Assembly (NCBI RefSeq): GCF_000515255.1
Contig: NZ_KI911559.1
Coordinates: 2,615,660-2,679,659, forward strand
DNA: 64,000 bases
From: Rhodovibrio salinarum DSM 9154
Lineage (GTDB): Bacteria > Pseudomonadota > Alphaproteobacteria > Kiloniellales > Rhodovibrionaceae
Direction of reading: 5' to 3'
Shown: in pieces, positions 1-64,000 of the stretch
Layout: the number at the start of each line of letters is the position of its first letter
Numbering within the stretch: position 1 is the stretch's first letter
The notes under the pieces: model-generated
What the model was told of the DNA's origin: nothing
What the model saw: only the letters and a program-made list of their open reading frames with translations
The model's database searches: none
Program-made: the position numbers and the translations under genes

Positions 1-261
1 GCGGGTCTGGAGCTGGCCTTCGAGATAGACCTTGGAACCCTTCTTCAGGAACTTTTCGGCAACGTCGACCAGCCGGTCGTCGAAGATCACGACCCGGTGC
101 CACTCGGTCTTCTCGCGCCGCTCGCCGCTCTGCCGGTCGGTCCACTGCTCGCTGGTGGCCAGCGACAGGTTGGCCAGCCGCGAGCCCTGGTTGGTCTGTC
201 GGATTTCCGGGTCGCGTCCCAGGTTACCGATCAGGATGACCTTGTTGACGGTACCGGCCAT
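1..261 (-). CDS. ssb: single-stranded DNA-binding protein SSB, C-terminal part cut by window edge
   Basis: Translating the minus strand from the ATG at 261 gives 87 residues of an OB-fold SSB: it opens [20 protein letters not shown] and continues with [13 protein letters not shown] and [15 protein letters not shown], all standard SSB strand motifs. SSB coats single-stranded DNA as a tetramer during replication, recombination and repair and recruits partners through an acidic C-terminal tail, which lies outside the window. A purine-rich AGAAGGA upstream serves as ribosome binding site. The gene diverges from uvrA, a common arrangement in Proteobacteria. I looked for the alphaproteobacterial LexA box (GTTC-N7-GTTC) between the two genes and did not find one. 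Confidence 0.95.
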
Positions 262-515
262 GGCGTGCGGCGTCCTTCTTTACGTGCAGCGGGAATCGAA
301 AGGGGCCACGACTCTAGCGGTTCATATCGTCGGCTGCCAGAGGCGTTGCGGTAAACTGGTGCGACACCCACTCATCCGCGCCGCTTGCGCGCGCACAGCG
401 CCCCTCGTTTCGCGCGCTTGCTTGCCCCATATTGTGCGCCAGCTTAGGTAATCCTGCCGGCGCACCGGGCTCAGCACCTTCGCGCCCCCGAACAACGGAC
501 ACGACGACCAAACCC

Positions 516-3401
<2,886 letters not shown>

Positions 3402-3435
3402 GAGCCTCCTGAATAGTCGCCTCCAATAGGGAAGA

Positions 3436-3460
3436 GCGGGGTACACCGTCCGAACCCCGC
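3436..3460. terminator. weak hairpin between convergent uvrA and permease gene
   Basis: A perfect 7-bp stem (GCGGGGT / ACCCCGC) with an 11-nt loop sits between two convergent stop codons. There is no U-tract on either side, so a role in termination is only suggested by its position. Confidence 0.3.
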
Positions 3461-3473
3461 GCCAGCCTGCCGC

Positions 3474-4925
3474 TTACGCCAGCAGCAGCGCCAGCGCTGC
3501 CAGCAGGAATACCGCCAGCGCAGCCCCCGCGATCGGCATAGCGCGGCGGAAGATCTCGCCTTCCCGACCGCCCTCGCCGACCAGCGCCGCCCCCATGGCG
3601 ATGCGGATCGGGGAGATCAGCGTGAAGTTGCTGCCGGCCACGTTCTGAAGGCCGGCGACCCAGGTGATCGGCAGACCCGCCTGCGCGGCCAGCGACGTCT
3701 GCACCGGCATGGCGATCGCGTTCGCGGCGACGTTGCTACCCGTGAGCAATCCCATCAGGGCCGCGATTACCGGGCTTGCCAGGACGGCACCGGCGCCGAC
3801 CGCGCCGATCAAGGCCCGCATGATCTCGGCCGCCATCCCGGACGCAGCAGTGATCTGCCCCATCAACACAAAGATGAGCGTGGCCAGCACCGGCGCCCGG
3901 CCGCTGGTCCAGATGGCGCGTGCGATCGTGGCCCATTCCATCGCCGAGAACCGGGCAGCGGCGGCGTTCGCGCACGCGACCAGAAGGATCAGGAAGCTCA
4001 CGTGATAGAACGGCTCGAACGGCGGAACATCCGCTGTCGGAGCGTAGTTTCCAAGGCCCTTCAATGCCGTTTCCAGGGGACCGATCGTGCGTGTCAGCAG
4101 CACCGCAAGCGTCAGGGCCGCATATGGCAACGCAGCCCGCATGCTGTCGGAACTGCCAGCGCGCAACCCTTGGTCCCGGAGGTGCCGGACCGCCAGCAGG
4201 GCGCCGCAACTCAAGAGCGCGCCGGCTTCAAGCGCAACGTAGCGATTCACCAGGACGATCGCGCCGGCGAGGGCAGCCAGCCAAACGACGTCGTCGATGC
4301 GCTGCGCCAGGCCAGGGGCATGACCCGCGCGGCCGGCCAACCACCAGAATACGGCGAGATAGGCTAGTAAAAGGGGCGCCGTCAGATAGGCACTGTAGAG
4401 ACCGATCTCCTGCGTTCCCAACCCCGCGAGGCCCGCGCCCACGGTCGAGCCCACGGCCATCGCCCCCCAAGGGACGAGGATCTGGCTGTACAGGCCGAAG
4501 ACCACGGCTGTGACGCCGTCCAGGCCCATGCGCAGCAGGAACGGGATCACGATGATCAACCCGACACCAAACCCGGTTGCGGCTTCGAAGAAGGGCCCGA
4601 GCAGAAAGCAAACGGCGAACAGTTGACGATAGTTGAGCTGCGCCCGCACGCCGCCCGGGTCGAACAGGTCCGGTGCGGTGCGCTTGGCCACGTTGTGGAA
4701 CAGTAGACCCGCAAGAATGACCGCGATGGCGTGCCAGGCGAGCCAGGCACCGTTAACCGCCTGTTCGACGAGGAACCCGGCAAAATCGCCGTCTCCAGTC
4801 CGTGCCAAGGGCGCCAGGGCCACCGTCAACGCGAGCCCGGCCCCAGCCGCCGTTTGCAAACCGACCCGACCGCTGGCCAACGCGGCTACGACGGCGAGGA
4901 TGGGCAGGGCGTAAAGACCGGCCAT
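3474..4925 (-). CDS. L-lactate permease (LctP/LldP) family transporter
   Basis: A 483-residue, almost entirely hydrophobic protein with about a dozen predicted membrane segments from residue 4 to the extreme C terminus. The segment GPFFEAATGFGVGLI and the later SNVAANAIAMPVQ followed by NVAGSNFTLISP resemble the conserved pore regions of the LctP family, which take up lactate or glycolate with protons. It is somewhat shorter than E. coli LldP (about 550 residues), which fits the shorter LctP members in Alphaproteobacteria. No lactate dehydrogenase lies beside it, so the substrate is not fixed by context. It ends tail-to-tail with uvrA. Confidence 0.75.
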   Translation of the reverse strand: MAGLYALPILAVVAALASGRVGLQTAAGAGLALTVALAPLARTGDGDFAGFLVEQAVNGAWLAWHAIAVILAGLLFHNVAKRTAPDLFDPGGVRAQLNYRQLFAVCFLLGPFFEAATGFGVGLIIVIPFLLRMGLDGVTAVVFGLYSQILVPWGAMAVGSTVGAGLAGLGTQEIGLYSAYLTAPLLLAYLAVFWWLAGRAGHAPGLAQRIDDVVWLAALAGAIVLVNRYVALEAGALLSCGALLAVRHLRDQGLRAGSSDSMRAALPYAALTLAVLLTRTIGPLETALKGLGNYAPTADVPPFEPFYHVSFLILLVACANAAAARFSAMEWATIARAIWTSGRAPVLATLIFVLMGQITAASGMAAEIMRALIGAVGAGAVLASPVIAALMGLLTGSNVAANAIAMPVQTSLAAQAGLPITWVAGLQNVAGSNFTLISPIRIAMGAALVGEGGREGEIFRRAMPIAGAALAVFLLAALALLLA

Positions 4926-5066
4926 GAAGAGCTCCGATCAAGCGCAAGCCGGCGCGCGACCGCGCGCCTATGCCGTAGGGCGAACTGGCACAGCGTGGGC
5001 GTGCCGGCGGGCGCATTCAACATCGGCCCCTTGCGGCACCGCTTGAGCCGGACGTGCGCCAAACGG

Positions 5067-5099
5067 AAAGGGCCGGCGCCCATGGGACGCCGGCCCTTT
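5067..5099 (-). terminator. intrinsic terminator of the small gene at 5126-5287
   Basis: A perfect 12-bp stem (AAAGGGCCGGCG / CGCCGGCCCTTT) with a 9-nt loop begins 27 nt downstream of the minus-strand stop codon. The pyrimidine-rich tail CCCTTTCCGTTTG on the minus strand resembles a terminator tail. It could also work toward the plus strand, where no gene needs it. Confidence 0.6.
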
Positions 5100-5125
5100 C
5101 GATCTGCATCGGTCAGCCGCGTGGT

Positions 5126-5287
5126 TTACTGATAAACCTTCGGCTGATGCAGGTGGCTGAAACCGCCGTGGATGCGGCTGGCCGCGCGGGTGATCGCGCG
5201 CTTGAACGCGCGGAACCCCGCGACGACGGCCTTCGAGCGCTCCACGCGGGCCTGCTTGATGTAGTAGTCGATCTCGACGTGGGTCAT
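5126..5287 (-). CDS. small conserved alphaproteobacterial protein (RSP_7527-like)
   Basis: A 53-residue basic protein starting MTHVEIDYYIKQARVERSKA. I chose the ATG at 5287, preceded by the ribosome binding site AGGGAGCAG; the frame continues 12 codons further without similarity to anything. The N-terminal pattern (acidic and Tyr-rich start, then an Arg/Ala helix) resembles the small RSP_7527-type proteins of Alphaproteobacteria, whose function is unknown. The middle (residues 10-40) should form one amphipathic basic helix. The gene has its own terminator and diverges from the LysR gene, so it is probably a monocistronic transcript. Family assignment is from memory of the pattern and is moderate. 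Confidence 0.6.
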   Translation of the reverse strand: MTHVEIDYYIKQARVERSKAVVAGFRAFKRAITRAASRIHGGFSHLHQPKVYQ

Positions 5288-5487
5288 GGCTCTGCTCCCT
5301 CTAGTACCCTTGCTGGACGGCAACGATGGTTAAGCGTCTTTCAACCGTGTTACGTTCCGCCCTCTGTCTGAGCCATAAGATGCGCCCAATGCTGCACCGC
5401 GACAAACGACGCTTTTTCAGGTTATAGGTGAACGCCGCTCATCCATTGTGGCGCCACGCCGCACCACCCGCGTCAGAGAGTCCCGTT

Positions 5488-6402
5488 ATGCACCTGCCGC
5501 CGATCAACGCGCTCAGGACGTTCGAGGCCGCCGCCCGCCACGGCTCGTTCAAGAAGGCCGCGGAGGCGCTGAACATGACCCCTTCGGCCGTGAGCCACCA
5601 GATCAAGTCGCTGGAGGACCTGCTGGGCGTGCCGCTGTTCCGGCGGGCCACCCGCAAGGTGCACCTGACCGACCAGGGGCGGACCTACCTCCCGGCAGTG
5701 CGCGAAGCGCTGGATCTGCTACGCGATGCCACAGAGCGGATCACCGCCAAGCCGGACAAAGCCGTCCTGAACATCTCGGCCGCGCCATCGTTCGCCGTCG
5801 GCTGGCTGATGCCACGCCTGTCCGCCTTCCAGGTCGCGCATCCGGAGATCGAGACCCGCCTGTCCGCACAGATCGAGATGGTCGATTTTACCGATAGCGA
5901 CATCGATCTGGCGATCCGCCATACCGCGCGGATCGACACGCCCGGGGTGACGGCGCACCGACTCATGCAGGAGGAGCTGATCCCGGTCGCGAGCCCGCAA
6001 CTGCTGGAAAAGCAACCGCTGAAGACGCCGAACGATCTCGCCAAGGTGCAGCTTGTCCATGCCGTGCCGCGGATGGGCCGCTGGCGCTCCTGGCTGCGTG
6101 CGATGGGGGCGGACAAGGTGGACGCGGAAAGCGGGCCCAAGTTCGATCACGACGCGATGGCCGTGCAGGCCGCGCTGTCTGGCATGGGGGTCGCGATCGT
6201 GAACCGCGGGCTGGTCGAGAACCAACTGGCCGACGGCACGCTGGTCGCGCCCTTCCCGCACGACCTGCACTCCGATCTTGCCTTCTGGCTGGTCTACCCC
6301 AAGCACCGCGGCGACGATCCCGCAATTATCGCCTTCCGCGACTGGTTGTTCGAGCAGGTCGGCCAAAGCCCGCAAAGTCAGACCGACATACCCTCAGGCT
6401 GA
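5488..6402 (+). CDS. LysR-family transcriptional regulator, GcvA-like
   Basis: A 304-residue LysR regulator. The N-terminal helix-turn-helix reads LRTFEAAARHGSFKKAAEAL, then TPSAVSHQIKSLEDLLGVPL and FRR, which is the GcvA-type variant of the LysR motif. The rest is the substrate-sensing periplasmic-binding fold (for example FTDSDIDLAIRH, typical of the GcvA subgroup). GcvA regulators control the glycine cleavage system in enterics; in Alphaproteobacteria the same subgroup controls many loci, so the target is unknown. I chose the ATG at 5488 because similarity begins at the next few residues; an earlier in-frame start at 5428 adds 20 non-conserved residues. It diverges from the small gene at 5126-5287, a possible target. 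Confidence 0.9.
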   Translation: MHLPPINALRTFEAAARHGSFKKAAEALNMTPSAVSHQIKSLEDLLGVPLFRRATRKVHLTDQGRTYLPAVREALDLLRDATERITAKPDKAVLNISAAPSFAVGWLMPRLSAFQVAHPEIETRLSAQIEMVDFTDSDIDLAIRHTARIDTPGVTAHRLMQEELIPVASPQLLEKQPLKTPNDLAKVQLVHAVPRMGRWRSWLRAMGADKVDAESGPKFDHDAMAVQAALSGMGVAIVNRGLVENQLADGTLVAPFPHDLHSDLAFWLVYPKHRGDDPAIIAFRDWLFEQVGQSPQSQTDIPSG

Positions 6403-6414
6403 CGCGGCAGCGCC

Positions 6415-6759
6415 CTATTCCATATCGGTATCTGGCGCGTCGGCGCCCTCGGTTTCGTCGTCGATCCACTGCAGAAAGGGCGTATGTCCCGCCTGGATCG
6501 GCAGGGCGAGCACGGCCGGGCAGTCGTAGCTGTGTTCCTTCTGCACGAAGTCGATCACCCGCTGGGTCAGGGCTTGGCGGGTCTTCGCCAACAGGATCGC
6601 CTCGCTGTCTTCTTGAACGCGGCCCTCCCACCAGAAAATCGGGATCATATTCGGGATCACGTTGGCGCAGGCAACCAGCCGCGCCTCGACCAGCGCGCGG
6701 CCTAACTCCTTTGCCTCTTCTACGTTCGCCGCCGTAATGTAAATCAGATTGTAAGCCAT
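6415..6759 (-). CDS. cutA: divalent cation tolerance protein CutA
   Basis: The 114-residue product is full length for CutA, a trimeric ferredoxin-fold protein linked to copper/divalent metal tolerance and structurally related to PII proteins. Recognisable blocks are the first strand YNLIYITAANVEEAKELGRA, LVACANVIP, the IFWWEGRVQEDSEAILLAKT hairpin, and HSYDCPAVLALPI. The gene ends 12 nt from the convergent stop of the LysR gene, so the two share a minimal intergenic space. Confidence 0.93.
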   Translation of the reverse strand: MAYNLIYITAANVEEAKELGRALVEARLVACANVIPNMIPIFWWEGRVQEDSEAILLAKTRQALTQRVIDFVQKEHSYDCPAVLALPIQAGHTPFLQWIDDETEGADAPDTDME

Positions 6760-6913
6760 CGCCGTCCCCTCCCGTTTGCGCTAGTGTTGCCGGAGCCGCG
6801 TGGTCGTTTGTGCGGGTCGGTCGTCAACCACCCTGCCCGGTCACCGACAGTCTAAACGAGCCGCCGCGGCCGGTCAGCGGAGGCAAGCCTCCCGGGACAG
6901 CAGGTCGCAAGCC

Positions 6914-7240
6914 ATGCCGCCACGCCCCGCTGCGAAGACCATGCCTGCATCCTCAACCGCCGATCGGCCTGATCCCGTCGCCAGCGGCACGCCCGACCCG
7001 GGTCCGCCGAGCGCGGCAGAGCGTGCCTATCTGCAGCGCGGGCTGGACCAGCCGGGCGGCAAGTTGCCGCTGTTCGATCACGACGGCCAGGCTTATCCCT
7101 CGGCCCTGATCCGCGGGTGCATCCGCAAGGGTTGGGCGACCCCCTGGTTCGCCAACCCGATGAAGCCGGACTGGCTGGTCTGCCGCCTGACCGACGCAGG
7201 CCGAACGATCGCGGAGGAAAAAGGCCCCGTCGGAACATAA
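6914..7240 (+). CDS. conserved hypothetical protein, possible winged-helix fold
   Basis: A 108-residue protein of unknown function. Residues 1-35 are Pro/Ala/Ser-rich and probably disordered. From residue 36 the sequence looks folded (AERAYLQRGLDQPGGKLPLF, then GWATPWFANPMKPDWLVCRL, then TDAGRTIAEE). The LTDAGR ending resembles the wing and last helix of small winged-helix domains, but this is an inference. I chose the ATG at 6914; the frame is open from 6800 with no better start. The stop codon lies inside the loop of a strong hairpin that looks like a minus-strand terminator, which is unusual. The coding strand is not certain. Confidence 0.55.
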   Translation: MPPRPAAKTMPASSTADRPDPVASGTPDPGPPSAAERAYLQRGLDQPGGKLPLFDHDGQAYPSALIRGCIRKGWATPWFANPMKPDWLVCRLTDAGRTIAEEKGPVGT

Positions 7241-7251
7241 GCCGACGGGGC
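7218..7251 (-). terminator. orphan intrinsic terminator on the minus strand
   Basis: A perfect 10-bp GC-rich stem (GCCCCGTCGG / CCGACGGGGC, loop 7234-7241) is followed on the minus strand by five U residues (7222-7218). It is a textbook minus-strand terminator, but no minus-strand gene lies upstream within 1 kb. It overlaps the 3' end of the plus-strand hypothetical gene. Confidence 0.6.
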
Positions 7252-7494
7252 ATGTCGAGTTGGGCTTGAGGGGGGAGCTGGCCCGCCGAACCAGACGGAC
7301 CACAACCCCGACGAAGCGACGCTGAATCGCAAGACAACGACGCTGTCGTTACGCAAGGAACCGTACGGCACCCCCGCTTCCCCCACATTGATTCAGCTCA
7401 AAGCGTAGTTAATACGCCCTTTCGAACGGTTGCACGGAAGGCATGGCACGTCCCACCTGCACTGCCAAGACCACGGCGCCCAGGAGGTCGTATC

Positions 7495-8223
7495 ATGGCG
7501 CGCGCTTTCGTCGGCACCAGCGGCTGGAGCTACGACAATTGGGTTGGACCGTTCTACCCGGAAAAGCTGCCGCGCAATCAATGGCTGACGCACTATGCCC
7601 AGCATCTGGGCACGGTGGAGCTGAATGCCAGCTTCTACCGTCTGCCGATGGGGAACATGCTGAAGGGCTGGGTCAAGCGAACGCCCGAGGACTTCCGTTT
7701 TTCGGTCAAGGCCTGGCAGCAACTGACCCACCGCAAGCGCCTGAAGGACTGCGGCGACCAAATCCGGGTCTTCTTCGAACGCATGGAGCCGCTCGCTGAC
7801 CGTACGGCGGCCGTACTGTTCCAACTGCCACCCAAGATGCCGCTTGACACCGAGCGGCTGGAGGGCTTCCTGCAGCAATTACCGGCGGGAACCCGGGCGG
7901 CCTTCGAGTTCCGCGATCCACGCTGGCACGTGCGGCCCATCTATGACGTGCTGGAACACCACAACGCCGCATTCGTGCCCTTCGAACTGGCCGACGAACG
8001 CGCGCCGGCGGTTGCGACCGCCGACTTCGTTTACCTGCGTCTGCACGGCCGCAACGCCAAGTACCGCGGCCGTTACGGCCACGCGCAACTCATCCCCTGG
8101 GCCGACTGGCTCAAAGAACAGATGCACGCCGGCCGCGACGCGTTCGTCTTCTTCGACAACACCGACCAGCAAGACGACGCCGTGCGCGATGCGCTGGAGA
8201 TGCGGAAAATGTTGAGCACATAA
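7495..8223 (+). CDS. DUF72 family protein (YecE-like)
   Basis: A 242-residue DUF72 protein, a TIM-barrel family of uncertain biochemical role. Typical features are the opening FVGTSGWSYDNWVGPFYPE, then VELNASFYRLP, FRFSVKAWQQLTH, the FEFRDPRWH strand, YLRLHGRNAKYRGRY, and a C-terminal VFFDNTDQQDDA block. The ribosome binding site CAGGAGG lies 6-8 nt before the ATG. A TTGATT / TAATAC pair at 7388-7415 (16-nt spacing) is a weak promoter candidate upstream. The gene stands alone between the small unknown and tRNA-Pro. Confidence 0.9.
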   Translation: MARAFVGTSGWSYDNWVGPFYPEKLPRNQWLTHYAQHLGTVELNASFYRLPMGNMLKGWVKRTPEDFRFSVKAWQQLTHRKRLKDCGDQIRVFFERMEPLADRTAAVLFQLPPKMPLDTERLEGFLQQLPAGTRAAFEFRDPRWHVRPIYDVLEHHNAAFVPFELADERAPAVATADFVYLRLHGRNAKYRGRYGHAQLIPWADWLKEQMHAGRDAFVFFDNTDQQDDAVRDALEMRKMLST

Positions 8224-8308
8224 ACGCGCGCACTGGGAACGCGCCGTACGGCACGGATGCGTGCAACGAGCAGTAAAAATGGATAGTCGCGATATTTAAC
8301 AAGATCGG

Positions 8309-8385
8309 TGGTCGGAGCGGCAGGATTCGAACCTGCGACCTTCCGGCCCCCAGCCGGATGCGCTACCAGACTGCGCCACGCTCCG
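8309..8385 (-). tRNA. tRNA-Pro (anticodon GGG)
   Basis: On the minus strand the sequence folds into a complete cloverleaf of 77 nt. The acceptor stem is CGGAGCG / CGCTCCG, the D-arm contains GCGCAGTCTGGTAGCGC, the anticodon stem is TCCGG / CCGGA with loop CTGGGGG (anticodon GGG, reading CCC), and the T-arm is GCAGG TTCGAAT CCTGC. The discriminator A and a genome-encoded CCA end (8311-8309) are present. It lies downstream of merR in the same direction. tRNA-Pro genes are common integration sites, but no integrase or direct repeat is visible nearby. Confidence 0.97.
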
Positions 8386-8532
8386 ATCCGTCGGATACCC
8401 ATGCCAAACGTGGGTATCCACCATCACGGCGGCCGTTATAGCCGCCTGTCTCAGCCCACGCAATGACCTGTCCAGCCAGCTTTTTCAAGGAGGCGTGCGG
8501 CAGCCCCCGGACCGTTCATCCCACCGCCGCGC

Positions 8533-9123
8533 CTACTGGCCAGTGCGCTGCTTCAGCTCCGCGCGCGCGGCGCGCAATTCGTCCAGAACAGTCTCGATCG
8601 CCCGGCGCTGCTCGGCATTCAAGGCCGCTTTCGCCGGCGGTTTGCCGTCCGATTCGGGGACGCGCTGCGTGTCGGCGGCGCGCCCGGTCGTCGCGGTCGT
8701 GGCGCGGGCCGCCGGCCCCTCCGCGCGGCCGGCTTGAGACGGACGCGGCGCCGCGGCGGTCGCGCTCGGGACGGCATCCGCATCAAGGGCGCTGCCGTTA
8801 ACCGGCGGCGGCGCACCGGCGCGCTCCTGTTCGGCAACGGCATCCTCGTGCGCGGGCGGTTTGACCTGCCCTTCGCGTAGCAGCTTCTGCACCCCCTTGA
8901 TGGTATAGCCATCGGAATACAGCAGGTCGCGGATACGCCGCAGCAGTTCGATATCTTCGGGCCGGTAGTAGCGGCGTCCGCCGCCGCGCTTCATCGGCCG
9001 GACTTGGGTGAACTTGGTCTCCCAGAAACGCAGGACGTGCTGCGGCACCTCCAGCTCGTCCGAGACCTCCGAGATGGTCCGGAAGGCGGCGGCAGACTTG
9101 CTGGCGGTGCGGTTGGCGGCCAT
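8533..9123 (-). CDS. MerR-family transcriptional regulator downstream of ihfA
   Basis: A 196-residue regulator. Residues 14-85 carry the MerR winged helix: [20 protein letters not shown], then [20 protein letters not shown] and [12 protein letters not shown]. The second half (about residues 88-165) is a Pro/Ala/Arg-rich low-complexity linker, ending in a predicted helix [20 protein letters not shown]. There are no effector-binding cysteines of the metal-sensing MerR type. Its place right after ihfA is conserved in many Alphaproteobacteria, where the gene is present but poorly studied. The 62-nt gap to ihfA suggests cotranscription. Confidence 0.88.
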
Positions 9124-9185
9124 GACGTTCCAGGGACTTGCGCGCGCGTCTTAAAGCGGTTGACGAGACCGGGCGGCGCCGCGCG

Positions 9186-9500
9186 TCAGGCGTTGACCAG
9201 CTGCTTATAGACCGCGTTGATGCGGTTGCGCAGAACGTGGGAGGCGCGGAATACCAGCACCCGACGGGGCAGGATCGGCACCTCCTCGCCGGTTTTCGGG
9301 TTGCGGCCCACGCGCCGCCCCTTCTTACGGACGGCGAAACTGCCGAAGGACGAGATCTTGACCGGCTCCCCGCGCACCAACGCGTCGGAAACCTCGTCCA
9401 GCACCGATTCCACAAGTGCGGCCGATTCATTCCGGCTCAGACCGACTTGTTCATAGACCGCCTCCGACAGGTCGGCGCGGGTCAGGGTCTTCTCCGCCAT
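9186..9500 (-). CDS. ihfA: integration host factor subunit alpha
   Basis: A 104-residue HU/IHF-family protein; with the beta subunit it bends DNA sharply at promoters, origins and recombination sites. It starts [20 protein letters not shown] and contains the DNA-binding arm signature [12 protein letters not shown], plus [14 protein letters not shown]. The ATG at 9500 is chosen because it begins exactly at the family start; the frame is open 10 codons further. The order plsX - fabH - ihfA - merR is the usual alphaproteobacterial one, and it separates this alpha subunit from HU proteins. Confidence 0.95.
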
Positions 9501-9683
9501 GCACGTCCCCCAGCGTTTTCGGCCCGGCAATTTCTCGGGTATTTCAAAGGGTAATGCAGCCGGCCTGACCCGTCAAAGCGGAAACGCCGAGGTTTTGGCG
9601 AAAAGTACAGAAAAACGAATGGCCTGACGCAGGCACTTGATGTGCGCCCGAGGTGTACGTGCCCATAATACGGGACGTACAGC

Positions 9684-10655
9684 CTACCAGCGGATCAGGG
9701 CACTCCCCCAGGTGAAGCCACCGCCCATGCCTTCGAGCAGCACCAGGTCGCCTTCCTGTATGCGACCGTCCTCGACTGCCTCGAACAGGGCGAGCGGGAT
9801 CGACGCGGCGGAGGTGTTGGCGTGGCGGTCGACGGTCGTCACCACGCGTTCAGGCGAAAGGTTCAGGCGCTTGCCGGTCGCCTCGATGATCCGCATGTTG
9901 GCCTGGTGGGGAACCAGCCAATCAACGTCGTTCGCGCTCAGTTGGTTGGCGGACAAGGCAGCGTCGACCGCCTCCGACATGCGCACCACCGCGTGACGGA
10001 ACACCTCGCGACCTTCCATGCGAAGATGGCCGGTCGACTGCGTGCTGGAGGGGCCACCGTCGACATAAAGAGCATCGTGGTGCCGGCCGTCGGAATAGAG
10101 GTGCGTGGACAAGACGCCGCTTGGCCGGAAGCCATCGGTCTCCTGCGCTTGCAGCACGACTGCCCCTGCACCGTCGCCGAACAGGACGCAGGTGGTCCGG
10201 TCTTCCCAGTCGAGGATACGGGAGAAGGTCTCTGCGCCGATCACGAGCGCCGTGCGCGCCTGCCCCAGCCGCAGGAAGTTGTCGGCGACCGCAAGCGCGT
10301 AGACGAACCCGGTACACACGGCCTGCAGATCGAACGCCGCCCCGTGATCCATCCCCAAACGCGCCTGGACGGTGGTCGCGGTGGCCGGGAAGGTTTCGTC
10401 CGGGGTGGCGGTGGCGACGACGATCAGGTCGAGCTGCGCGACGTCGATCCCGGCGCGTTCGATGGCGGTGCGGGCCGCGGCGGTCGCGAGATCGGAGGTC
10501 TTCTCCCCCGGCGCGGCGATCCGACGCTCCTGAATTCCGGTCCGCTGGCGGATCCATTCGTCCGAGGTGTCGACCCGCTGCGCCAGTTCGACATTGCTGA
10601 CGACGCGCTTGGGCAGATAGGCACCGCAACCGATGATTCGCGACCGGGTAGCCAT
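9684..10655 (-). CDS. fabH: beta-ketoacyl-ACP synthase III (FabH)
   Basis: FabH condenses acetyl-CoA with malonyl-ACP to start type II fatty acid synthesis. The 323-residue product carries the catalytic triad of the family: Cys114 in LQAVCTGF, His in VPHQANMRI, and Asn in [11 protein letters not shown]. The C terminus [13 protein letters not shown] is also characteristic. Its ATG shares one base with the plsX stop codon (TGATG), indicating translational coupling between phospholipid and fatty acid initiation genes. Confidence 0.97.
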
Positions 10656-11722
10656 CAGCCCGCCACCGCCTGCGCACTGGAGTTGCCGTTGCGCGCCGGT
10701 CCGGCCGTCCGGTCAAGCTGGCCGAGGTCTGCCCGGATGCGATCGAGGAAGCCACCGCGCGCGAGGTCGACTGCGACCCCGATGGCGTTGGCGAACCCCA
10801 CGGGATCGGTACCGCCGTGGCTTTTCACCGCGATGCCGTTCAGGCCGAGGAACATCGCCCCGTTGTAACGCCGGGGATCGGTCCGCTTGCGCAGCTTCTG
10901 CATCGCCCGGCGCGCCAACAGATAGCCAAGCTGGGCAAAGATCGAGGATTTGAAGGTGCTTCTCAGATAGCTGCTAATCAGCTTCGCCGTACCTTCGGCG
11001 GCCTTCAGCGCGACGTTGCCGGTGAAGCCGTCTGTGACGATCACATCCACCGTGCCTTTCGCGATGTCGTCGCCCTCGATGAAGCCGTGAAACCGGCCGG
11101 GCAGCTCAAGCTCTTTCAGGCGATCACGCGCTTCCCAAAGAGCCTCGTGCCCCTTGCGCTCCTCGGCGCCGACGTTGAGCAGTCCGTAGCTTGGTTCCAT
11201 CGTTCCCAGCACGGTGCGCGAGAAGGCGTTGCCCAGGATCGCGAAGTCGACCAGGTTCTGCGCATCGCACTGAACGTTGGCGCCCAGGTCCAGCATCACC
11301 GATTCCCCGACCTGGGTGGGAAAGAAGCTGGCGATCGCCGGCCGGTCGATGCCCGGCAGCATCTTGAGCACCATCTTCGACATCGCCATCAGCGCGCCGG
11401 TGTTGCCCGCGGACACGACACCGTCGGCCTTGCCGTCACGCACGGCCTGGATCGCCTGGCGCATCGAGGAATTGCGGCCGTTACGCAGGGCGGTAGACGG
11501 CTTCTCGCTGTCGGAGACCACGTCGTCGCAATGCACGAGCGTCGTCACCTGACGCAGCTTCTTCAGCTTCGACAGATACGGCTGCACATCCTGCTCACGC
11601 CCGAAAACCAGGAACTCGACCTGGGGGTGGCGTTTGCGGGCAAGGTTGGCACCGCGCAGCACCATACGCGGTGCTTGGTCGCCGCCCATGGCGTCCAATG
11701 CGATGGTCAGGCGATCGCTCAA
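10655..11722 (-). CDS. plsX: phosphate acyltransferase PlsX
   Basis: PlsX converts acyl-ACP to acyl-phosphate, the acyl donor for PlsY in phospholipid synthesis. The 355-residue product shows the family start [50 protein letters not shown] and [14 protein letters not shown]. The start codon is TTG at 11722, with GGAGG about 10 nt upstream; no ATG fits before the conserved DAMGGD block. It lies between rpmF and fabH in the same direction, as in most Proteobacteria, and 246 nt separate it from rpmF. Confidence 0.96.
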
Positions 11723-11968
11723 CTACGACCTACCTCCGCCTTGTCACCGGCGCGGAACCGGATCATGCCGCGCTGGTGCCGTCGTGTGACTTGGCCAGTC
11801 GTCGGGGCCGATACCGAGGGTCAGCGTACGGGCCAGAGCCTGGAGCTTGAATCGGACTCGGGACAGCCCCGGGATAGATGCGACGCCGGCACGGCGGGCA
11901 CACGACGAAAACGCCGTGCGCCGCCTTGAGCGCCGGGTCAGCACAGCCACCGGCAAACGGGCTGGTGG

Positions 11969-12154
11969 TCAGTACTTGTCCTTGGGCTCCAGGACTTCGC
12001 GGCCCTTATACATGCCGGTCTTGAGATCGACATGGTGGGGGCGGCGGTACTCGCCGCTGTCCTGGTCGACCACGTAAGCAGGCGACTTCAGCGCGTGGTG
12101 TGAGCGACGCTTATCGCGCCGGGACTTCGACACCTTTTTCTTCGGAACGGCCAT
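11969..12154 (-). CDS. rpmF: 50S ribosomal protein L32
   Basis: A 61-residue L32: [20 protein letters not shown], then [17 protein letters not shown]. Length and sequence are full for the alphaproteobacterial type, which lacks the zinc-ribbon cysteines. It is a component of the large ribosomal subunit. It sits between the YceD-family gene and plsX, the conserved fatty-acid/ribosome gene order. Confidence 0.97.
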
Positions 12155-12320
12155 GATTCGTCCTTCGTCTCACATCCATGTGCGGCTTCAGGCTGGAAGC
12201 CGCGTCTTAAACAAAAAGGTCGGCCCCGACAAGCCCGCGTCGCAGGCGCAGGTGCGCGCGATGTGCGACAACGAGCCAGCCGGCATTCCGGTTTCGGCCT
12301 GATGATCGAGACGGCTGGGT

Positions 12321-12881
12321 CTAGCCGTCCCCTTTCAGGTGGCGCAGGACGGCGAACGGGTTATCCGCCGCCTCGTCCTCTTCGTCCGGTCCCACGCCAT
12401 AGCGCTCGGGATCGAACGTGGCATCCGGTGCCCGCGGGTGCGGGTCGAGCGCAAGCGCCAGCTGCTCCGCAAGCACCTCGCCCAAGTCCAGACTGTCCCC
12501 AGTCAAGGGCTCGGGCGTGTCATCCTCGTCGAGCGCGACAAAGACCTCGCCCTCTTCCGCCTCGGCTGCGGCGGGATCCAGCGTGTAAAGCTGGACGAAG
12601 CTCTCTGCGACCTCGGCGTCGAACGGTTCCAGCTTGACCACACAGGTCTGCCGCACCTGAGCCTGGAAGCTGCCCTCAACCCGGATCAACGGGCTGTCGA
12701 TCAGCCGCGACACAGTGACCGTGCCGCTGAGCGCCATCAAGTCGACCAGCCCGAAGCGATCGCGCAGCTGGCGACACTCTTCCGGCTTAGCCTCCAGCGT
12801 GCGTTCGATCGGACCGCCCGCAAGCTTGTCGAGGCGGAGCTTGCGAGAGAACTCGATGCTGTCGCCGTTGTCCTGGGTCAT
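12321..12881 (-). CDS. YceD (DUF177) family protein
   Basis: A 186-residue DUF177/YceD protein; the family is genetically linked to 23S rRNA accumulation. Conserved features are the RVEGSFQAQVRQTCVVKLEP segment, where one cysteine is retained, and the acidic C-terminal half with LDLGEVLAEQLALALDPHPR and NPFAVLRHLK at the very end. I chose the ATG at 12881 (MTQDNGDSIEFSR); the frame runs 30 codons further upstream without similarity. It is upstream of rpmF in the same direction, the hallmark position of this family. Confidence 0.9.
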   Translation of the reverse strand: MTQDNGDSIEFSRKLRLDKLAGGPIERTLEAKPEECRQLRDRFGLVDLMALSGTVTVSRLIDSPLIRVEGSFQAQVRQTCVVKLEPFDAEVAESFVQLYTLDPAAAEAEEGEVFVALDEDDTPEPLTGDSLDLGEVLAEQLALALDPHPRAPDATFDPERYGVGPDEEDEAADNPFAVLRHLKGDG

Positions 12882-13011
12882 CACTCCTGCCAATCGGCTG
12901 CGCGGCCGGCGATCGTTGGCCAAGCAGCGCCGGCGCATGAGCGGGCGGGACGATAGGCGCCCCCCGACCACCGGGTCAATCGCTTTTCAACCCGCCCCAA
13001 AACCAGCGCGT

Positions 13012-13596
13012 TCAGGCGGATTGTGCCGATCGGTGCGTTTCGTCACCGCCTGGGGTCGGCGCAATCGTCTGGAAATCCACGGTCCCCCGCATCAATCCGT
13101 CCAAAGACGCATCCGCCAAAGCGGCATCCGTGCGTGCCATATAGTCCGCCACGGCCTCGAGCGTCGCCTCGGAAACGGCATCGACGTTGCCGTACAGGTT
13201 GCGCCGCAGCGCTTCGCGCAGCTCGGCGCGATGGCCGTCGAGACCAGCATCGTACGCTTTGATCCGACCATAGAAGTTGCGGGCCATCTTCTTCACCCGT
13301 GGACCGACGCCCGGATCGCTGACCCCCAACTCGCGCACGCTGCCATCCATGTCTTCGAACATTACGTCGAACACCTGCTGCGCGAGGCGTCCCGTCCGAC
13401 GATGGTCGGCACGGAGCCGGCGCAGCAGCAGGTAGACGTGCAGCGCAACCAACTCGAAACGGCCGTCCAGCGTATCCGGCACCTCCAGCTCGGTATAGAA
13501 CCCGGGCTGCCGGGCCTGCGCGACCGCCTTGGTATACAAATCGGCCGCCGGTTTGGCTTCCGGTCGGCGGCGGCGAAACAGTTGGGCGAGCTTCAT
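13012..13596 (-). CDS. ubiquinol-cytochrome c chaperone (CBP3/UbcC) family protein
   Basis: A 194-residue protein of the family that includes yeast Cbp3, which helps assemble cytochrome b of the bc1 complex. Typical segments are FYTELEVPDTLDGRFELVAL, HVYLLLRRLR, QQVFDVMFEDMDGSVRELGV, and VKKMARNFYGRIKAYDAGL. In many Alphaproteobacteria this gene lies next to bamE and upstream of the YceD gene, as here. It diverges from bamE with a 154-nt intergenic region that must hold both promoters. Confidence 0.9.
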   Translation of the reverse strand: MKLAQLFRRRRPEAKPAADLYTKAVAQARQPGFYTELEVPDTLDGRFELVALHVYLLLRRLRADHRRTGRLAQQVFDVMFEDMDGSVRELGVSDPGVGPRVKKMARNFYGRIKAYDAGLDGHRAELREALRRNLYGNVDAVSEATLEAVADYMARTDAALADASLDGLMRGTVDFQTIAPTPGGDETHRSAQSA

Positions 13597-13750
13597 GCAG
13601 TGGTCCGGTTATCGCTATCAGGTTGCGCAGCACACGTCCGCGACCTCGAAATCCGCGGCCTGCCGCACGCTGCCGGCCTTGAAATGGGCGCACCGCTAAG
13701 GGTAATCAAGCACATAACGCGGCTTCCAGATCGAAGGACAATGGGCACCC

Positions 13751-14242
13751 ATGAGCCAGGCGAATTTCCTGCGTCGATTGCGACAGCTGAGCCTCGCCGG
13801 CGCGAGCGTGTTGGCCCTGGCCGGCTGCGAACTGCCGGTGCAGGTGCACGGTAACCTCCCCGACGATACCGAGCTGGCGCGGATCGAACCCGGCAAGCAG
13901 GGCCGTACCGACGTCGTCAACCTGCTGGGCCCCCCGTCCGTTCGCTCCAGCTTCCAGGATTCGACCTGGTATTATGTCGGTCAGAAGCAGACGCAATTCG
14001 CCTTTTTCGAGCCGGATATCAAGGAACGCAACGTACTGGTTCTGACGTTCGATGGGCAGGACCGCCTGACCGGCAAGAAACTGTATACGATGGCCGATGC
14101 TCAGAACATCAATCTGGTCGACCGCGAGACTCCGACCGAGGGCCGCAACCTGAGCCTTATCCAACAGCTGCTCGGCAACGTCGGACGCTTCAACAACGCC
14201 CCGGGGAGCGGTGGAATCGGCAACCCGGACCCGACCCGCTAA
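13751..14242 (+). CDS. bamE: outer membrane assembly lipoprotein BamE (SmpA/OmlA)
   Basis: A 163-residue lipoprotein. The signal peptide ends in ALAGC (lipidated Cys around residue 26). The SmpA/OmlA domain follows: ARIEPGKQGRTDVVNLLGPP, then the STWYYVGQKQTQFAFF and LVLTFDGQDRL strands. BamE stabilises the BamA-BamD complex that inserts beta-barrel proteins in the outer membrane. The C-terminal 40 residues form a Gly/Asn-rich tail. It diverges from the cytochrome-chaperone gene. Confidence 0.93.
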   Translation: MSQANFLRRLRQLSLAGASVLALAGCELPVQVHGNLPDDTELARIEPGKQGRTDVVNLLGPPSVRSSFQDSTWYYVGQKQTQFAFFEPDIKERNVLVLTFDGQDRLTGKKLYTMADAQNINLVDRETPTEGRNLSLIQQLLGNVGRFNNAPGSGGIGNPDPTR

Positions 14243-14311
14243 CCGGTCGGCCCGCTTGGCACGATGGCGCGACGGCAGAAAGCCGTGCGCCGCTTCTGTC
14301 CTATTGGCCGA

Positions 14312-15541
14312 TCACGAGCCCGTGGGCGATCCCGCCTCCCCAGTCGCATATCCCTGTTCCGGCGCATCTTCCCGTTTAGTTCGCGGGACGAAAACCAGGG
14401 CCGTGAGCGCGGCCAGCAATGGCACCACGACGGACAGGTTGACCGCCGTCCAGCCCAGCGCGTCGTAGAGGACGCCCGCCAGCAACGCCGTCGCGGCCAC
14501 CGTGCCGAATACCAGCACGTCGTTGAACGCCTGCACCTTCGCTTTCTCCGCCGCATTGTGCAGTTCGGTGACCAAGGTCGTGCCGCCGACAAACATGAAA
14601 TTCCAGCCAAGGCCAAGCAGAACCAAACCCGCAGCGAAGTGCGCCATCCCGGTACCGGACACATTGATCGCCACGGCGCCCAGGTTGGCGAGCACACCGG
14701 TCGCCATCACGGTGCGCACACCGAAGCGGTGGATCAGATGACCGGTAAAGAACGACGGCGCGAACATCGCGAAAACGTGCCACTGGATCACCATCGCTGC
14801 CTCGCCAAAGGCGTGCTGATGGCCCATCATCGCCGGTGGGGTGACCGACATGATCAGATTCATCGCCCCATAGGCGACCATGCCGCAGAACACGGCCATT
14901 AAAAGCGCTGGCTGTCGGACGATCTCACCAAGCGGCCGACCGCCCGCCTGCCGTTCTTCCGTCGAAGGCTTTGGGATTCGGGCAAACTGCACCAGCAGCA
15001 GCGCGAGCCCGCACAGCCCGGCGATCGCCAGATAACCGCCCGCAAACATCGCGTCCGGGATCAGGGTGCGCGCATGGTTGGCGATCTGCGGCCCGAGCAC
15101 GGCCGCAAGCACACCGCCCGCCATGACCAGCGAGATCGCGCGGCTGCGCCACGCCGGCTCGACCGCATCGGCCGCGGCGAAGCGGTAGTACATGCCGTGC
15201 GCCAGGAACGCCCCCGTCAGCACCGCAGTCCCGCAGTACAGGGCGTAACTCTGCTGTTGAATCGCGAACACGCCGCTCAGCCCACCAGCGATCCCGATCA
15301 GGGATCCCTGGGTGAAACCGGCGCGGCGGCCGAAGCGCTTCATGAACTGGGACGCACCCGGACTGACCGACATCAACGCCAGGAACTGCAGCGCCAGCGG
15401 CAACGTGCTCAGCCCCGGTCGCGGGGCGAGTTGTTCGCCGACCAGGGCGGTGATCGAAATCACCAGCGCGCTGCAGGTCATGGTGAGGGCCTGGCACAGG
15501 GCCAGAATTGAAACAGTCGCGATGGTCCGAGGCTGGTTCAT
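14312..15541 (-). CDS. major facilitator superfamily transporter
   Basis: A 409-residue MFS protein with 12 predicted membrane helices in two blocks of six, joined by a cytoplasmic loop around residues 190-205 (RIPKPSTEERQAGGRP). After helix 2 it has KRFGRRAGF, matching the MFS loop 2-3 motif. The second half has HRFGVRTVMATG in the equivalent position. The C-terminal tail is hydrophilic. The substrate cannot be read from sequence or context; drug efflux and metabolite export are equally possible. It converges on bamE. Confidence 0.85.
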   Translation of the reverse strand: MNQPRTIATVSILALCQALTMTCSALVISITALVGEQLAPRPGLSTLPLALQFLALMSVSPGASQFMKRFGRRAGFTQGSLIGIAGGLSGVFAIQQQSYALYCGTAVLTGAFLAHGMYYRFAAADAVEPAWRSRAISLVMAGGVLAAVLGPQIANHARTLIPDAMFAGGYLAIAGLCGLALLLVQFARIPKPSTEERQAGGRPLGEIVRQPALLMAVFCGMVAYGAMNLIMSVTPPAMMGHQHAFGEAAMVIQWHVFAMFAPSFFTGHLIHRFGVRTVMATGVLANLGAVAINVSGTGMAHFAAGLVLLGLGWNFMFVGGTTLVTELHNAAEKAKVQAFNDVLVFGTVAATALLAGVLYDALGWTAVNLSVVVPLLAALTALVFVPRTKREDAPEQGYATGEAGSPTGS

Positions 15542-15606
15542 GACGCTGGAAGCTAAGCGACCAGCGCCTAGCTTGGAAGGCCGTAACAGCCTATCCGGTC
15601 AAAAAC

Positions 15607-16083
15607 TCAACGTCGTTGGGCCTGTTGCGGCCGGCGGTTGAAGCCTTTTAGCAAGACCGCCTGGACATCGGCGTCGACTTCGCGCTGTGCCGCCTTCAGC
15701 AAGCGACGCTTGACCAAGTCCATCTTGTCCTCGCGGTCGCTGATGAAACGGTAAGCATAGAGGCCATGCAGCTCACTCAGCATCGCATCACGCACCGCCG
15801 GCTCCCGCGCCCGAACGCTTTCCTCGGCCGCCTCGTTGGGCACCTCCAGCTGGACGACGTAGGTCATCAGCTCACGCACCTGCCCGTCGCGCATGACGGG
15901 AAAGGTCATGGGGTCCAGTTCCACGTAGCTGCTGGTCGACGCGGATTCCTCGGCGGGATTACCTTCCGAGGCCTGAGCGCTGCCGAACGGGAACGGTTCA
16001 CCGCGCAAGCCGAACCACCAGCCTGCCGTCCCGCCGCCAGCCACCAGGACCACCACCACGCAAAAGAGAAGAATCCGCACCAT
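15607..16083 (-). CDS. flagellar basal body-associated protein FliL family
   Basis: A 158-residue single-pass inner membrane protein: residues 3-25 are hydrophobic, a Ser/Glu linker follows, and residues 50-158 form a periplasmic FliL domain (YVELDPMTFPVMRDGQVREL, VVQLEVPNE, RDAMLSELHGLYAYRF). FliL rings surround flagellar stators and support torque. No other flagellar gene is in the window, so it is an isolated copy. It follows thiL in the same direction after a 171-nt AT-rich gap, so it probably has its own promoter there. Confidence 0.8.
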   Translation of the reverse strand: MVRILLFCVVVVLVAGGGTAGWWFGLRGEPFPFGSAQASEGNPAEESASTSSYVELDPMTFPVMRDGQVRELMTYVVQLEVPNEAAEESVRAREPAVRDAMLSELHGLYAYRFISDREDKMDLVKRRLLKAAQREVDADVQAVLLKGFNRRPQQAQRR

Positions 16084-16254
16084 TGAACCGCCGTCAGAGG
16101 AGTTGTTCGAAGTGGTCGGACCATAGGGTATTTTTCCTTGCGAGGAGGTTAAACACCGACAAATAACCGCCTCTCATGTTAACATTAAATATATTCTATA
16201 ACCTGCTGTTTTTAAGCTATATGATGCGAAGCGGTATTAAGCCCAGCCCGCGGG

Positions 16255-17241
16255 TTAGAAGTGCTGCCAACCGGTCTGTGCCGTTTTGACGACGGTACCG
16301 TCCGGGCCACGCACGGTGACCTCGCCGGCGCCCTCTTCCAGGTGCCCGATACAGGTCAGCGGTAAATCCAACTCGCGGGCCAGTTCGACCAGCGCGTCCC
16401 GCCGTTCCGACGGAACGGCGAACACCAGTTCGTAATCGTCGCCGCCGGTAAGCGCGGTCGACAGCCGCGCCGAGTCGCGCTCGATGAGTTGCTGAACACC
16501 GGTCGACAACGGTAACGCCGCCGCGTCGATTTCCGCGGCGAGGCCGGAAGCGGCACACAAATGGGCGAGGTCCGCTACGAGTCCATCGGAGATATCCAGG
16601 GCCGCCGTCGCAAGGTTACGGGCCAGCAGCCCTTCTCCGAGGGTCACGCGCGGGCGTGGGCGACGGTAGCGATCGACAAGGATGGCTTGCGTACCGCCAT
16701 CCAGCTCATCCGCAAGCTCGCCCAACGCGATTTTTAGGCCGAACGCCGCGTCGCCGATCGTGCCAGAGACGAAGATGTAATTGCCCGCGCGCGCGCCGGA
16801 TCGGCGCAAGCATTGACCGTGGGGAACCGAGCCGATGGCGCTCAACGACAGCACGGTCGCACCTTGCGTACGGGTCGTATCGCCGCCCCATATGTGAATG
16901 CCGTAGCTCTCCTGATCGGCCGCGAGACCAGCGGCAAACTCGGCGATCCAGGTCTCCTCGACATCCGCTTGGAAGGCGGCGTTGAGCAGATATCCCTCCG
17001 GTCGCGCCCCCATCGCAGCGAGATCAGAGAGGTTCACGCGCAACAGCTTGCGCGCGACATCCCCCGCCGGATCATCCGGCAAGTAGTGAACACCGGCCGA
17101 AATGGTGTCGCTGGTATAGACCAGATCCCGCCCCGACTCGGGCTGGATCACGGCTGCGTCGTCTTGCAGGCCAAACGCCCCGCTCACATCGGCAGCCAGC
17201 GGGGCAAAATGGCGTGCGATCAGCTCGAATTCGCCGCGCAT
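16255..17241 (-). CDS. thiL: thiamine-monophosphate kinase ThiL
   Basis: ThiL phosphorylates thiamine monophosphate to the active cofactor thiamine diphosphate. The 328-residue product has the AIRS-type fold: FGLQDDAAVI with the metal-binding acidic pair, a DTISAGVHYLP strand (DxxVEGVHF in many homologs), KLLRVNLSDLAAMGARPEGY, DISDGLVADLAHLC, and GGDDYELVFAVP. It follows nusB by about 93 nt at the end of the rib operon, the common alphaproteobacterial order. Confidence 0.96.
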   Translation of the reverse strand: MRGEFELIARHFAPLAADVSGAFGLQDDAAVIQPESGRDLVYTSDTISAGVHYLPDDPAGDVARKLLRVNLSDLAAMGARPEGYLLNAAFQADVEETWIAEFAAGLAADQESYGIHIWGGDTTRTQGATVLSLSAIGSVPHGQCLRRSGARAGNYIFVSGTIGDAAFGLKIALGELADELDGGTQAILVDRYRRPRPRVTLGEGLLARNLATAALDISDGLVADLAHLCAASGLAAEIDAAALPLSTGVQQLIERDSARLSTALTGGDDYELVFAVPSERRDALVELARELDLPLTCIGHLEEGAGEVTVRGPDGTVVKTAQTGWQHF

Positions 17242-17334
17242 GCGCCCTCCCCGTTCGCTGGGCCGGATGTTTCAGGTACTGCGGCCCGAAGTGACGTCGT
17301 CCAAGTCCACGACGGTGCTGGACTTGGATCTTGC

Positions 17335-17913
17335 CTAACCGTCGCGCGTCCCCGAGCGATCCCCCTCACCATCGGGGCGCTCTGCAATCTCTTCCGGCCG
17401 CAACACCTGGGCCAAGTGGTCCAACACACCGTTGACCATCCGGGGCTCGCGGTCATCGAAGAATGCCTTGGCAAGATCGACGTATTCGTGAATCGCCGTC
17501 CGAGCGGGCGTCGCAGGCCGATGAGCCAGCTCGAACAGGCCGCACATCATGATGATCCGTAGCAGCCGTTCCAGACGCTCGAAGCTCCAGCCCTCGGCCA
17601 GCGCGCCGCTCAGGGAGTCGATCAGGTCTGTGCGGTGCGCGACGACACCCTTCACGATATCGCCGAACAGGCCGCGATCAATCCGTCCCAGTTGGATCCC
17701 GTCGATCGTCTCGTCCAAGCGGTACTGCAGGAACTCCGTGACCACCCGGTCGGCGGTCATCTCGCCCAGTTCGACCTGATACAGCGCCTGCACAGCCGCC
17801 AATCGCGCCTGTCGGCGGCGATCCGGCCCCTGGCCCTTGTAACGGGTATCGGCGCGCGTGGTCACGTACGTCTCCTCGGTCTCCGGCATGGCCGGCCTCG
17901 TCGTTGCGTTCAT
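17335..17913 (-). CDS. nusB: transcription antitermination factor NusB
   Basis: A 192-residue all-helical NusB: RRRQARLAAVQALYQVELG, then the central helices GALAEGWSFERLERLLRIIM and GLFELAHRPATPARTAIHEY, then DREPRMVNGVLDHLAQVL. It pairs with NusE (S10) on boxA RNA to prevent premature termination in rRNA operons. The first 30 residues and last 15 are extra tails. ATG at 17913 is used; an internal Met at 17889 is possible. It follows ribH by 27 nt. Confidence 0.95.
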   Translation of the reverse strand: MNATTRPAMPETEETYVTTRADTRYKGQGPDRRRQARLAAVQALYQVELGEMTADRVVTEFLQYRLDETIDGIQLGRIDRGLFGDIVKGVVAHRTDLIDSLSGALAEGWSFERLERLLRIIMMCGLFELAHRPATPARTAIHEYVDLAKAFFDDREPRMVNGVLDHLAQVLRPEEIAERPDGEGDRSGTRDG

Positions 17914-17940
17914 CTGCTGGCGGTAGCTGCCTGACGCGCT

Positions 17941-18405
17941 TCAGCGCGGATACAGGTTGAACCGCCGCTTGACCTGCAGCATCTGCAGGCAGGCACCAGC
18001 GGCCTCGCCGCCTTTGTTCTTGCGGTTCACGTCCGCGCGCGCCATCGCCTGCGCGTGGTTTTCCACTGTCAGGATGCCATAGCCCAGCGCCAGGCAATGT
18101 TCAGCGGAGATGTCCTGCAACTTGCGGGCGCTTTCCTGACAGACGTAGTCGTAATGCGTCGTCTCTCCCCGGATCACGCAACCGAGTGCGACATAGCCGT
18201 CGGGCCGCGGCCGACCAGAGTAGAAATCGAGCGAGCGTACGGAGATGCGGATCGCGGTCGGGATTTCGAATGCCCCTGGGACCTGCACCACTTCGTAGGT
18301 GGCGCCCGCCGCCTCCAAAGCCTGGACCGCGCCACTCAGCAAATGCTCGCCTACGTCCTCGTAGTAGCGTGCTTCGACGATCAGAATGTGCGGCGCGTCG
18401 GCCAT
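17941..18405 (-). CDS. ribH: 6,7-dimethyl-8-ribityllumazine synthase
   Basis: RibH condenses the pyrimidine product of RibD with dihydroxybutanone phosphate from RibB to make lumazine, the riboflavin synthase substrate. The 154-residue protein has VPGAFEIPTAI, the VALGCVIRGETTHYDYV loop with catalytic His84, and LTVENHAQAMARAD. It sits between ribBX and nusB, with 52 nt to the upstream stop, so it is cotranscribed. Confidence 0.96.
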   Translation of the reverse strand: MADAPHILIVEARYYEDVGEHLLSGAVQALEAAGATYEVVQVPGAFEIPTAIRISVRSLDFYSGRPRPDGYVALGCVIRGETTHYDYVCQESARKLQDISAEHCLALGYGILTVENHAQAMARADVNRKNKGGEAAGACLQMLQVKRRFNLYPR

Positions 18406-18457
18406 GGCCGGTCGGTCCTGCGGTGCATGAGGTTAGGGAAGCGTGTGGGGGCGGCGC

Positions 18458-19633
18458 TCAGCTCGCGCCGCCGTCATCACCGGTTGGGATCGGCCGTTGG
18501 TCCACGATGCGCAGGCCGTAACCTTCCTGCAGACCGACCACCGTGCGGTGACTGTTCGACAGCAGGACCATATCGCTAACGCCCAGGTCCAGCAAAATTT
18601 GCGCCCCGACCCCGTAATCGCGCAGTTCCCCGCCGCCGGAACTCGCGTCGCCCTTGCGCGCGCGCAGCCGATCGGAAAGCGCCGTCGCCGTGGGCTCCCG
18701 GATCAACACGATCACGCCGCGCCCCTCCTCGGCGATCATGCGCATGGCGGTGGCCAATTCCCCCACCTTGCCGCCGTCCCGGTCGCCCAGCACATCGTCC
18801 AGGATCGACAAGGCGTGCATGCGCACAGGCACCGGGCGATCGTCCGCGATGTCCCCGATCCAAAGCGCGACATGCTCGGCATAGGCGACCGTGTTAACGT
18901 AGATCGCCATATTGAATTGGCCGCCGTACGTGCTGTTCAGCGTGGTCTCGTGAATCCGCTGTACGATCCGATCATGCCGGCGCCGGTAGGCGATCAAATC
19001 GGCGATCGTGCCGATCTTGAGACCGTGGTACTGGGCAAACTGCACCAGATCGTCGCGCCGGGCCATGGTGCCATCGTCGGCCATGATCTCGCAGATCACT
19101 CCGGACGGGTTGAGACCAGCCAGTCGGGCAATATCCACAGCGGCCTCGGTGTGACCGGCGCGCACCAGCACCCCGCCATCGCGCGCGGCGAGCGGGAAGA
19201 CATGGCCCGGCGTCTCGATGTCCCGCGCGCCCTTCTCAGGATCGATCGCGGTTGTCACGGTATGGGCCCGATCATGCGCGGAAATGCCAGTCGACACCCC
19301 TTCGCGTGCCTCGATCGACACGGTGAATGCCGTTTCCAGACGACCTTCGTTCCGTCGCGCCATCATCGGCAGGCCGAGTTCCTCCACCCGCTCGCCGGTC
19401 AACGCCAAGCAGATCAGGCCACGGCCGAACTTGGCCATGAAATTGATCGCCTCGGGCGTCGCCATCTGAGCGGGGATCACAAGGTCGCCTTCGTTTTCCC
19501 GCTCCTCGTCGTCGACCAGGATAAACATGCGCCCGTTGCGGGCATCCTCGATGATGTCCTGCGGCGGCGACTTCAGCTCGTGGAAGACCGTGGTGCGCGG
19601 ATCCGCATTGCTGCTCATGGCCTGCTCACTCAT
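18458..19633 (-). CDS. 3,4-dihydroxy-2-butanone 4-phosphate synthase with degenerate RibA domain (RibBX type)
   Basis: The first 200 or so residues form a full RibB domain: the acidic metal-binding loop DDEERENEGD at 41-50, GISAHDRAHTV, and HVFPLAARDGGVLVRAGHTE, which makes dihydroxybutanone phosphate. The second half has the position and length of GTP cyclohydrolase II (RibA) but lacks its zinc cysteines: where RibA has ECLTGD...RCDCG, this reads ALSILDD...DRDGG, and the RIGL substrate motif is missing too. This matches the RibBX proteins described in Proteobacteria, in which RibA activity is lost. GTP cyclohydrolase II must then be encoded elsewhere. ATG at 19633 overlaps the ribE stop by 4 nt (ATGA). 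Confidence 0.92.
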   Translation of the reverse strand: MSEQAMSSNADPRTTVFHELKSPPQDIIEDARNGRMFILVDDEERENEGDLVIPAQMATPEAINFMAKFGRGLICLALTGERVEELGLPMMARRNEGRLETAFTVSIEAREGVSTGISAHDRAHTVTTAIDPEKGARDIETPGHVFPLAARDGGVLVRAGHTEAAVDIARLAGLNPSGVICEIMADDGTMARRDDLVQFAQYHGLKIGTIADLIAYRRRHDRIVQRIHETTLNSTYGGQFNMAIYVNTVAYAEHVALWIGDIADDRPVPVRMHALSILDDVLGDRDGGKVGELATAMRMIAEEGRGVIVLIREPTATALSDRLRARKGDASSGGGELRDYGVGAQILLDLGVSDMVLLSNSHRTVVGLQEGYGLRIVDQRPIPTGDDGGAS

Positions 19634-20247
19634 TCCTTGTCCTCGCCACCCGCCGCGAGCATGCGCGCTACATAGCGCGCCAGCATGTCGATTTCGCAAT
19701 TCAGGAGACTGCCCGCCTCGCGCTGGCCGAACGTCGTTACGTCGCGGGTGTGCGGGATGATGTTCACGCCAAACCGGTTGCCCTCGACCTCGTTCACCGT
19801 CAGCGACACGCCATCGAGCGCGATCGAGCCCTTGGGCGCCACGTACTGCGCAAGCGCCTGCGGCACCTCGAAAAGGTAGCGCCAGGAATCGCCCTCGGGA
19901 TAGGCGTCGACCACACGCGCAAGCGCATCGACGTGGCCGTACACCAAATGGCCGCCCAGTTCGTCGCCCATTCGCAGGGAACGTTCCAGATTGACCGGCG
20001 TGCCCGCGTCCCAGTCGCCCAGCGTTGTCTTTGACAACGTCTCGGCGGAGACGTCGACGGCGAAGCCCTGCGCGTGCGTCTCAACCACTGTCAAACAGAC
20101 GCCGGCACAGCAGACCGACGCGCCGAGCGCAAGCGTGGCAGGATCATAGGCGGTGTCGAAGACAAACCGGAGATCGCCGGCTTCACCTTCCGGGGGGCTT
20201 TGCACCGCGCGCACGCGGCCAACGTCTGTCACGATTCCAGTAAACAT
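19630..20247 (-). CDS. ribE: riboflavin synthase subunit alpha
   Basis: A 205-residue protein built of two lumazine-binding barrels. The first opens MFTGIVTDVGRVRAV with the catalytic N-terminal Phe-containing motif, and contains GASVCCAGVCLTV and NLERSLRMGDELGGHLVYGH. The second has KGSIALDGVSLTVNEV. It dismutates two lumazines to riboflavin. Its stop codon overlaps the ribBX start by 4 nt, which suggests translational coupling. No FMN riboswitch is seen upstream. Confidence 0.96.
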   Translation of the reverse strand: MFTGIVTDVGRVRAVQSPPEGEAGDLRFVFDTAYDPATLALGASVCCAGVCLTVVETHAQGFAVDVSAETLSKTTLGDWDAGTPVNLERSLRMGDELGGHLVYGHVDALARVVDAYPEGDSWRYLFEVPQALAQYVAPKGSIALDGVSLTVNEVEGNRFGVNIIPHTRDVTTFGQREAGSLLNCEIDMLARYVARMLAAGGEDKE

Positions 20248-20299
20248 GCGAGCGGGAACCTAAGTCAGGATCAAGCTAGGTGTAAGAGTGTGGGCCGGT

Positions 20300-21391
20300 T
20301 TAGGCCACTGCGACATAGGTTTCCATCACATCTTCGCCCACCGATGTCGCACCCGCCAGCCGGAAACGCGGTGTGTCGGCCAACGCGTCGAGACCGAAAC
20401 CGGCAATCGCGGGGATGCCGTCGCCGCCAACCACCCGCGCGCTCCGGAACCAGACCAACCGGTCGACCAGACTGTAGCGCAGCAGTCCCGCGGCCAACTG
20501 GCCGCCCCCCTCGACCAACACACGGGTGATCCCGCGCACGGCCAGTTCGTGGAGCGCGGCCGTCAACGACAGGGCGCCGTTGCTGTCGGTCGGCAAGGAC
20601 GCGATCTCGACCCCCGCGTCGCGATACGCCTGCAACCGGTCTGTGGGGCTATCCTGACGGGTCATCAAGAGAGTCGGAACTTCTGTGGCATCCCGCACCA
20701 GGGCGTGGGTCAGCGGCAACCGCAACCGACCGTCCAGTACGACACGCCGCGGGCCATACTCCGTCATACCCGGCAGACGCACGGTAAGCGCCGGGTTGTC
20801 CACGACCGCCGTCCCGCTGCCGACCACGATGGCGTCGTGCCGCGCGCGCAGGAGATGCCCCTGCGCCCGGGCGGCCTCCCCGGTAATCCAGCGGCTCTCG
20901 CCCGTATGGGTGGCGATCCGGCCGTCCAACGTCGTCGCGGCCTTGAGCGTGACCAAGGGGCGGTCCTGCTGGCGCATCAACAGATAGCCCGCATTGACCT
21001 CCGCCGCGGCCTCAGCCTGGACGCCCGTGTCGACCTCAACCCCGGCGTCGCGCAGACGCGCCAAACCGGCGCCTGCAACCCGCGGGTCCGGATCTTCCAA
21101 CGCGGCGACAACGCGCGACACGCCGGCGGCGATCAGCGCATCGACGCAGGGCGGCGTCTTGCCGTGGTGAGCACAGGGTTCGAGGGTCACATAACAGGTC
21201 GCGCCGCGCGCACCGTCTGGATCGGCCGCTTCGGCTCGGCGAATCGCTTCGGTCTCCGCATGCGGGCGACCGCCCGGCTGGGTCCAGCCACGGCCCAGAA
21301 CGCGCCCGTCGCGCACCAGAATACAGCCAACCGCCGGGTTCGGCGCAGTGCGCCCGAGCCCACGGCGGGCGAGCGCCAGCGCGCCGTCCAT
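20300..21391 (-). CDS. ribD: bifunctional pyrimidine deaminase/reductase RibD
   Basis: RibD performs the deamination and then the ribosyl-chain reduction after GTP cyclohydrolase II. The N-terminal deaminase has the zinc motif HAETEAIRRAEAAD and CYVTLEPCAHHGKTPPC; the C-terminal reductase has VTLKAATTLDGRIA and VLVEGGGQLAAGLL. I use the ATG at 21391, giving 363 residues, close to the usual 360-370. An in-frame TTG at 21469 inside nrdR would add 26 residues; neither start has a strong ribosome binding site. The ATG leaves only the start of the first helix, so the upstream choice is not excluded. Confidence 0.93.
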   Translation of the reverse strand: MDGALALARRGLGRTAPNPAVGCILVRDGRVLGRGWTQPGGRPHAETEAIRRAEAADPDGARGATCYVTLEPCAHHGKTPPCVDALIAAGVSRVVAALEDPDPRVAGAGLARLRDAGVEVDTGVQAEAAAEVNAGYLLMRQQDRPLVTLKAATTLDGRIATHTGESRWITGEAARAQGHLLRARHDAIVVGSGTAVVDNPALTVRLPGMTEYGPRRVVLDGRLRLPLTHALVRDATEVPTLLMTRQDSPTDRLQAYRDAGVEIASLPTDSNGALSLTAALHELAVRGITRVLVEGGGQLAAGLLRYSLVDRLVWFRSARVVGGDGIPAIAGFGLDALADTPRFRLAGATSVGEDVMETYVAVA

Positions 21392-21434
21392 CCAGGCAGC
21401 GTCCGCTGCCGCCTGGGTGGCCGATGAGCACGAA

Positions 21435-21899
21435 CTAGACGTTGTCTTGGTCGCCTTCGAGGGTGCCAACGAAGGTCTCGAAATCCCGGGCCTCGTGAAA
21501 ATTCTTGTAGACCGAGGCGTAGCGCACGTAGCCCACCTGATCCAGCGTGGCGAGCGCGTCCATGGTCATCTCGCCGATCATCTTAGCCGGAATCTCGCTC
21601 TCCCCGGAGCTTTCCAGCCGACGGACGATGCCGTTGACCACCCGCTCCAGGCGTTCCGGGTCCACCGGACGCTTGCGCAGGGCGATCTGCATCGACCGCA
21701 TCAGCTTATCGCGGTCGAACGGCTCGCGCTTCTCGTTCGCCTTCACCACCGTCAACTCGCGCAGCTGAACCCGCTCGAAGGTGGTGAAGCGTGCACCGCA
21801 GTTCGGGCAGTGCCGGCGCCGGCGGATCGCCTGATTGTCGTCGGTCGGACGCGAGTCCTTAACCTGCGTATCGTCGTTGCTGCAAAAAGGACAGCGCAT
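21435..21899 (-). CDS. nrdR: transcriptional repressor NrdR
   Basis: A 154-residue NrdR, which senses ATP/dATP and represses ribonucleotide reductase genes by binding NrdR boxes. The N-terminal zinc ribbon is MRCPFC...[15 protein letters not shown], followed by an ATP-cone domain ([20 protein letters not shown]). It lies between glyA and ribD, the conserved alphaproteobacterial order. Its 3' end is 44 nt from the chosen ribD start. Confidence 0.97.
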
Positions 21900-22070
21900 T
21901 CCCCCGCACCCGCTACTTCTGGAACCTCCAGCAACGGTTGCCCGCCGGCCGGTCCCGGTGTCGGCCGTCCCCTCGGCGGTCGGCCCGTTTTGATCGTCGT
22001 GTCGAATGTCGATCCGTCAGCTATCTATATATAGTAGCGTCCGCCATCGGCGGTGTCTTCAGTTGATTGC

Positions 22071-22110
22071 CCCAAAAGGCATCGCGCGGTCCGCCTGGCG
22101 AACCGCGCGA
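22071..22110 (-). terminator. possible intrinsic terminator after glyA
   Basis: On the minus strand, 20 nt past the glyA stop, a 9-bp perfect stem (TCGCGCGGT / ACCGCGCGA, 22110-22082) with an 11-nt loop is followed by TGCCTTTTGG. The T-run is only four long and starts four bases below the stem, so it may be a partial terminator between glyA and nrdR. Confidence 0.5.
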
Positions 22111-22129
22111 CATTGCCCTGGGCTTGTCG

Positions 22130-23455
22130 TTACGCCGTCTGCGCCCCACCCGAGTAGATCGGGAAGCGCTTGCACAGCTCCTGCACATCCGCCTTCACTG
22201 CCTGCTCGACAGCGCTGTTATCTTGCGGGTTGTCGCGCAGGCCATCCAGCACGCGGGCGATCAGATCAGCAACCTGCCGGAACTCTTCCGGCCCAAATCC
22301 GCGGGTCGTCGCCGCCGGCGCACCCAAACGGATGCCTGAGGTGACCGTAGGCTTTTCCGGATCGAACGGAACGCCGTTCTTGTTGCAGGTAATGCCGGCG
22401 CGATCGAGCGACTCTTCCGCCGCCTTGCCGGTGATCCCCTTCGGCCGCAGATCGACCAAAGCCAAGTGGGTGTCCGTGCCGCCGGTAACCGTGTCCAGGC
22501 CATGCTCCATGAGCCGGCTCGCCAGCGCCTTGGCATTGTCGACGACGCGTTGGCTATAGGCACGGAATTCCGGCCGCAGCGCTTCGCCGAAGCCGGCAGC
22601 CTTGCCGGCGATGATGTGCATCAGCGGCCCACCCTGCAGGCCCGGGAACACGGCGCCGTTGATCTTCTTCGCGATCCATTCGTCGTCGGTCAGCACGATG
22701 CCGCCGCGCGCACAACGCAAAGTCTTGTGCGTGGTCGAGGTCACGACGTGGGCATGCTCGAGCGGATTCGGGTGCACGCCCCCGGCGACCAGACCGGCGA
22801 AGTGCGCCATGTCGACCTGGAACCAGGCCCCGACCTTGTCGGCGATCTCTCGGAAGCGCTTGAAATCGATATGGCGCGGATAGGCGGAGCCGCCGGCCAG
22901 GATCAGCTTCGGCTTATGCTCGACCGCCAGGCGCTCCACCTCGTCGTAGTCAATCCGACCATCGTCCTGGCGCACGCCGTACTGTACGGCGTTGAACCAC
23001 TTGCCCGACAGGTTCGGCGCCGCGCCATGCGTCAGGTGACCGCCAGCCGACAACGACATCCCCAGGATGGTGTCGCCTGGCTTCAACAGCGCCAGCATCA
23101 CCGACTGGTTGGCCTGCGCGCCGGAGTGCGGCTGCACGTTCGCGTAGGCGCAGCCGAACAGCTTCTTGGCACGCTCGATCGCGAGTTCTTCAGCGATGTC
23201 GACGTACTCGCAGCCGCCGTAGTAGCGCTTGCCGGGATAGCCTTCGGCGTACTTGTTGGTGAGCACCGAGCCCATCGCCTCGAGCACCGCCTTGGAGACG
23301 ATGTTTTCCGAGGCGATCAACTCGATCTGGTTCTGCTGGCGGGACAGTTCCTTCTCGATCGAGCCGAACAGCTCGGGATCGCTGTCCTTCAAGGATTCCG
23401 TGAAGAATCCATTCGGGGCCTGCTGGTCCTGTGCGGCGTTGCTATGAGCGGTCAT
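22130..23455 (-). CDS. glyA: serine hydroxymethyltransferase
   Basis: GlyA interconverts serine and glycine with tetrahydrofolate, the main source of one-carbon units. The 441-residue PLP enzyme contains [19 protein letters not shown], the [14 protein letters not shown] block, the PLP lysine at about residue 244 in [13 protein letters not shown] (GPRGG in many other bacteria), and the C-terminal [17 protein letters not shown]. The order rpiB - glyA - nrdR is typical for Alphaproteobacteria; a hairpin separates glyA from nrdR. Confidence 0.97.
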
Positions 23456-23577
23456 GTCTGTCCTCGGTTAAGAAGCCGTCGTTGCAGCTTTCCATAACGT
23501 CCGATCACCGGTCCTTGTTCTGACGCGCCGACGCCGTTCATTGGTCATGAAGCGTCGCGCAACGAACCGTAAGCCGG

Positions 23578-24036
23578 TCAGGCGTCGGTCAGCTTGTCGA
23601 CCCGGCGCTGGTGCCGGCCGCCTTCGAACGCGGTGGTCAAAAAAACGCGCAGGCAATCCCGGGCCACTTCAACCCCCATTGTCCGAGCGCCCAGCGCGAG
23701 GACGTTGGCGTCGTTGTGCTGCCGGGCAAGCCGCGCGTCGGTGGTGTTGGCGCAACGCGCCGCGCGCACCGCCGGATTGCGGTTGGCTGCGATCGAAATG
23801 CCGATGCCGGTACCACAGACCAGCACCCCAAGCGCCGCCCGTCCGTCCGCGATCGCATGGGCCATCGCGGTGCCGTAATCCGGGTAGTCAACCGAGTCTT
23901 CGCCATGGGTGCCAAGATCGATGACCTCGGCGCCAGCCTCCCGCAACTCCTGCGCGAGCGCATCCTTAAGCGCCACACCAGCATGATCGGCGGCGAACGC
24001 AACCAGTTGGCCAGCGATGGATTGACTGTTGGTCAT
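23578..24036 (-). CDS. rpiB: ribose 5-phosphate isomerase B
   Basis: RpiB interconverts ribose 5-phosphate and ribulose 5-phosphate. The 152-residue product has the family core AFAADHAGVALKDALAQEL, then GVLVCGTGIGISIAANR with the catalytic Cys near residue 74, and the TTDARLARQHNDANVLALGA histidine region. I chose the ATG at 24036, directly before the first strand; the frame runs far upstream without similarity. It is upstream of glyA in the same direction with a 122-nt gap. Confidence 0.95.
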   Translation of the reverse strand: MTNSQSIAGQLVAFAADHAGVALKDALAQELREAGAEVIDLGTHGEDSVDYPDYGTAMAHAIADGRAALGVLVCGTGIGISIAANRNPAVRAARCANTTDARLARQHNDANVLALGARTMGVEVARDCLRVFLTTAFEGGRHQRRVDKLTDA

Positions 24037-24342
24037 AAGGGAGTGCTGATCCTGGATTTTGGACCGATGTGGCTGAGCCAGGGGTCTACCACATCTCGCG
24101 CGGGGGTAAAAGACCACCCCCAAGTCTCGCTGCCATGAACCGCACCATGAAGCGCAGTATAGCTGTCTCTCACGTTTACAGGACAAGGGTCGGACCGGCG
24201 TTCTTGGTCCCAGCCCCACGCGTTCGCACCAACCGCTGTGAAAACGCTGTATCGAACAATCCTCAACTGCGAAAACGCGTTGACTTTCTCTTCGAAACAT
24301 AGAAAATCTGGACGTTCCGGCGAGCGAGGAAAGGATGCGAAT
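24037..24342. other. divergent intergenic region between rpiB and mucR
   Basis: The 306 bases hold no gene I can support. The half next to mucR is less GC-rich than the surroundings, with a TTGACT hexamer at 24280-24285 facing mucR but no well-placed -10 element. MucR homologs often repress their own gene by binding such AT-rich DNA, so this is the natural place for self-regulation. Confidence 0.4.
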
Positions 24343-24753
24343 GTGACGGCCGATACGAGGAACTTTGAGAGCCGTGACTTGCTAGACCAAACGACGGATA
24401 TCGTCGTCGCTTATCTGCAGCACAACAGTGTGAGCCCAGACCAACTCTCGCAGGTCATCCGCGAAGTGCATGGCAGTCTGGCCCAGTCGGGTGAAGCGAC
24501 CGCCGCCCCACAACAAGAACCGGCCGTTCCGATCAAAAAGTCGATCCAACCCGACTATCTTGTATGCTTGGAAGACGGGGCGAAACTGAAGATGCTGAAG
24601 CGCCACCTGCGCGCAGCACATGGCATGACCCCCGAAGATTACCGGACCAAGTGGGGACTCAGCCCGGACTATCCGATGGTCGCGCCGAACTATGCCGAAC
24701 AGCGTTCGGAATTCGCCAAGGACATCGGTCTGGGGCGCAAACCCCGGACCTGA
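24343..24753 (+). CDS. MucR/Ros-family zinc-finger transcriptional regulator
   Basis: A 136-residue regulator of the Ros/MucR family, global H-NS-like repressors in Alphaproteobacteria. The N-terminal oligomerisation region (LLDQTTDIVVAYLQHNSVSP) is followed by the prokaryotic zinc finger: LVCLEDGAKLKMLKRHLRAA, then HGMTPEDYRTKWGL, DYPMVAPNYAEQRSE and GLGRKPR. The zinc ligands are one Cys, Asp and two His (the second Cys of Ros is replaced, as in many MucR proteins). The start is GTG at 24343, preceded by GAGGAAAGGA; nearby ATGs are out of frame. It stands upstream of the livK-like gene on the same strand. Confidence 0.9.
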   Translation: MTADTRNFESRDLLDQTTDIVVAYLQHNSVSPDQLSQVIREVHGSLAQSGEATAAPQQEPAVPIKKSIQPDYLVCLEDGAKLKMLKRHLRAAHGMTPEDYRTKWGLSPDYPMVAPNYAEQRSEFAKDIGLGRKPRT

Positions 24754-24999
24754 GAGGTCCAGTCGCGGCCTACCCCGCCCAGTTCGATAGCTACGCAGGT
24801 CTTGCGTAGCAGGCTTGCCCGGACGACATTTCTTCCGACCACCTCTGTTAGGTGGCGCCCGCCCTCGAGACGTCCCGACGGTGGAGGTCTTGATGACGCT
24901 TGTCCACATGGACATGCGATTTTGGGCCGTCGCTTGGACTTCGAGGCGGATTGACGGGAGGCCACTCTGGCCAAGCAACGACAAGCGAGAGGGAGCGAC

Positions 25000-26220
25000 A
25001 TGAACACACGTCTGACAGGGATCGCGTTGTCCGCCCTAATGGCGGGCGCCGCCGCGGCCGGTCCGGCTGCGGCACAGGACGTCGAGATCGGCGCGGTGAT
25101 GCCACTTACCGGCGACCTCGCCGACTTCGGCGAGACCTCCAGCAAGGGCGTCGAACTGGCGATCAAGGAAATCAATGCCGCCGGCGGCGTTCTAGGCGAG
25201 GATTTGGGCCTGTCGATCGCCGACACCCGGACCAGCCCGCAAGCCGGCGTTGACGCTGCCAAGAAGCTGGTGAACGTCGAGAATGTCGCTGGACTGGTCG
25301 GCGCACTGTCCTCCGGGGTGACCATTCCGATCGCGAAAAGCGTCTCCTCGCAAGAGGGGGTGCCGCAGATCTCCAACGCGTCGACCTCCCCCGTGATCAC
25401 GAATTTGGAGGACAACGGTTACCTGTTCCGGACGATCCCCTCCGACCAGTTGCAGGGCGTGGTGCTGGGCGACATCGTTTATGACGAGGGCGTACGCTCT
25501 GTCGCGGCGGTATACGTCAACAACGACTACGGCGAGGGCCTTGCGGAGGTTTTCAAGTCGCAGTTCGAGAAGCGCGGCGGCAAGGTGACCACCATGTTGC
25601 CTTACGAGAAGGGCAAGGCGTCCTATCGCGGCGAGCTGTCCAACGCCGCCAGCGGCGACCCGGACGCGCTGCTGCTCGTCGGCTACCCAGAGAACGGCAT
25701 CACCATTCTCCGGCAGGCACTTGAAGAAGCCTACTTCGATCAGTTCATCATGACCGACGGCATGAAAACGCCGAAGGTCGTGGAAGCCATCGGCGGTCAG
25801 TATCTGGCGAACACGATCGGCTCGACGCCAACGGCGTTCGATACCGATGGGGCCGAAGCCTTCACAAAAGCCTATCAGGACGAATACGGCAGCCTGCCAC
25901 CGAAGCCGTTCATCGATACGGCATATGACGGCACTTATCTGCTGGCGCTCGCCATGCAAGCGGCCGGCTCGACCGACGGGGAAAAAGTACGCGACGCGCT
26001 CCATGACGTCTCCAACCCGCCAGGCGTCAAGGTCGGCCCGGGCGAGTGGGCCAAGGCCCTTGAGGCGCTGAAAAACGGCGAAGAGGTCAACTACGAAGGC
26101 GCCGCTGGTCCGCACGACTTCGATGAGAACGGCGACGTGCCGGGCATCATCGAACACTGGACCTTCACCGAAGACGGAGGCGTCAAAACCATCCGCAAGG
26201 TGACCGGCGGCGGCGCATAA
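25000..26220 (+). CDS. branched-chain amino acid ABC transporter substrate-binding protein (LivK-like)
   Basis: A 406-residue periplasmic binding protein. The signal peptide (residues 1-26, cut after AAAQ) is followed by the type I periplasmic fold: IGAVMPLTGDLADFGE, ASTSPVIT, AAVYVNNDYGEGLAEVF. These are the standard motifs of leucine/amide-type binding proteins. A ribosome binding site GAGAGGGAG lies just upstream of the ATG. It probably feeds the LivGFHM components at 28309-31672, although two unrelated genes lie between and run the other way. A strong terminator follows. Confidence 0.92.
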   Translation: MNTRLTGIALSALMAGAAAAGPAAAQDVEIGAVMPLTGDLADFGETSSKGVELAIKEINAAGGVLGEDLGLSIADTRTSPQAGVDAAKKLVNVENVAGLVGALSSGVTIPIAKSVSSQEGVPQISNASTSPVITNLEDNGYLFRTIPSDQLQGVVLGDIVYDEGVRSVAAVYVNNDYGEGLAEVFKSQFEKRGGKVTTMLPYEKGKASYRGELSNAASGDPDALLLVGYPENGITILRQALEEAYFDQFIMTDGMKTPKVVEAIGGQYLANTIGSTPTAFDTDGAEAFTKAYQDEYGSLPPKPFIDTAYDGTYLLALAMQAAGSTDGEKVRDALHDVSNPPGVKVGPGEWAKALEALKNGEEVNYEGAAGPHDFDENGDVPGIIEHWTFTEDGGVKTIRKVTGGGA

Positions 26221-26260
26221 GCGCTCCCCCTTCTCGGCCGAAAACGGCACACCGAATCAG

Positions 26261-26292
26261 GCCCGCCGGGGATCTCCCCGGCGGGCCTTTTT
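26261..26292 (+). terminator. intrinsic terminator after the livK-like gene
   Basis: A perfect 12-bp GC-rich stem (GCCCGCCGGGGA / TCCCCGGCGGGC, minimal loop) is followed by CTTTTTC. It begins about 40 nt after the stop codon and is a textbook Rho-independent terminator for the plus strand. Confidence 0.93.
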
Positions 26293-26319
26293 CGTGCCAA
26301 ACGGGCCCGAATGAGGGCA

Positions 26320-26952
26320 TCAGACCATAACGATACGGGCCAGCGCCATGACGTCGCTCGTCAGCTTGGCGGCCAGGATGACCATCAGGACCCCGAGCCC
26401 GATGTCGAGCACCCGCCAGACCGTCGTGCCCTTAACGTAGCGTCCCGCTAGGTAGGAGGTCGCGGCAAGCGTGGAAAACCACAGCAGCGATGCCGCCACT
26501 GCCCCGCTGGAGAACACCATCCGGGTGCCGAGATCGCCGTAGCGGCTGGCCAGCCCACCAACCAGGACGACGGTATCGAACAGCACGCCTGGGTTGGCGA
26601 TCGACACGGCAATCGCGGAGCCGTACGCCGACCCAGCGGTTGCCGGCTGCAGCAAGCCATCATCGTTGCCGCCGACGATCCCACGCCACAGGCTGGACAG
26701 CCCATAGTACAGGAAAAAGGCGGCGGCGATCGCGGCGAGTGTCAGTTTGAGCTCTGGCAATTGAGACACCAGCGACCCCACACCAAGCGCGCCCATCGAG
26801 ATCAACACCATGTCCACGGCCACGAAGATACCGGCGATCGCGAACACTGTCGGCACCTGTGCCAACCCATGGCGGATCAGCAGGGCGTTCTGCGGACCAA
26901 TCGCGACGATCAGGCTCGCCGCCATAGCCATGCCAGAGACGAACACCATCAT
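26320..26952 (-). CDS. LysE-family amino acid exporter
   Basis: A 210-residue membrane protein with about six hydrophobic segments. The family hallmark is AIGPQNALLIRHGL near the N terminus, with further conserved NPGVLFDTVVLVGG (NP motif of helix 4 region). LysE-type proteins export basic or other amino acids. I chose the ATG at 26952 because it overlaps the upstream desaturase stop by 4 nt (ATGA); the frame runs back through the desaturase gene without meaning. Another Met at 26949 or at 26964 is possible. Confidence 0.88.
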   Translation of the reverse strand: MMVFVSGMAMAASLIVAIGPQNALLIRHGLAQVPTVFAIAGIFVAVDMVLISMGALGVGSLVSQLPELKLTLAAIAAAFFLYYGLSSLWRGIVGGNDDGLLQPATAGSAYGSAIAVSIANPGVLFDTVVLVGGLASRYGDLGTRMVFSSGAVAASLLWFSTLAATSYLAGRYVKGTTVWRVLDIGLGVLMVILAAKLTSDVMALARIVMV

Positions 26953-27866
26953 GGCGCACTCCATCCGACCTGACCGGCCGGTTGCGAACGCGGCAGTCGG
27001 GGATGGTGGCGGAGTGCGGCGTAAACAGGATCGGTCATCAACCTTCGATGGCAGGCTGGCAGATGCTGCACCGGCACGCTCGGAAACAGATGATGGACGA
27101 GGTGGTAACAATCGTTGCGCGGGAACAGCAGGGCCCGCACCGGCTGCGGCAGGATCAGGTTCCGCGAGGCGTAGAGATCGTCGCTTTCTCCGATCAAACC
27201 GGCATGATCGACGCAATCGTTCCAATAGTTGATGGCGGTCATGACGTAGAGGTAAGGCACGAGCACCATCAACACGGTCGTCAACGGCGCCAGCCACGCC
27301 CCCGCGCCGACAGCCGCCAGTAAAGCCATTTTGGCGATGCCAACCCCCCGGCCATCCTCGAACGACAGGTCGACCGGGAAGTAGCGACGGATGTGCAGGC
27401 ACAGCAGCGGCGTCACGACGTGGCGCAGCAAGCTGCCACGGGTCACGGGCGCGTCGATCCGGAATACCTGAAGGTTCTCGAAATCCTTGTCATGCATGCG
27501 GTCGCCCAGGAAAGTGTGATGGGTGGCGTGCTCCCGCTCGTATTTGCGGAAGGCGCCCAGCAACACGACGGCCGCGATCCGGCCGAATGCCACGTTGGCG
27601 CGGATCGACCGCGTGAAGGTGTAATGGCTGCACTCATGCACGATATTGTTGAGCCCACGAAGTCGGGTGGCGATGAACACAATCAGCGCCATGACCGCGA
27701 ACGGGCTCCATAACCCCGGATGACCGATCAGGTAGGCGCCCAAGGCAATGCCGCCGGCGATACCGAGCAGGTAGGTGGCGAAAATCGCCGAGGCGGTCCA
27801 CAGATCGTTGCGGGGTAGGTTTTTGAACTCATGCCGGAAAGCTCGGCGGACGGTTTTGGCAGACAT
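26949..27866 (-). CDS. membrane fatty acid desaturase-type diiron protein
   Basis: A 305-residue membrane protein with the three histidine boxes of the membrane-bound desaturase/hydroxylase family: HECSH near residue 78, HATHH near 112, and HLVHH near 260. Hydrophobic segments flank the boxes in the usual pattern. It could desaturate or hydroxylate a lipid or a small amphiphile; the substrate is not visible. I chose the ATG at 27866, preceded by the ribosome binding site AAGGGAAG. It is translationally coupled to the LysE gene, an unusual pairing. Confidence 0.85.
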   Translation of the reverse strand: MSAKTVRRAFRHEFKNLPRNDLWTASAIFATYLLGIAGGIALGAYLIGHPGLWSPFAVMALIVFIATRLRGLNNIVHECSHYTFTRSIRANVAFGRIAAVVLLGAFRKYEREHATHHTFLGDRMHDKDFENLQVFRIDAPVTRGSLLRHVVTPLLCLHIRRYFPVDLSFEDGRGVGIAKMALLAAVGAGAWLAPLTTVLMVLVPYLYVMTAINYWNDCVDHAGLIGESDDLYASRNLILPQPVRALLFPRNDCYHLVHHLFPSVPVQHLPACHRRLMTDPVYAALRHHPRLPRSQPAGQVGWSAP

Positions 27867-28308
27867 ACGGCACTTCCCTTTTGCTCGCGTAAGGTGAGCG
27901 CCGCCGCGGGTCGGCAACGCGCAAGGGAAGCTAAAAAGCAAACGTGAAAATTTTCGTTATTTCGCTAACCCTCCCGTTAACTCGCTAGGCCTTAAGGAAG
28001 ACTACGTACCTATTTCGATTGATTGTAGGCCATCTGCCGATCAAACGCGGCCGCACTGGGTCGGCGCCAACGCACAACAACACGGATGTCGACAGGATAA
28101 CGGTCTGCGTTGGAAGCGGACGCGAAGGCGCAAACAGCCGGCTTCGCGCCTTAGTCGCACGCTCCAGTCCCCGCTGCGATCCGGCGGGCCATTATTGGAT
28201 GGGCCAGCGCGGGACCACAGGATACCGCGTCCACTGGCGCCAGTTAGCGCCCTGGGAAATATGTTCTAAGCGCCACCGTGCTGCTCCGCGGCACGGGCGC
28301 GGCCCAAG
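27867..28308. other. 442-base intergenic region, no gene seen
   Basis: This lies between the start of the desaturase gene and the stop of livM, both on the minus strand. The 150 bases nearest the desaturase are AT-richer (for example around 27940-28020) and probably contain its promoter. Short plus-strand frames here have no recognisable sequence. I see an imperfect 7-bp inverted repeat (AAGGCGC / GCGCCTT) at about 28125-28153 and nothing else. Confidence 0.4.
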
Positions 28309-29274
28309 CTATCCTTCTTCGCCAGCGCGGCGCCGTTCACGGGCGATCTGACGCTTGCGCTCGCCGGCCTCGGACAGCAAGCCTTCGGGCCGGGTCACCA
28401 GGATAATCTCCAACAGCAGCCCCACCAGCAGGATGCGGACCGAGCCCGCCCGGGTCGACAGGTCGGCCGGCAGCATACCGGTCATGAATTCGGACCCCGA
28501 CCAGATCAGCCAGATCACGAAGGCGCCGACCAGCGCGCCCTTGTTGTTGCCGCTTCCCCCGGCGATCAACATCACCCAGACCAGGAAGGTAAAGATCATC
28601 GGGCGGAAGGCTTCCGGGCTTACGAAGCCGAAGAAGTGGGCATACATCGCGCCGCCCAGCCCCATCACGCAGGACCCAAGCACGAACGCCTGCAGCCGGA
28701 AGGCCAACACGCTCTTGCCTGCGGCCATCGTGGAATCCTCGTTCTCCCGGATCGAGCGCAACACGCGGCCCCAGGGGGCGCGTCGGGCAATTTCCAGGAG
28801 GACATAAAGCACCGCGACCACAAGAATCGTGAAGATCAGGTAGTTGAGCGTGAAGTTGCCGCCCAGCCAGCCCTCGAACGGCCGCCCGATCTCCATGCCG
28901 CGTACGCCACCGGTCAGCCAGCCTTCGGTCTTGAGGAAAAGGCGCACGATCTCGGCGATGCCGATCGAGGCGATCGCCAGGTAATCGGCGCGCAGGTTGA
29001 GCGTGATCAAGCCGACGCACAGGGCCAGGATGCCACTCACGATGATCGCCCCGGCAATGCCCACCAGAAGGGGCATCCCAAAGCCCCCCAAATGGGCGTC
29101 CGACGGCGGCGCGGTTAGGATACCGCTGGTGTAGGCCCCGACGGCGGCAAAGGCGGTGACACCGATGTTGAACAGCCCGGTGAGGCCCCATTGGATGTTC
29201 AGCCCCAGGGTCAGGATGCCGAAAATGCCGATCAGGCAGAGGGTGAACATCCCGTATTCGATGATGCCCGACAT
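28309..29274 (-). CDS. livM: branched-chain amino acid ABC transporter permease (LivM-like)
   Basis: A 321-residue inner-membrane permease. It carries the LivM consensus GLNIQWGLTGLFNIG, then FLKTEGWLTGG, the cytoplasmic EAA-type loop RVLRSIRENEDSTMAAGKS, and the C-terminal GSGNNKGALVGAF. With LivH it forms the transmembrane channel of a high-affinity branched-chain amino acid importer. It is the last gene of livG - livF - livH - livM, 3 nt after the livH stop. Confidence 0.93.
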   Translation of the reverse strand: MSGIIEYGMFTLCLIGIFGILTLGLNIQWGLTGLFNIGVTAFAAVGAYTSGILTAPPSDAHLGGFGMPLLVGIAGAIIVSGILALCVGLITLNLRADYLAIASIGIAEIVRLFLKTEGWLTGGVRGMEIGRPFEGWLGGNFTLNYLIFTILVVAVLYVLLEIARRAPWGRVLRSIRENEDSTMAAGKSVLAFRLQAFVLGSCVMGLGGAMYAHFFGFVSPEAFRPMIFTFLVWVMLIAGGSGNNKGALVGAFVIWLIWSGSEFMTGMLPADLSTRAGSVRILLVGLLLEIILVTRPEGLLSEAGERKRQIARERRRAGEEG

Positions 29275-29277
29275 GGT

Positions 29278-30141
29278 TTACGCCTTCCTGCCGGCTAACA
29301 GGCCGGTCGGCTTGAAGATCAGCATGATCACCATCAAGGCGAACGCCACCGCCGGCTTGTAAGGCGGGGACAGGAACGCCGTGGAATACTCCTGCGCCAG
29401 GCCAATGATCAGGCCGCCGACGATCGCACCGTAAGGCCGGCCGATGCCGCCCAGAATCGCGGCGGCGAAGACCGGCAGCAGGAGCCGCCACCCCATCACC
29501 GGATGCAGGCGGGTATCGATCCCCAGGAACACGCCGGCCGCGGCGGCCATGCCGCCACCGATCACCCAGGTCCAGATGATCACCTTGTTGACCTCGATGC
29601 CGGTCACCTGCGCCAGATCGGCGTTGTCGGACATGGCGCGCATCGCCTTGCCGGTCTTGGTCTTCTGCAGGAAGAGGTGCAGCAGGACCACCAGCACGAC
29701 CGCGCCGGCGACGATCAGCAGATGGTCTGGCTTGACGTTCACGCCCGCCAACCGCCAGGGCATCTCAATCCCCTGGCTGTAGTACTGATTGCCCGGGCCC
29801 CAGATCAGCTGCACCAGCGAGCGCAGGATCAGCGCCACGCCGACCGACGAGATCAGCAGAATCACGGGGGCCACCTTGCGCAGCCGCCGGTACAGAATCT
29901 GGTCGACCGCCACCGCAACCAGCATGGTCGCACCAACGCCGAAGAAGAACGACAACTCCGGCGGGGCGCCCAGGATGGACACGGGAACCAACGTGAAATA
30001 AGCGCCCAGCGTGATCAGGTCGCCGTGGGCAAAATGCGGGAATCGCAGGATTCCGTAGACCAGCGACAACCCGATCGCGCCCAGCGAGAAGATGCTGCCG
30101 GCAACGATGCCGTAAATCGTGAGCTGCAGAAACTCGGCCAT
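29278..30141 (-). CDS. livH: branched-chain amino acid ABC transporter permease (LivH-like)
   Basis: A 287-residue permease with about eight membrane helices. Its LivH signature is GIVAGSIFSLGAIGLSLVYG, followed by RFPHFAHGDLITLGAYF, with the EAA loop around GKAMRAMSDNADLAQVTGI. It partners LivM in the membrane. Gap to livF upstream is 19 nt, to livM downstream 3 nt, so the four genes form one operon. Confidence 0.93.
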   Translation of the reverse strand: MAEFLQLTIYGIVAGSIFSLGAIGLSLVYGILRFPHFAHGDLITLGAYFTLVPVSILGAPPELSFFFGVGATMLVAVAVDQILYRRLRKVAPVILLISSVGVALILRSLVQLIWGPGNQYYSQGIEMPWRLAGVNVKPDHLLIVAGAVVLVVLLHLFLQKTKTGKAMRAMSDNADLAQVTGIEVNKVIIWTWVIGGGMAAAAGVFLGIDTRLHPVMGWRLLLPVFAAAILGGIGRPYGAIVGGLIIGLAQEYSTAFLSPPYKPAVAFALMVIMLIFKPTGLLAGRKA

Positions 30142-30160
30142 CTGGGTGTCTCGCGCCCCC

Positions 30161-30865
30161 TTATCCGCCCAAGAACATCTCGGCGACCTCGCGATTGTTC
30201 AGGAGGTTCTCGCCGGTGTCGTGGTGGCGGTTGCGGCCGGTTGTCAGCACGTAGCCGCGGTGGGACATCTTCAACGCCTGCTTGGCGTTTTGTTCCACCA
30301 TCAGAATGCTGACGCCCAAGCCGTTGACTTTCTTGATATTCTCGAAGATCAGATCGACGATCGCCGGGGCCAGACCGGCGGTCGGCTCATCCAGCAGGAT
30401 CAGCCCGGGATCGAGCATCAGCGCCCGGCCCATGGCGACCATCTGGCGCTGCCCCCCGGACAAAGCGCCGGCGGCTTGCCGGCGCTTCTCATAGAGCGCC
30501 GGGAACAACTCGTAGACCTTCTCAAGATCCTTGGAGAAGTCGTCGTTGCGGATGAACGCGCCCATCTCCAGGTTTTCCTCGACCGTCAGGGTCGGGAAAA
30601 CGTTCTTTTCCTGCGGCACGTAGCACAGGCCCTGACGCACGATCTGGTCCGGGCGCAGGTTGGCGATCTCTTTCTCGCGGTAAGTGATCCGGCCCTCGCG
30701 CACCTTCACCAGCCCGAATACCGCTTTCATCACGGTGGACTTGCCCGCACCGTTCGGGCCGATGATCGCGACGATCTCGCCCTGCTCAACGCGCATCTCG
30801 ACGCCGTTGAGAATGTCCACGTCGCCGTAACCACCGCGGATCTGGTCGACCTCAAGCAGGCTCAT
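30161..30865 (-). CDS. livF: branched-chain amino acid ABC transporter ATPase (LivF-like)
   Basis: A 234-residue ABC ATPase. Walker A IIGPNGAGKSTVMKAVFG, signature LSGGQRQMVAMGRALM, Walker B DPGLILLDEPTAGLAP, and the late H-loop region VEQNAKQAL (Gln in place of the common His in this subfamily). The tail VLTTGRN is typical of LivF. It energises the LivH-LivM channel together with LivG. Confidence 0.94.
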   Translation of the reverse strand: MSLLEVDQIRGGYGDVDILNGVEMRVEQGEIVAIIGPNGAGKSTVMKAVFGLVKVREGRITYREKEIANLRPDQIVRQGLCYVPQEKNVFPTLTVEENLEMGAFIRNDDFSKDLEKVYELFPALYEKRRQAAGALSGGQRQMVAMGRALMLDPGLILLDEPTAGLAPAIVDLIFENIKKVNGLGVSILMVEQNAKQALKMSHRGYVLTTGRNRHHDTGENLLNNREVAEMFLGG

Positions 30866-30895
30866 GGCCGCGCGTCTCCCTTGGGGTATGCGCCA

Positions 30896-31672
30896 TTACG
30901 CGTCCGCGGCGGCCGCCGCGCCGCCGCCGAAATACGCTTCGAGCACGTCCTCGTTCTTGCGGATCTCGTCCATCGTGCCCTGGGTCAGAACGGTTCCCTG
31001 AGCCATGACGATCACCGGATCGCAAAGCTCTGCAATCAAGTCCATGTCGTGCTCGATGATGCAGAAGGTATAGCCATGCTCCCGGTTCAGGCGGCGGATC
31101 ACCTCGGTGATCTTGCCCATCAGCGTTCGGTTCACGCCCGCGCCCGGCTCGTCCAGCAGCACCACCTTGGCCGGCGTCATCATCGTCCGGCCGATCTCCA
31201 ACAGCTTCTTCTGACCGCCGGACAGGTTACCCGCCAGCTCATTGCGCACATGGGTCAGCTCGAGCGTCTGCAACACCTCCTCGGCGCGCGCACGGGTGCG
31301 CTGCTCATCGGCGCGCACGCGTCCTGGACGGAACCAAGCGTTGAGCAGGCTCTCGCCCGACTGGTCGCTTGGCACCAGCATCAGGTTTTCGAGCGCGGTC
31401 ATACGCGCAAGCTCGCTCGGCACCTGGAAGGTGCGCACCATGCCGAGCTCGAAGCGCTTGTGCGGAGGCAGCTTGGTGATGTCCCGCCCGTCCAACAGAA
31501 TCTGTCCGGAAGACGGGGGGATGAAGCCAGCGAGGATATTGAACAGCGTCGACTTACCCGCGCCGTTGGGGCCGATCATCCCGGTGATCGATCCAGAACC
31601 GACCTCCAGTGAGCAGTTGTCGACGGCGACAAGCCCGCCGAAGGTCTTGGTGACGTTGCGAACTTCGATCAT
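30896..31672 (-). CDS. livG: branched-chain amino acid ABC transporter ATPase (LivG-like)
   Basis: A 258-residue ABC ATPase of the LivG class: MIGPNGAGKSTLFNILAG (Walker A), LSGGQKKLLEIGRTMM (signature), KVVLLDEPGAGVN (Walker B) and FCIIEHDMDLI. It also has RTFQVPSELARMTALEN, the LivG helical insertion. ATG at 31672 is chosen because GAGAGGGGG lies just upstream and similarity starts at residue 2; an ATG at 31693 is an alternative. It is the first gene of the four-gene liv operon. Confidence 0.93.
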   Translation of the reverse strand: MIEVRNVTKTFGGLVAVDNCSLEVGSGSITGMIGPNGAGKSTLFNILAGFIPPSSGQILLDGRDITKLPPHKRFELGMVRTFQVPSELARMTALENLMLVPSDQSGESLLNAWFRPGRVRADEQRTRARAEEVLQTLELTHVRNELAGNLSGGQKKLLEIGRTMMTPAKVVLLDEPGAGVNRTLMGKITEVIRRLNREHGYTFCIIEHDMDLIAELCDPVIVMAQGTVLTQGTMDEIRKNEDVLEAYFGGGAAAAADA

Positions 31673-31994
31673 CGGCCCCCTCTCGATCGTCATCGATCGC
31701 CGGATCGCGCTTACGGTGCATGTGCGCCTGGTGCGCATCTACGTCGGTTAGCATGGACCGCCCTGCTTCGGCCCGATGACCGCAGCCTGCAGCTATACCC
31801 CGCTCGGCACACCGCGACTCCGGCCGGCGCGCGGTATAGACGAGCAACCGGTCGGGAGCAAGGGCATGAACATCGACACATATGTCGCGGCCCGGAGCTG
31901 ACCAGGGGCATGCAAAGAGTCAGGGCCGGCCCGTTCTGCCACGTTGTCTGGGCGCAGGCCGTTTATTGAACGGAAATTTCCGAGGCTTCGGAGG
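31673..31994. other. intergenic region upstream of the liv operon
   Basis: The 322 bases lie between the livG start and the stop of a small minus-strand gene. Promoter and control sites of the liv operon should be here, but I see no clear -35/-10 pair, riboswitch or strong hairpin. Open frames are short and unconvincing. Confidence 0.35.
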
Positions 31995-32198
31995 CTACGT
32001 TAGACCGAACGCCGCACGGCTGGGTTTTTTCGCCTTGGCAAGTACGTAGTCCAGTTTGCGCGCCGCTGTCTCCCGCAGCTTGTCTTTGCCGCTTGCCGCG
32101 TCGCCGACGATCGCGACCTCGGTCAAGGTCGCGGGATCCATGGCGGTGACCCGCACATAGCGCCCCTGGGGGATGAACTCGTAGATGATCTCGCGCAT
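31995..32198 (-). CDS. small conserved protein (DUF6898-like)
   Basis: A 67-residue soluble protein: MREIIYEFIPQGRYVRVTAM, then DPATLTEVAIVGDAASGKDK and ARKLDYVLAK. The pattern (a beta hairpin, a TEVxIVG strand, then a helix ending LxYVLAK) matches small alphaproteobacterial proteins that I recall as DUF6898; that assignment is tentative. The ATG at 32198 is preferred over an in-frame GTG three codons upstream. Function unknown; it lies alone between the liv operon and the rhomboid gene. Confidence 0.6.
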   Translation of the reverse strand: MREIIYEFIPQGRYVRVTAMDPATLTEVAIVGDAASGKDKLRETAARKLDYVLAKAKKPSRAAFGLT

Positions 32199-32270
32199 GC
32201 GTCCCACCGCTCGGTGCCCACTCGACCGGAGCGACGCTACGCTGCATTGGGTTAAGGAAATCCCAATGCC

Positions 32271-33200
32271 CTACGCCACCGCGACCAACCAAGCAATGGC
32301 GAGCCCTCCAAGAGCGACCAAAGCGCAGCCGCTTTGCACCCACCTATTCGTACAAAGACGTTCCGGCAGATACGCCGCCCCCAATCCAAGAGCGATGCCG
32401 GCGAGGAAGCCGGCCACGTGACCGCCCACGTCCGTGCGCTCACCGCCCACACCCAGGAAGGCGACCAGCATGATCCCAGCCGCGACCGGCGACCAGCGGC
32501 GCAAGCCCTGGCGCCAGCGCAGTTCGCGCGCGCTCTGCGCCGCCCCGGCAAGGAACCCCAACCCGCCGAATACGGCCGTGGACGCGCCGATGGCGACATG
32601 CCCGGGGTCTTGGAACAGTGCGTTCAGCAGATTACCCAGCGTCCCCGCCAGCACCAGCGCGAGCCAGGCGAGCCCGGTGCCGAACTGCCGGCCCACCAGC
32701 AGGCCGCAGACGCTGCCGAACACCAGATTGGACAGCAGATGCCCCAGGTTGGCGTGCAGCGTGAGCCCGGTTGCCGCGCGCCAGACCGCGCCGTTCAGAA
32801 TCGCGCCGGCGTCGACCGCCCCCAACTGCGTCCAATCCAGACCGAACGGCTGACGGTTCTGCGCACCGAACCCAGCGAGCAGCACCAGGACGTAGCCGAT
32901 CACGCCCAACAGCGGCGGGCTCGGCAGCACGCGCGCGCCCGCCGCGTCGACCTCGGCGCGCGGCCCGGTCAGCAACCCCAGGCGCTGTGCGGTGGTCACC
33001 AATGGCGCGCGGCGGTTTTCCTCGCGGTAGCTGTCCAGCTCCCATTCGGCCCGCAGCGCGTCATCGGCCTCAACGAACAGGGCAACGCCGCCCTCATCCT
33101 CCTGCAGCTGACAGGCAATGCCGACAGCGACCAGAACCAGGGCCTGCTGGCGCGCCTCTGCCCGGTTCCGGCACCGGCTGACTTCCACGCGCTCGCTCAT
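32271..33200 (-). CDS. rhomboid family intramembrane serine protease
   Basis: A 309-residue membrane protease. The rhomboid core runs from about residue 95: HANLGHLLSN (the conserved HxxxHLxxN of TM2), the catalytic Ser207 in IGASTAVFGG (GASGAIFG in many homologs) and His261 in VGGHVAGFLAG. Residues 1-65 form a soluble acidic N-terminal domain (VSRCRNRAEARQQALVLVA, then FVEADDALRAEWELDSYREE) of unknown role. Rhomboids cleave single-pass membrane proteins within the membrane. ATG at 33200 chosen as the first Met before this domain. Diverges from lrgA. Confidence 0.9.
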   Translation of the reverse strand: MSERVEVSRCRNRAEARQQALVLVAVGIACQLQEDEGGVALFVEADDALRAEWELDSYREENRRAPLVTTAQRLGLLTGPRAEVDAAGARVLPSPPLLGVIGYVLVLLAGFGAQNRQPFGLDWTQLGAVDAGAILNGAVWRAATGLTLHANLGHLLSNLVFGSVCGLLVGRQFGTGLAWLALVLAGTLGNLLNALFQDPGHVAIGASTAVFGGLGFLAGAAQSARELRWRQGLRRWSPVAAGIMLVAFLGVGGERTDVGGHVAGFLAGIALGLGAAYLPERLCTNRWVQSGCALVALGGLAIAWLVAVA

Positions 33201-33334
33201 CGTCGCCCTACTTGCCCCACCCTGCTGCGCGTTCTCACGCGCTCGGCTATCGCATGAACGTGGCACAGCACGCTAGCGTCGGCTGAACGGGCTGCAATGA
33301 GCTCCCCTTCGTACGGCAATAAAGGCCCTCAACC

Positions 33335-33712
33335 ATGAACCTCGGCTTTGTGACCCTGCTTCTGGTCTGCCAACTGGTCGGCGAGACATTGACGCGTCTG
33401 CTGGCGCTCGAACTGCCGGGTCCGGTGATCGGCATGATCATCCTGTTTGTCGGACTCATCATCCGCGGCCACGTCCCGGACGGCCTGCGCGCCACGGCGA
33501 GTGGCTTTCTCAACAACCTGTCGCTTCTGTTCGTGCCGGCCGGGGTTGGGGTGGTCACCCACCTTTCGCTGGTCGCCGACGAATGGCTGGCCATCACCAG
33601 CGCGCTCGCCGTCTCGGCTGTGGTGACGATCGCGGTCACCGCGCTCGTCATGGTTTGGCTCTCGCGCTTGACCGGCAACACACCGGGACCTGAGGCGCAG
33701 AAGGAGGACTAG
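33335..33712 (+). CDS. CidA/LrgA family holin-like protein
   Basis: A 125-residue protein with four hydrophobic helices. Family features are LELPGPVIGMIILFVGLI and SLLFVPAGVGVVTHLSL. CidA/LrgA proteins are holin-like and modulate murein hydrolase activity or small-molecule (pyruvate-type) transport in other bacteria. It is paired with lrgB 4 nt downstream, the universal arrangement, and a ribosome binding site for lrgB (AAGGAGG) lies at its 3' end. Confidence 0.9.
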   Translation: MNLGFVTLLLVCQLVGETLTRLLALELPGPVIGMIILFVGLIIRGHVPDGLRATASGFLNNLSLLFVPAGVGVVTHLSLVADEWLAITSALAVSAVVTIAVTALVMVWLSRLTGNTPGPEAQKED

Positions 33713-33716
33713 CCCC

Positions 33717-34448
33717 ATGGATACAGTCGTCGACGGTGACCTTTACCGAATCTGGGTCTATCTGGCCGAGCAACCGCTGCTCGCCCTGACGGTGACGCTG
33801 CTCGCCTATCAAGCCGGCCAATGGGTCTATCAGCGCACCAACCTGCACCCGCTTGCCAACCCGGTGCTCTGGGCTGTCATCATCCTGGTCGGACTGCTCA
33901 AGCTGACCGGTGTCAGCTACCAACGCTACTTCGAGGGGGCGCAGTTTGTGCACTTCCTCCTGGGCCCGGCTACGGTCGCCCTCGCCGTCCCGCTTTACAA
34001 CAATCTCAGGGAGATGCGCCGTGCGGCCCTACCGATGGGCGTGGCCCTCGTGGTCGGCTCCCTGACCGCTTCCGCCACCGCCGTCGGCACGGCCTGGCTG
34101 TTCGGGGCCAGCAAAGACACGCTGGCGTCGCTTGCGCCGAAATCGGTGACCACGCCAATCGCCATGGGGATCGCCGATGAGATCGGCGGGCTGCCATCGC
34201 TGACGGCCGTCCTGGTGATTCTAACGGGAATTATTGGGGCGGTGCTCGTCACCTATACGCTGGATGCGCTGCGCATCCGCGACTGGCGGGCGCGCGGCTT
34301 CGCCACCGGGCTGACCGCGCACGGCATCGGAACCGCCCGCGCGCTTCAAATGAACGACGCCGCGGGCGCGTTCTCCAGCCTTGCCATGGGTCTGAATGGA
34401 CTCGCGACCGCGATCCTTCTGCCGCTGGTCATCCGCCTGCTCTTTTAG
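33717..34448 (+). CDS. LrgB family protein
   Basis: A 243-residue membrane protein with about eight hydrophobic helices. LrgB hallmarks are FLLGPATVALAVPLYNN, APKSVTTPIAMGIADEIGG, and ARGFATGLTAHGIGTARALQ. LrgB forms the partner of the CidA/LrgA protein, and plant and bacterial homologs transport glycolate, glycerate or pyruvate. The ATG follows the lrgA stop by 4 nt, so the two are coupled. It converges on the MarR regulator. Confidence 0.92.
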   Translation: MDTVVDGDLYRIWVYLAEQPLLALTVTLLAYQAGQWVYQRTNLHPLANPVLWAVIILVGLLKLTGVSYQRYFEGAQFVHFLLGPATVALAVPLYNNLREMRRAALPMGVALVVGSLTASATAVGTAWLFGASKDTLASLAPKSVTTPIAMGIADEIGGLPSLTAVLVILTGIIGAVLVTYTLDALRIRDWRARGFATGLTAHGIGTARALQMNDAAGAFSSLAMGLNGLATAILLPLVIRLLF

Positions 34449-34475
34449 CCGAGACAGGCGGTTAGACGGTTTTGT

Positions 34476-34949
34476 TTAGGCGGCCGACGTGTAGCTTGGA
34501 CGCACGCCCAGGCGCGCCGCGGCCCAGAATCCCTCAAGGCGACGGAGCGTATCATTGGTGTCGGCAAGGCCTTCGCCTTCCAGACCGTTGGCAGTCAGAT
34601 CCCCGGCATGCGCTTCGAACAGCGCATCCAACTGTCGGCAAACCTGCAGGCCCTTTTCGGAGCAACGCAAGTGCGTCGCACGCTTGTCGTGTGGCGAACG
34701 CTCCTGCTTCAGATAGTCGTGTTCGACCATCTTCTTGACGTTGTAGGAAACGTTTGACCCAAGGTAGTAGCCGCGCTGAGTCAACTCCCCCACCGTCAGC
34801 TCGGACTCGCCAAGGTTGAACAGGATCATCGCCTGAACCGCGTTCAGGTCGCGCACGCCCTGACGGTCCAGCTCGTTCTTCACGACGTCCATGCACTGAC
34901 GGTGCAAACGTTCGATCAGCGCAATAGTCTCCAGGTACGAAGCCTTCAC
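34476..34949 (-). CDS. MarR-family transcriptional regulator, LdtR-like
   Basis: A 157-residue winged-helix regulator with N-terminal helix YLETIALIERLHRQCMDVVK, the conserved NAVQAMILFNLGESELTVGE, then RGYYLGSNVSYNVKKMVEHD and YLKQERSPHDKRATHLR. This is the LdtR pattern; in Liberibacter and Sinorhizobium LdtR controls an L,D-transpeptidase and osmotic stress tolerance. The start codon is GTG at 34949; GAGGGA lies upstream. It ends 28 nt from lrgB, which runs the other way. No ldt gene is in the window. Confidence 0.85.
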   Translation of the reverse strand: MKASYLETIALIERLHRQCMDVVKNELDRQGVRDLNAVQAMILFNLGESELTVGELTQRGYYLGSNVSYNVKKMVEHDYLKQERSPHDKRATHLRCSEKGLQVCRQLDALFEAHAGDLTANGLEGEGLADTNDTLRRLEGFWAAARLGVRPSYTSAA

Positions 34950-35126
34950 CGGGCTGTCCCTCTTTCCTGCGGGGGCTCTTGAACGCGGCTCGTGAGCGCC
35001 GTGCCCGCCAGGCGCACGTCCGTACGTCCTGTTCTAACCCAATGGCCTTAACGGTAAGTTACCCGCAAATTTGGGACGAAGCAGAGCCGCGTTCGGATCA
35101 TCTGCCTCGAGGTACTGCCCTCCGGC

Positions 35127-36026
35127 TCAGCTCTCCGGCGCCTCCCCACGCAGCAGACGATAGATCGCCGAATAGTCCTTGCCGCCCCAACCGGCATTGA
35201 CCAGCGCGGCATAGAGCGCCTGCGCGTTCGATCCCATCGGCGTCGACACGCTGGCACGCATCGCCGCGTCCTGCGCCAGCTTCAAGTCCTTCCACATCAT
35301 CTCGGCAGAAAAGCCGGGCGCGTAGTCGCGATTCGATGCGGCTGTCTCGACCAAGCCCGGCACCGGATTGTGGTTCAGCATCGCCCAGCAGGACCCGGAG
35401 GCTTGGCTGGAAATCTCGAAGAGCTTTTGCGGATCGAGCCCCTGGCGTTCGGCCAGCGTAAAAGCCTCGGAAATCGCTAGCATCGAAATGCCCAGGATCA
35501 TGTTGTTGCAGGCCTTGGCCACCTGACCGTTGCCGGCCGGCCCGGCATGGATGGCAGCCTTCCCCATGATGTCGAACAACGCCTTGGCGCACTCGAAGGC
35601 GTCTTCCGCCCCGCCGACCATGAAGGTCAGTTGGCCCGCCTGCGCGCCCGCCACGCCGCCGGAGACCGGTGCGTCCAAAAGCGCATAGCCGCGTTCCTGC
35701 GCAGCCGTATGCACTGCGCGGGCGCTATCGACGTCGATCGTGGAGCAGTCGATCAACAGGCACTGCGCGGGCGCGTGTTCGAGAACCCCGCCAGGGCCGC
35801 TATAGACCTCGCGCACCTGCGGGCCGGCCGGCAACATGCTGATCACCGTCTGCGCGCCTTGCACCGCCTCGGCGATCGTCTGGGTGCGCCGAACGCCGTT
35901 CGCCTCCGCCTGCTGCTGGGCCGCCTCGCTGGGATCGAACCCGGCGACCTGATGCCCGGCCTTCGCCAGGTTCGCCGCCATCGGTCCGCCCATGTTGCCC
36001 AGCCCGATGAACCCGATCGCGCCCAT
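35127..36026 (-). CDS. mmsB: 3-hydroxyisobutyrate dehydrogenase
   Basis: A 299-residue beta-hydroxyacid dehydrogenase that oxidises 3-hydroxyisobutyrate in valine breakdown. It has the NAD-binding GFIGLGNMGGPMAANLAKAG at residues 5-24, the substrate loop LLDAPVSGGVAGAQAGQL and catalytic Lys in QVAKACNNMILGI. It lies downstream of the 3-hydroxyisobutyryl-CoA hydrolase gene in the same direction (151-nt gap); together with the acyl-CoA dehydrogenase at 40179 they encode three consecutive steps of the pathway. Confidence 0.93.
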   Translation of the reverse strand: MGAIGFIGLGNMGGPMAANLAKAGHQVAGFDPSEAAQQQAEANGVRRTQTIAEAVQGAQTVISMLPAGPQVREVYSGPGGVLEHAPAQCLLIDCSTIDVDSARAVHTAAQERGYALLDAPVSGGVAGAQAGQLTFMVGGAEDAFECAKALFDIMGKAAIHAGPAGNGQVAKACNNMILGISMLAISEAFTLAERQGLDPQKLFEISSQASGSCWAMLNHNPVPGLVETAASNRDYAPGFSAEMMWKDLKLAQDAAMRASVSTPMGSNAQALYAALVNAGWGGKDYSAIYRLLRGEAPES

Positions 36027-36177
36027 GACTTACCTCCCGATCCGCTAGGTTATTCACTTTTCGTACCCCGAACACCAAGCTGGAAATGGCTGACAAAGCC
36101 CTGTTTTTATTGCTCTCTTTACTTCTGCAGGCTTGCTGTTCTGCAGGGTTCGGCTGCGTTGCCGCGCGGGCTTCCGC

Positions 36178-37296
36178 TTACGGCTCGAAGACGAGATCGT
36201 GTTCGCTCAGTGAATGGAAAGCGCGCTCAATTACCTCGTCATCGACTTGTTCGATCGTCGCCGGCTGCCACTGCGGAGCATGGTCCTTGTCGACCAGAAC
36301 GGCCCGAATGCCTTCATAGTAGTCGTGGCCCCCCATACACGCCTGGCTCAGGCGGTATTCCATGGTCATGCAAGAATCGAAGTCGAGGTGCCGCCCGCGC
36401 TGTAGGGCCGCGAAGGTGAGCTTCACCGAGGTCGGGGAGCGCTTGGACAGCGTCTCCAGCGTGTCATTCGCCCAAGCGCTGCCTTCGGCCTCGAGGGCGC
36501 GCAGAACGAGCTCAAGGCTGGGCTGGCCGAAACAGCGATCGATCGCCGCGCGATGGTCCTGCAGTGGCGCGGGCCCCGGGTCCTGGGTGAACGCGCCCAG
36601 CACCCGATCCACGGCAGCATGGGCATCACCCGACAGGTCCGCTTCCGCGAGCGCCTGGGCAAGATCGACCTCCGCCTCGCTCGGGACGTAGTGCGTCGCC
36701 AAGCCGGCGTAGACGGCATCCGCCGCCTTCAGCCGCGCGCCAGTTAGCGCAAGGTACATGCCGACCGCCCCGGGCAAACGTGGCAGGACCCAGGTCGCCC
36801 CCACGTCGGGGAAGAATCCGATGCCCGTCTCCGGCATTGCCGCGAGGGTACGATCGCCGGCGACCCGGTGACTGCCGTGCATGCTAAGCCCGAGGCCACC
36901 GCCCATGGTGATCCCGTCGATCCAGGCGACATAGGGTTTGGAGAACTGATGAATCAAACGGTTCAGGCTGTATTCCGCCCAGAAAAACCGGCGGGTCAGC
37001 GCACCGTCCCCCTCGCCACGCTGCAAGGCTTTGCCATCTTCCCAGACAGCGCGCACGTCGCCGCCGGCACAAAAAGCCTTCTCGCCCTGCCCGCGGATCA
37101 GCACGGCCTGCACCCCTGTGTCCGTGCCCCAGGCCCGCAGCTGCGGATCGAACGTTTCGACCATCCCAAGCGTGAGGGCATTGAGCGCCTTCGGCCGGGC
37201 CAGTTTGACCTCGCCAAGCGCGCCGCGGCGCGCGAATGCGATTTCCTCGGTGCCGCCAATCGGCTCGGGCTGCACGCCTGTCGTCTGCTCACTCAC
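36178..37296 (-). CDS. 3-hydroxyisobutyryl-CoA hydrolase
   Basis: A 372-residue crotonase-fold enzyme. It has KAFCAGGDVRAVWEDG, DGITMGGGLGLSMHGSHRVA and the ETGIGFFPDVGATWVLPRLP block that separates hydrolases from enoyl-CoA hydratases, then LTGARLKAADAVYAGLATHY. It releases 3-hydroxyisobutyrate from its CoA ester in valine catabolism. I chose the GTG at 37296 (VSEQTTGVQP), with GGGGAGAG upstream; an earlier in-frame start adds 17 residues without similarity. It precedes mmsB in the same direction. Confidence 0.9.
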   Translation of the reverse strand: MSEQTTGVQPEPIGGTEEIAFARRGALGEVKLARPKALNALTLGMVETFDPQLRAWGTDTGVQAVLIRGQGEKAFCAGGDVRAVWEDGKALQRGEGDGALTRRFFWAEYSLNRLIHQFSKPYVAWIDGITMGGGLGLSMHGSHRVAGDRTLAAMPETGIGFFPDVGATWVLPRLPGAVGMYLALTGARLKAADAVYAGLATHYVPSEAEVDLAQALAEADLSGDAHAAVDRVLGAFTQDPGPAPLQDHRAAIDRCFGQPSLELVLRALEAEGSAWANDTLETLSKRSPTSVKLTFAALQRGRHLDFDSCMTMEYRLSQACMGGHDYYEGIRAVLVDKDHAPQWQPATIEQVDDEVIERAFHSLSEHDLVFEP

Positions 37297-37409
37297 CCCT
37301 GGCTCTCCCCTTATTTTGTATCGGGCAGTCCAGGGATGCCCCGCCACGCGCCCGATGACAAGGGCGTGCCGGTCACCCCCTTCGTCTCTGCCCCCAACGC
37401 CCAGAGCCG

Positions 37410-37874
37410 TCAGATCTTACAGGTCGCGAGTCCGCGCTTCTGCAGGTACTGCTGGTGATACTCCTCGGCCGGCCAGAAGATCTGGGCAGGCTGGATTTCG
37501 GTCTGGACGGTTGCACGCCGGCGTCGGCGCTGCTCCTCAAGGGACCGCTCGGCGGTCTCGCGCTGCTCGGCGTCGTGGACGAAGATCGCCGAGCGGTACT
37601 GCGTGCCGACATCCGGACCCTGGCGGTTCTTCTGGGTAGGGTCATGGCACTCCCAGAAGATGTCGAGCAGCTGCTCGTAGCTGATCTTCGCGGGATCGTA
37701 GGTCACCTCGATCGCCTCGGCATGGCCGGTGCGCCCGGTACAGACCTGTTCATAGCTTGGGTTCTCGGTGTCCCCGCCGGTATAGCCAACGCGCGTCTCG
37801 ATCACGCCGTCGGTGTCGCGGAAAATCACCTCGGGCTGCCAAAAACAGCCGGCGGCAAAGGTCGCGGTCGCCAT
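37410..37874 (-). CDS. msrA: peptide methionine sulfoxide reductase MsrA
   Basis: A 154-residue MsrA, which repairs S-methionine sulfoxide in proteins. The active site is [13 protein letters not shown] with catalytic Cys10, followed by [19 protein letters not shown] and the [20 protein letters not shown] block. The C terminus TCKI carries a resolving cysteine. I chose the ATG at 37874 directly upstream of the conserved start; the frame is open 16 codons further. It lies 113 nt upstream of the valine gene pair, on the same strand. Confidence 0.94.
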
Positions 37875-38152
37875 GGTTCGTCGCTCCCTCATCTGTGGTG
37901 CGCCCAGGGATTTTGCGCACATGAACGCTTGCCTTGTCCGCGACTATCTAGCAGGGCTATAGGCCGGGTCCAGCGCAGAGCTGGAAGGGCCGCTCAGACG
38001 TCACTCGCAGGATGGCGAACGCACGCCTGAATTAGGGCTTGCAAACGTCAAGATCGGTCCCGAAAAAGTCACTTCACCGAATCGCGTCACGACCACTAGC
38101 GTGCGCGTGTTAACTCTATTTTAAGCTTAAGCCCGCGGGAGCGGCGATTCCC

Positions 38153-38941
38153 TTGCATGAAACCGACACCCGGACCGCCGCTGGCGGCTCGGCACCGGCG
38201 AAGCTTCGCGGCGGGACGTTTACGCTGATGGTGCTCGACGTCCCCGATCCGGCGCGCGCCGATCCGCTGTCCGGGGTCGAAGCGAAGCTCCGTCAGGCGC
38301 CCAGCTTCTTCGAAGACGCCCCGCTCGTACTCGACCTGCAAGCGGTGCCGGATACCGAGCAGTTCGACTTGGCCGACACGGTAGAGCGGCTACGCACGCT
38401 GGGTTTCGTCCCGGTGGGCGTGCAGAACGCCGGGGACGGCCACGCGGCAACCGCGCTTAGCCTGGGCCTATGCCCCTTCCCTGCCTGGCGCTCCGGGCGA
38501 CAGCGGCCGAACCGGGACCCGGGCCCCAAGCCGGCAACCGAGCCCAAGCGCCCGGAGCGGGAAAATCCGCCACCGCCGCCGGCCAAACCCGCCAAGCTGC
38601 TGAGCCAGCCGGTCCGCTCCGGTAAGCGCGTCTATGCGCGCGGCGGCGATCTGGTCGCGGTGGCGCCGATCAGCGCGGGCGCTGAACTGATCGCCGACGG
38701 GCACATTCACGTCTACGGCGCGCTGCGCGGGCGCGCGCTGGCCGGCGTGGGCGGCGACGAGAGCGCCCGGATCTTCTGCCAGAAACTGGACGCGGAGCTG
38801 GTGTCGATCGCAGGCGCCTACCGGGTGCGCGAGGACATCGACGAATCGCTGATCGGCCAGCCGGTGCAGATTTACCTACAGGGCGAGGATCTGATCATCG
38901 ATCCGATCAGCGAGCCGACGACGACAACCCGCCGGCGCTAG
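38153..38941 (+). CDS. minC: septum site-determining protein MinC
   Basis: MinC inhibits FtsZ polymerisation near the poles. The 262-residue protein has an N-terminal FtsZ-binding domain (residues 14-105, LRGGTFTLMVLDVPDPARAD), a Pro/Arg-rich linker (about residues 120-152), and a C-terminal beta-helix that binds MinD: VRSGKRVYARGGDLVAVAPI, AELIADGHIHVYGALRGRAL and DAELVSIAGAY. The start is TTG at 38153; an ATG four bases on is out of frame and the next in-frame ATG would cut the first domain. First gene of minCDE. Confidence 0.92.
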   Translation: MHETDTRTAAGGSAPAKLRGGTFTLMVLDVPDPARADPLSGVEAKLRQAPSFFEDAPLVLDLQAVPDTEQFDLADTVERLRTLGFVPVGVQNAGDGHAATALSLGLCPFPAWRSGRQRPNRDPGPKPATEPKRPERENPPPPPAKPAKLLSQPVRSGKRVYARGGDLVAVAPISAGAELIADGHIHVYGALRGRALAGVGGDESARIFCQKLDAELVSIAGAYRVREDIDESLIGQPVQIYLQGEDLIIDPISEPTTTTRRR

Positions 38942-38998
38942 CAGCGACTTCGACGCACGAAGGCCTGGCGCAAGGCAACAGCGAGGAGGGGCAGTCCC

Positions 38999-39814
38999 TT
39001 GAGCAAGATCATCGTCATGACCTCCGGGAAGGGCGGCGTCGGCAAGACCACTTCGGCCGCCGCCTTCGCCGCGGGCCTGGCGCAACGCGGCTACAAGACG
39101 GTCGTCGTCGATTTCGACGTCGGCCTGCGCAACCTCGACTTGGTGATGGGGTGCGAGCGCCGGGTGGTGTTCGACTTTATCAACGTCATCCACGGCGAGG
39201 CAAAACTCAGCCAGGCGCTGGTGAAGGACAAGCGGGTCGACAACCTCTATATCCTTCCCACCTCCCAGACCCGCGACAAGGACGCCCTGAATACCAAGGG
39301 CATCGGCGAAGCGCTGGAACGGCTGCGTGAGCAGTTCGACTACGTCGTCTGCGACAGCCCCGCCGGGATCGAGCACGGTGCCGTGATGGCGCTGTACTAC
39401 GCCGACGAGGCGATCGTGGTCACCAACCCCGAGGTCTCCAGCGTACGCGACAGCGACCGCATCCTGGGCGTGCTGCAATCGAAATCGAAGCGGGCCGAGG
39501 AAGGCGCGGATCCGGTCAAGGAGCATCTGCTGCTAACCCGCTACGATCTCGACCGGGTCGAGCGCGGCGAGATGCTGGCGATCGACGACGTGCTGGAGAT
39601 TCTGTCGATCCCGCTGTTGGGCGTGATCCCCGAGGATCAGGCGGTGCTGCGCGCCTCCAACCTGGGCCAACCGGTGACCCTGGACAACGAAAGCCAGCCC
39701 GGCCAGGCCTATGGCGACGCCGTCGGCCGTTTCCTCGGCGAAGACCTGCCGCACCGCTTCATCAAGCGCGAGAAGAAGGGCTTGTTCGGTCGGATGTTCC
39801 GGAGGACGGCATGA
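38999..39814 (+). CDS. minD: septum site-determining protein MinD
   Basis: MinD is the membrane ATPase that carries MinC and oscillates with MinE. The 271-residue product has the deviant Walker A GKGGVGKTT at 10-18, DFDVGLRNLDLVMGCERRVV, and VVCDSPAGIEHGAV. The C-terminal membrane amphipathic helix GLFGRMFRR is present. The start is TTG at 38999 with GAGGAGG nine nt upstream. Its stop overlaps the minE start by 4 nt. Confidence 0.95.
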   Translation: MSKIIVMTSGKGGVGKTTSAAAFAAGLAQRGYKTVVVDFDVGLRNLDLVMGCERRVVFDFINVIHGEAKLSQALVKDKRVDNLYILPTSQTRDKDALNTKGIGEALERLREQFDYVVCDSPAGIEHGAVMALYYADEAIVVTNPEVSSVRDSDRILGVLQSKSKRAEEGADPVKEHLLLTRYDLDRVERGEMLAIDDVLEILSIPLLGVIPEDQAVLRASNLGQPVTLDNESQPGQAYGDAVGRFLGEDLPHRFIKREKKGLFGRMFRRTA

Positions 39815-40089
39815 AGCTCCTGGACCTGTTCCGGAAACAACCCGCCTCCGCCCCGGCGGCGCGCGAGCGCCTGCAGATTCTGCTGGCCCACGAACGCGCG
39901 GGCCGCGAGGGCGGCGCGGACTTCCTGCCGCAACTGCAGCGCGAGCTGCTGCAGGTGGTGAAGAAGTACGTCCAGATTGACGACGACAAGGTTCAGGTTC
40001 AACTGGACCGCGAGGGCGACGTCGCCACGCTGGAGGTCAACGTCGAGCTGCCCGAAGAGATGCCCGACGAACAGAAGCGTAGCGCGTAA
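39811..40089 (+). CDS. minE: cell division topological specificity factor MinE
   Basis: A 92-residue MinE: membrane-targeting start MKLLDLFRKQ, the anti-MinCD helix ARERLQILLAHERAGREG, then the topological specificity domain LPQLQRELLQVVKKYVQIDD and TLEVNVELPE. It stimulates MinD ATPase and clears MinCD from midcell. The ATG lies in minD (ATGA overlap), and GGAGGACGGC inside minD is the ribosome binding site. Last gene of the min operon; it converges on the acyl-CoA dehydrogenase. Confidence 0.95.
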   Translation: MKLLDLFRKQPASAPAARERLQILLAHERAGREGGADFLPQLQRELLQVVKKYVQIDDDKVQVQLDREGDVATLEVNVELPEEMPDEQKRSA

Positions 40090-40178
40090 GGCAGCGCGCC
40101 ACGGCCGTTTCTCGGCAAGTTCGGAACCGGCAGCCTAAGATGGAATGGAAGGCGAGTCAGGCGTCTAGAGCTTGAACT

Positions 40179-41321
40179 TCACGTCTCCGCCAAGAGTTTG
40201 CGGGCGATGATCAGGCGCATGATCTCGTTCGTGCCTTCCAGGATCTGATGGACACGCACGTCGCGCAGGTAGCGTTCGATCGGGTAGTCCATCAGATAGC
40301 CATAGCCACCGAATAGCTGCAGCGCTTGGTTGCAGACTTCGAAACCGACGTCGGTGGCGTAGCGCTTGGCCATTGCGCACTGGCGCGTCGCCTGCAGGTC
40401 GGCCTGATCCAACGTCCAGGCCGCCTTGTGCACCAGCAGACGTGCCGCTTCGAGTTCCGTCTGCATGTCCGCGAGCTTGAATTGCAGCGCTTGGAAGTCC
40501 GCCAGCGGCCGGCCGAACTGATTGCGGTCGCGCAGGTGCGCCAAGGTAGCTTCCAGACACGCCCGCGCAGGGCCGAGCGAGCAGGCCGCGATGTTGACCC
40601 GGCCGCCGTCGAGCCCAGCCATCGCGATGCGGAAGCCCTGTCCCTCCGCGCCCAGCCGATTTTCGGTCGGCACGAACGCCGCATCCAGCATCACCTGGGC
40701 CGTCGGTTGGCTGTGCCAGCCGAGTTTGCGCTCCTGTGCCCCGAACGACAGGCCGGGCGTATCGGCCGGCACTAGGAAGGCGCTGATCCCGCCCGCGCCC
40801 GCCTCCCCGCTGCGCGCCATCACGAGATAAAGGTCGCTGCGGCCGCCGCCTGAGATAAAAGCCTTGGTTCCAGTCAGTTGGTAGCCACCGTCAACGGCAC
40901 GCGCCTTGGTCGCAAGCGACGCGGCATCGGACCCCGCGCCGGGCTCGGTCAAGCAGTAAGAGGCGAAGGCGTTCATCGTCGTCAGATCCGGCAGGAAGCG
41001 CTGGCGCTGCTCTGCGCTACCGAAGGCGTCGATCATCCAGGCGACCATGTTGTGGATCGAGAGATAAGCCGCCGTTGACGGACAGGCCGCCGAAAGTTCC
41101 TCGAACACGATCGCCGCATCCAGCCGGCCAAGCGCGGAGCCGCCGACATCCTCGCGCACGTAGAGCGCCGCAAAGCCCAACTGAGCGGCCGCGCGCAACG
41201 TTTCTTCCGGAAAGGTGTGCTGCACGTCCCAGTCGGCGGCATAAGGCGCCATCCGCTCGCGCGCGAACTGCGCCGCCGCATCGCGAAAGGCGCGCTGGTC
41301 GTCGGTGAGGGCGAAATCCAT
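40179..41321 (-). CDS. acyl-CoA dehydrogenase, likely isobutyryl-CoA dehydrogenase
   Basis: A 380-residue flavoenzyme. Family motifs: YCLTEPGAGSDAASL, GTKAFISGGGRSDLYLVM, GLDGGRVNIAACSLGPARAC, and the C-terminal LFGGYGYLMDYPIERYLRDV ending in HQILEGTNEIMRLIIARKLL. The catalytic Glu near residue 362 is at the position of short-branched chain acyl-CoA dehydrogenases such as ACAD8. With the hydrolase and mmsB nearby, an isobutyryl-CoA substrate (valine pathway) is likely, but straight-chain substrates cannot be excluded. ATG at 41321 follows GAGGGGAAG. It diverges from metY. Confidence 0.88.
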   Translation of the reverse strand: MDFALTDDQRAFRDAAAQFARERMAPYAADWDVQHTFPEETLRAAAQLGFAALYVREDVGGSALGRLDAAIVFEELSAACPSTAAYLSIHNMVAWMIDAFGSAEQRQRFLPDLTTMNAFASYCLTEPGAGSDAASLATKARAVDGGYQLTGTKAFISGGGRSDLYLVMARSGEAGAGGISAFLVPADTPGLSFGAQERKLGWHSQPTAQVMLDAAFVPTENRLGAEGQGFRIAMAGLDGGRVNIAACSLGPARACLEATLAHLRDRNQFGRPLADFQALQFKLADMQTELEAARLLVHKAAWTLDQADLQATRQCAMAKRYATDVGFEVCNQALQLFGGYGYLMDYPIERYLRDVRVHQILEGTNEIMRLIIARKLLAET

Positions 41322-41550
41322 GGTCTTCCCCTCGGCACTGAGTTCGGATCGACGAGATAGACGATACCGTCGCGGGCCATGCGACGAAAACAGGGCATTC
41401 TTTGCCACGCCCCCTGGTTTGCAAAGGTTCCCATTTGCGTGTGTCGATTTACACCGCCGTGCGGGCGCGCTTACAACTGGTCGCCCGTGCAACGATGGGC
41501 CTTTACGTAGCCGCCCAAGAACGACCGCCTGATGGGAGAGGCATCTGTTC

Positions 41551-42849
41551 ATGACCGAGTCCAGCAAACATCCCGAAACGATCTGCCTGCACGCCGGCTA
41601 TCGCGCCGATCCGGCGACCGGGTCGGTCGCGCCGCCGATCTACCAGACGACCAGCTACCAGTTCCGGGATACGGAGCACGCCCGGGCGCTGTTCGGGCTG
41701 GAAGAACTCGGCAACATCTATACCCGGATCATGAACCCGACGCTGGATATCCTGGAGCAGCGGGTCGCCGCGCTCGAGGGCGGGGCCGCGGCGCTCGCGG
41801 TATCCAGCGGTCAGGCGGCGTCCGCGATGGCGGTGCAGAACATCGCCCAGGCGGGCGACAACATCGTCTCCTCGACCGACCTCTACGGCGGCACCTACGT
41901 GCTGTTCAACAACACCCTTCGGCAGATGGGCATTGAGGTCCGCTTCGTGGATCCGGCCGATCCCGAGGAGTTCCGCCGGCAATCCGACGAGCGCACGCGC
42001 GCCTGGTACGCCGAGACGCTGCCCAACCCGCGCCTGCAGGTCTTCCCGATCGAGGAGGTCGCCCGGATCGGCCGCGAGGAAGGCATTCCGCTGATCGTCG
42101 ACAACACGGCCGCGCCGGTGATCTGCCAGCCGCTGCAGCACGGCGCGGCGATCGTGGTCTACTCGGCGACCAAATACTTGGGGGGCCACGGCACCTCGGT
42201 CGGCGGAATGATCGTCGACGGCGGCACCTTCCCCTGGGACAAGCACGCCGAGCGCTTCCCGCTGCTGAACCAACCGGACTCGAGCTACCACGGGGCGGTC
42301 TGGACCGAAGCCGCGAAGCCGCTCGGCCCGATTGCCTATGCGCTCAAGGCCCGGGTGACGCTGCTGCGCGACCTCGGCTGCGCGATGAGCCCGTTCAACG
42401 CCTTCCTGTTCCTACAGGGCATGGAAACGCTGCCGCTGCGCATGCGCGAGCACTGTCGCAACGGCCAGGCGGTCGCGGATTTCCTGGAAAAGCACCCGCA
42501 GGTCACCCGTGTGATCTACCCGACCAAGCAGGATGAAACCTACTACGGCCGGGCAAAAACGCACCTGAAGGGCGGCTTCGGTTCGCTGTGCGGCTTCGAA
42601 CTGGAGGGCGGCGCCGCGGCCGGACGCAAGTTCATCGACAGTCTGCAACTGTTCTACCACGTCGCCAACATCGGCGACGCGCGTTCGCTCGCCATTCACC
42701 CGGCGACCACGACGCACAGCCAGTTGACCGAAGCAGAGCAGGAGGCCTCCGGCGTCTCGCCTGGCTACGTCCGCCTGTCGATCGGCCTGGAGCATATCGA
42801 CGACATCCTGGCCGACCTCGACCAGGCTCTGAAGGCAGCGCATAGCTAA
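41551..42849 (+). CDS. metY: O-acetylhomoserine aminocarboxypropyltransferase (MetY)
   Basis: A 432-residue PLP enzyme of the Cys/Met metabolism family. It has PIYQTTSYQFRDTEHA, NIYTRIMNPTLDILEQRVA, the PLP Lys208 in VVYSATKYLGGHGTSVGG, and the late HPATTTHSQLTE block. The length (over 420) and the extra insertion around residues 130-160 fit O-acetylhomoserine sulfhydrylase rather than cystathionine synthase. It makes homocysteine from O-acetylhomoserine and sulfide. hom, which supplies homoserine, lies 3 kb away. A hairpin follows. Confidence 0.94.
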   Translation: MTESSKHPETICLHAGYRADPATGSVAPPIYQTTSYQFRDTEHARALFGLEELGNIYTRIMNPTLDILEQRVAALEGGAAALAVSSGQAASAMAVQNIAQAGDNIVSSTDLYGGTYVLFNNTLRQMGIEVRFVDPADPEEFRRQSDERTRAWYAETLPNPRLQVFPIEEVARIGREEGIPLIVDNTAAPVICQPLQHGAAIVVYSATKYLGGHGTSVGGMIVDGGTFPWDKHAERFPLLNQPDSSYHGAVWTEAAKPLGPIAYALKARVTLLRDLGCAMSPFNAFLFLQGMETLPLRMREHCRNGQAVADFLEKHPQVTRVIYPTKQDETYYGRAKTHLKGGFGSLCGFELEGGAAAGRKFIDSLQLFYHVANIGDARSLAIHPATTTHSQLTEAEQEASGVSPGYVRLSIGLEHIDDILADLDQALKAAHS

Positions 42850-42892
42850 AAATGCAGCATCCCCTCTCCTCCTACATCAAGGAGAGGGGATG
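42848..42892. terminator. bidirectional hairpin between metY and recJ
   Basis: A perfect 13-bp stem (CATCCCCTCTCCT / AGGAGAGGGGATG, 42858-42870 and 42880-42892) with a 9-nt loop lies between the convergent metY and recJ stops. On the minus strand a run of five U (42852-42848) follows after a short gap, so it could serve recJ; on the plus strand only AATTTCCC follows. Confidence 0.65.
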
Positions 42893-42914
42893 AATTTCCC
42901 GGAAATTCTGGTAC

Positions 42915-44729
42915 TTACCCGCTGGCGTGGGCCGCGTCGTCGATAATCAGCTGGACGCGTTCGCGCGCGCCCCACTGGTCGACGCGCAGCTTGCCGCCGA
43001 TGTGCAGGCGCACGCCGCGGTCATCGAGCAGCGCACGCCCAAGATCGGTGTCGCGCGCCCGGAAGGCGATTGCCTTCAAACGCTGGCCGTCGGCCCCCTC
43101 CAGGTAGCAGCGCACATGGTTCTCGCCGACCACCTGGGCGCCGTGGATGCGAACATTCGGCACGGCGAAGCGCGGCTCGGCATTCCCCGTACCGTAGGGA
43201 CCGAGCTTGTCGAGTTGGCGCAGCAGGTCGAGCGTCGCCCCACCAGGCTGTACCGCACCGTCAAAGCCGAGCGCGGGGACGTAGCCGGAAGCAGCCAGCG
43301 CACGCCCCAACCGCTCCTCCAAAAAGGCGCGCGCCTCGTTCAACTTACCGGCCTCGACCGTCAGGCCGGCAGCCATCGGGTGCCCGCCGCCGGCGGACAG
43401 ATAGCCGGCCTGTCGCGCGGCGATCACCGAGCCGCCTAGATCAACGCCGCGTACCGAGCGGCCTGACCCCTTGCCCTGCCCCTGATCGTCGAGCGCAATC
43501 ACCAGCGACGGCCGGTCGTAGGCTTCCATCAAACGGCTGGCGACGATGCCGATCACGCCCGGGTGCCAGCCGTGGCCCGCGGCAACCACCAGCCCGTCGG
43601 CAGGCGGTGTCGCCGCCACCTGCTGGCGGGCTTCCTCCAGCACCTGCTGTTCCAGCTCGCGCCGGTCCCGGTTCAATTGCTCCAGTTGGTCCGCGAGTTC
43701 CTTGGCCCGGCCAGGCATATCGGTCGACAGCAGTTCCGCGCCCAGGTCGGCCCGGCCGATCCGGCCGCCGGCATTGACCCGGGGCCCCAGCACGAAACCA
43801 AGGTGGAACGGCCCCGGGGTCTCTTCCAGCCGGGCGACGTCGGCAAGCGCGGCGAGCCCGACGTTGCGGCGTTGCTGCAGAACTTTCAAACCACTGGTGA
43901 CAAGCGCCCGGTTCACGCCGGTCAACGGGACAACGTCACACACCGTGCCCAGCGCAACCAGGTCCAGCCAGCGGCGCAGGTCGGGCTCCCGAACCGCTTC
44001 CCCATAGTAGCCGCGCGCGCGCAGCGTGCGATTGACCGCGACCGTCAGCATGAAGGTCACGCCGACTGCCGCGAGCTGACCACAGCCGCTTTCATCGTCC
44101 AGCCGGTTGGGATTAACCAGCGCGTAGCAGGCCGGCAACTGCGGCTCGGCGGTGTGGTGGTCGACCACCACCACCTCCTGGCCTTCCTGCGCCGCATGAT
44201 CGAGCGCACTGTAGGAGGTAGTGCCGCAATCCAGCGTGACGACAAGCTGATAGCCCTCGCCCGCCAGGGTATCGAAGGCCCCCGGATTGGGCCCATAGCC
44301 CTCTTCGATCCGGTCGGGGATGTAGATCCGGCAGTCGTGGCCAAGCGCCTGCAGGAAACGGCGCAGCAACGCGGCGGAGGTCGCGCCGTCGACGTCGTAG
44401 TCCGCCAGCACCGCGATCGGCTCGCCATCCTGCACCGCATCCGCGATGCGCTCGGCCGCCGGGCGCATATCCTGAAACCGATCAGGATTGGGCAGGTCGG
44501 TCTTGAGGGAGGGGTTGAGGTAGCCCTCCGCCGCTTCGAGCGTCACGCCGCGCCCGGCCATCACGCGGCCGACGACCTCCGGCAGGTTCAAACGCTGGGC
44601 TAACAGGCGTGCCAAGCGATCCTCGCTCAGGCGCGCTTCCCAGCGTTTGCCCGACAGCGAGCGTTCGACGCCGAGGAAACCGGGCCGGCCGGCCTCGGTC
44701 TCAGCAGCGGCGGACGAACTTGGCGCCAT
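42915..44729 (-). CDS. recJ: single-stranded-DNA-specific exonuclease RecJ
   Basis: A 604-residue DHH-family 5'-3' exonuclease for recombination and mismatch repair. Motifs: VLADYDVDGATSAALLRRFL, VTLDCGTTSYSALDHA, the DHH core VVVVDHHTAEPQLP, and LVNPNRLDDESGCGQLAAVG. The DHHA1 region has GGRIGRADLGAELL and GWHPGVIGIVASRL, then SGRSVRGVDLGGSVIAARQ and AGGGHPMAAGLTVE. It follows glpX by 35 nt, probably in one transcript. Confidence 0.95.
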   Translation of the reverse strand: MAPSSSAAAETEAGRPGFLGVERSLSGKRWEARLSEDRLARLLAQRLNLPEVVGRVMAGRGVTLEAAEGYLNPSLKTDLPNPDRFQDMRPAAERIADAVQDGEPIAVLADYDVDGATSAALLRRFLQALGHDCRIYIPDRIEEGYGPNPGAFDTLAGEGYQLVVTLDCGTTSYSALDHAAQEGQEVVVVDHHTAEPQLPACYALVNPNRLDDESGCGQLAAVGVTFMLTVAVNRTLRARGYYGEAVREPDLRRWLDLVALGTVCDVVPLTGVNRALVTSGLKVLQQRRNVGLAALADVARLEETPGPFHLGFVLGPRVNAGGRIGRADLGAELLSTDMPGRAKELADQLEQLNRDRRELEQQVLEEARQQVAATPPADGLVVAAGHGWHPGVIGIVASRLMEAYDRPSLVIALDDQGQGKGSGRSVRGVDLGGSVIAARQAGYLSAGGGHPMAAGLTVEAGKLNEARAFLEERLGRALAASGYVPALGFDGAVQPGGATLDLLRQLDKLGPYGTGNAEPRFAVPNVRIHGAQVVGENHVRCYLEGADGQRLKAIAFRARDTDLGRALLDDRGVRLHIGGKLRVDQWGARERVQLIIDDAAHASG

Positions 44730-44764
44730 CTCCCCTCCCCTGAAGACTCAAACGGGTCCGCGTA

Positions 44765-45745
44765 CTAGCTCGCGTCGCCGGTCCAGGTCTTACGCTGGAA
44801 GTTATGGTCTGCGGTGATCAAGCGAACCGTGCCGGTCGATGAGCGCATCACCATCGAGTGGGTCTGCGCCCCCTTGTATCGCCGGCGCACCCCCTGAAGC
44901 ATCGTGCCGTCGGTCACGCCGGTCGCGGCGAACATGACGTCACCGCCGGCCAGATCGTGAAGCGCGTACTTGCGGTCGAAGTCGGTGATGCCCCAGCGCT
45001 GGGCCCGTGCACGCTCGTCGTCGTTGCGGAACACCAGCCGGCCCTGCATCTGACCACCGATGCAACGCAAGGCAGCGGCAGCAAGCACACCCTCCGGCGC
45101 GCCGCCGACACCCATGTACATGTCCACACCGGCATTGTAGTTGGTCGTGGCAATCACGCCGGAAACATCGCCGTCGTTGATCAGCATGATCCGGGCACCG
45201 GCTTCGCGGACCTTGGCGATGATCTCCTGGTGGCGCGGCCGGTCGAGGATGCAGACAACGAGGTCCTCGACCTCGACCCCCTTGGCCTTGGCGAGGGCGT
45301 TCAGGTTGTCCCTCGGTTCGGCGTCAAGGTCGACGATCCCCTCGGGATAGTTCCCGCCGACCGCGATCTTGTTCATGTACACGTCGGGCGCGTTCAGGAA
45401 GCCGCCGTGCTCAGCCATCGCGATCACCGCCAACGCGTTGGCACTGCCCTTGGCGGTGATCGTGGTGCCCTCCAGCGGGTCGAGCGCGATATCGGTGTTC
45501 GGACCGCCGGCGCCGACTTCCTCGCCGATGTAAAGCATCGGGGCCTCATCGCGCTCGCCCTCGCCGATCACGACCCGACCGCTGATCGCCAGACCGTTCA
45601 AGGCTTCGCGCATGGCGTTCACCGCGGCCTGATCAGCCGCCTTTTCGTCGCCGCGGCCCATCAGCCGCGAGGCGGACAGCGCAGTCAATTCGGTGACGCG
45701 AACCGCTTCCAGCGCGAGGTTACGGTCGAGCGTGGCGTTCGCCAT
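44765..45745 (-). CDS. glpX: fructose-1,6-bisphosphatase class II (GlpX)
   Basis: A 326-residue GlpX-type phosphatase of gluconeogenesis and the Calvin cycle. Conserved segments are LEAVRVTELTALSASRLMGR, ADQAAVNAMREALNGL, VIGEGERDEAPMLYIGEEVG, IALDPLEGTTITAKG (DPLEGT substrate loop) and MYMGVGGAPEGVLAAAALRC. It follows hom by about 164 nt and precedes recJ. A 7-bp hairpin (45881-45902) lies 8 nt... within that gap but has no U-tract. Confidence 0.95.
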   Translation of the reverse strand: MANATLDRNLALEAVRVTELTALSASRLMGRGDEKAADQAAVNAMREALNGLAISGRVVIGEGERDEAPMLYIGEEVGAGGPNTDIALDPLEGTTITAKGSANALAVIAMAEHGGFLNAPDVYMNKIAVGGNYPEGIVDLDAEPRDNLNALAKAKGVEVEDLVVCILDRPRHQEIIAKVREAGARIMLINDGDVSGVIATTNYNAGVDMYMGVGGAPEGVLAAAALRCIGGQMQGRLVFRNDDERARAQRWGITDFDRKYALHDLAGGDVMFAATGVTDGTMLQGVRRRYKGAQTHSMVMRSSTGTVRLITADHNFQRKTWTGDAS

Positions 45746-45909
45746 GAGGTGGTGCTCCCCTACAAATAAGGCGTGAGCCGCGAAGGCCGGCGACCGACCT
45801 GCCCCACGTATCGGGGCAACGGTTTATGGCCGAACTCCGCAGCGTAGAACGTTGACATGCGTCCCGTTGATGCCCTTGGTGCCGGATTATTCCATATCCG
45901 GCAAGCGGC

Positions 45910-47205
45910 CTAAAATGCCTCGATCCGGATCACCCGCGGCGGCTCAAGAACCGCCTCCAGCGTTTCGATCTGGGCAAGCGCACCGCGCATGGCCGCTTCG
46001 TTCGTTTCATGGGTGGTGATCACCACCGGCACGGCCTCACCACCCGGGCCACGGCCACGCTGCACCAGCGTCTCCACGGAGATTTGGTGATCGCGCAGAG
46101 CCGCCGCGACGCCCGCGATCACCCCTGGACGGTCCAGGCACATCAGACGCAGGTAGTAGCCGCCCTCATGCTCATCCATCGGACACGGCACGGCCGCGTC
46201 CAGCTTGCTCGCCGGGACGGCGAAGGTGGGCAGACGGATACCCCGCGCGATGTCGATCAGGTCGGCGACCACGGCGGATGCCGTCGGCCCCGCGCCCGCG
46301 CCGGCACCTTCGCTCAGGATCGAGCCGACGAAATCGCCCTCGGCGACGACGGCGTTGTTCACGCCCTCGACATTGGCGATCGGAACGTCGCGCTTGACCA
46401 TCACCGGGTGCACCCGCTGGGAGATCTTGCCATCCACCCGCCGGGCGATGCCGAGCAGCTTGATCCGGTAGCCAAGTTCCTCGGCAAACGCGATGTCGAC
46501 CGAGGTCACCTCGCGGATGCCCTCGACGTGCAAATGCGCGTAATCGACCTGTGCGTTGAACGCGAGCGCCGACAGGATCGCCAGCTTGTGCGCGGCATCG
46601 TACCCATCGACATCGAAACTGGGATCGGCCTCGGCATAGCCGAGCTTCTGCGCTTCCTGCAGCACCTCCGAGAATTCCCGGCCGGTGTCGCGCATCTGGC
46701 TCAGGATAAAGTTGGAGGTTCCGTTCATGATGCCGTAGACGGCAGAGATCGCGTTGGCGGCCAATCCCTCGCGCAACGTCTTGATCACCGGGATACCGCC
46801 GCACACCGCAGCTTCGTACGACAGCACCGCCCCAGCCTCCTCGGCGCGGTGGGCCAACTCGGTGCCATGATGGGCGATCATCGCCTTATTCGCGGTGATC
46901 ACGTGCTTGCCGTTGGCGAGTGCTGTCTCCGTGACCTCCTTCGCGACACCGTCGGCCCCGCCGATCAGTTCGATCACCACATCGATTTCCGGATCGCCAG
47001 CCAACGCGACCGGATCGTCGAACCAACGCACAGCCTCCAGATTGAGGCCCCGATCCTTGCGCCGGTCGCGCGCGGACACCGCCGTCACCAGCACCGGCCG
47101 GCCGCACCGCTGTGCGATCAGCTCATAGTGCGTGTTCAGCAGATGCAGCGTGCCGGCCCCGACCGTACCCAGGCCGGCGATGCCGATGCGCAGCGTTTCG
47201 CTCAC
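45910..47205 (-). CDS. hom: homoserine dehydrogenase
   Basis: A 431-residue enzyme reducing aspartate semialdehyde to homoserine. The N-terminal NAD domain starts LRIGIAGLGTVGAGTL, followed by the catalytic domain YAEADPSFDVDGYDAAHKLA and the C-terminal ACT domain (LMCLDRPGVIAGVAAALRDH, from about residue 350) for feedback regulation. The start codon is GTG at 47205, overlapping the aminotransferase stop (GTGA). It gives the homoserine needed by metY, and the upstream aminotransferase may serve related amino acid synthesis. Confidence 0.95.
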   Translation of the reverse strand: MSETLRIGIAGLGTVGAGTLHLLNTHYELIAQRCGRPVLVTAVSARDRRKDRGLNLEAVRWFDDPVALAGDPEIDVVIELIGGADGVAKEVTETALANGKHVITANKAMIAHHGTELAHRAEEAGAVLSYEAAVCGGIPVIKTLREGLAANAISAVYGIMNGTSNFILSQMRDTGREFSEVLQEAQKLGYAEADPSFDVDGYDAAHKLAILSALAFNAQVDYAHLHVEGIREVTSVDIAFAEELGYRIKLLGIARRVDGKISQRVHPVMVKRDVPIANVEGVNNAVVAEGDFVGSILSEGAGAGAGPTASAVVADLIDIARGIRLPTFAVPASKLDAAVPCPMDEHEGGYYLRLMCLDRPGVIAGVAAALRDHQISVETLVQRGRGPGGEAVPVVITTHETNEAAMRGALAQIETLEAVLEPPRVIRIEAF

Positions 47206-48443
47206 AGCGCCACCTCACGTCGTTCACTCGGAAGTTCTTCGGGATCGACCTTCCGCAGGAAGGCCTTGATGTTGCGGATCGCTTGCCGGGTGCGGTGCTC
47301 GTTCTCGACCAGGCCAAGGCGCACGTAGCCCTCACCGTATTCGCCGAACCCAACCCCGGGGCTGACCGCGACCTGCGCCTTCTCAAGCAGTAGCTTGGAG
47401 AAGTCAAGCGAGCCGAGGTGACGGAACGCCGCGGGGATCGGCGCCCAGGCAAACATGCTGGCTTCCGGACTGGGCACTTCCCACCCGGCCTGCTGGAGTC
47501 CACGGATCAGTACATCGCGTCGACTGCGGTACCGCGCGCGCATCTCATCGACGCAGTCCTGCGGACCGTTCAGCGCGGCCGTCGCGGCGACCTGGATCGG
47601 CGTGAAGGCACCGTAGTCGACGTAACTCTTCACCCGCGCCAGCGCACCGACCAACTTCGGGTTGCCGGCGCAAAAACCGATACGCCATCCCGGCATCGAA
47701 TAGGTCTTGGACAGCGAGGAGAATTCGACAGCGACATCCTTCGCGCCCGGAACCTGCAGGATCGAAGGCGGCGGCGGGCAGTCGAAATAGAGCTCCGAAT
47801 AGGCGATGTCGGAGATCGCGTAGATGCCGTGATGCCGACAGAAGTCCACCAACTCTTCATAGAAGTCTAAATCGACCGTCCGCGTGGTCGGGTTCGCCGG
47901 AAAGTTCACCACCACGGCCAGCGGCTTAGGTACGGAGTGACGGACGCCGCGCTCCAGCTGGCGCATGAATTCGCGCCGGAAATCCCCCTCACTGTCGTCG
48001 AACCCGGCCATCGGCAGGTGGCGCAGAGCCGCGCCGGCGATGATGAAGCCGAACGCATGAATCGGATAGCTCGGGTTCGGAACCAGCAGCACGTCGCCGG
48101 GGCTGGTGATCGCCTGGGCGAGGTTCGCCAGCCCCTCCTTGGACCCCAGCGTGACGATCGCCTCGCGCTCGGGATCAAGCTCCACGCCGAACCGACGTTC
48201 GTAGTAGCCGGCAAGCGCGCGACGCAGCCCCGGAATGCCCCGCGAGTTCGAATAGCGATGGACCCCAGGCTTCTGCACGGCCTCCGTCATCTTGTCGACC
48301 ACGTGCTGGGGCGGCGGCTGGTCGGGGTTGCCCATGCCGAAGTCCACCACGTCGTCCCCGCGCTGGCGGGCGCTCGCCTTCAGTTGGTTGACCTCGGAGA
48401 AAACGTAAGGCGGCAAGCGTTTGATTTTGTGAAATTCATCCAT
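47202..48443 (-). CDS. class I/II aminotransferase (AlaC / LL-diaminopimelate aminotransferase type)
   Basis: A 413-residue PLP aminotransferase. Motifs: DFGMGNPDQPPPQHVVDKM, VTLGSKEGLANLAQA, NPSYPIHAFGFIIAG, VVNFPANPTTRTVDLDF, the PLP lysine in FSSLSKTYSMPGWRIGF, and the late SPGVGFGEYGEGYVRLGL. This subgroup includes AlaC, which makes alanine from pyruvate and glutamate, and relatives acting on other substrates. ATG at 48443 chosen over a start 16 codons up. Its 3' end overlaps hom by 4 nt; an unusual coupling that may link alanine or methionine-related pathways. Confidence 0.9.
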   Translation of the reverse strand: MDEFHKIKRLPPYVFSEVNQLKASARQRGDDVVDFGMGNPDQPPPQHVVDKMTEAVQKPGVHRYSNSRGIPGLRRALAGYYERRFGVELDPEREAIVTLGSKEGLANLAQAITSPGDVLLVPNPSYPIHAFGFIIAGAALRHLPMAGFDDSEGDFRREFMRQLERGVRHSVPKPLAVVVNFPANPTTRTVDLDFYEELVDFCRHHGIYAISDIAYSELYFDCPPPPSILQVPGAKDVAVEFSSLSKTYSMPGWRIGFCAGNPKLVGALARVKSYVDYGAFTPIQVAATAALNGPQDCVDEMRARYRSRRDVLIRGLQQAGWEVPSPEASMFAWAPIPAAFRHLGSLDFSKLLLEKAQVAVSPGVGFGEYGEGYVRLGLVENEHRTRQAIRNIKAFLRKVDPEELPSERREVAL

Positions 48444-48515
48444 GGCTACGTATCGCGGCTCAGCAGCTTGGGGGAACGTCGCTCGGGGCATTAACTCAAG
48501 CGGGGCTACGACGCA

Positions 48516-49700
48516 TTAGCCCTGCAGGAAGATCTCCGCCCGGCGGTTGCCCGCTTCTCCGGTCGGCATGAACTCGTGGTAGACGGGCTCGCTGTCGCCG
48601 CGGGCCTCCAGTTGAATATCGTCGCGCCGCACGCCCATCGATACCAACTCGTCCACGACAACCTGCGCCCGCGATATCGAGGTATCGAAATTGGCCATGC
48701 GATGGGCAAACGGGTCCTTTGTGGCCGTGCGGCTGCTGGCATGGCCAACCACGCGCAACTCGCGCCCGAGGCGTTCGTAGAGGTCCGCCACCTCCCGCAG
48801 CACCTGCCGATCGTTGCCGTTTAGGCTGACCGCCCCATGTCTGAAATAGATCACAGCTACCCGGCGACCGCCATCGACCATCGTCTGGCCACCTGCGTCC
48901 TCTCGGCTGAGTGTGCGCGACTGCCCAACCTCTGGCCCGACCATCGTCGGCTGCGCTGAGGTCGAGGCAACACGCCGAACACTAACCGGCTGCTGCGGGG
49001 CCCTGCTGCTGCGCACCTGTCCCGCCGACGAACCGCGCGTCGCAGCGCCTGCATCGCTCTCATCGAAGCTCGGCTGGGACGGCACCTCGATTGGTTCGCC
49101 CTGCTCGCTCGGCTGCATCTGCGGTACGTCCGGCGCACGCTCGGGTGATGCCCTCTCGGATGCCGTACCATCGGACGTCTCACGGTCGGACGCAGGACTT
49201 TCCGGTTGCATGGCCGACTGCACCGGCCGAGCGGGCATCTCCCGGCGACCATCGCGAGACGTGCCGGAAGCCGTGCCGGCCGTATCGGACGGCATCTGGT
49301 CCGCGACCTCGGGTTGTTCCGGGGCTGCGGCTGGTGCGCTGTCTTCGGAACCGGGGGTGTCGGACGCGCGTTGCTGGATGCCCTCCCCGGTCCTGAGCTC
49401 GTCACTGTAGCGCGCGTTCGCCCGGTCGGAGGATAGGGAGTTCCGGATCTGGTCGCGTTCTTGCTTACCGCTCGGGCGGCGTGGCGGTGCCTCGGGCACG
49501 CTGGACAGACTGGGATAGTCCCCGGCCCCCTGTTGCGGTGCCTCGATCTCCTGGGGGTCGGCCGGCGGCAACGGGTCGAGCGGCCGAGACACCGTGTCCC
49601 AGGTATCGCTGCAGGCCGTCAGCAAGCCGCCGACTACCAGGACAGCAGCCAGTCGGACCACCTGTCCGACATATCCAGATCCCGCGTTCACACCGGTCAT
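48516..49700 (-). CDS. OmpA/MotB-domain lipoprotein with long disordered linker
   Basis: A 394-residue protein. A lipoprotein signal ends at GGLLTAC (Cys near residue 30). Residues 40-270 are low-complexity, rich in Ser, Pro, Glu and Gln with no predicted secondary structure. The OmpA peptidoglycan-binding domain follows from about 277: VIYFRHGAVSLNGNDRQVLR, RELRVVGHASSRTATKDPF, DELVSMGVRRDDIQLEARGD and a C-terminal NRRAEIFLQG. It likely tethers the outer membrane to peptidoglycan. It starts the minus-strand run to recJ and diverges from phaC. Confidence 0.88.
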   Translation of the reverse strand: MTGVNAGSGYVGQVVRLAAVLVVGGLLTACSDTWDTVSRPLDPLPPADPQEIEAPQQGAGDYPSLSSVPEAPPRRPSGKQERDQIRNSLSSDRANARYSDELRTGEGIQQRASDTPGSEDSAPAAAPEQPEVADQMPSDTAGTASGTSRDGRREMPARPVQSAMQPESPASDRETSDGTASERASPERAPDVPQMQPSEQGEPIEVPSQPSFDESDAGAATRGSSAGQVRSSRAPQQPVSVRRVASTSAQPTMVGPEVGQSRTLSREDAGGQTMVDGGRRVAVIYFRHGAVSLNGNDRQVLREVADLYERLGRELRVVGHASSRTATKDPFAHRMANFDTSISRAQVVVDELVSMGVRRDDIQLEARGDSEPVYHEFMPTGEAGNRRAEIFLQG

Positions 49701-49984
49701 TGCGGCTGCTCCCTCACCGATCGTTGCAGCGTTGCCCGCGTCTGTCCGCTGTGGTCGACCCTTGCAGACCTCACAGACATCACCCCCATAAGACCTCGCC
49801 TTTCCCTAAGGTGAACCGGTCTATCCGGTGGTGCGGTTGCAACGTTGCCCCTGATGCTTATGGTACATCCCAAAGGCGCTGCCTGCTGGCTGCGCCTGCA
49901 GGGTTTTAAGGCGGCGTTATGTCATACGCCGCAGACGCGACAGCCACCCAGTCAAGCAATCGGCAGGATCATAGGGAAGGCAAT

Positions 49985-51793
49985 ATGGCAGAGCAACAGG
50001 GCCAGGGCGACGGCGAGGACGTGAAACTCCCCGACCCGGTCGAACTGTCACAGACCATGCAGAGAATCGCCGAGCAGAGCCAGAAGCTGGTCGGCGATTT
50101 CATGGAACGCCAGGAGCTTACGCATCCCAACGCGACGTTCGATCCGACCCACATCGCCAGCGCCTTCTACGAAGTCACCACCCGGATGATGAGCGATCCG
50201 GCAAAGCTGGTACAGGCGCAGATGAACCTCTGGCAAGACTACATGCGGCTCTGGCAGACGACCGCCAGCCGCATGCTGGGCGCCGAGGAGTCCGAACCGG
50301 TCGCCGAGCCGGAAAAAGGCGACCGACGTTTCAAGGATCCAGCCTGGCACGACAATCAGGTGTTCGACTTCATCAAGCAGTCCTACCTGCTGACCGCACG
50401 GTGGATGCAGTCGACCGTGCACGACGTCGAGGGGGTGGACGAGCACACCGCCAAGAAGGTCGACTTCTACACCCGCCAATTCGTCGATGCGCTGGCGCCC
50501 TCCAACTTCGTCATGACCAACCCGCAGGTGCTGCGTACGACGCTGGAGACCGGCGGGGAAAACCTGCTGAAGGGTCTTGAGCATCTGCTCGAAGACATGG
50601 AGCGCGGCAAGATCAGCCAGACCGACTTCGACGCCTTCGAGGTCGGGAGGAACCTGGCGGTGACGCCAGGCAAGGTCATCTATCAAAACGACCTGATGCA
50701 GCTGATCCAGTACAGCCCGACCACCGAGCAGGTCTACAAGACCCCGCTGATGATCATGCCGCCCTGGATCAACAAGTTCTACATCCTGGACCTGCGGGAA
50801 AAGAACTCGTTCGTAAAGTGGGCGGTCGACCAGGGCTTCACGGTGTTCATGATCTCCTGGGTGAACCCGGACGAGAAGCTCGCCCAGAAGTCGTTCGAAG
50901 ACTACATGACCGAAGGCCCTCTGACCGCCCTGGACGTGATCGAGCAGGTCACCGGCGAGAAGCAGGTCAACGCGATCGGCTACTGCCTGGGCGGCACGCT
51001 GCTGTCCTGCACCCTCTCCTACCTGGCGCAGACCAAGCAGAAGAACCGGGTGAAGGCGGCGACCTTCTTCACCACCATGGTCGACTTCTCCGAGGCTGGC
51101 GAGCTGGAGGTGTTCATCGACGAGGAACAGTTGTCCTCGCTGGAAGAGATGATGGCCTCGAAGGGCTATCTCGAGGGCAACTCGATGAACCAGACGTTCA
51201 ACCTGCTGCGCGCCAACGACCTGATCTGGTCGTTCGTGATCAACAACTACCTGCTTGGTAAAGAGCCGTTCCCATTCGACCTGCTGTATTGGAACAGCGA
51301 TTCCACCCGGATGCCGGCGGCCATGCACAGCTTCTACCTGCGCCGCATGTACCAGGAGAACAAACTGCTGGAGCCAGGCGGCATCGAACTCAAGGGCGTG
51401 CCGATCGATCTCGGCAAGATCGATCACCCAACCTTTGCGCTCGCCACCAAGGAAGACCACATCGCGCCGTGGAAGTCGGGCTATGCCCTGACCCGGGCGA
51501 TCAGCGGACCGGTCAAGTTCGTGCTGGCCGCAAGCGGCCACATCGCCGGCGTCGTCAACCCGCCGGCGGCGAACAAGTACAACTACTGGCTCAACAGCCG
51601 GAACCCGAAAGACCCGGATAGCTGGTTCCAGAACGCCAAGAAGGTCGACGGCTCCTGGTGGCCCGAGTGGCACAAGTGGATGGAGCAGAAGGGCGGCAAG
51701 GAAAAGGTCGAGGCGCGTGAACCCGGCGGCGGCGTCCTGACCCCGATCGAAGACGCGCCTGGCTCCTACGTGAAGGTGAAAGCAAAAGCGTAG
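49985..51793 (+). CDS. phaC: class I polyhydroxyalkanoate synthase PhaC
   Basis: A 602-residue PhaC, which polymerises hydroxyacyl-CoA into storage polyester. The lipase-like box AIGYCLGGTLLS puts the nucleophile at Cys334; the N-terminal domain (about residues 55-250) with FDPTHIASAFYEVTTRMM and QLIQYSPTTEQVYKTPLMIM is class I. The C-terminal His of the triad lies in ASGHIAGVVNPP. I chose the ATG at 49985 over one 22 codons earlier, because AGGGAAGG precedes it. No phaR or phasin gene is next to it. A terminator follows. Confidence 0.95.
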   Translation: MAEQQGQGDGEDVKLPDPVELSQTMQRIAEQSQKLVGDFMERQELTHPNATFDPTHIASAFYEVTTRMMSDPAKLVQAQMNLWQDYMRLWQTTASRMLGAEESEPVAEPEKGDRRFKDPAWHDNQVFDFIKQSYLLTARWMQSTVHDVEGVDEHTAKKVDFYTRQFVDALAPSNFVMTNPQVLRTTLETGGENLLKGLEHLLEDMERGKISQTDFDAFEVGRNLAVTPGKVIYQNDLMQLIQYSPTTEQVYKTPLMIMPPWINKFYILDLREKNSFVKWAVDQGFTVFMISWVNPDEKLAQKSFEDYMTEGPLTALDVIEQVTGEKQVNAIGYCLGGTLLSCTLSYLAQTKQKNRVKAATFFTTMVDFSEAGELEVFIDEEQLSSLEEMMASKGYLEGNSMNQTFNLLRANDLIWSFVINNYLLGKEPFPFDLLYWNSDSTRMPAAMHSFYLRRMYQENKLLEPGGIELKGVPIDLGKIDHPTFALATKEDHIAPWKSGYALTRAISGPVKFVLAASGHIAGVVNPPAANKYNYWLNSRNPKDPDSWFQNAKKVDGSWWPEWHKWMEQKGGKEKVEAREPGGGVLTPIEDAPGSYVKVKAKA

Positions 51794-51830
51794 CGCCGGC
51801 GCTGACGTCCTACTCTGCGCCAGAACTCGC

Positions 51831-51866
51831 GCCGCCCGGGACCCTCGTCCCGGGCGGCATTCTTAT
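51831..51866 (+). terminator. intrinsic terminator after phaC
   Basis: A perfect 12-bp stem (GCCGCCCGGGAC / GTCCCGGGCGGC) with a 4-nt loop, starting 37 nt after the phaC stop, followed by ATTCTTAT. The tail is U-rich but interrupted, so efficiency may be moderate. A convergent hydrolase gene ends just beyond. Confidence 0.75.
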
Positions 51867-51891
51867 GGGCTTACGACCCGTGTTGTTCGCT

Positions 51892-52776
51892 CTACGGACG
51901 CGTCCGTCCTGTGCGCGCGAACCAGTCCGTGATCGCACCGATCTGATCATCGTCCATCAACGCGGGGGCGTGGCCGCAGTTCGGAATCTCGATCAGCTCG
52001 GCTTGGGGCCCGCGCTGGGTCATTTCCTGCGCCGTCTTCGGCAGCAGCAGGTCACTTTCCGCGCCGCGTAACACCAGCACCGGACACTGGATGGTATCCC
52101 ACAGCTGCCAGAGGTCGACGTCTTCGATCTGCGCGGGATCGCGGAATGGCGCGCCAATCTTGGGATCGTAGGCCAGCCGGTAGCCCCCCTCCTGGTCGTC
52201 GGGGCGCAGGGAGTGGCTGGCCAGATGCCGCCATTGCGCGTCGCTGAGGTCGCCGAACGGCGCGTGCACACGCTTGATGTAGGCGAGCCCCGCCTCGAAA
52301 TCGGCGAAGTGCGGATCGGCACCAACGTAGTCCGCCAACCGCTTGAGCGCCGCCTTGGGCACGAACGGACCGACATCGTTGATGACCAGCCGGCGGATCG
52401 GGCTTCGTGGCTGTGCGGCCAGCATCATTCCGATCAGTCCGCCCATCGAGGTGCCGATCCAGTCGACAGCGGCGGCATGACCACGGGCGATCACGGCCGC
52501 CATATCCGACATGTACTGTGGGTAGCCGTAGGCATCCTCGTTCGGCAGCCAGTCGCTACCGCCCCGCCCGACCACATCCGGACACAACACCCGGTGAGTC
52601 CGGCTCAAAGCCTCGCCCAGCACGTCAAAGTCGCGCCCATTGCGGGTCAGGCCGTGGACACACACCGCAACATCGTGCTTGTCGGCCGTGCCCCATTCGG
52701 CAAGGGCGATGGTGTGGAAACCGTGCTGCGACAGCCCGAGCATCCGATCCAGACGCGGCGGGACATCGGTGATCAT
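51892..52776 (-). CDS. alpha/beta hydrolase with Ser nucleophile
   Basis: A 294-residue alpha/beta hydrolase. The oxyanion motif VCVHGLTRNGRDF is followed by the nucleophile elbow DWIGTSMGGLIGM (Ser110), and a catalytic His toward the C terminus in NCGHAPALMDDDQ. The cap region contains HFADFEAGLAYIKRVHAPF. Subfamily members act on lipid or ester substrates; the substrate is unknown. It is convergent with phaC and its divergent neighbour is a second hydrolase. A PHB depolymerase role is possible by context only. Confidence 0.85.
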   Translation of the reverse strand: MITDVPPRLDRMLGLSQHGFHTIALAEWGTADKHDVAVCVHGLTRNGRDFDVLGEALSRTHRVLCPDVVGRGGSDWLPNEDAYGYPQYMSDMAAVIARGHAAAVDWIGTSMGGLIGMMLAAQPRSPIRRLVINDVGPFVPKAALKRLADYVGADPHFADFEAGLAYIKRVHAPFGDLSDAQWRHLASHSLRPDDQEGGYRLAYDPKIGAPFRDPAQIEDVDLWQLWDTIQCPVLVLRGAESDLLLPKTAQEMTQRGPQAELIEIPNCGHAPALMDDDQIGAITDWFARTGRTRP

Positions 52777-52974
52777 GGCAATCGGCCCTTCCCGTTCAAC
52801 ACCTTACCGAGCCCCTGCACCCTGCCGCGCCGGGCCCCCATATCCAAGCGCGATCTGCGCACCCTCACCTTGATAGCTGGGCTCACCACACGCTGACGAA
52901 AGCTCGTTTGTCATTACGCACCGACCCGCGCCCCAATGCGGACATCACCCGTACGCCACGATGGAGCGCGCCTG

Positions 52975-53811
52975 ATGCGTGAACTCACCCTTGCCCAACG
53001 TTTCAACTCCGACCAGGGCCAGATCGCCTACGACCGCTTCGGCGATGGGCCGGACGTGGTGCTGGTTCACGGCACGCCATTTCGGGGGCTGATCTGGCGC
53101 GACGTCGTCGATCGACTGAGCGAGCGCTTCCGTTGTCATGTTCTGGACCTCCCCGGTTATGGGGAGTCCGACAAATATGAAGGCCAGGAAGTCCGGCTAC
53201 GCAGCTTTGCCCGGGTGCTCACCGCGTTCATAGTCAACCAGCAGCTTGAGAAGCCTGTGTTGATCGGCCACGACTTCGGCGCGGCCGCAGTGCTGGGCGC
53301 GCATCTGGTGGAAGCGGTGCCGGTGCGCGCAATTGCCGTTGTCGACGGCGTGGTCTTGAGCCCCTGGGGGACTGAATACGCACGGCTGGTGAACCAAGCG
53401 CCGGAAACGTTCAACGCCTTACCAGGCTATGTCCACCAGGCGATCCTGGCCGCCCATATCGCAACGGCGGCCGAACGCCCGCTCTCGACCGACTGGAAGC
53501 GGGCGCTGATCGCCCCGTGGATGGGCCCGCAGGGCCAAGCGGCCTATCACCGACAAATTCAGCAATTCGACTTCGCCTACACCGACCGGCTGGAGACGCT
53601 GTACCCGGCGATGGACGTGCCAACGCGGGTTTTCTGGGGCGAATGTGACCAGTGGGTCCCGCCGGCGGTCGGACGAAGGCTCGTGGAACTGATTCCCGAT
53701 GCCGGCTTAACCCTGCTGCCGGATGCCGGGCACCTGGCGATGCTGGACACCCCCGGCTTGTTGGCGCGCGAGCTCGGTCAGTGGCTTAGCGAGGTGCATG
53801 CCTCGGGCTAA
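52975..53811 (+). CDS. alpha/beta hydrolase with Asp-type nucleophile elbow
   Basis: A 278-residue alpha/beta hydrolase. The nucleophile elbow is LIGHDFGAAAVLG: the residue at the turn (about 100) is Asp, as in epoxide hydrolases and haloalkane or haloacetate dehalogenases, rather than Ser. The HGTP oxyanion loop (VHGTPFRGLIWRD), LDLPGYGESDKYEG, a VFWGECDQWVPPA acid region and the late PDAGHLAMLDTPG histidine are present. Some Ser-free homologs have other roles, so the substrate is open. ATG at 52975 follows GGAG. Its stop overlaps the convergent decarboxylase stop. Confidence 0.85.
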   Translation: MRELTLAQRFNSDQGQIAYDRFGDGPDVVLVHGTPFRGLIWRDVVDRLSERFRCHVLDLPGYGESDKYEGQEVRLRSFARVLTAFIVNQQLEKPVLIGHDFGAAAVLGAHLVEAVPVRAIAVVDGVVLSPWGTEYARLVNQAPETFNALPGYVHQAILAAHIATAAERPLSTDWKRALIAPWMGPQGQAAYHRQIQQFDFAYTDRLETLYPAMDVPTRVFWGECDQWVPPAVGRRLVELIPDAGLTLLPDAGHLAMLDTPGLLARELGQWLSEVHASG

Positions 53812-55025
53812 AGGCCTCCGGGCGGCTCATTGCGGACCTCGACGAAGGTATCGGGACGGAAGCCATTGAAGTCGGTCGCAAGCGCGTTGGAGTAAGCGCC
53901 GACACGGTCGATCTCGATCCAGTCGCCTTCCCGGATGTCGGCTGGCAGGCGGAAGGCCTTGGGGATCATGTCCAGACTGTCGCAGGTGGGGCCGTGCGCG
54001 TCGAAGATCTCTTCCGGCGCGGTGGAGGTGATCACCTGCCCCTTCTCTACCCGGATCAGGCGAACCGGGTAACGCACGCTGGCCGCCGTCATCTCCGACA
54101 GCGAGCCGTAAACCCCGTCGTTGATATAGAGTTGACTGCCCTTGCGCAGCAGCACCTGCACCAGGACCGATTGCCCGTCCGCCACCAGCGCGCGGCCCGG
54201 CTCGCTCAGCACGCGGCAACTCTCAGGGAGCTGCAGCCGGTCGAGACCGCGACGGATCGCGGCCATATAGTCGCCAATCTCCGGGGCCTGCGTGCCGAGG
54301 TAGACGGCCGGGAAACCGCCACCAACATCGACCGCCGACAGCGCGACACCGGCCCGCGCGGCCACGGCCCCAACCTGCTCGAGCGCGGTAGCGTAGGCTT
54401 CCGGCTCCAGGCACTGACTGCCGACGTGGAAGGCGAGTCCGGGCTTCATGCCCAGGTGCGCGACCTCCGCCAGCATCTCGGCGGCGGCCGCGTCCTCCGC
54501 CCCGAACTTGGCGGAGAGATGATAGAACGCACCCGCGGACTCCACTGTCTTCAGCCGGACAAAGACTGTCACCTCGGGATCGTGGCGCACCTGCTGGGCG
54601 AGTTTGCGCAGCTCGTCGATATGATCCACGACGTAAGCGCGGACGCCGTAGACGCGGTGAGCGCTGGCGATCGCCGGACGTGGCTTGACCGGATGCATGA
54701 AGAAGCATTCCGCCGCGTCGAACGTCTCGGCAACCCGCGCGATCTCGCCAAGCGACGCAGTATCGAAGGCGTGCACCCCGCCCGCGTGCAGCGCCCGCAG
54801 CACGGCTGGATGCGGATTGCACTTGACCGCGTACAGCGCCGTACCGGGGAAAGCTTCGACGAAGGCCCGCGCCGTTCGCTCGAACACGTGCGGACGCAGG
54901 CAGTAGACCGGATAGCTCGGTTGCAGCAGGCGAGCGACCTCGCCCGCGTCTGGGTAGCTACGCGTGCGCCGCCGCGGATCAGGAACGGCGGAGGCGACCG
55001 CCTGACTCGGAAGATCTTGGCTCAA
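53808..55025 (-). CDS. ornithine decarboxylase-type PLP enzyme (fold type III)
   Basis: A 405-residue group IV decarboxylase. The PLP lysine is Lys68 in ALYAVKCNPHPAVL, with DTASLGEIARV, FHVGSQC, DVGGGFPAVY, SEPGRALVADG and, late, GPTCDSLDMI with the catalytic Cys near 348 characteristic of ornithine/lysine decarboxylases. It makes putrescine (and perhaps cadaverine) for polyamine synthesis. The start is TTG at 55025 with GGAG six nt upstream; no ATG precedes the conserved part. Its stop shares bases with the convergent hydrolase stop. Confidence 0.92.
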   Translation of the reverse strand: MSQDLPSQAVASAVPDPRRRTRSYPDAGEVARLLQPSYPVYCLRPHVFERTARAFVEAFPGTALYAVKCNPHPAVLRALHAGGVHAFDTASLGEIARVAETFDAAECFFMHPVKPRPAIASAHRVYGVRAYVVDHIDELRKLAQQVRHDPEVTVFVRLKTVESAGAFYHLSAKFGAEDAAAAEMLAEVAHLGMKPGLAFHVGSQCLEPEAYATALEQVGAVAARAGVALSAVDVGGGFPAVYLGTQAPEIGDYMAAIRRGLDRLQLPESCRVLSEPGRALVADGQSVLVQVLLRKGSQLYINDGVYGSLSEMTAASVRYPVRLIRVEKGQVITSTAPEEIFDAHGPTCDSLDMIPKAFRLPADIREGDWIEIDRVGAYSNALATDFNGFRPDTFVEVRNEPPGGL

Positions 55026-55173
55026 TGACGTCTCCTAACACGCAGCAAGTTAACACACGCACACCGGACTCGCGCCGTTTTGATCATGTGTGCATCGACC
55101 CGACCCGCCGCCTTTCCCACATTGCGAGATAGGTACTAAAGGCTCATGGATGTATGAGAACGGCTGCCAAAAG

Positions 55174-56037
55174 ATGATCCGAACGATCCGACGTCTTGTT
55201 CTGGGTGCGCTCCTCGCCGCCGGTGCTGCCCTGCCCGCCGCGGCAGCGCCTGAAGCTGACTTGTGGCCTCGCTGGCAAGACCATGACGCCAGTGCGACGG
55301 CAACGATCGATCATGACGCCTGGGCCGCCTTCCTGGACCGCTATCTGGTGGTGCACCCGACTGGCGCCAACCGCGTACGCTACAGCGCGGTGAGCGCAGC
55401 CAACCAACAGCAGCTCGACGGTTACCTCGACGCCCTGGCGCAGGTCCCGATTTCCCGATACAGCCGGCCGGTGCAGTTCGCCTATTGGGTCAACCTGTAC
55501 AACGCACTCACGGTCGACGTCGTGCTGGACCACTATCCGGTGGACAGCATCCGCGACATCGACATCTCGCCCGGCTGGTTCAGCAACGGTCCCTGGGACG
55601 CGGAACTAATCACGGTCGAGGGCACGGCACTCAGCCTGAACGACATCGAGCACCGCATCCTGCGACCGATCTGGCAGGACCCGCGCATCCACTACGCGGT
55701 CAACTGCGCGGCACGCGGCTGCCCGGACCTGCGCGCCGAGCCCTTTCGCGCGGCGACGCTCGACCGGCAACTGACCGCCGCCGCCCGCGCGTACGTCAAC
55801 GACCCGCGCGGCGCCGAGGTGACGGACGACGGCCTCGTCGTTTCCAAGATCTACACTTGGTATCAAGCGGACTTCGGCAACAGCGATGCCGGTGTGATCC
55901 AGCACCTGAGGCGCTACGCCGCCCCCGGGCTCAAGGCCGACCTCGACGGCAAGGCCGACCTCGACGGCGTGTCCGAGATCGATGACAGCCGTTACGACTG
56001 GTCGCTGAACGCCGCTACAGGCGACGGCGCGTCGTGA
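55174..56037 (+). CDS. secreted DUF547 family protein
   Basis: A 287-residue protein with an N-terminal signal peptide (residues 1-24, ending AAAAPE) and a DUF547 domain: FAYWVNLYNALTVDVVLDHY, ISPGWFSNGPWDAE, LNDIEHRILRPIWQDPRIHY, and AVNCAARGCPDLRAEPF. Its function is unknown; the fold is found mainly in periplasmic or extracytoplasmic proteins. I chose the ATG at 55174; others are upstream at 55150. Near the C terminus KADLDG is repeated twice in tandem. It converges on the malonyl-CoA decarboxylase. Confidence 0.85.
   Translation: MIRTIRRLVLGALLAAGAALPAAAAPEADLWPRWQDHDASATATIDHDAWAAFLDRYLVVHPTGANRVRYSAVSAANQQQLDGYLDALAQVPISRYSRPVQFAYWVNLYNALTVDVVLDHYPVDSIRDIDISPGWFSNGPWDAELITVEGTALSLNDIEHRILRPIWQDPRIHYAVNCAARGCPDLRAEPFRAATLDRQLTAAARAYVNDPRGAEVTDDGLVVSKIYTWYQADFGNSDAGVIQHLRRYAAPGLKADLDGKADLDGVSEIDDSRYDWSLNAATGDGAS
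55933..55968 (+). repeat. 18-bp perfect tandem duplication in the DUF547 gene
   Basis: AAGGCCGACCTCGACGGC occurs twice in a row and in frame, encoding KADLDG twice in the C-terminal tail after the conserved domain. It looks like a recent slippage duplication. Confidence 0.85.
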
Positions 56038-56066
56038 AGATCGGCCCTTTCCAAGCCAAGGAACCG

Positions 56067-57572
56067 TTAGGCTAAGCGGCGCAGCGGCTTGCCGTCGTGG
56101 TCTTTCCACCCCTTGAGCAACCGCTGGACGTCGCTGCCCAGCACGACCCGGCTTTCGCGCATGTAGGCTTCGTGGTTGGCTTCGATGTCGTCCAGATCGT
56201 AGCGGTAGTTGACCATGACCCCGGCGGCTTGCCGCAACCCCTTGGCGGAGATGTCGCCCAGCCAGTTGATCCGTTCCAGACGGGCGCCGTTCTTCAGGTG
56301 GAAGCGTGCAACGGGATCGATCGGGGCGCCATTGTCGCGCCGGGCCAGCAGATAACGCGCCGCCAGCCGACGCAACGGCCCCTGGAGGGCCCCCGCCACG
56401 GACGAATCGTCCGGCCACTCGGAACGGGCCAGCAGCACCTGCAAGGCAGCGCGACAACTGTCCTGCCCGCTCAGCCGCGTCAGCGTCTTACGCTCGCCGT
56501 CCTCGACCAGAGCGTCGAGCGTGGCCTCGGGCGCGGTATCCAGCCAGGTCCGAAAGCCCGGTAACGGCGACAGGGTCGCGAACGTCTCGATCTGCGGCAG
56601 TTCGTGCGAAAGGTGGTTCACCACCTGCTTGATCAAATACTCGCCGAAGGAGATCCCTTGCAGACCGCGCTGGGTGTTGGTGATCGAATAAAAGATCGCC
56701 GCCTTGGCGTCCTTGGGGTCATCCTCCGGCGCGCTTTCGTCCAGTAGCCGCTGCACGCTGGCGGCCATCTCCGCCGTCAACGCAACCTCGACGAAGGCGA
56801 GCGGCTCGTCGGGCATGCGCGGATGGAACAGCGCAAAGCAGCGGCGGTCGCTGTCCAGCCGGTTGCGCAGATCGTTCCAGTCACGGATCTCGTGCACCGC
56901 CTCATAGGCGATCAGCTTTTCCAGCAACGCCGCGGGCGAATGCCACGTGATCTGCTGCAGATCGAGAAAGCCAACATCGAACCAGGAAGTCAGCAACTCC
57001 CGCAGGTCGCCTTCCAGCTGGCGCATGTAAGGGTCGTCGCCGCGCGCCTGAAGCAGGTCCGCGCGCAGGTCGACCAAGAACTTCACCCCATCCGGCAAGG
57101 CGTTGAACTGAGTCAGGATCTTGACCCGCGGCGGCACCAGGACGCGGCGCAAGGCCGCCTCGGCGACCAAGCGGTGATCATCGTCCACGGCAGCCTGGAC
57201 CTGGCCGATCGCCTCGGCGACCCGGTCCGGGTCGCAGGCGAACTCGTGCGCGAGAAGCTTCAGGAAGCGCCGTCGACCGTCGGCATCCAGCTCCAGGTAG
57301 CGCCGGCCCAACTCGGCCGCCCGGCCCCGCGCCGACACCTCGCCGCCACGCGCTTCCAGGCACTCGTGCATCAGCCGGCGCAGGGCGCGGCTGTCGTCCG
57401 GCGCGGATTCCGGCACCGACAGACCGACCGTCCGGGCCGCACCGGCCGCAACATCGCGCCAGGCCACCGACAGATTGGCGAGTGTACGCTCGACCAGACC
57501 TGAGCCACGCTCGGCGGCGTCCGCCGCGCTGCCATTGCTGGGCTGGGCGACCGTCGTTTCCTGTTCGCTCAT
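56067..57572 (-). CDS. malonyl-CoA decarboxylase
   Basis: A 501-residue malonyl-CoA decarboxylase, producing acetyl-CoA. It has the all-helical N-terminal domain (RRLMHECLEARGGEVSARGR and RRRFLKLLAHEFACDPDRV) and the acetyltransferase-like catalytic half: RCFALFHPRMPDEPLAFVEV, AIFYSITNTQRGLQGISFGE with the catalytic Ser/His region, FATLSPLPGFRTWL and HLKNGARLERINWLGD. It is the last gene of the malonate transport operon, downstream of the DctM subunit. ATG at 57572 (MSEQETT) chosen. Confidence 0.93.
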   Translation of the reverse strand: MSEQETTVAQPSNGSAADAAERGSGLVERTLANLSVAWRDVAAGAARTVGLSVPESAPDDSRALRRLMHECLEARGGEVSARGRAAELGRRYLELDADGRRRFLKLLAHEFACDPDRVAEAIGQVQAAVDDDHRLVAEAALRRVLVPPRVKILTQFNALPDGVKFLVDLRADLLQARGDDPYMRQLEGDLRELLTSWFDVGFLDLQQITWHSPAALLEKLIAYEAVHEIRDWNDLRNRLDSDRRCFALFHPRMPDEPLAFVEVALTAEMAASVQRLLDESAPEDDPKDAKAAIFYSITNTQRGLQGISFGEYLIKQVVNHLSHELPQIETFATLSPLPGFRTWLDTAPEATLDALVEDGERKTLTRLSGQDSCRAALQVLLARSEWPDDSSVAGALQGPLRRLAARYLLARRDNGAPIDPVARFHLKNGARLERINWLGDISAKGLRQAAGVMVNYRYDLDDIEANHEAYMRESRVVLGSDVQRLLKGWKDHDGKPLRRLA

Positions 57573-57636
57573 CGCCGCGATCCTTCTTGGTGTTGCAGCC
57601 GGCGACGGCCCTTGGACCGACCGGACATGACGTCTC

Positions 57637-58956
57637 CTACTGGATCGAGGGCCCCATTGCGGCCTCGGGAAGCCAAAGTGCGATCTCCGGGAAGATGCAC
57701 AGCAGGATGATGCCAACCACCATGCACAGCATATACGGTAGCGCGCCCCAGAGGATCGTGGGGAGCTTCACATCCGGGGCAATCCCGTTGATGACGTAGA
57801 GGTTCAGGCCGACCGGCGGGGTAATCAGGCCGATCTCCAGATTGATTGTCATCATCACCGCGAACCACACCGGGTCGAACCCCAGGTTGGTGATGATCGG
57901 CAGCAGCGTGGGCGCGGTCATCAAAATCACCGCCACCGGGGGCAGAAAGAAGCCAGCCACCAGCAGGAAGAGGTTGACGCACGCCAGCAGCAGGTAAGCA
58001 TTCATGTCCAGCCCGGCGATGTATTGCGCCAAAGACTGCGTGATGAACAGCGACGACATCATGTAGCTGAACAACTCGGCGGCGGCGATGATCATCAGGA
58101 TCATCACCGATTCCTTCATGGAATCCCGGAAAATGATCCAGAGCTGTCGGCCCTTGGTGATGCCGTAGATCACCATGACCAGCACCAGGCACAGCATCGC
58201 GCCCACGCCCGCGGCTTCCGACGGCGTCGCGACACCGCCGTAAAGCACGTAAAGGATGCCGACGATGATCAGCAGGAAGGGGCCGACCTTGGGCAGCATC
58301 GCCAGCTTGTCACGCAGCGAGTAGCTCATCCCCGGCGTGACGAAGCGGTAGCCCTTGCGCCGCGCATCGATCAGCCCCCAGGCGATGAACAGCGCCATCA
58401 GCATGGCGCCCGGCAGCAGGCCCGCCAGGAAGAGCCGCCCGATCGAGGTCTCGGTCGCGATGCCGTAGACGATCATCGTGATCGACGGCGGGATCAGGAT
58501 GCCGAGCGTGCCGCCCGCCGCGATCGACCCGGTCGCCACGCTGGCCGGATAGCCGCGTTGGCGCATCTCGGGGATGCCCATCTTGCCGATCGCTGCACAG
58601 GTCGCCGGCGAAGACCCCGACAAGGCGGCAAAGATGCCGCACGCGCCAATGTTGGAGGCCATCAGGCCACCCGGCACGCCGTACAGCCAGCGGTCAATCG
58701 CCTCGTACAGGTCGGCGCCGGCGCGCGAGGACGCGATCGCCCCACCCATCAGGATGAACATCGGGATCGACAGCAGGGCGAAACTGTCCAATCCGCCGTA
58801 GAAGACGTCCGGCACGAACTCCAGCGCGAAGAAGCCGTCGTAGTAGACCAGAAAGCTCAGCGACACGATGCCGAGCGCGAAGGCAACCGGAATGCCGAGC
58901 AGCAGCAGGAAGATCGTCACGGCCCCGATCAGCAGGCCCAGTTCAAGCTCGCTCAT
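57637..58956 (-). CDS. TRAP transporter large permease (DctM-type), probably malonate
   Basis: A 439-residue large membrane subunit, with about 12 helices and the TRAP signatures LLGIPVAFALGIVSL, SIPMFILMGGAIASSRAGAD, GCGIFAALSGSSPATCAAIG-type region around residues 85-105, and GGTLGILIPPSITMIVYG. It carries out sodium-driven uptake with the DctQ and DctP partners. The position between a malonyl-CoA decarboxylase and the two other TRAP genes argues that malonate is the substrate. Its ATG overlaps the dctQ stop by 4 nt. Confidence 0.9.
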   Translation of the reverse strand: MSELELGLLIGAVTIFLLLLGIPVAFALGIVSLSFLVYYDGFFALEFVPDVFYGGLDSFALLSIPMFILMGGAIASSRAGADLYEAIDRWLYGVPGGLMASNIGACGIFAALSGSSPATCAAIGKMGIPEMRQRGYPASVATGSIAAGGTLGILIPPSITMIVYGIATETSIGRLFLAGLLPGAMLMALFIAWGLIDARRKGYRFVTPGMSYSLRDKLAMLPKVGPFLLIIVGILYVLYGGVATPSEAAGVGAMLCLVLVMVIYGITKGRQLWIIFRDSMKESVMILMIIAAAELFSYMMSSLFITQSLAQYIAGLDMNAYLLLACVNLFLLVAGFFLPPVAVILMTAPTLLPIITNLGFDPVWFAVMMTINLEIGLITPPVGLNLYVINGIAPDVKLPTILWGALPYMLCMVVGIILLCIFPEIALWLPEAAMGPSIQ

Positions 58957-59525
58957 CGATCACGTCCTCCGGACAGTGTCGGCCCGCTGCCCGCCTCTTC
59001 CAGCGCATCGTCCGCTTCCAGATGCGAACTCGAGAACGGTAAGTCACGGCCGGTCAACAAGGCCAAAATGTCGGCTAAGTACTGCACGGCCGTCAGCCCG
59101 AAACCAAGCGGGATCGCCGCGTAGGGCACCCACAGCGGCGGCGCCCAAACCGTCTCCGCCCGCCAGTTGTTGGCCCAGGCCTCGTGCCAGAAGGTCCAGC
59201 CGTAATAGGTCAGCAGCGCGCAGAACCCGAACGACAGCAGCGAGGCGATCAGGGCCAACGCCATCTTGCCGTGATGGCCAAGGTAGAGCGGCAGCAGGTC
59301 GACGTTCACATGACCGCGCTTCAACAACACGTAAGGGCTGCCAATCAGCGTCGCGCCGATAACCGAAAAGGTGACGAATTCGTGCTGCCAGATCGCGCTC
59401 TCGTTAAGGACATAGCGCACGAAGACGAGGTGGCACACGGCCGCGACGGCCGCCGCCAGGAGCCCGGCGGCGATCACGCCGCAGGCGCGCGACAGCCGCC
59501 AGATCAAAACGACGAAGAGGTCCAT
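58953..59525 (-). CDS. TRAP transporter small permease (DctQ-type)
   Basis: A 190-residue protein with four hydrophobic helices. Characteristic is HEFVTFSVIGATLIGSPYVL followed by KRGHVNVDLLPLYLG, which is the DctQ domain. It bridges the DctM channel and the binding protein. I chose the ATG at 59525 (MDLFVVLIWR); the frame runs 34 codons upstream. It couples to dctM by a 4-nt ATGA overlap. A strong hairpin lies between it and the dctP-type gene. Confidence 0.88.
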   Translation of the reverse strand: MDLFVVLIWRLSRACGVIAAGLLAAAVAAVCHLVFVRYVLNESAIWQHEFVTFSVIGATLIGSPYVLLKRGHVNVDLLPLYLGHHGKMALALIASLLSFGFCALLTYYGWTFWHEAWANNWRAETVWAPPLWVPYAAIPLGFGLTAVQYLADILALLTGRDLPFSSSHLEADDALEEAGSGPTLSGGRDR

Positions 59526-59672
59526 GACATCGGCCCCAAAGGCTGGCGCGGAACGGATGGGACGTGCCACCCGGCACAACCGACTGAGTTCGGAGGTGTC
59601 GCAGCGCATGTTCTGTCCCAAAGACAAAGGGTTGCGTCTATTATTTAAGGTATCGCTTCAGACCAGTGGCGT

Positions 59673-59703
59673 GGCCGTCCGGGCCTCGCGCGCCCGGACG
59701 GCC
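59673..59703 (-). terminator. hairpin between the dctP-type and dctQ-type genes
   Basis: A perfect 12-bp stem (GGCCGTCCGGGC / GCCCGGACGGCC, loop 59685-59691) starts 26 nt after the binding-protein stop on the minus strand. There is no U-run right after it, so it probably works as an attenuator or mRNA-stabilising structure, as seen after many periplasmic binding protein genes, rather than a full stop. Confidence 0.5.
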
Positions 59704-59729
59704 GCCAACCTGGAAACCTCGCCGTCAGA

Positions 59730-60740
59730 TCAATCGACGGAGCGCGCCTTCTCGATCAATTCGGCGCCGCCGTCGACTTCCTCGGCGAATTTCTTGTAGG
59801 AGCTTTCCTGCGCCACATCGATCCAGGCGTCGTACTGCTCCTTGGTCATCTCGGTGACCTTCACGCCGGCTTTTTTATAGGTGTCGACCAGCTTCTGATC
59901 CAAACCCTTGGCTTTCTCGAAGAAGAACTCCTCGGCCTTCTCGCCGGCAGTCATCAGGGCTTCCTGCTGCTCTTCGTTCAACTGGTCGAACGAACGCTTG
60001 GACATCAGAATCGGCTCATACATGAACCACAGCGCATAGTCGCCTGGAGGCGTCAGGCAGCTGGACTGCTCGTAGATGCGGTAGCTGACCAGCGACCCAG
60101 AGGAGGTGTTCGCGCCGTCCAGAACGCCGGTATTCATCGCGGAGTAGATTTCCGAGCTCGGCATCGAGTTGATCGACGAACCCGCGGCGGCCAGCATCTG
60201 CTCGAATGCGGGACCGGCCGCGCGCATCACCTTACCCTCGACGCTCTCCGGAGTGGTGACGCAGAAGTCTTTCCCGACGAAGCCGCCGGCCAGCCACGCA
60301 TCCGAAAGCACGACGACACCGGATTCATTGATGATCTGCTTGATCTGGTCCATGAACTCGGAATCGTTCAGGCGCTTTGCATGATCGTGATTCTTCACCA
60401 GACCCGGCATCAGGGTCGCGGAGAACTGCGGGTGCCGGCCGGACGCGTAGTCCAACGGAAAGGCGGAAATGTCCAACTGCCCCTTGGTCATCGCGTCCCA
60501 CTGCTGCTTCGGCTTGAACAGGGAACCACTGGGATAGACCCGGACCTGCAGGTCGACGTCGGCGGCCTCGACCTCCTTTTTGATCATCTCGACCATCTTG
60601 CCGCGAACATCGTCCTGCGGCCACTGGTGCGAAGCACGCAGCCGCTCGGCCGATGCCGGCGCGCTGAGCGCGACCACCGCCGCCAAGGCGACGCCGGTCG
60701 TAAGCACACTGCCCAGGCTTGGGCGCTTGAAGTGTTTCAT
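59730..60740 (-). CDS. TRAP transporter solute-binding protein (DctP-type), probably malonate
   Basis: A 336-residue periplasmic binding protein. A signal peptide (to about residue 29, ALSAPASAE) is followed by DctP-fold segments LRASHQWPQDDVRGKMVEMI, VRVYPSGSLFKPKQQWDAMT, KVMRAAGPAFEQMLAAAG, and SGSLVSYRIYEQSSCLTPPG. The arginine of the MRAAG segment commonly holds a carboxylate. I chose the ATG at 60740, 10 nt after a GGGAGG ribosome site; the longer GTG start would bury that site. First gene of the operon that ends with the decarboxylase. Confidence 0.9.
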   Translation of the reverse strand: MKHFKRPSLGSVLTTGVALAAVVALSAPASAERLRASHQWPQDDVRGKMVEMIKKEVEAADVDLQVRVYPSGSLFKPKQQWDAMTKGQLDISAFPLDYASGRHPQFSATLMPGLVKNHDHAKRLNDSEFMDQIKQIINESGVVVLSDAWLAGGFVGKDFCVTTPESVEGKVMRAAGPAFEQMLAAAGSSINSMPSSEIYSAMNTGVLDGANTSSGSLVSYRIYEQSSCLTPPGDYALWFMYEPILMSKRSFDQLNEEQQEALMTAGEKAEEFFFEKAKGLDQKLVDTYKKAGVKVTEMTKEQYDAWIDVAQESSYKKFAEEVDGGAELIEKARSVD

Positions 60741-60938
60741 GTCGATGGTACCTCCCACAGACTTTTATCGATTTACGCCCGGCGGACTGGACTTTGCGCC
60801 TTCGCAACCGGGCTGGATGGAGACGGCTCTTGTCGGCCGATTGATCAACCGCCGGCGTTGGACCCGGCGCCCCGGACTGACACCCTGCGCCGCCCGGTCA
60901 GCCTAGGAAAGCGTAAACGTGGGTCTGAAACAAGCAAT

Positions 60939-60952
60939 CTTTGTATACAAAG
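60939..60952. promoter_or_regulatory. probable MatR operator, 14-bp palindrome
   Basis: CTTTGTATACAAAG is a perfect palindrome in the divergent region between the malonate transporter operon and the GntR regulator gene. Flanking CAATCT and AGATTG extend the dyad imperfectly. GntR/FadR-type regulators bind such short TGTATACA-like dyads, and rhizobial MatR is reported to bind a TTGTATACAA-type site. It overlaps the -35 region of the proposed regulator promoter. Confidence 0.75.
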
Positions 60953-60969
60953 TAGACAAGATTGCATAA
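60941..60969 (+). promoter_or_regulatory. candidate promoter of the GntR regulator gene
   Basis: TTGTAT at 60941-60946 and CATAAA at 60965-60970, 18 nt apart, form a plausible sigma-70-type promoter facing the regulator gene. The -35 element lies inside the palindrome, so binding there would block transcription (autorepression). No equally clear pair faces the transporter operon. Confidence 0.45.
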
Positions 60970-61005
60970 AATCATCCAGAAAGCGGGCGACACGGAAAAA
61001 CCGCC

Positions 61006-61743
61006 ATGGTCCCGGACAGGACAGCCCACAACGCGAACGTGCAAGATAAACCTGCCACAGCCCCCCGCGGACGCAAGCCGCGACTCGCCGACCGGTTGCG
61101 CTGCCAACTGGAGGAAGAGATTGCCACGGGCCAGCTCGCCGGTGGCACGCGGCTGGATGAAGCAGGCCTAGCAAAACGCTTCGGCGTCTCCCGAACCCCG
61201 GTACGAGAAGCTTTGAGCAGCCTCGCGTCCGCCGGACTGGTCGAGACGCGCCCGCGCCAAGGAGCCGTCGTCGCCGGGCTGTCGCTTAGCGACTTGATCC
61301 AGATGTTCGAAGTGATGGCAGAGCTCGAAGCGCTGTGTACCCGCCTCGCCGCGCGCCGGATGACCGAGGCCGAACGCACGCAATTGGAGCAGACGCTGCA
61401 GGCCTGCATCGACGCAGCCGACCCGGCGCGGCCGAACGACTACTATGACGCCAACCTCGCCTTCCACGAGGCGATCTACGCCGGCAGTCACAACGCCTAT
61501 CTGGCAGAGCAGACGCGCCAGCTACGCAACCGACTGCAACCCTATCGGCGCACGCAGCTGGCCGGACTGGGGCGGATCGAGACCTCCTGCCGCGAACATG
61601 CCGAGATCGTCGACGCAATCCGGCAGGCCGACGCCATCTCCGCGGAAGGCGCGATGCGCCGACATGTCACCATCCAGGCGGACACATTCGCCGAACTTGC
61701 CGCCCATTCGCCCGAGCAAAGAACGGCCGTCGACAGCGCTTGA
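61006..61743 (+). CDS. GntR-family regulator, probable malonate regulator MatR
   Basis: A 245-residue regulator of the FCD/FadR subgroup. The N-terminal winged helix is RLADRLRCQLEEEIATGQL, then GTRLDEAGLAKRFGVSRTPV and REALSSLASAGLVETRPRQG. The C-terminal FCD domain has the metal-binding residues in DYYDANLAFHEAIYAGSHNA and CREHAEIVDAIRQADA with RRHV. Position between the TRAP-malonyl-CoA decarboxylase operon and the malonyl-CoA synthetase gene matches MatR. A palindrome upstream of its own start is the likely operator. Only the effector (malonate or a CoA ester) is unverified. Confidence 0.9.
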   Translation: MVPDRTAHNANVQDKPATAPRGRKPRLADRLRCQLEEEIATGQLAGGTRLDEAGLAKRFGVSRTPVREALSSLASAGLVETRPRQGAVVAGLSLSDLIQMFEVMAELEALCTRLAARRMTEAERTQLEQTLQACIDAADPARPNDYYDANLAFHEAIYAGSHNAYLAEQTRQLRNRLQPYRRTQLAGLGRIETSCREHAEIVDAIRQADAISAEGAMRRHVTIQADTFAELAAHSPEQRTAVDSA

Positions 61744-61845
61744 CCCCGGCATTCAACCGGGTGTCTGGCCGCAGCCACCCAACGACCGTGATAGCTTTGG
61801 CGATCAGCACGCAGAAGAACCTCAATTGGGGAGTTCCCGGATCAC

Positions 61846-63375
61846 ATGAGTGGCAACCTCTACGAACGCTTCCTCGCCGTCTTCTCCGAACGCGGTGACG
61901 CCCCGGCCATCGAGCTCGCCGACGGAACGACGTGGTCGTATGCCCAGTTGACGGATCAGGTCGGCCGTCTGGCCCGCCGGTTGGTCGAGGCCGGCGTGGA
62001 ACCGGGCGACCGCGTGGCCATCCAGGTCGATAAGTCGCCGCAAGCGCTGTTCACCTACCTCGCCTGTTTCCAGGCCGGCGCGGTCTATCTGCCGCTCAAC
62101 ACCGCCTACACTGGTCCGGAAGTCTCGTACTTCCTGTCGGACGCGCAGCCGCGCTGCTTCGTCTGCGATCCCCGGCGCGCTGACGAGCTGGCGCCGATCG
62201 CGGGGGAAGCCGGCGTGAGCGCGGTCTTGAACATGGACCCGACCGGCGCTGGCACACTGACGGATGGCTTGGACGCCGTCACGCCGATGCGCGAGGTGGT
62301 GGAACGCGACCCCGACGACCTGGCGGCGATCTGCTACACCTCCGGCACCACCGGGCGCTCCAAGGGCGCGATGCTGAGCCACCGCAACCTGGAGTCCAAC
62401 GCCCGCACGCTGCACAGCTACTGGGGCTTCCAGGACGGCGACGTGCTGCTGCATGCCCTGCCGCTGTTCCACGTCCACGGCCTGTTCGTTGCCTCCAATA
62501 CCGCCCTTCTGAACGGCTCGAAGATGCTCTTCCTGCCCAAGTTCGACGCCGATCAGGTCACGCGCCTGCTGCCCAAGGCGAGCGTGATGATGGGCGTGCC
62601 GACCTTCTACGTCCGCCTGCTGGAGCGCGACGACTTCACCAAGGACCTTGTGGCGAAGATGCGCCTGTTCGTCTCCGGCTCCGCGCCGCTGCAGCCGGAA
62701 ACCTGGCGCCAGTTCAAGGAGCGCACCGGCTTCGAGATCCTGGAGCGCTACGGCATGACGGAAGCCGGCATGATCACCTCCAACCCGCTGAACGGCGAAC
62801 GCCGCCCCGGCACCGTCGGCTTCCCGCTGCCGAACGTGCAGGTGCGCGTCGCTAAGGAGGACGGCACGGTGCTGGGCACCGAGGAGATCGGCATTCTGGA
62901 GATCAAAGGCCCCAACCTGTTCCAGGGCTACTGGAACAAGCCCGAAAAGACGGCCGAGGAATTCCGTCCGGACGGCTTCTTCATCACCGGCGACAACGCC
63001 AAGATCGACGATCGCGGCTACGTCCACATCGTCGGCCGGGCGAAGGACCTGATCATCTCCGGCGGCTACAATGTCTATCCCAAGGAGATCGAACTGACCC
63101 TCGACGCGATGAACGGGGTCAAGGAATCCGCTGTGTTCGGTGTTCCGCACCCGGATTTCGGCGAAGCCGTCACGGCCATGGTTGTAGCCGAGGCCGGCAA
63201 GGAAGATACGCTGAGCGAAAAGGGCCTGATCGACGCGTGCCGTACCCAGATTGCCGGCTATAAAACGCCCAAGCGGATCTTCTTCGCCGACACATTGCCG
63301 CGCAACACCATGGGCAAGGTCCAGAAGGCGCAACTGCGCAGCGAGTACGAAAGCACTTTCCAGGGCGCGGCGTAG
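61846..63375 (+). CDS. malonyl-CoA synthetase (MatB)
   Basis: A 509-residue AMP-forming acyl-CoA synthetase. AMP-binding motif CYTSGTTGRSKGAMLSHRN, then LPLFHVHGLFVASNTALLNG, the SGSAPLQPETWRQF and RYGMTEAGMITSNP loops, GDNAKIDDRGYVHIVGRAKD and the C-terminal lysine region FADTLPRNTMGKVQKAQLR. Its context and length match MatB, which activates malonate with CoA. Malonyl-CoA is then decarboxylated by the enzyme at 56067-57572. Ribosome binding site GGGGAG is upstream. It may be transcribed with the regulator gene. Confidence 0.9.
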   Translation: MSGNLYERFLAVFSERGDAPAIELADGTTWSYAQLTDQVGRLARRLVEAGVEPGDRVAIQVDKSPQALFTYLACFQAGAVYLPLNTAYTGPEVSYFLSDAQPRCFVCDPRRADELAPIAGEAGVSAVLNMDPTGAGTLTDGLDAVTPMREVVERDPDDLAAICYTSGTTGRSKGAMLSHRNLESNARTLHSYWGFQDGDVLLHALPLFHVHGLFVASNTALLNGSKMLFLPKFDADQVTRLLPKASVMMGVPTFYVRLLERDDFTKDLVAKMRLFVSGSAPLQPETWRQFKERTGFEILERYGMTEAGMITSNPLNGERRPGTVGFPLPNVQVRVAKEDGTVLGTEEIGILEIKGPNLFQGYWNKPEKTAEEFRPDGFFITGDNAKIDDRGYVHIVGRAKDLIISGGYNVYPKEIELTLDAMNGVKESAVFGVPHPDFGEAVTAMVVAEAGKEDTLSEKGLIDACRTQIAGYKTPKRIFFADTLPRNTMGKVQKAQLRSEYESTFQGAA

Positions 63376-63423
63376 ACCGCCGATTAGCCGTGCCACGTGC
63401 CTCGACAGGATCCTTCCGGCGCC

Positions 63424-63479
63424 GCTCAGCATGAAGTAAGGCCTTTATCTATCTGGAAAAGCTAGACTTCATGCTGAGC
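63424..63479. repeat. long inverted repeat downstream of matB
   Basis: GCTCAGCATGAAGT (63424-63437) and ACTTCATGCTGAGC (63466-63479) are perfect 14-bp inverted copies separated by 28 bases. A U-run is missing, so it is not a standard terminator. It lies in the intergenic region before the penicillin-acylase gene. Confidence 0.7.
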
Positions 63480-63582
63480 ACTCCGACAACAGCGGAGGTG
63501 CCGAAGGATGTCTGACGGATAACGGCGCGCTCGTCTCCGCTACCGTCTTGTCGAATCGCACACGCGTGCGATCCTCCAGCCC

Positions 63583-64000
63583 ATGAACCGCTTCGTGAAA
63601 TGGGCGTTGCTCGCCCTCCCCGTCCTGCTTGGCGGCGCGGCGATCGTCGTGCTCGTCGGCTATTTCTATTTGCGCCAGTCATTGCCGCAGACCGAAGGCA
63701 CGGCCCAGCTAGCCGACCTGTCGGCCGAGGTCACGGTCACCCGGGACACCCACGGCATCCCGACCATCCGCGCGGAAAGCCTCAGCGACGCCTACACCGC
63801 CCTTGGCTACCTGCACGCTCAGGACCGGCTGTGGCAGATGGATTTCATGCGCCGCACGGCGGAGGGACGCCTGTCCGAGGTCGCGGGTCAGGGCACGGTC
63901 GGGCTCGACCGCTTCATGCGCATCCTCGACCTCGGCGACCTCGCGGCCGAGCAGGTACAGCATCTGGACGCCGAGACACAGACGGCCTTGGAAGCTTACG
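63583..64000 (+). CDS. penicillin acylase family protein, C-terminal part cut by window edge
   Basis: The frame gives 139 residues before the window ends: a short basic start MNRFVKWALLALP with a hydrophobic segment (residues 7-30) acting as membrane anchor or signal peptide, then TVTRDTHGIPTIRAESLSDA, YTALGYLHAQDRLWQMDFMR and GRLSEVAGQG. The R-D-x-x-G-I-P and G-Y-x-H-A-Q-D-R-L-W-Q-M motifs are standard for the alpha-chain region of penicillin amidases. These Ntn-hydrolases cleave amides or acyl-homoserine lactones. The catalytic Ser would lie downstream and is not visible. Confidence 0.88.
   Translation, partial: MNRFVKWALLALPVLLGGAAIVVLVGYFYLRQSLPQTEGTAQLADLSAEVTVTRDTHGIPTIRAESLSDAYTALGYLHAQDRLWQMDFMRRTAEGRLSEVAGQGTVGLDRFMRILDLGDLAAEQVQHLDAETQTALEAY

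Follow-up and report, generated by a model that had tools for sequence, protein, structure and literature searches.

What controls the malonate locus of Rhodovibrio salinarum DSM 9154, and is the palindrome between its divergent operons the operator of the neighboring regulator? In the window, by which we mean the whole 64,000-nucleotide stretch of DNA that was analysed, a 265-bp gap (60741-61005) has matP on one side (minus strand) and a GntR/FCD regulator gene on the other (plus strand), with the order matP, matQ, matM, matA leftwards and matR, matB rightwards (Table 1). An earlier note, made from the sequence alone, had named a TRAP operon ending in malonyl-CoA decarboxylase, a GntR regulator and malonyl-CoA synthetase, and these identities hold by family match (malonyl-CoA decarboxylase (MCD), DctM, DctQ, DctP, GntR with an FCD domain, malonyl-CoA synthase). 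The regulator gene, encoding a GntR wHTH and an FCD domain, adjoins the malonate genes. Residues N150, H154, H198 and H220 are invariant in an alignment of 11 regulators, in agreement with the FCD metal/carboxylate site.

Table 1. Coordinates of genes and predicted control elements of the malonate locus in the window.
Feature	Position	Strand	Basis
matA, malonyl-CoA decarboxylase (MCD), last in leftward operon	56067-57572	-	PF05292, PF17408
matM/dctM, TRAP large permease	57637-58956	-	PF06808, TIGR00786
matQ/dctQ, TRAP small permease	58953-59609	-	PF04290
matP/dctP, TRAP solute-binding protein	59730-60740	-	PF03480
-21 copy position of relatives; here TGGGTCTGAA, 4/10, probably eroded	60920-60929		profiles, window match
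Possible matP -35, TTGTTT, 7 nt from core	60928-60933	-	inference, weak in window
Perfect 14-bp dyad CTTTGTATACAAAG, predicted main MatR operator	60939-60952		palindrome and conservation
Conserved 10-bp core TTGTATACAA	60941-60950		conservation
Candidate matR promoter TATACA-17-TAAAAT (-35 60944-60949, -10 60967-60972)	60944-60972	+	consensus match only
Possible extra half-site TAGACAA, 6/7 of TATACAA	60953-60959		weak offset enrichment
Second, degenerate operator copy TTGCATAAAA, 8/10, +21 bp towards matR	60962-60971		profiles, window match
matR, GntR-family regulator with FCD effector domain	61006-61743	+	GntR wHTH and FCD match
matB, malonyl-CoA synthase	61846-63375	+	NF005702, 775 bits against cut-off 558

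Judging from its sequence and those of related loci, the dyad in the gap is very probably a MatR/GtrA-type operator, which is a known kind. Measured from its center, the matP ATG is 205 bp away and the matR ATG 60 bp. The locus had been described as having a single perfect palindrome; the perfect 14-bp dyad stands, but it is not single, as a degenerate copy lies 21 bp off. Palindrome length is weak evidence: dinucleotide-shuffling the gap 5000 times gave a perfect palindrome of at least 14 bp in 98 cases (about 2%), and the 64-kb window contains nine perfect 14-bp palindromes. What relatives conserve is the 10-bp core; the outermost C/G pair of the dyad departs from the T/A of the family consensus. 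An outer repeat, GCAATC/GATTGC (60934-60939 and 60960-60965), was considered and rejected since its columns are mostly unconserved in 28 mat-linked loci, the exceptions being where the repeat touches the edge of the core and the +21 copy.

The evidence that carries the assignment is conservation. The homologue set comprised 110 regulators, the window's own included, with 30 of the loci kept from a search of 385 class genomes (58 of which matched at 1e-30) and the other 80 being the best 80 of 594 relatives in a named genome collection. Loci were counted as mat-linked on a MatA match above 100 bits, MatB at 50% identity or MatP at 45% identity. By neighbors, 30 were mat-linked, 13 lay beside malonate decarboxylase (Mdc) alpha, four had a TRAP transporter only and 63 had neither; the last class may hide malonate genes farther away, as flanks were about 5 kb at named loci and 1.5 kb at others. 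Mdc alpha matched 15 loci, two of which (L043, L064) were already in the mat-linked count; a Pfam check of the family, made at one locus (L046), gave PF16957. The best core match was scored in about 320 nt upstream of each regulator.

Conservation of the dyad in related loci had been set beforehand as a test of the proposal, and the core proved to be conserved. Counting the window, 31 of the 43 malonate-linked homologues have it with at most one mismatch, compared with 5 of the 67 others (Fisher 1.2e-12, kinship ignored), and 18/43 have it exactly, compared with 0/67 (Fisher 3.1e-9, kinship ignored). The 30 mat-linked loci, window included, divide into 15 exact, eight with one, five with two, one with three and one with four mismatches; without the window, 14 are exact, eight have one, five have two and two are worse, where shuffles of those 29 regions expect 0 exact, 0.23 with one and 3.2 with two mismatches. 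Among the 13 Mdc-linked loci, three are exact and five, three and two carry one, two and three mismatches, respectively, and of the four TRAP-only loci one carries two and three carry three. No exact core was found in the 63 loci with neither neighbor (five with one mismatch, 17 with two, 41 worse). With this conservation, the dyad is strongly supported as an operator of the adjacent GntR regulator.

The association is not absolute. Twelve of the 43 malonate-linked loci have a core with at least two mismatches, and 22 of the 63 loci with neither neighbor have one with at most two, where shuffles of a very similar 67-locus set expect about 3.6. An exact core is present twice in the genome (4,176,524 bases); allowing up to one mismatch gives 15 places, compared with 10 for a reversed control pattern. 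The other exact core (G000:C1:1778102-1778111) lies upstream of a second GntR/FCD gene (L113:6267-7133, minus strand), whose product is 30% identical to MatR and which adjoins a MOFRL/DUF4147 glycerate-kinase-like gene and a pyruvate kinase gene. The core is therefore not exclusive to malonate genes and is in part common to regulators of this kind, and cross-talk between the malonate locus and the second GntR/FCD gene is possible.

In a midpoint-rooted regulator tree of 110 rows, the window regulator groups with regulators of other malonate loci: the 43 malonate-linked regulators and eight others (51 rows) fall on one side of a branch whose support, 94/80, is just below the 95/80 mark, the Sinorhizobium meliloti and Rhizobium leguminosarum regulators lying outside this tree. 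A search with MatP gave 22 places in 398 genomes besides the window's own, three of them loci already in the set, with core mismatches of 0 in six, one in seven, two in three and three or four in six. Two further observations were made among the homologues. In three related genomes (L017, L020, L021) the MatR-like regulators are accompanied by another near-palindrome, AAGTGTATATACTT, and the TRAP and MatB-like genes are distant. The mat locus regulator of L080, a record titled Nocardioides marinus (Actinomycetota), nests among Rhodobacterales rows, which may be due to transfer or contamination.

The core is also shared with a studied locus. On S. meliloti 1021 pSymA, matR is divergent from matP-matQ-matM-matA-matB and the matR-matP gap contains the exact core; as in the window, there are TRAP genes and the core lies between matR and matP (MatP 58%, MatR 45%). 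The R. leguminosarum core has one mismatch in CB782 and two in Vaf-108, and the S. meliloti and R. leguminosarum regulators are 45-48% identical to MatR of the window. The mat loci of both genera (matRABC; matPQMAB) resemble the window in that malonate uptake and MatA/MatB genes diverge from a GntR/FCD regulator gene; they differ in that the window has matB behind matR rather than behind matA, and its array has the center and +21 copies only. Plasmid records with a matA relative numbered 237, and 12 were taken for variety among the matches listed (40). One (L143) was left out as a regulator match was absent, and of the remaining 11 loci 10 have at most two core mismatches and one (L142) has six. 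In the part of PMC5237526 that was available, matR is the GntR-type regulator gene of matRABC, and a title cited there (Chen 2010) has the S. meliloti malonate TRAP transporter regulated by GtrA. The available portions of PMC2018728 and PMC12303837 contain nothing on a MatR operator.

Beyond the core, related loci carry further operator-like copies at a fixed pitch. Offsets from 10 to 50 or 55 bp on either side of the core were profiled against base-wise (not dinucleotide) shuffling of each flank, after dropping loci with more than two core mismatches (2/30 mat-linked, 3/13 TRAP-linked, 6/22 MatP-found, 1/11 plasmid) and three more MatP-found places that repeated loci already in the set. Four MatP-found places (L121, L122, L130, L133) had no MatR match in the stretch, and L130 stayed in the profile. 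In each of the four locus sets +21 and -21 are the top two offsets: mat-linked (n=28), z 9.6 and 6.0, values that none of 1000 flank shuffles reached at any offset; other TRAP-linked (n=10), z 5.2 and 7.3; MatP-found (n=13), z 5.7 and 4.6; and plasmid (n=10), z 4.3 and 6.7, with a family-wise P of 0.003. When pooled and thinned to 56 non-redundant loci out of 61, they reach z 13.3 and 11.0. Each half is enriched alone (TTGTATA z 11.1 and 9.3; TATACAA z 8.7 and 8.1), and G-N4-C is kept at +21 in 24/56 and at -21 in 20/56, against 2 at the median offset. The control consisted of 24 "neither" loci with a core-like match, two of which (L042, L078) turned out to be Mdc-linked. The leading offset there is +20 (z 3.3, family-wise P 0.07); z is 2.9 at +21 (P 0.17), and -21 comes 54th.

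In the window, the +21 copy is the second-best core match in the gap, after the dyad core; a match of at least 8/10 at one fixed offset has a chance of 0.00023 given base composition, and the tandem 21-bp pattern with at most two mismatches occurs in the genome here only. Two of the three copies of the array, repeated sites on one helix face, are thus present in the window. Erosion of the -21 copy in the window may leave matP under weaker control by this array. By reading of the sequence, the right-hand copy of S. meliloti is off by one base, at 22 bp. The half-site position next to the dyad (Table 1), with halves tested apart in 56 loci, ranks sixth of 75 with z 3.7 (family-wise P 0.004), a weak enrichment well short of that of the 21-bp copies. 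Copies at -42 are weak, with family-wise P of 0.034 in the plasmid set, 0.17 pooled and 0.024 as a half-site. Further offsets passing in the pooled set (+19, -12, -15 and -16; z 3.6-4.8) include three (-12, -15 and -16) that overlap a GTCAA stretch. Mean flank matches are 3.6 left and 4.6 right where matB lies on the matR side (n=9) and 5.6 left and 5.1 right where it lies on the matP side (n=8), numbers too small to link the side of matB to flank strength.

The candidate matR promoter is the sole consensus candidate in 60600-61200, where shuffles average 0.1. The dyad had been placed on the -35 of such a promoter, and TATACA indeed falls inside it, while the -10 TAAAAT overlaps the second copy. 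Autorepression fits this overlap of dyad and candidate promoter. Consensus matching found no leftward promoter in 60600-61200. In relatives, GTCAA (leftward TTGAC) lies 5 nt beyond the core in 19/56 loci and no offset has more than one TTGAC pointing towards matR among the 56; this box is likely the -35 of the mat promoter there, and the -21 copy falls in the spacer of that presumed promoter. The window has no GTCAA/TTGAC box at the 5-nt spacing; its closest candidate is TTGTTT, at 7 nt. The matB gene starts 102 nt past matR, and the top core match in the gap between them is a poor 6/10; matB therefore probably relies on the matR transcript.

Taken as a whole, we regard as probable a model in which the dyad is the main MatR operator, both divergent transcripts are controlled from it, a second dimer binds at +21 and malonate causes release. 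A MatR dimer would sit on the core. The weaker copy, displaced by 21 bp or two helical turns in the direction of matR, would take a second dimer, side by side with the first on the same DNA face. Both elements of the candidate matR promoter, -35 and -10, would then be covered by the pair, giving autorepression, with matB controlled by read-through from matR. The presumed matP promoter would have the same dimers immediately upstream of it, and relatives that keep a good -21 copy would have their mat promoter closed as well. Malonate (or a close carboxylate) in the FCD pocket would weaken binding and open the locus. We infer binding, cooperativity, repression and the effector role of malonate from DNA and protein sequences. 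Support for malonate as the signal is indirect, the best sequence evidence being that one regulator group and its core lie beside both MatA/MatB and the unrelated malonate decarboxylase Mdc.

Other readings of the same conservation were weighed. MatR might use the core as its operator and yet be a malonate-dependent activator, or a dual regulator, at the mat promoter, repressing only matR. The core of relatives does lie directly upstream of the TTGAC box, with its center near -46 if the spacer is 17, and where GTCAA is present 5 nt beyond the core, the core alone would leave that promoter uncovered. However, the -21 copy between that -35 and the presumed -10 suits occlusion, and the window is without a TTGAC box at that spacing. 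FCD regulators are mostly repressors. We therefore hold activation to be unlikely.

Far less plausible is cross-regulation in place of malonate control, with another GntR/FCD protein of the genome as the main reader of a dyad that would be a generic FadR-type site. The identical core upstream of the GntR/FCD gene beside the glycerate-kinase-like gene would fit such a site, but the core is enriched at malonate-linked loci, the dyad adjoins matR and the tandem pattern is unique to this genomic place. We give still less weight to a chance palindrome in an A+T-rich promoter patch, with the +21 and -21 signals being promoter -10 boxes. Palindrome length and the overlap of the +21 copy with the -10-like TAAAAT are compatible with this reading; against it stand the conservation of the core in related loci, the signal on both sides of it and a flanking consensus (56 loci) that is like the operator, keeping its G, C and both halves, and unlike TATAAT.

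The preferred reading, MatR acting on the dyad and its +21 copy, can be compared with known GntR systems. In the accessible part of Suvorova 2015 (PMC4494728), FadR-subfamily operators have TKGT/ACMA boxes, with 2 nt between GT and AC for MdcY and others, and weaker half-sites 7-12 nt from the site center. The window palindrome carries these boxes at the same 2-nt spacing, as a single site in a TF divergon, and a weak half-site is also present; unlike the sites described in that part, the main extras here are degenerate but fuller copies that flank the core on either side with a pitch of 21 bp. According to the portion of PMC8012715 at hand, three dimers of the GntR-type repressor NanR of E. 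coli assemble cooperatively on (GGTATA)3 and the nutrient releases them. The MatR array is similar in having a GntR-type regulator and repeated sites, on which MatR dimers would line up in a comparable way, and it differs in the repeat. What is added beyond a known kind of operator is the predicted 21-bp array, the core operator being of a known kind. No description of this array was found among the matches listed, and the most relevant MatR/GtrA papers lie outside that literature.

We see roughly even prospects that a three-operator array is conserved in this regulator group, in which a strong center would nucleate binding that spreads to the 21-bp flanks and shuts two divergent promoters, serves the unrelated MatAB and Mdc systems alike, and is tuned by lineages through erosion of one flank. 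A family-wide operator with defined geometry could be used for finding malonate regulons and building malonate sensors. Cooperative binding at the 21-bp array, if it occurs, would account for the regulation of two divergent operons at different strengths from a single control region.

Two structures outside the control region were also observed. The matP-matQ gap (59610-59729, minus strand) contains a strong hairpin of -49.1 kcal/mol, with 5 of 200 shuffles equally stable, which possibly sets the ratio of binding protein to permease. Past matB, a long inverted repeat (63424-63479) has 23-nt arms that are 83% complementary around a 10-nt spacer; a 14-base arm end has no further exact copy in the genome, and the repeat is perhaps a terminator.
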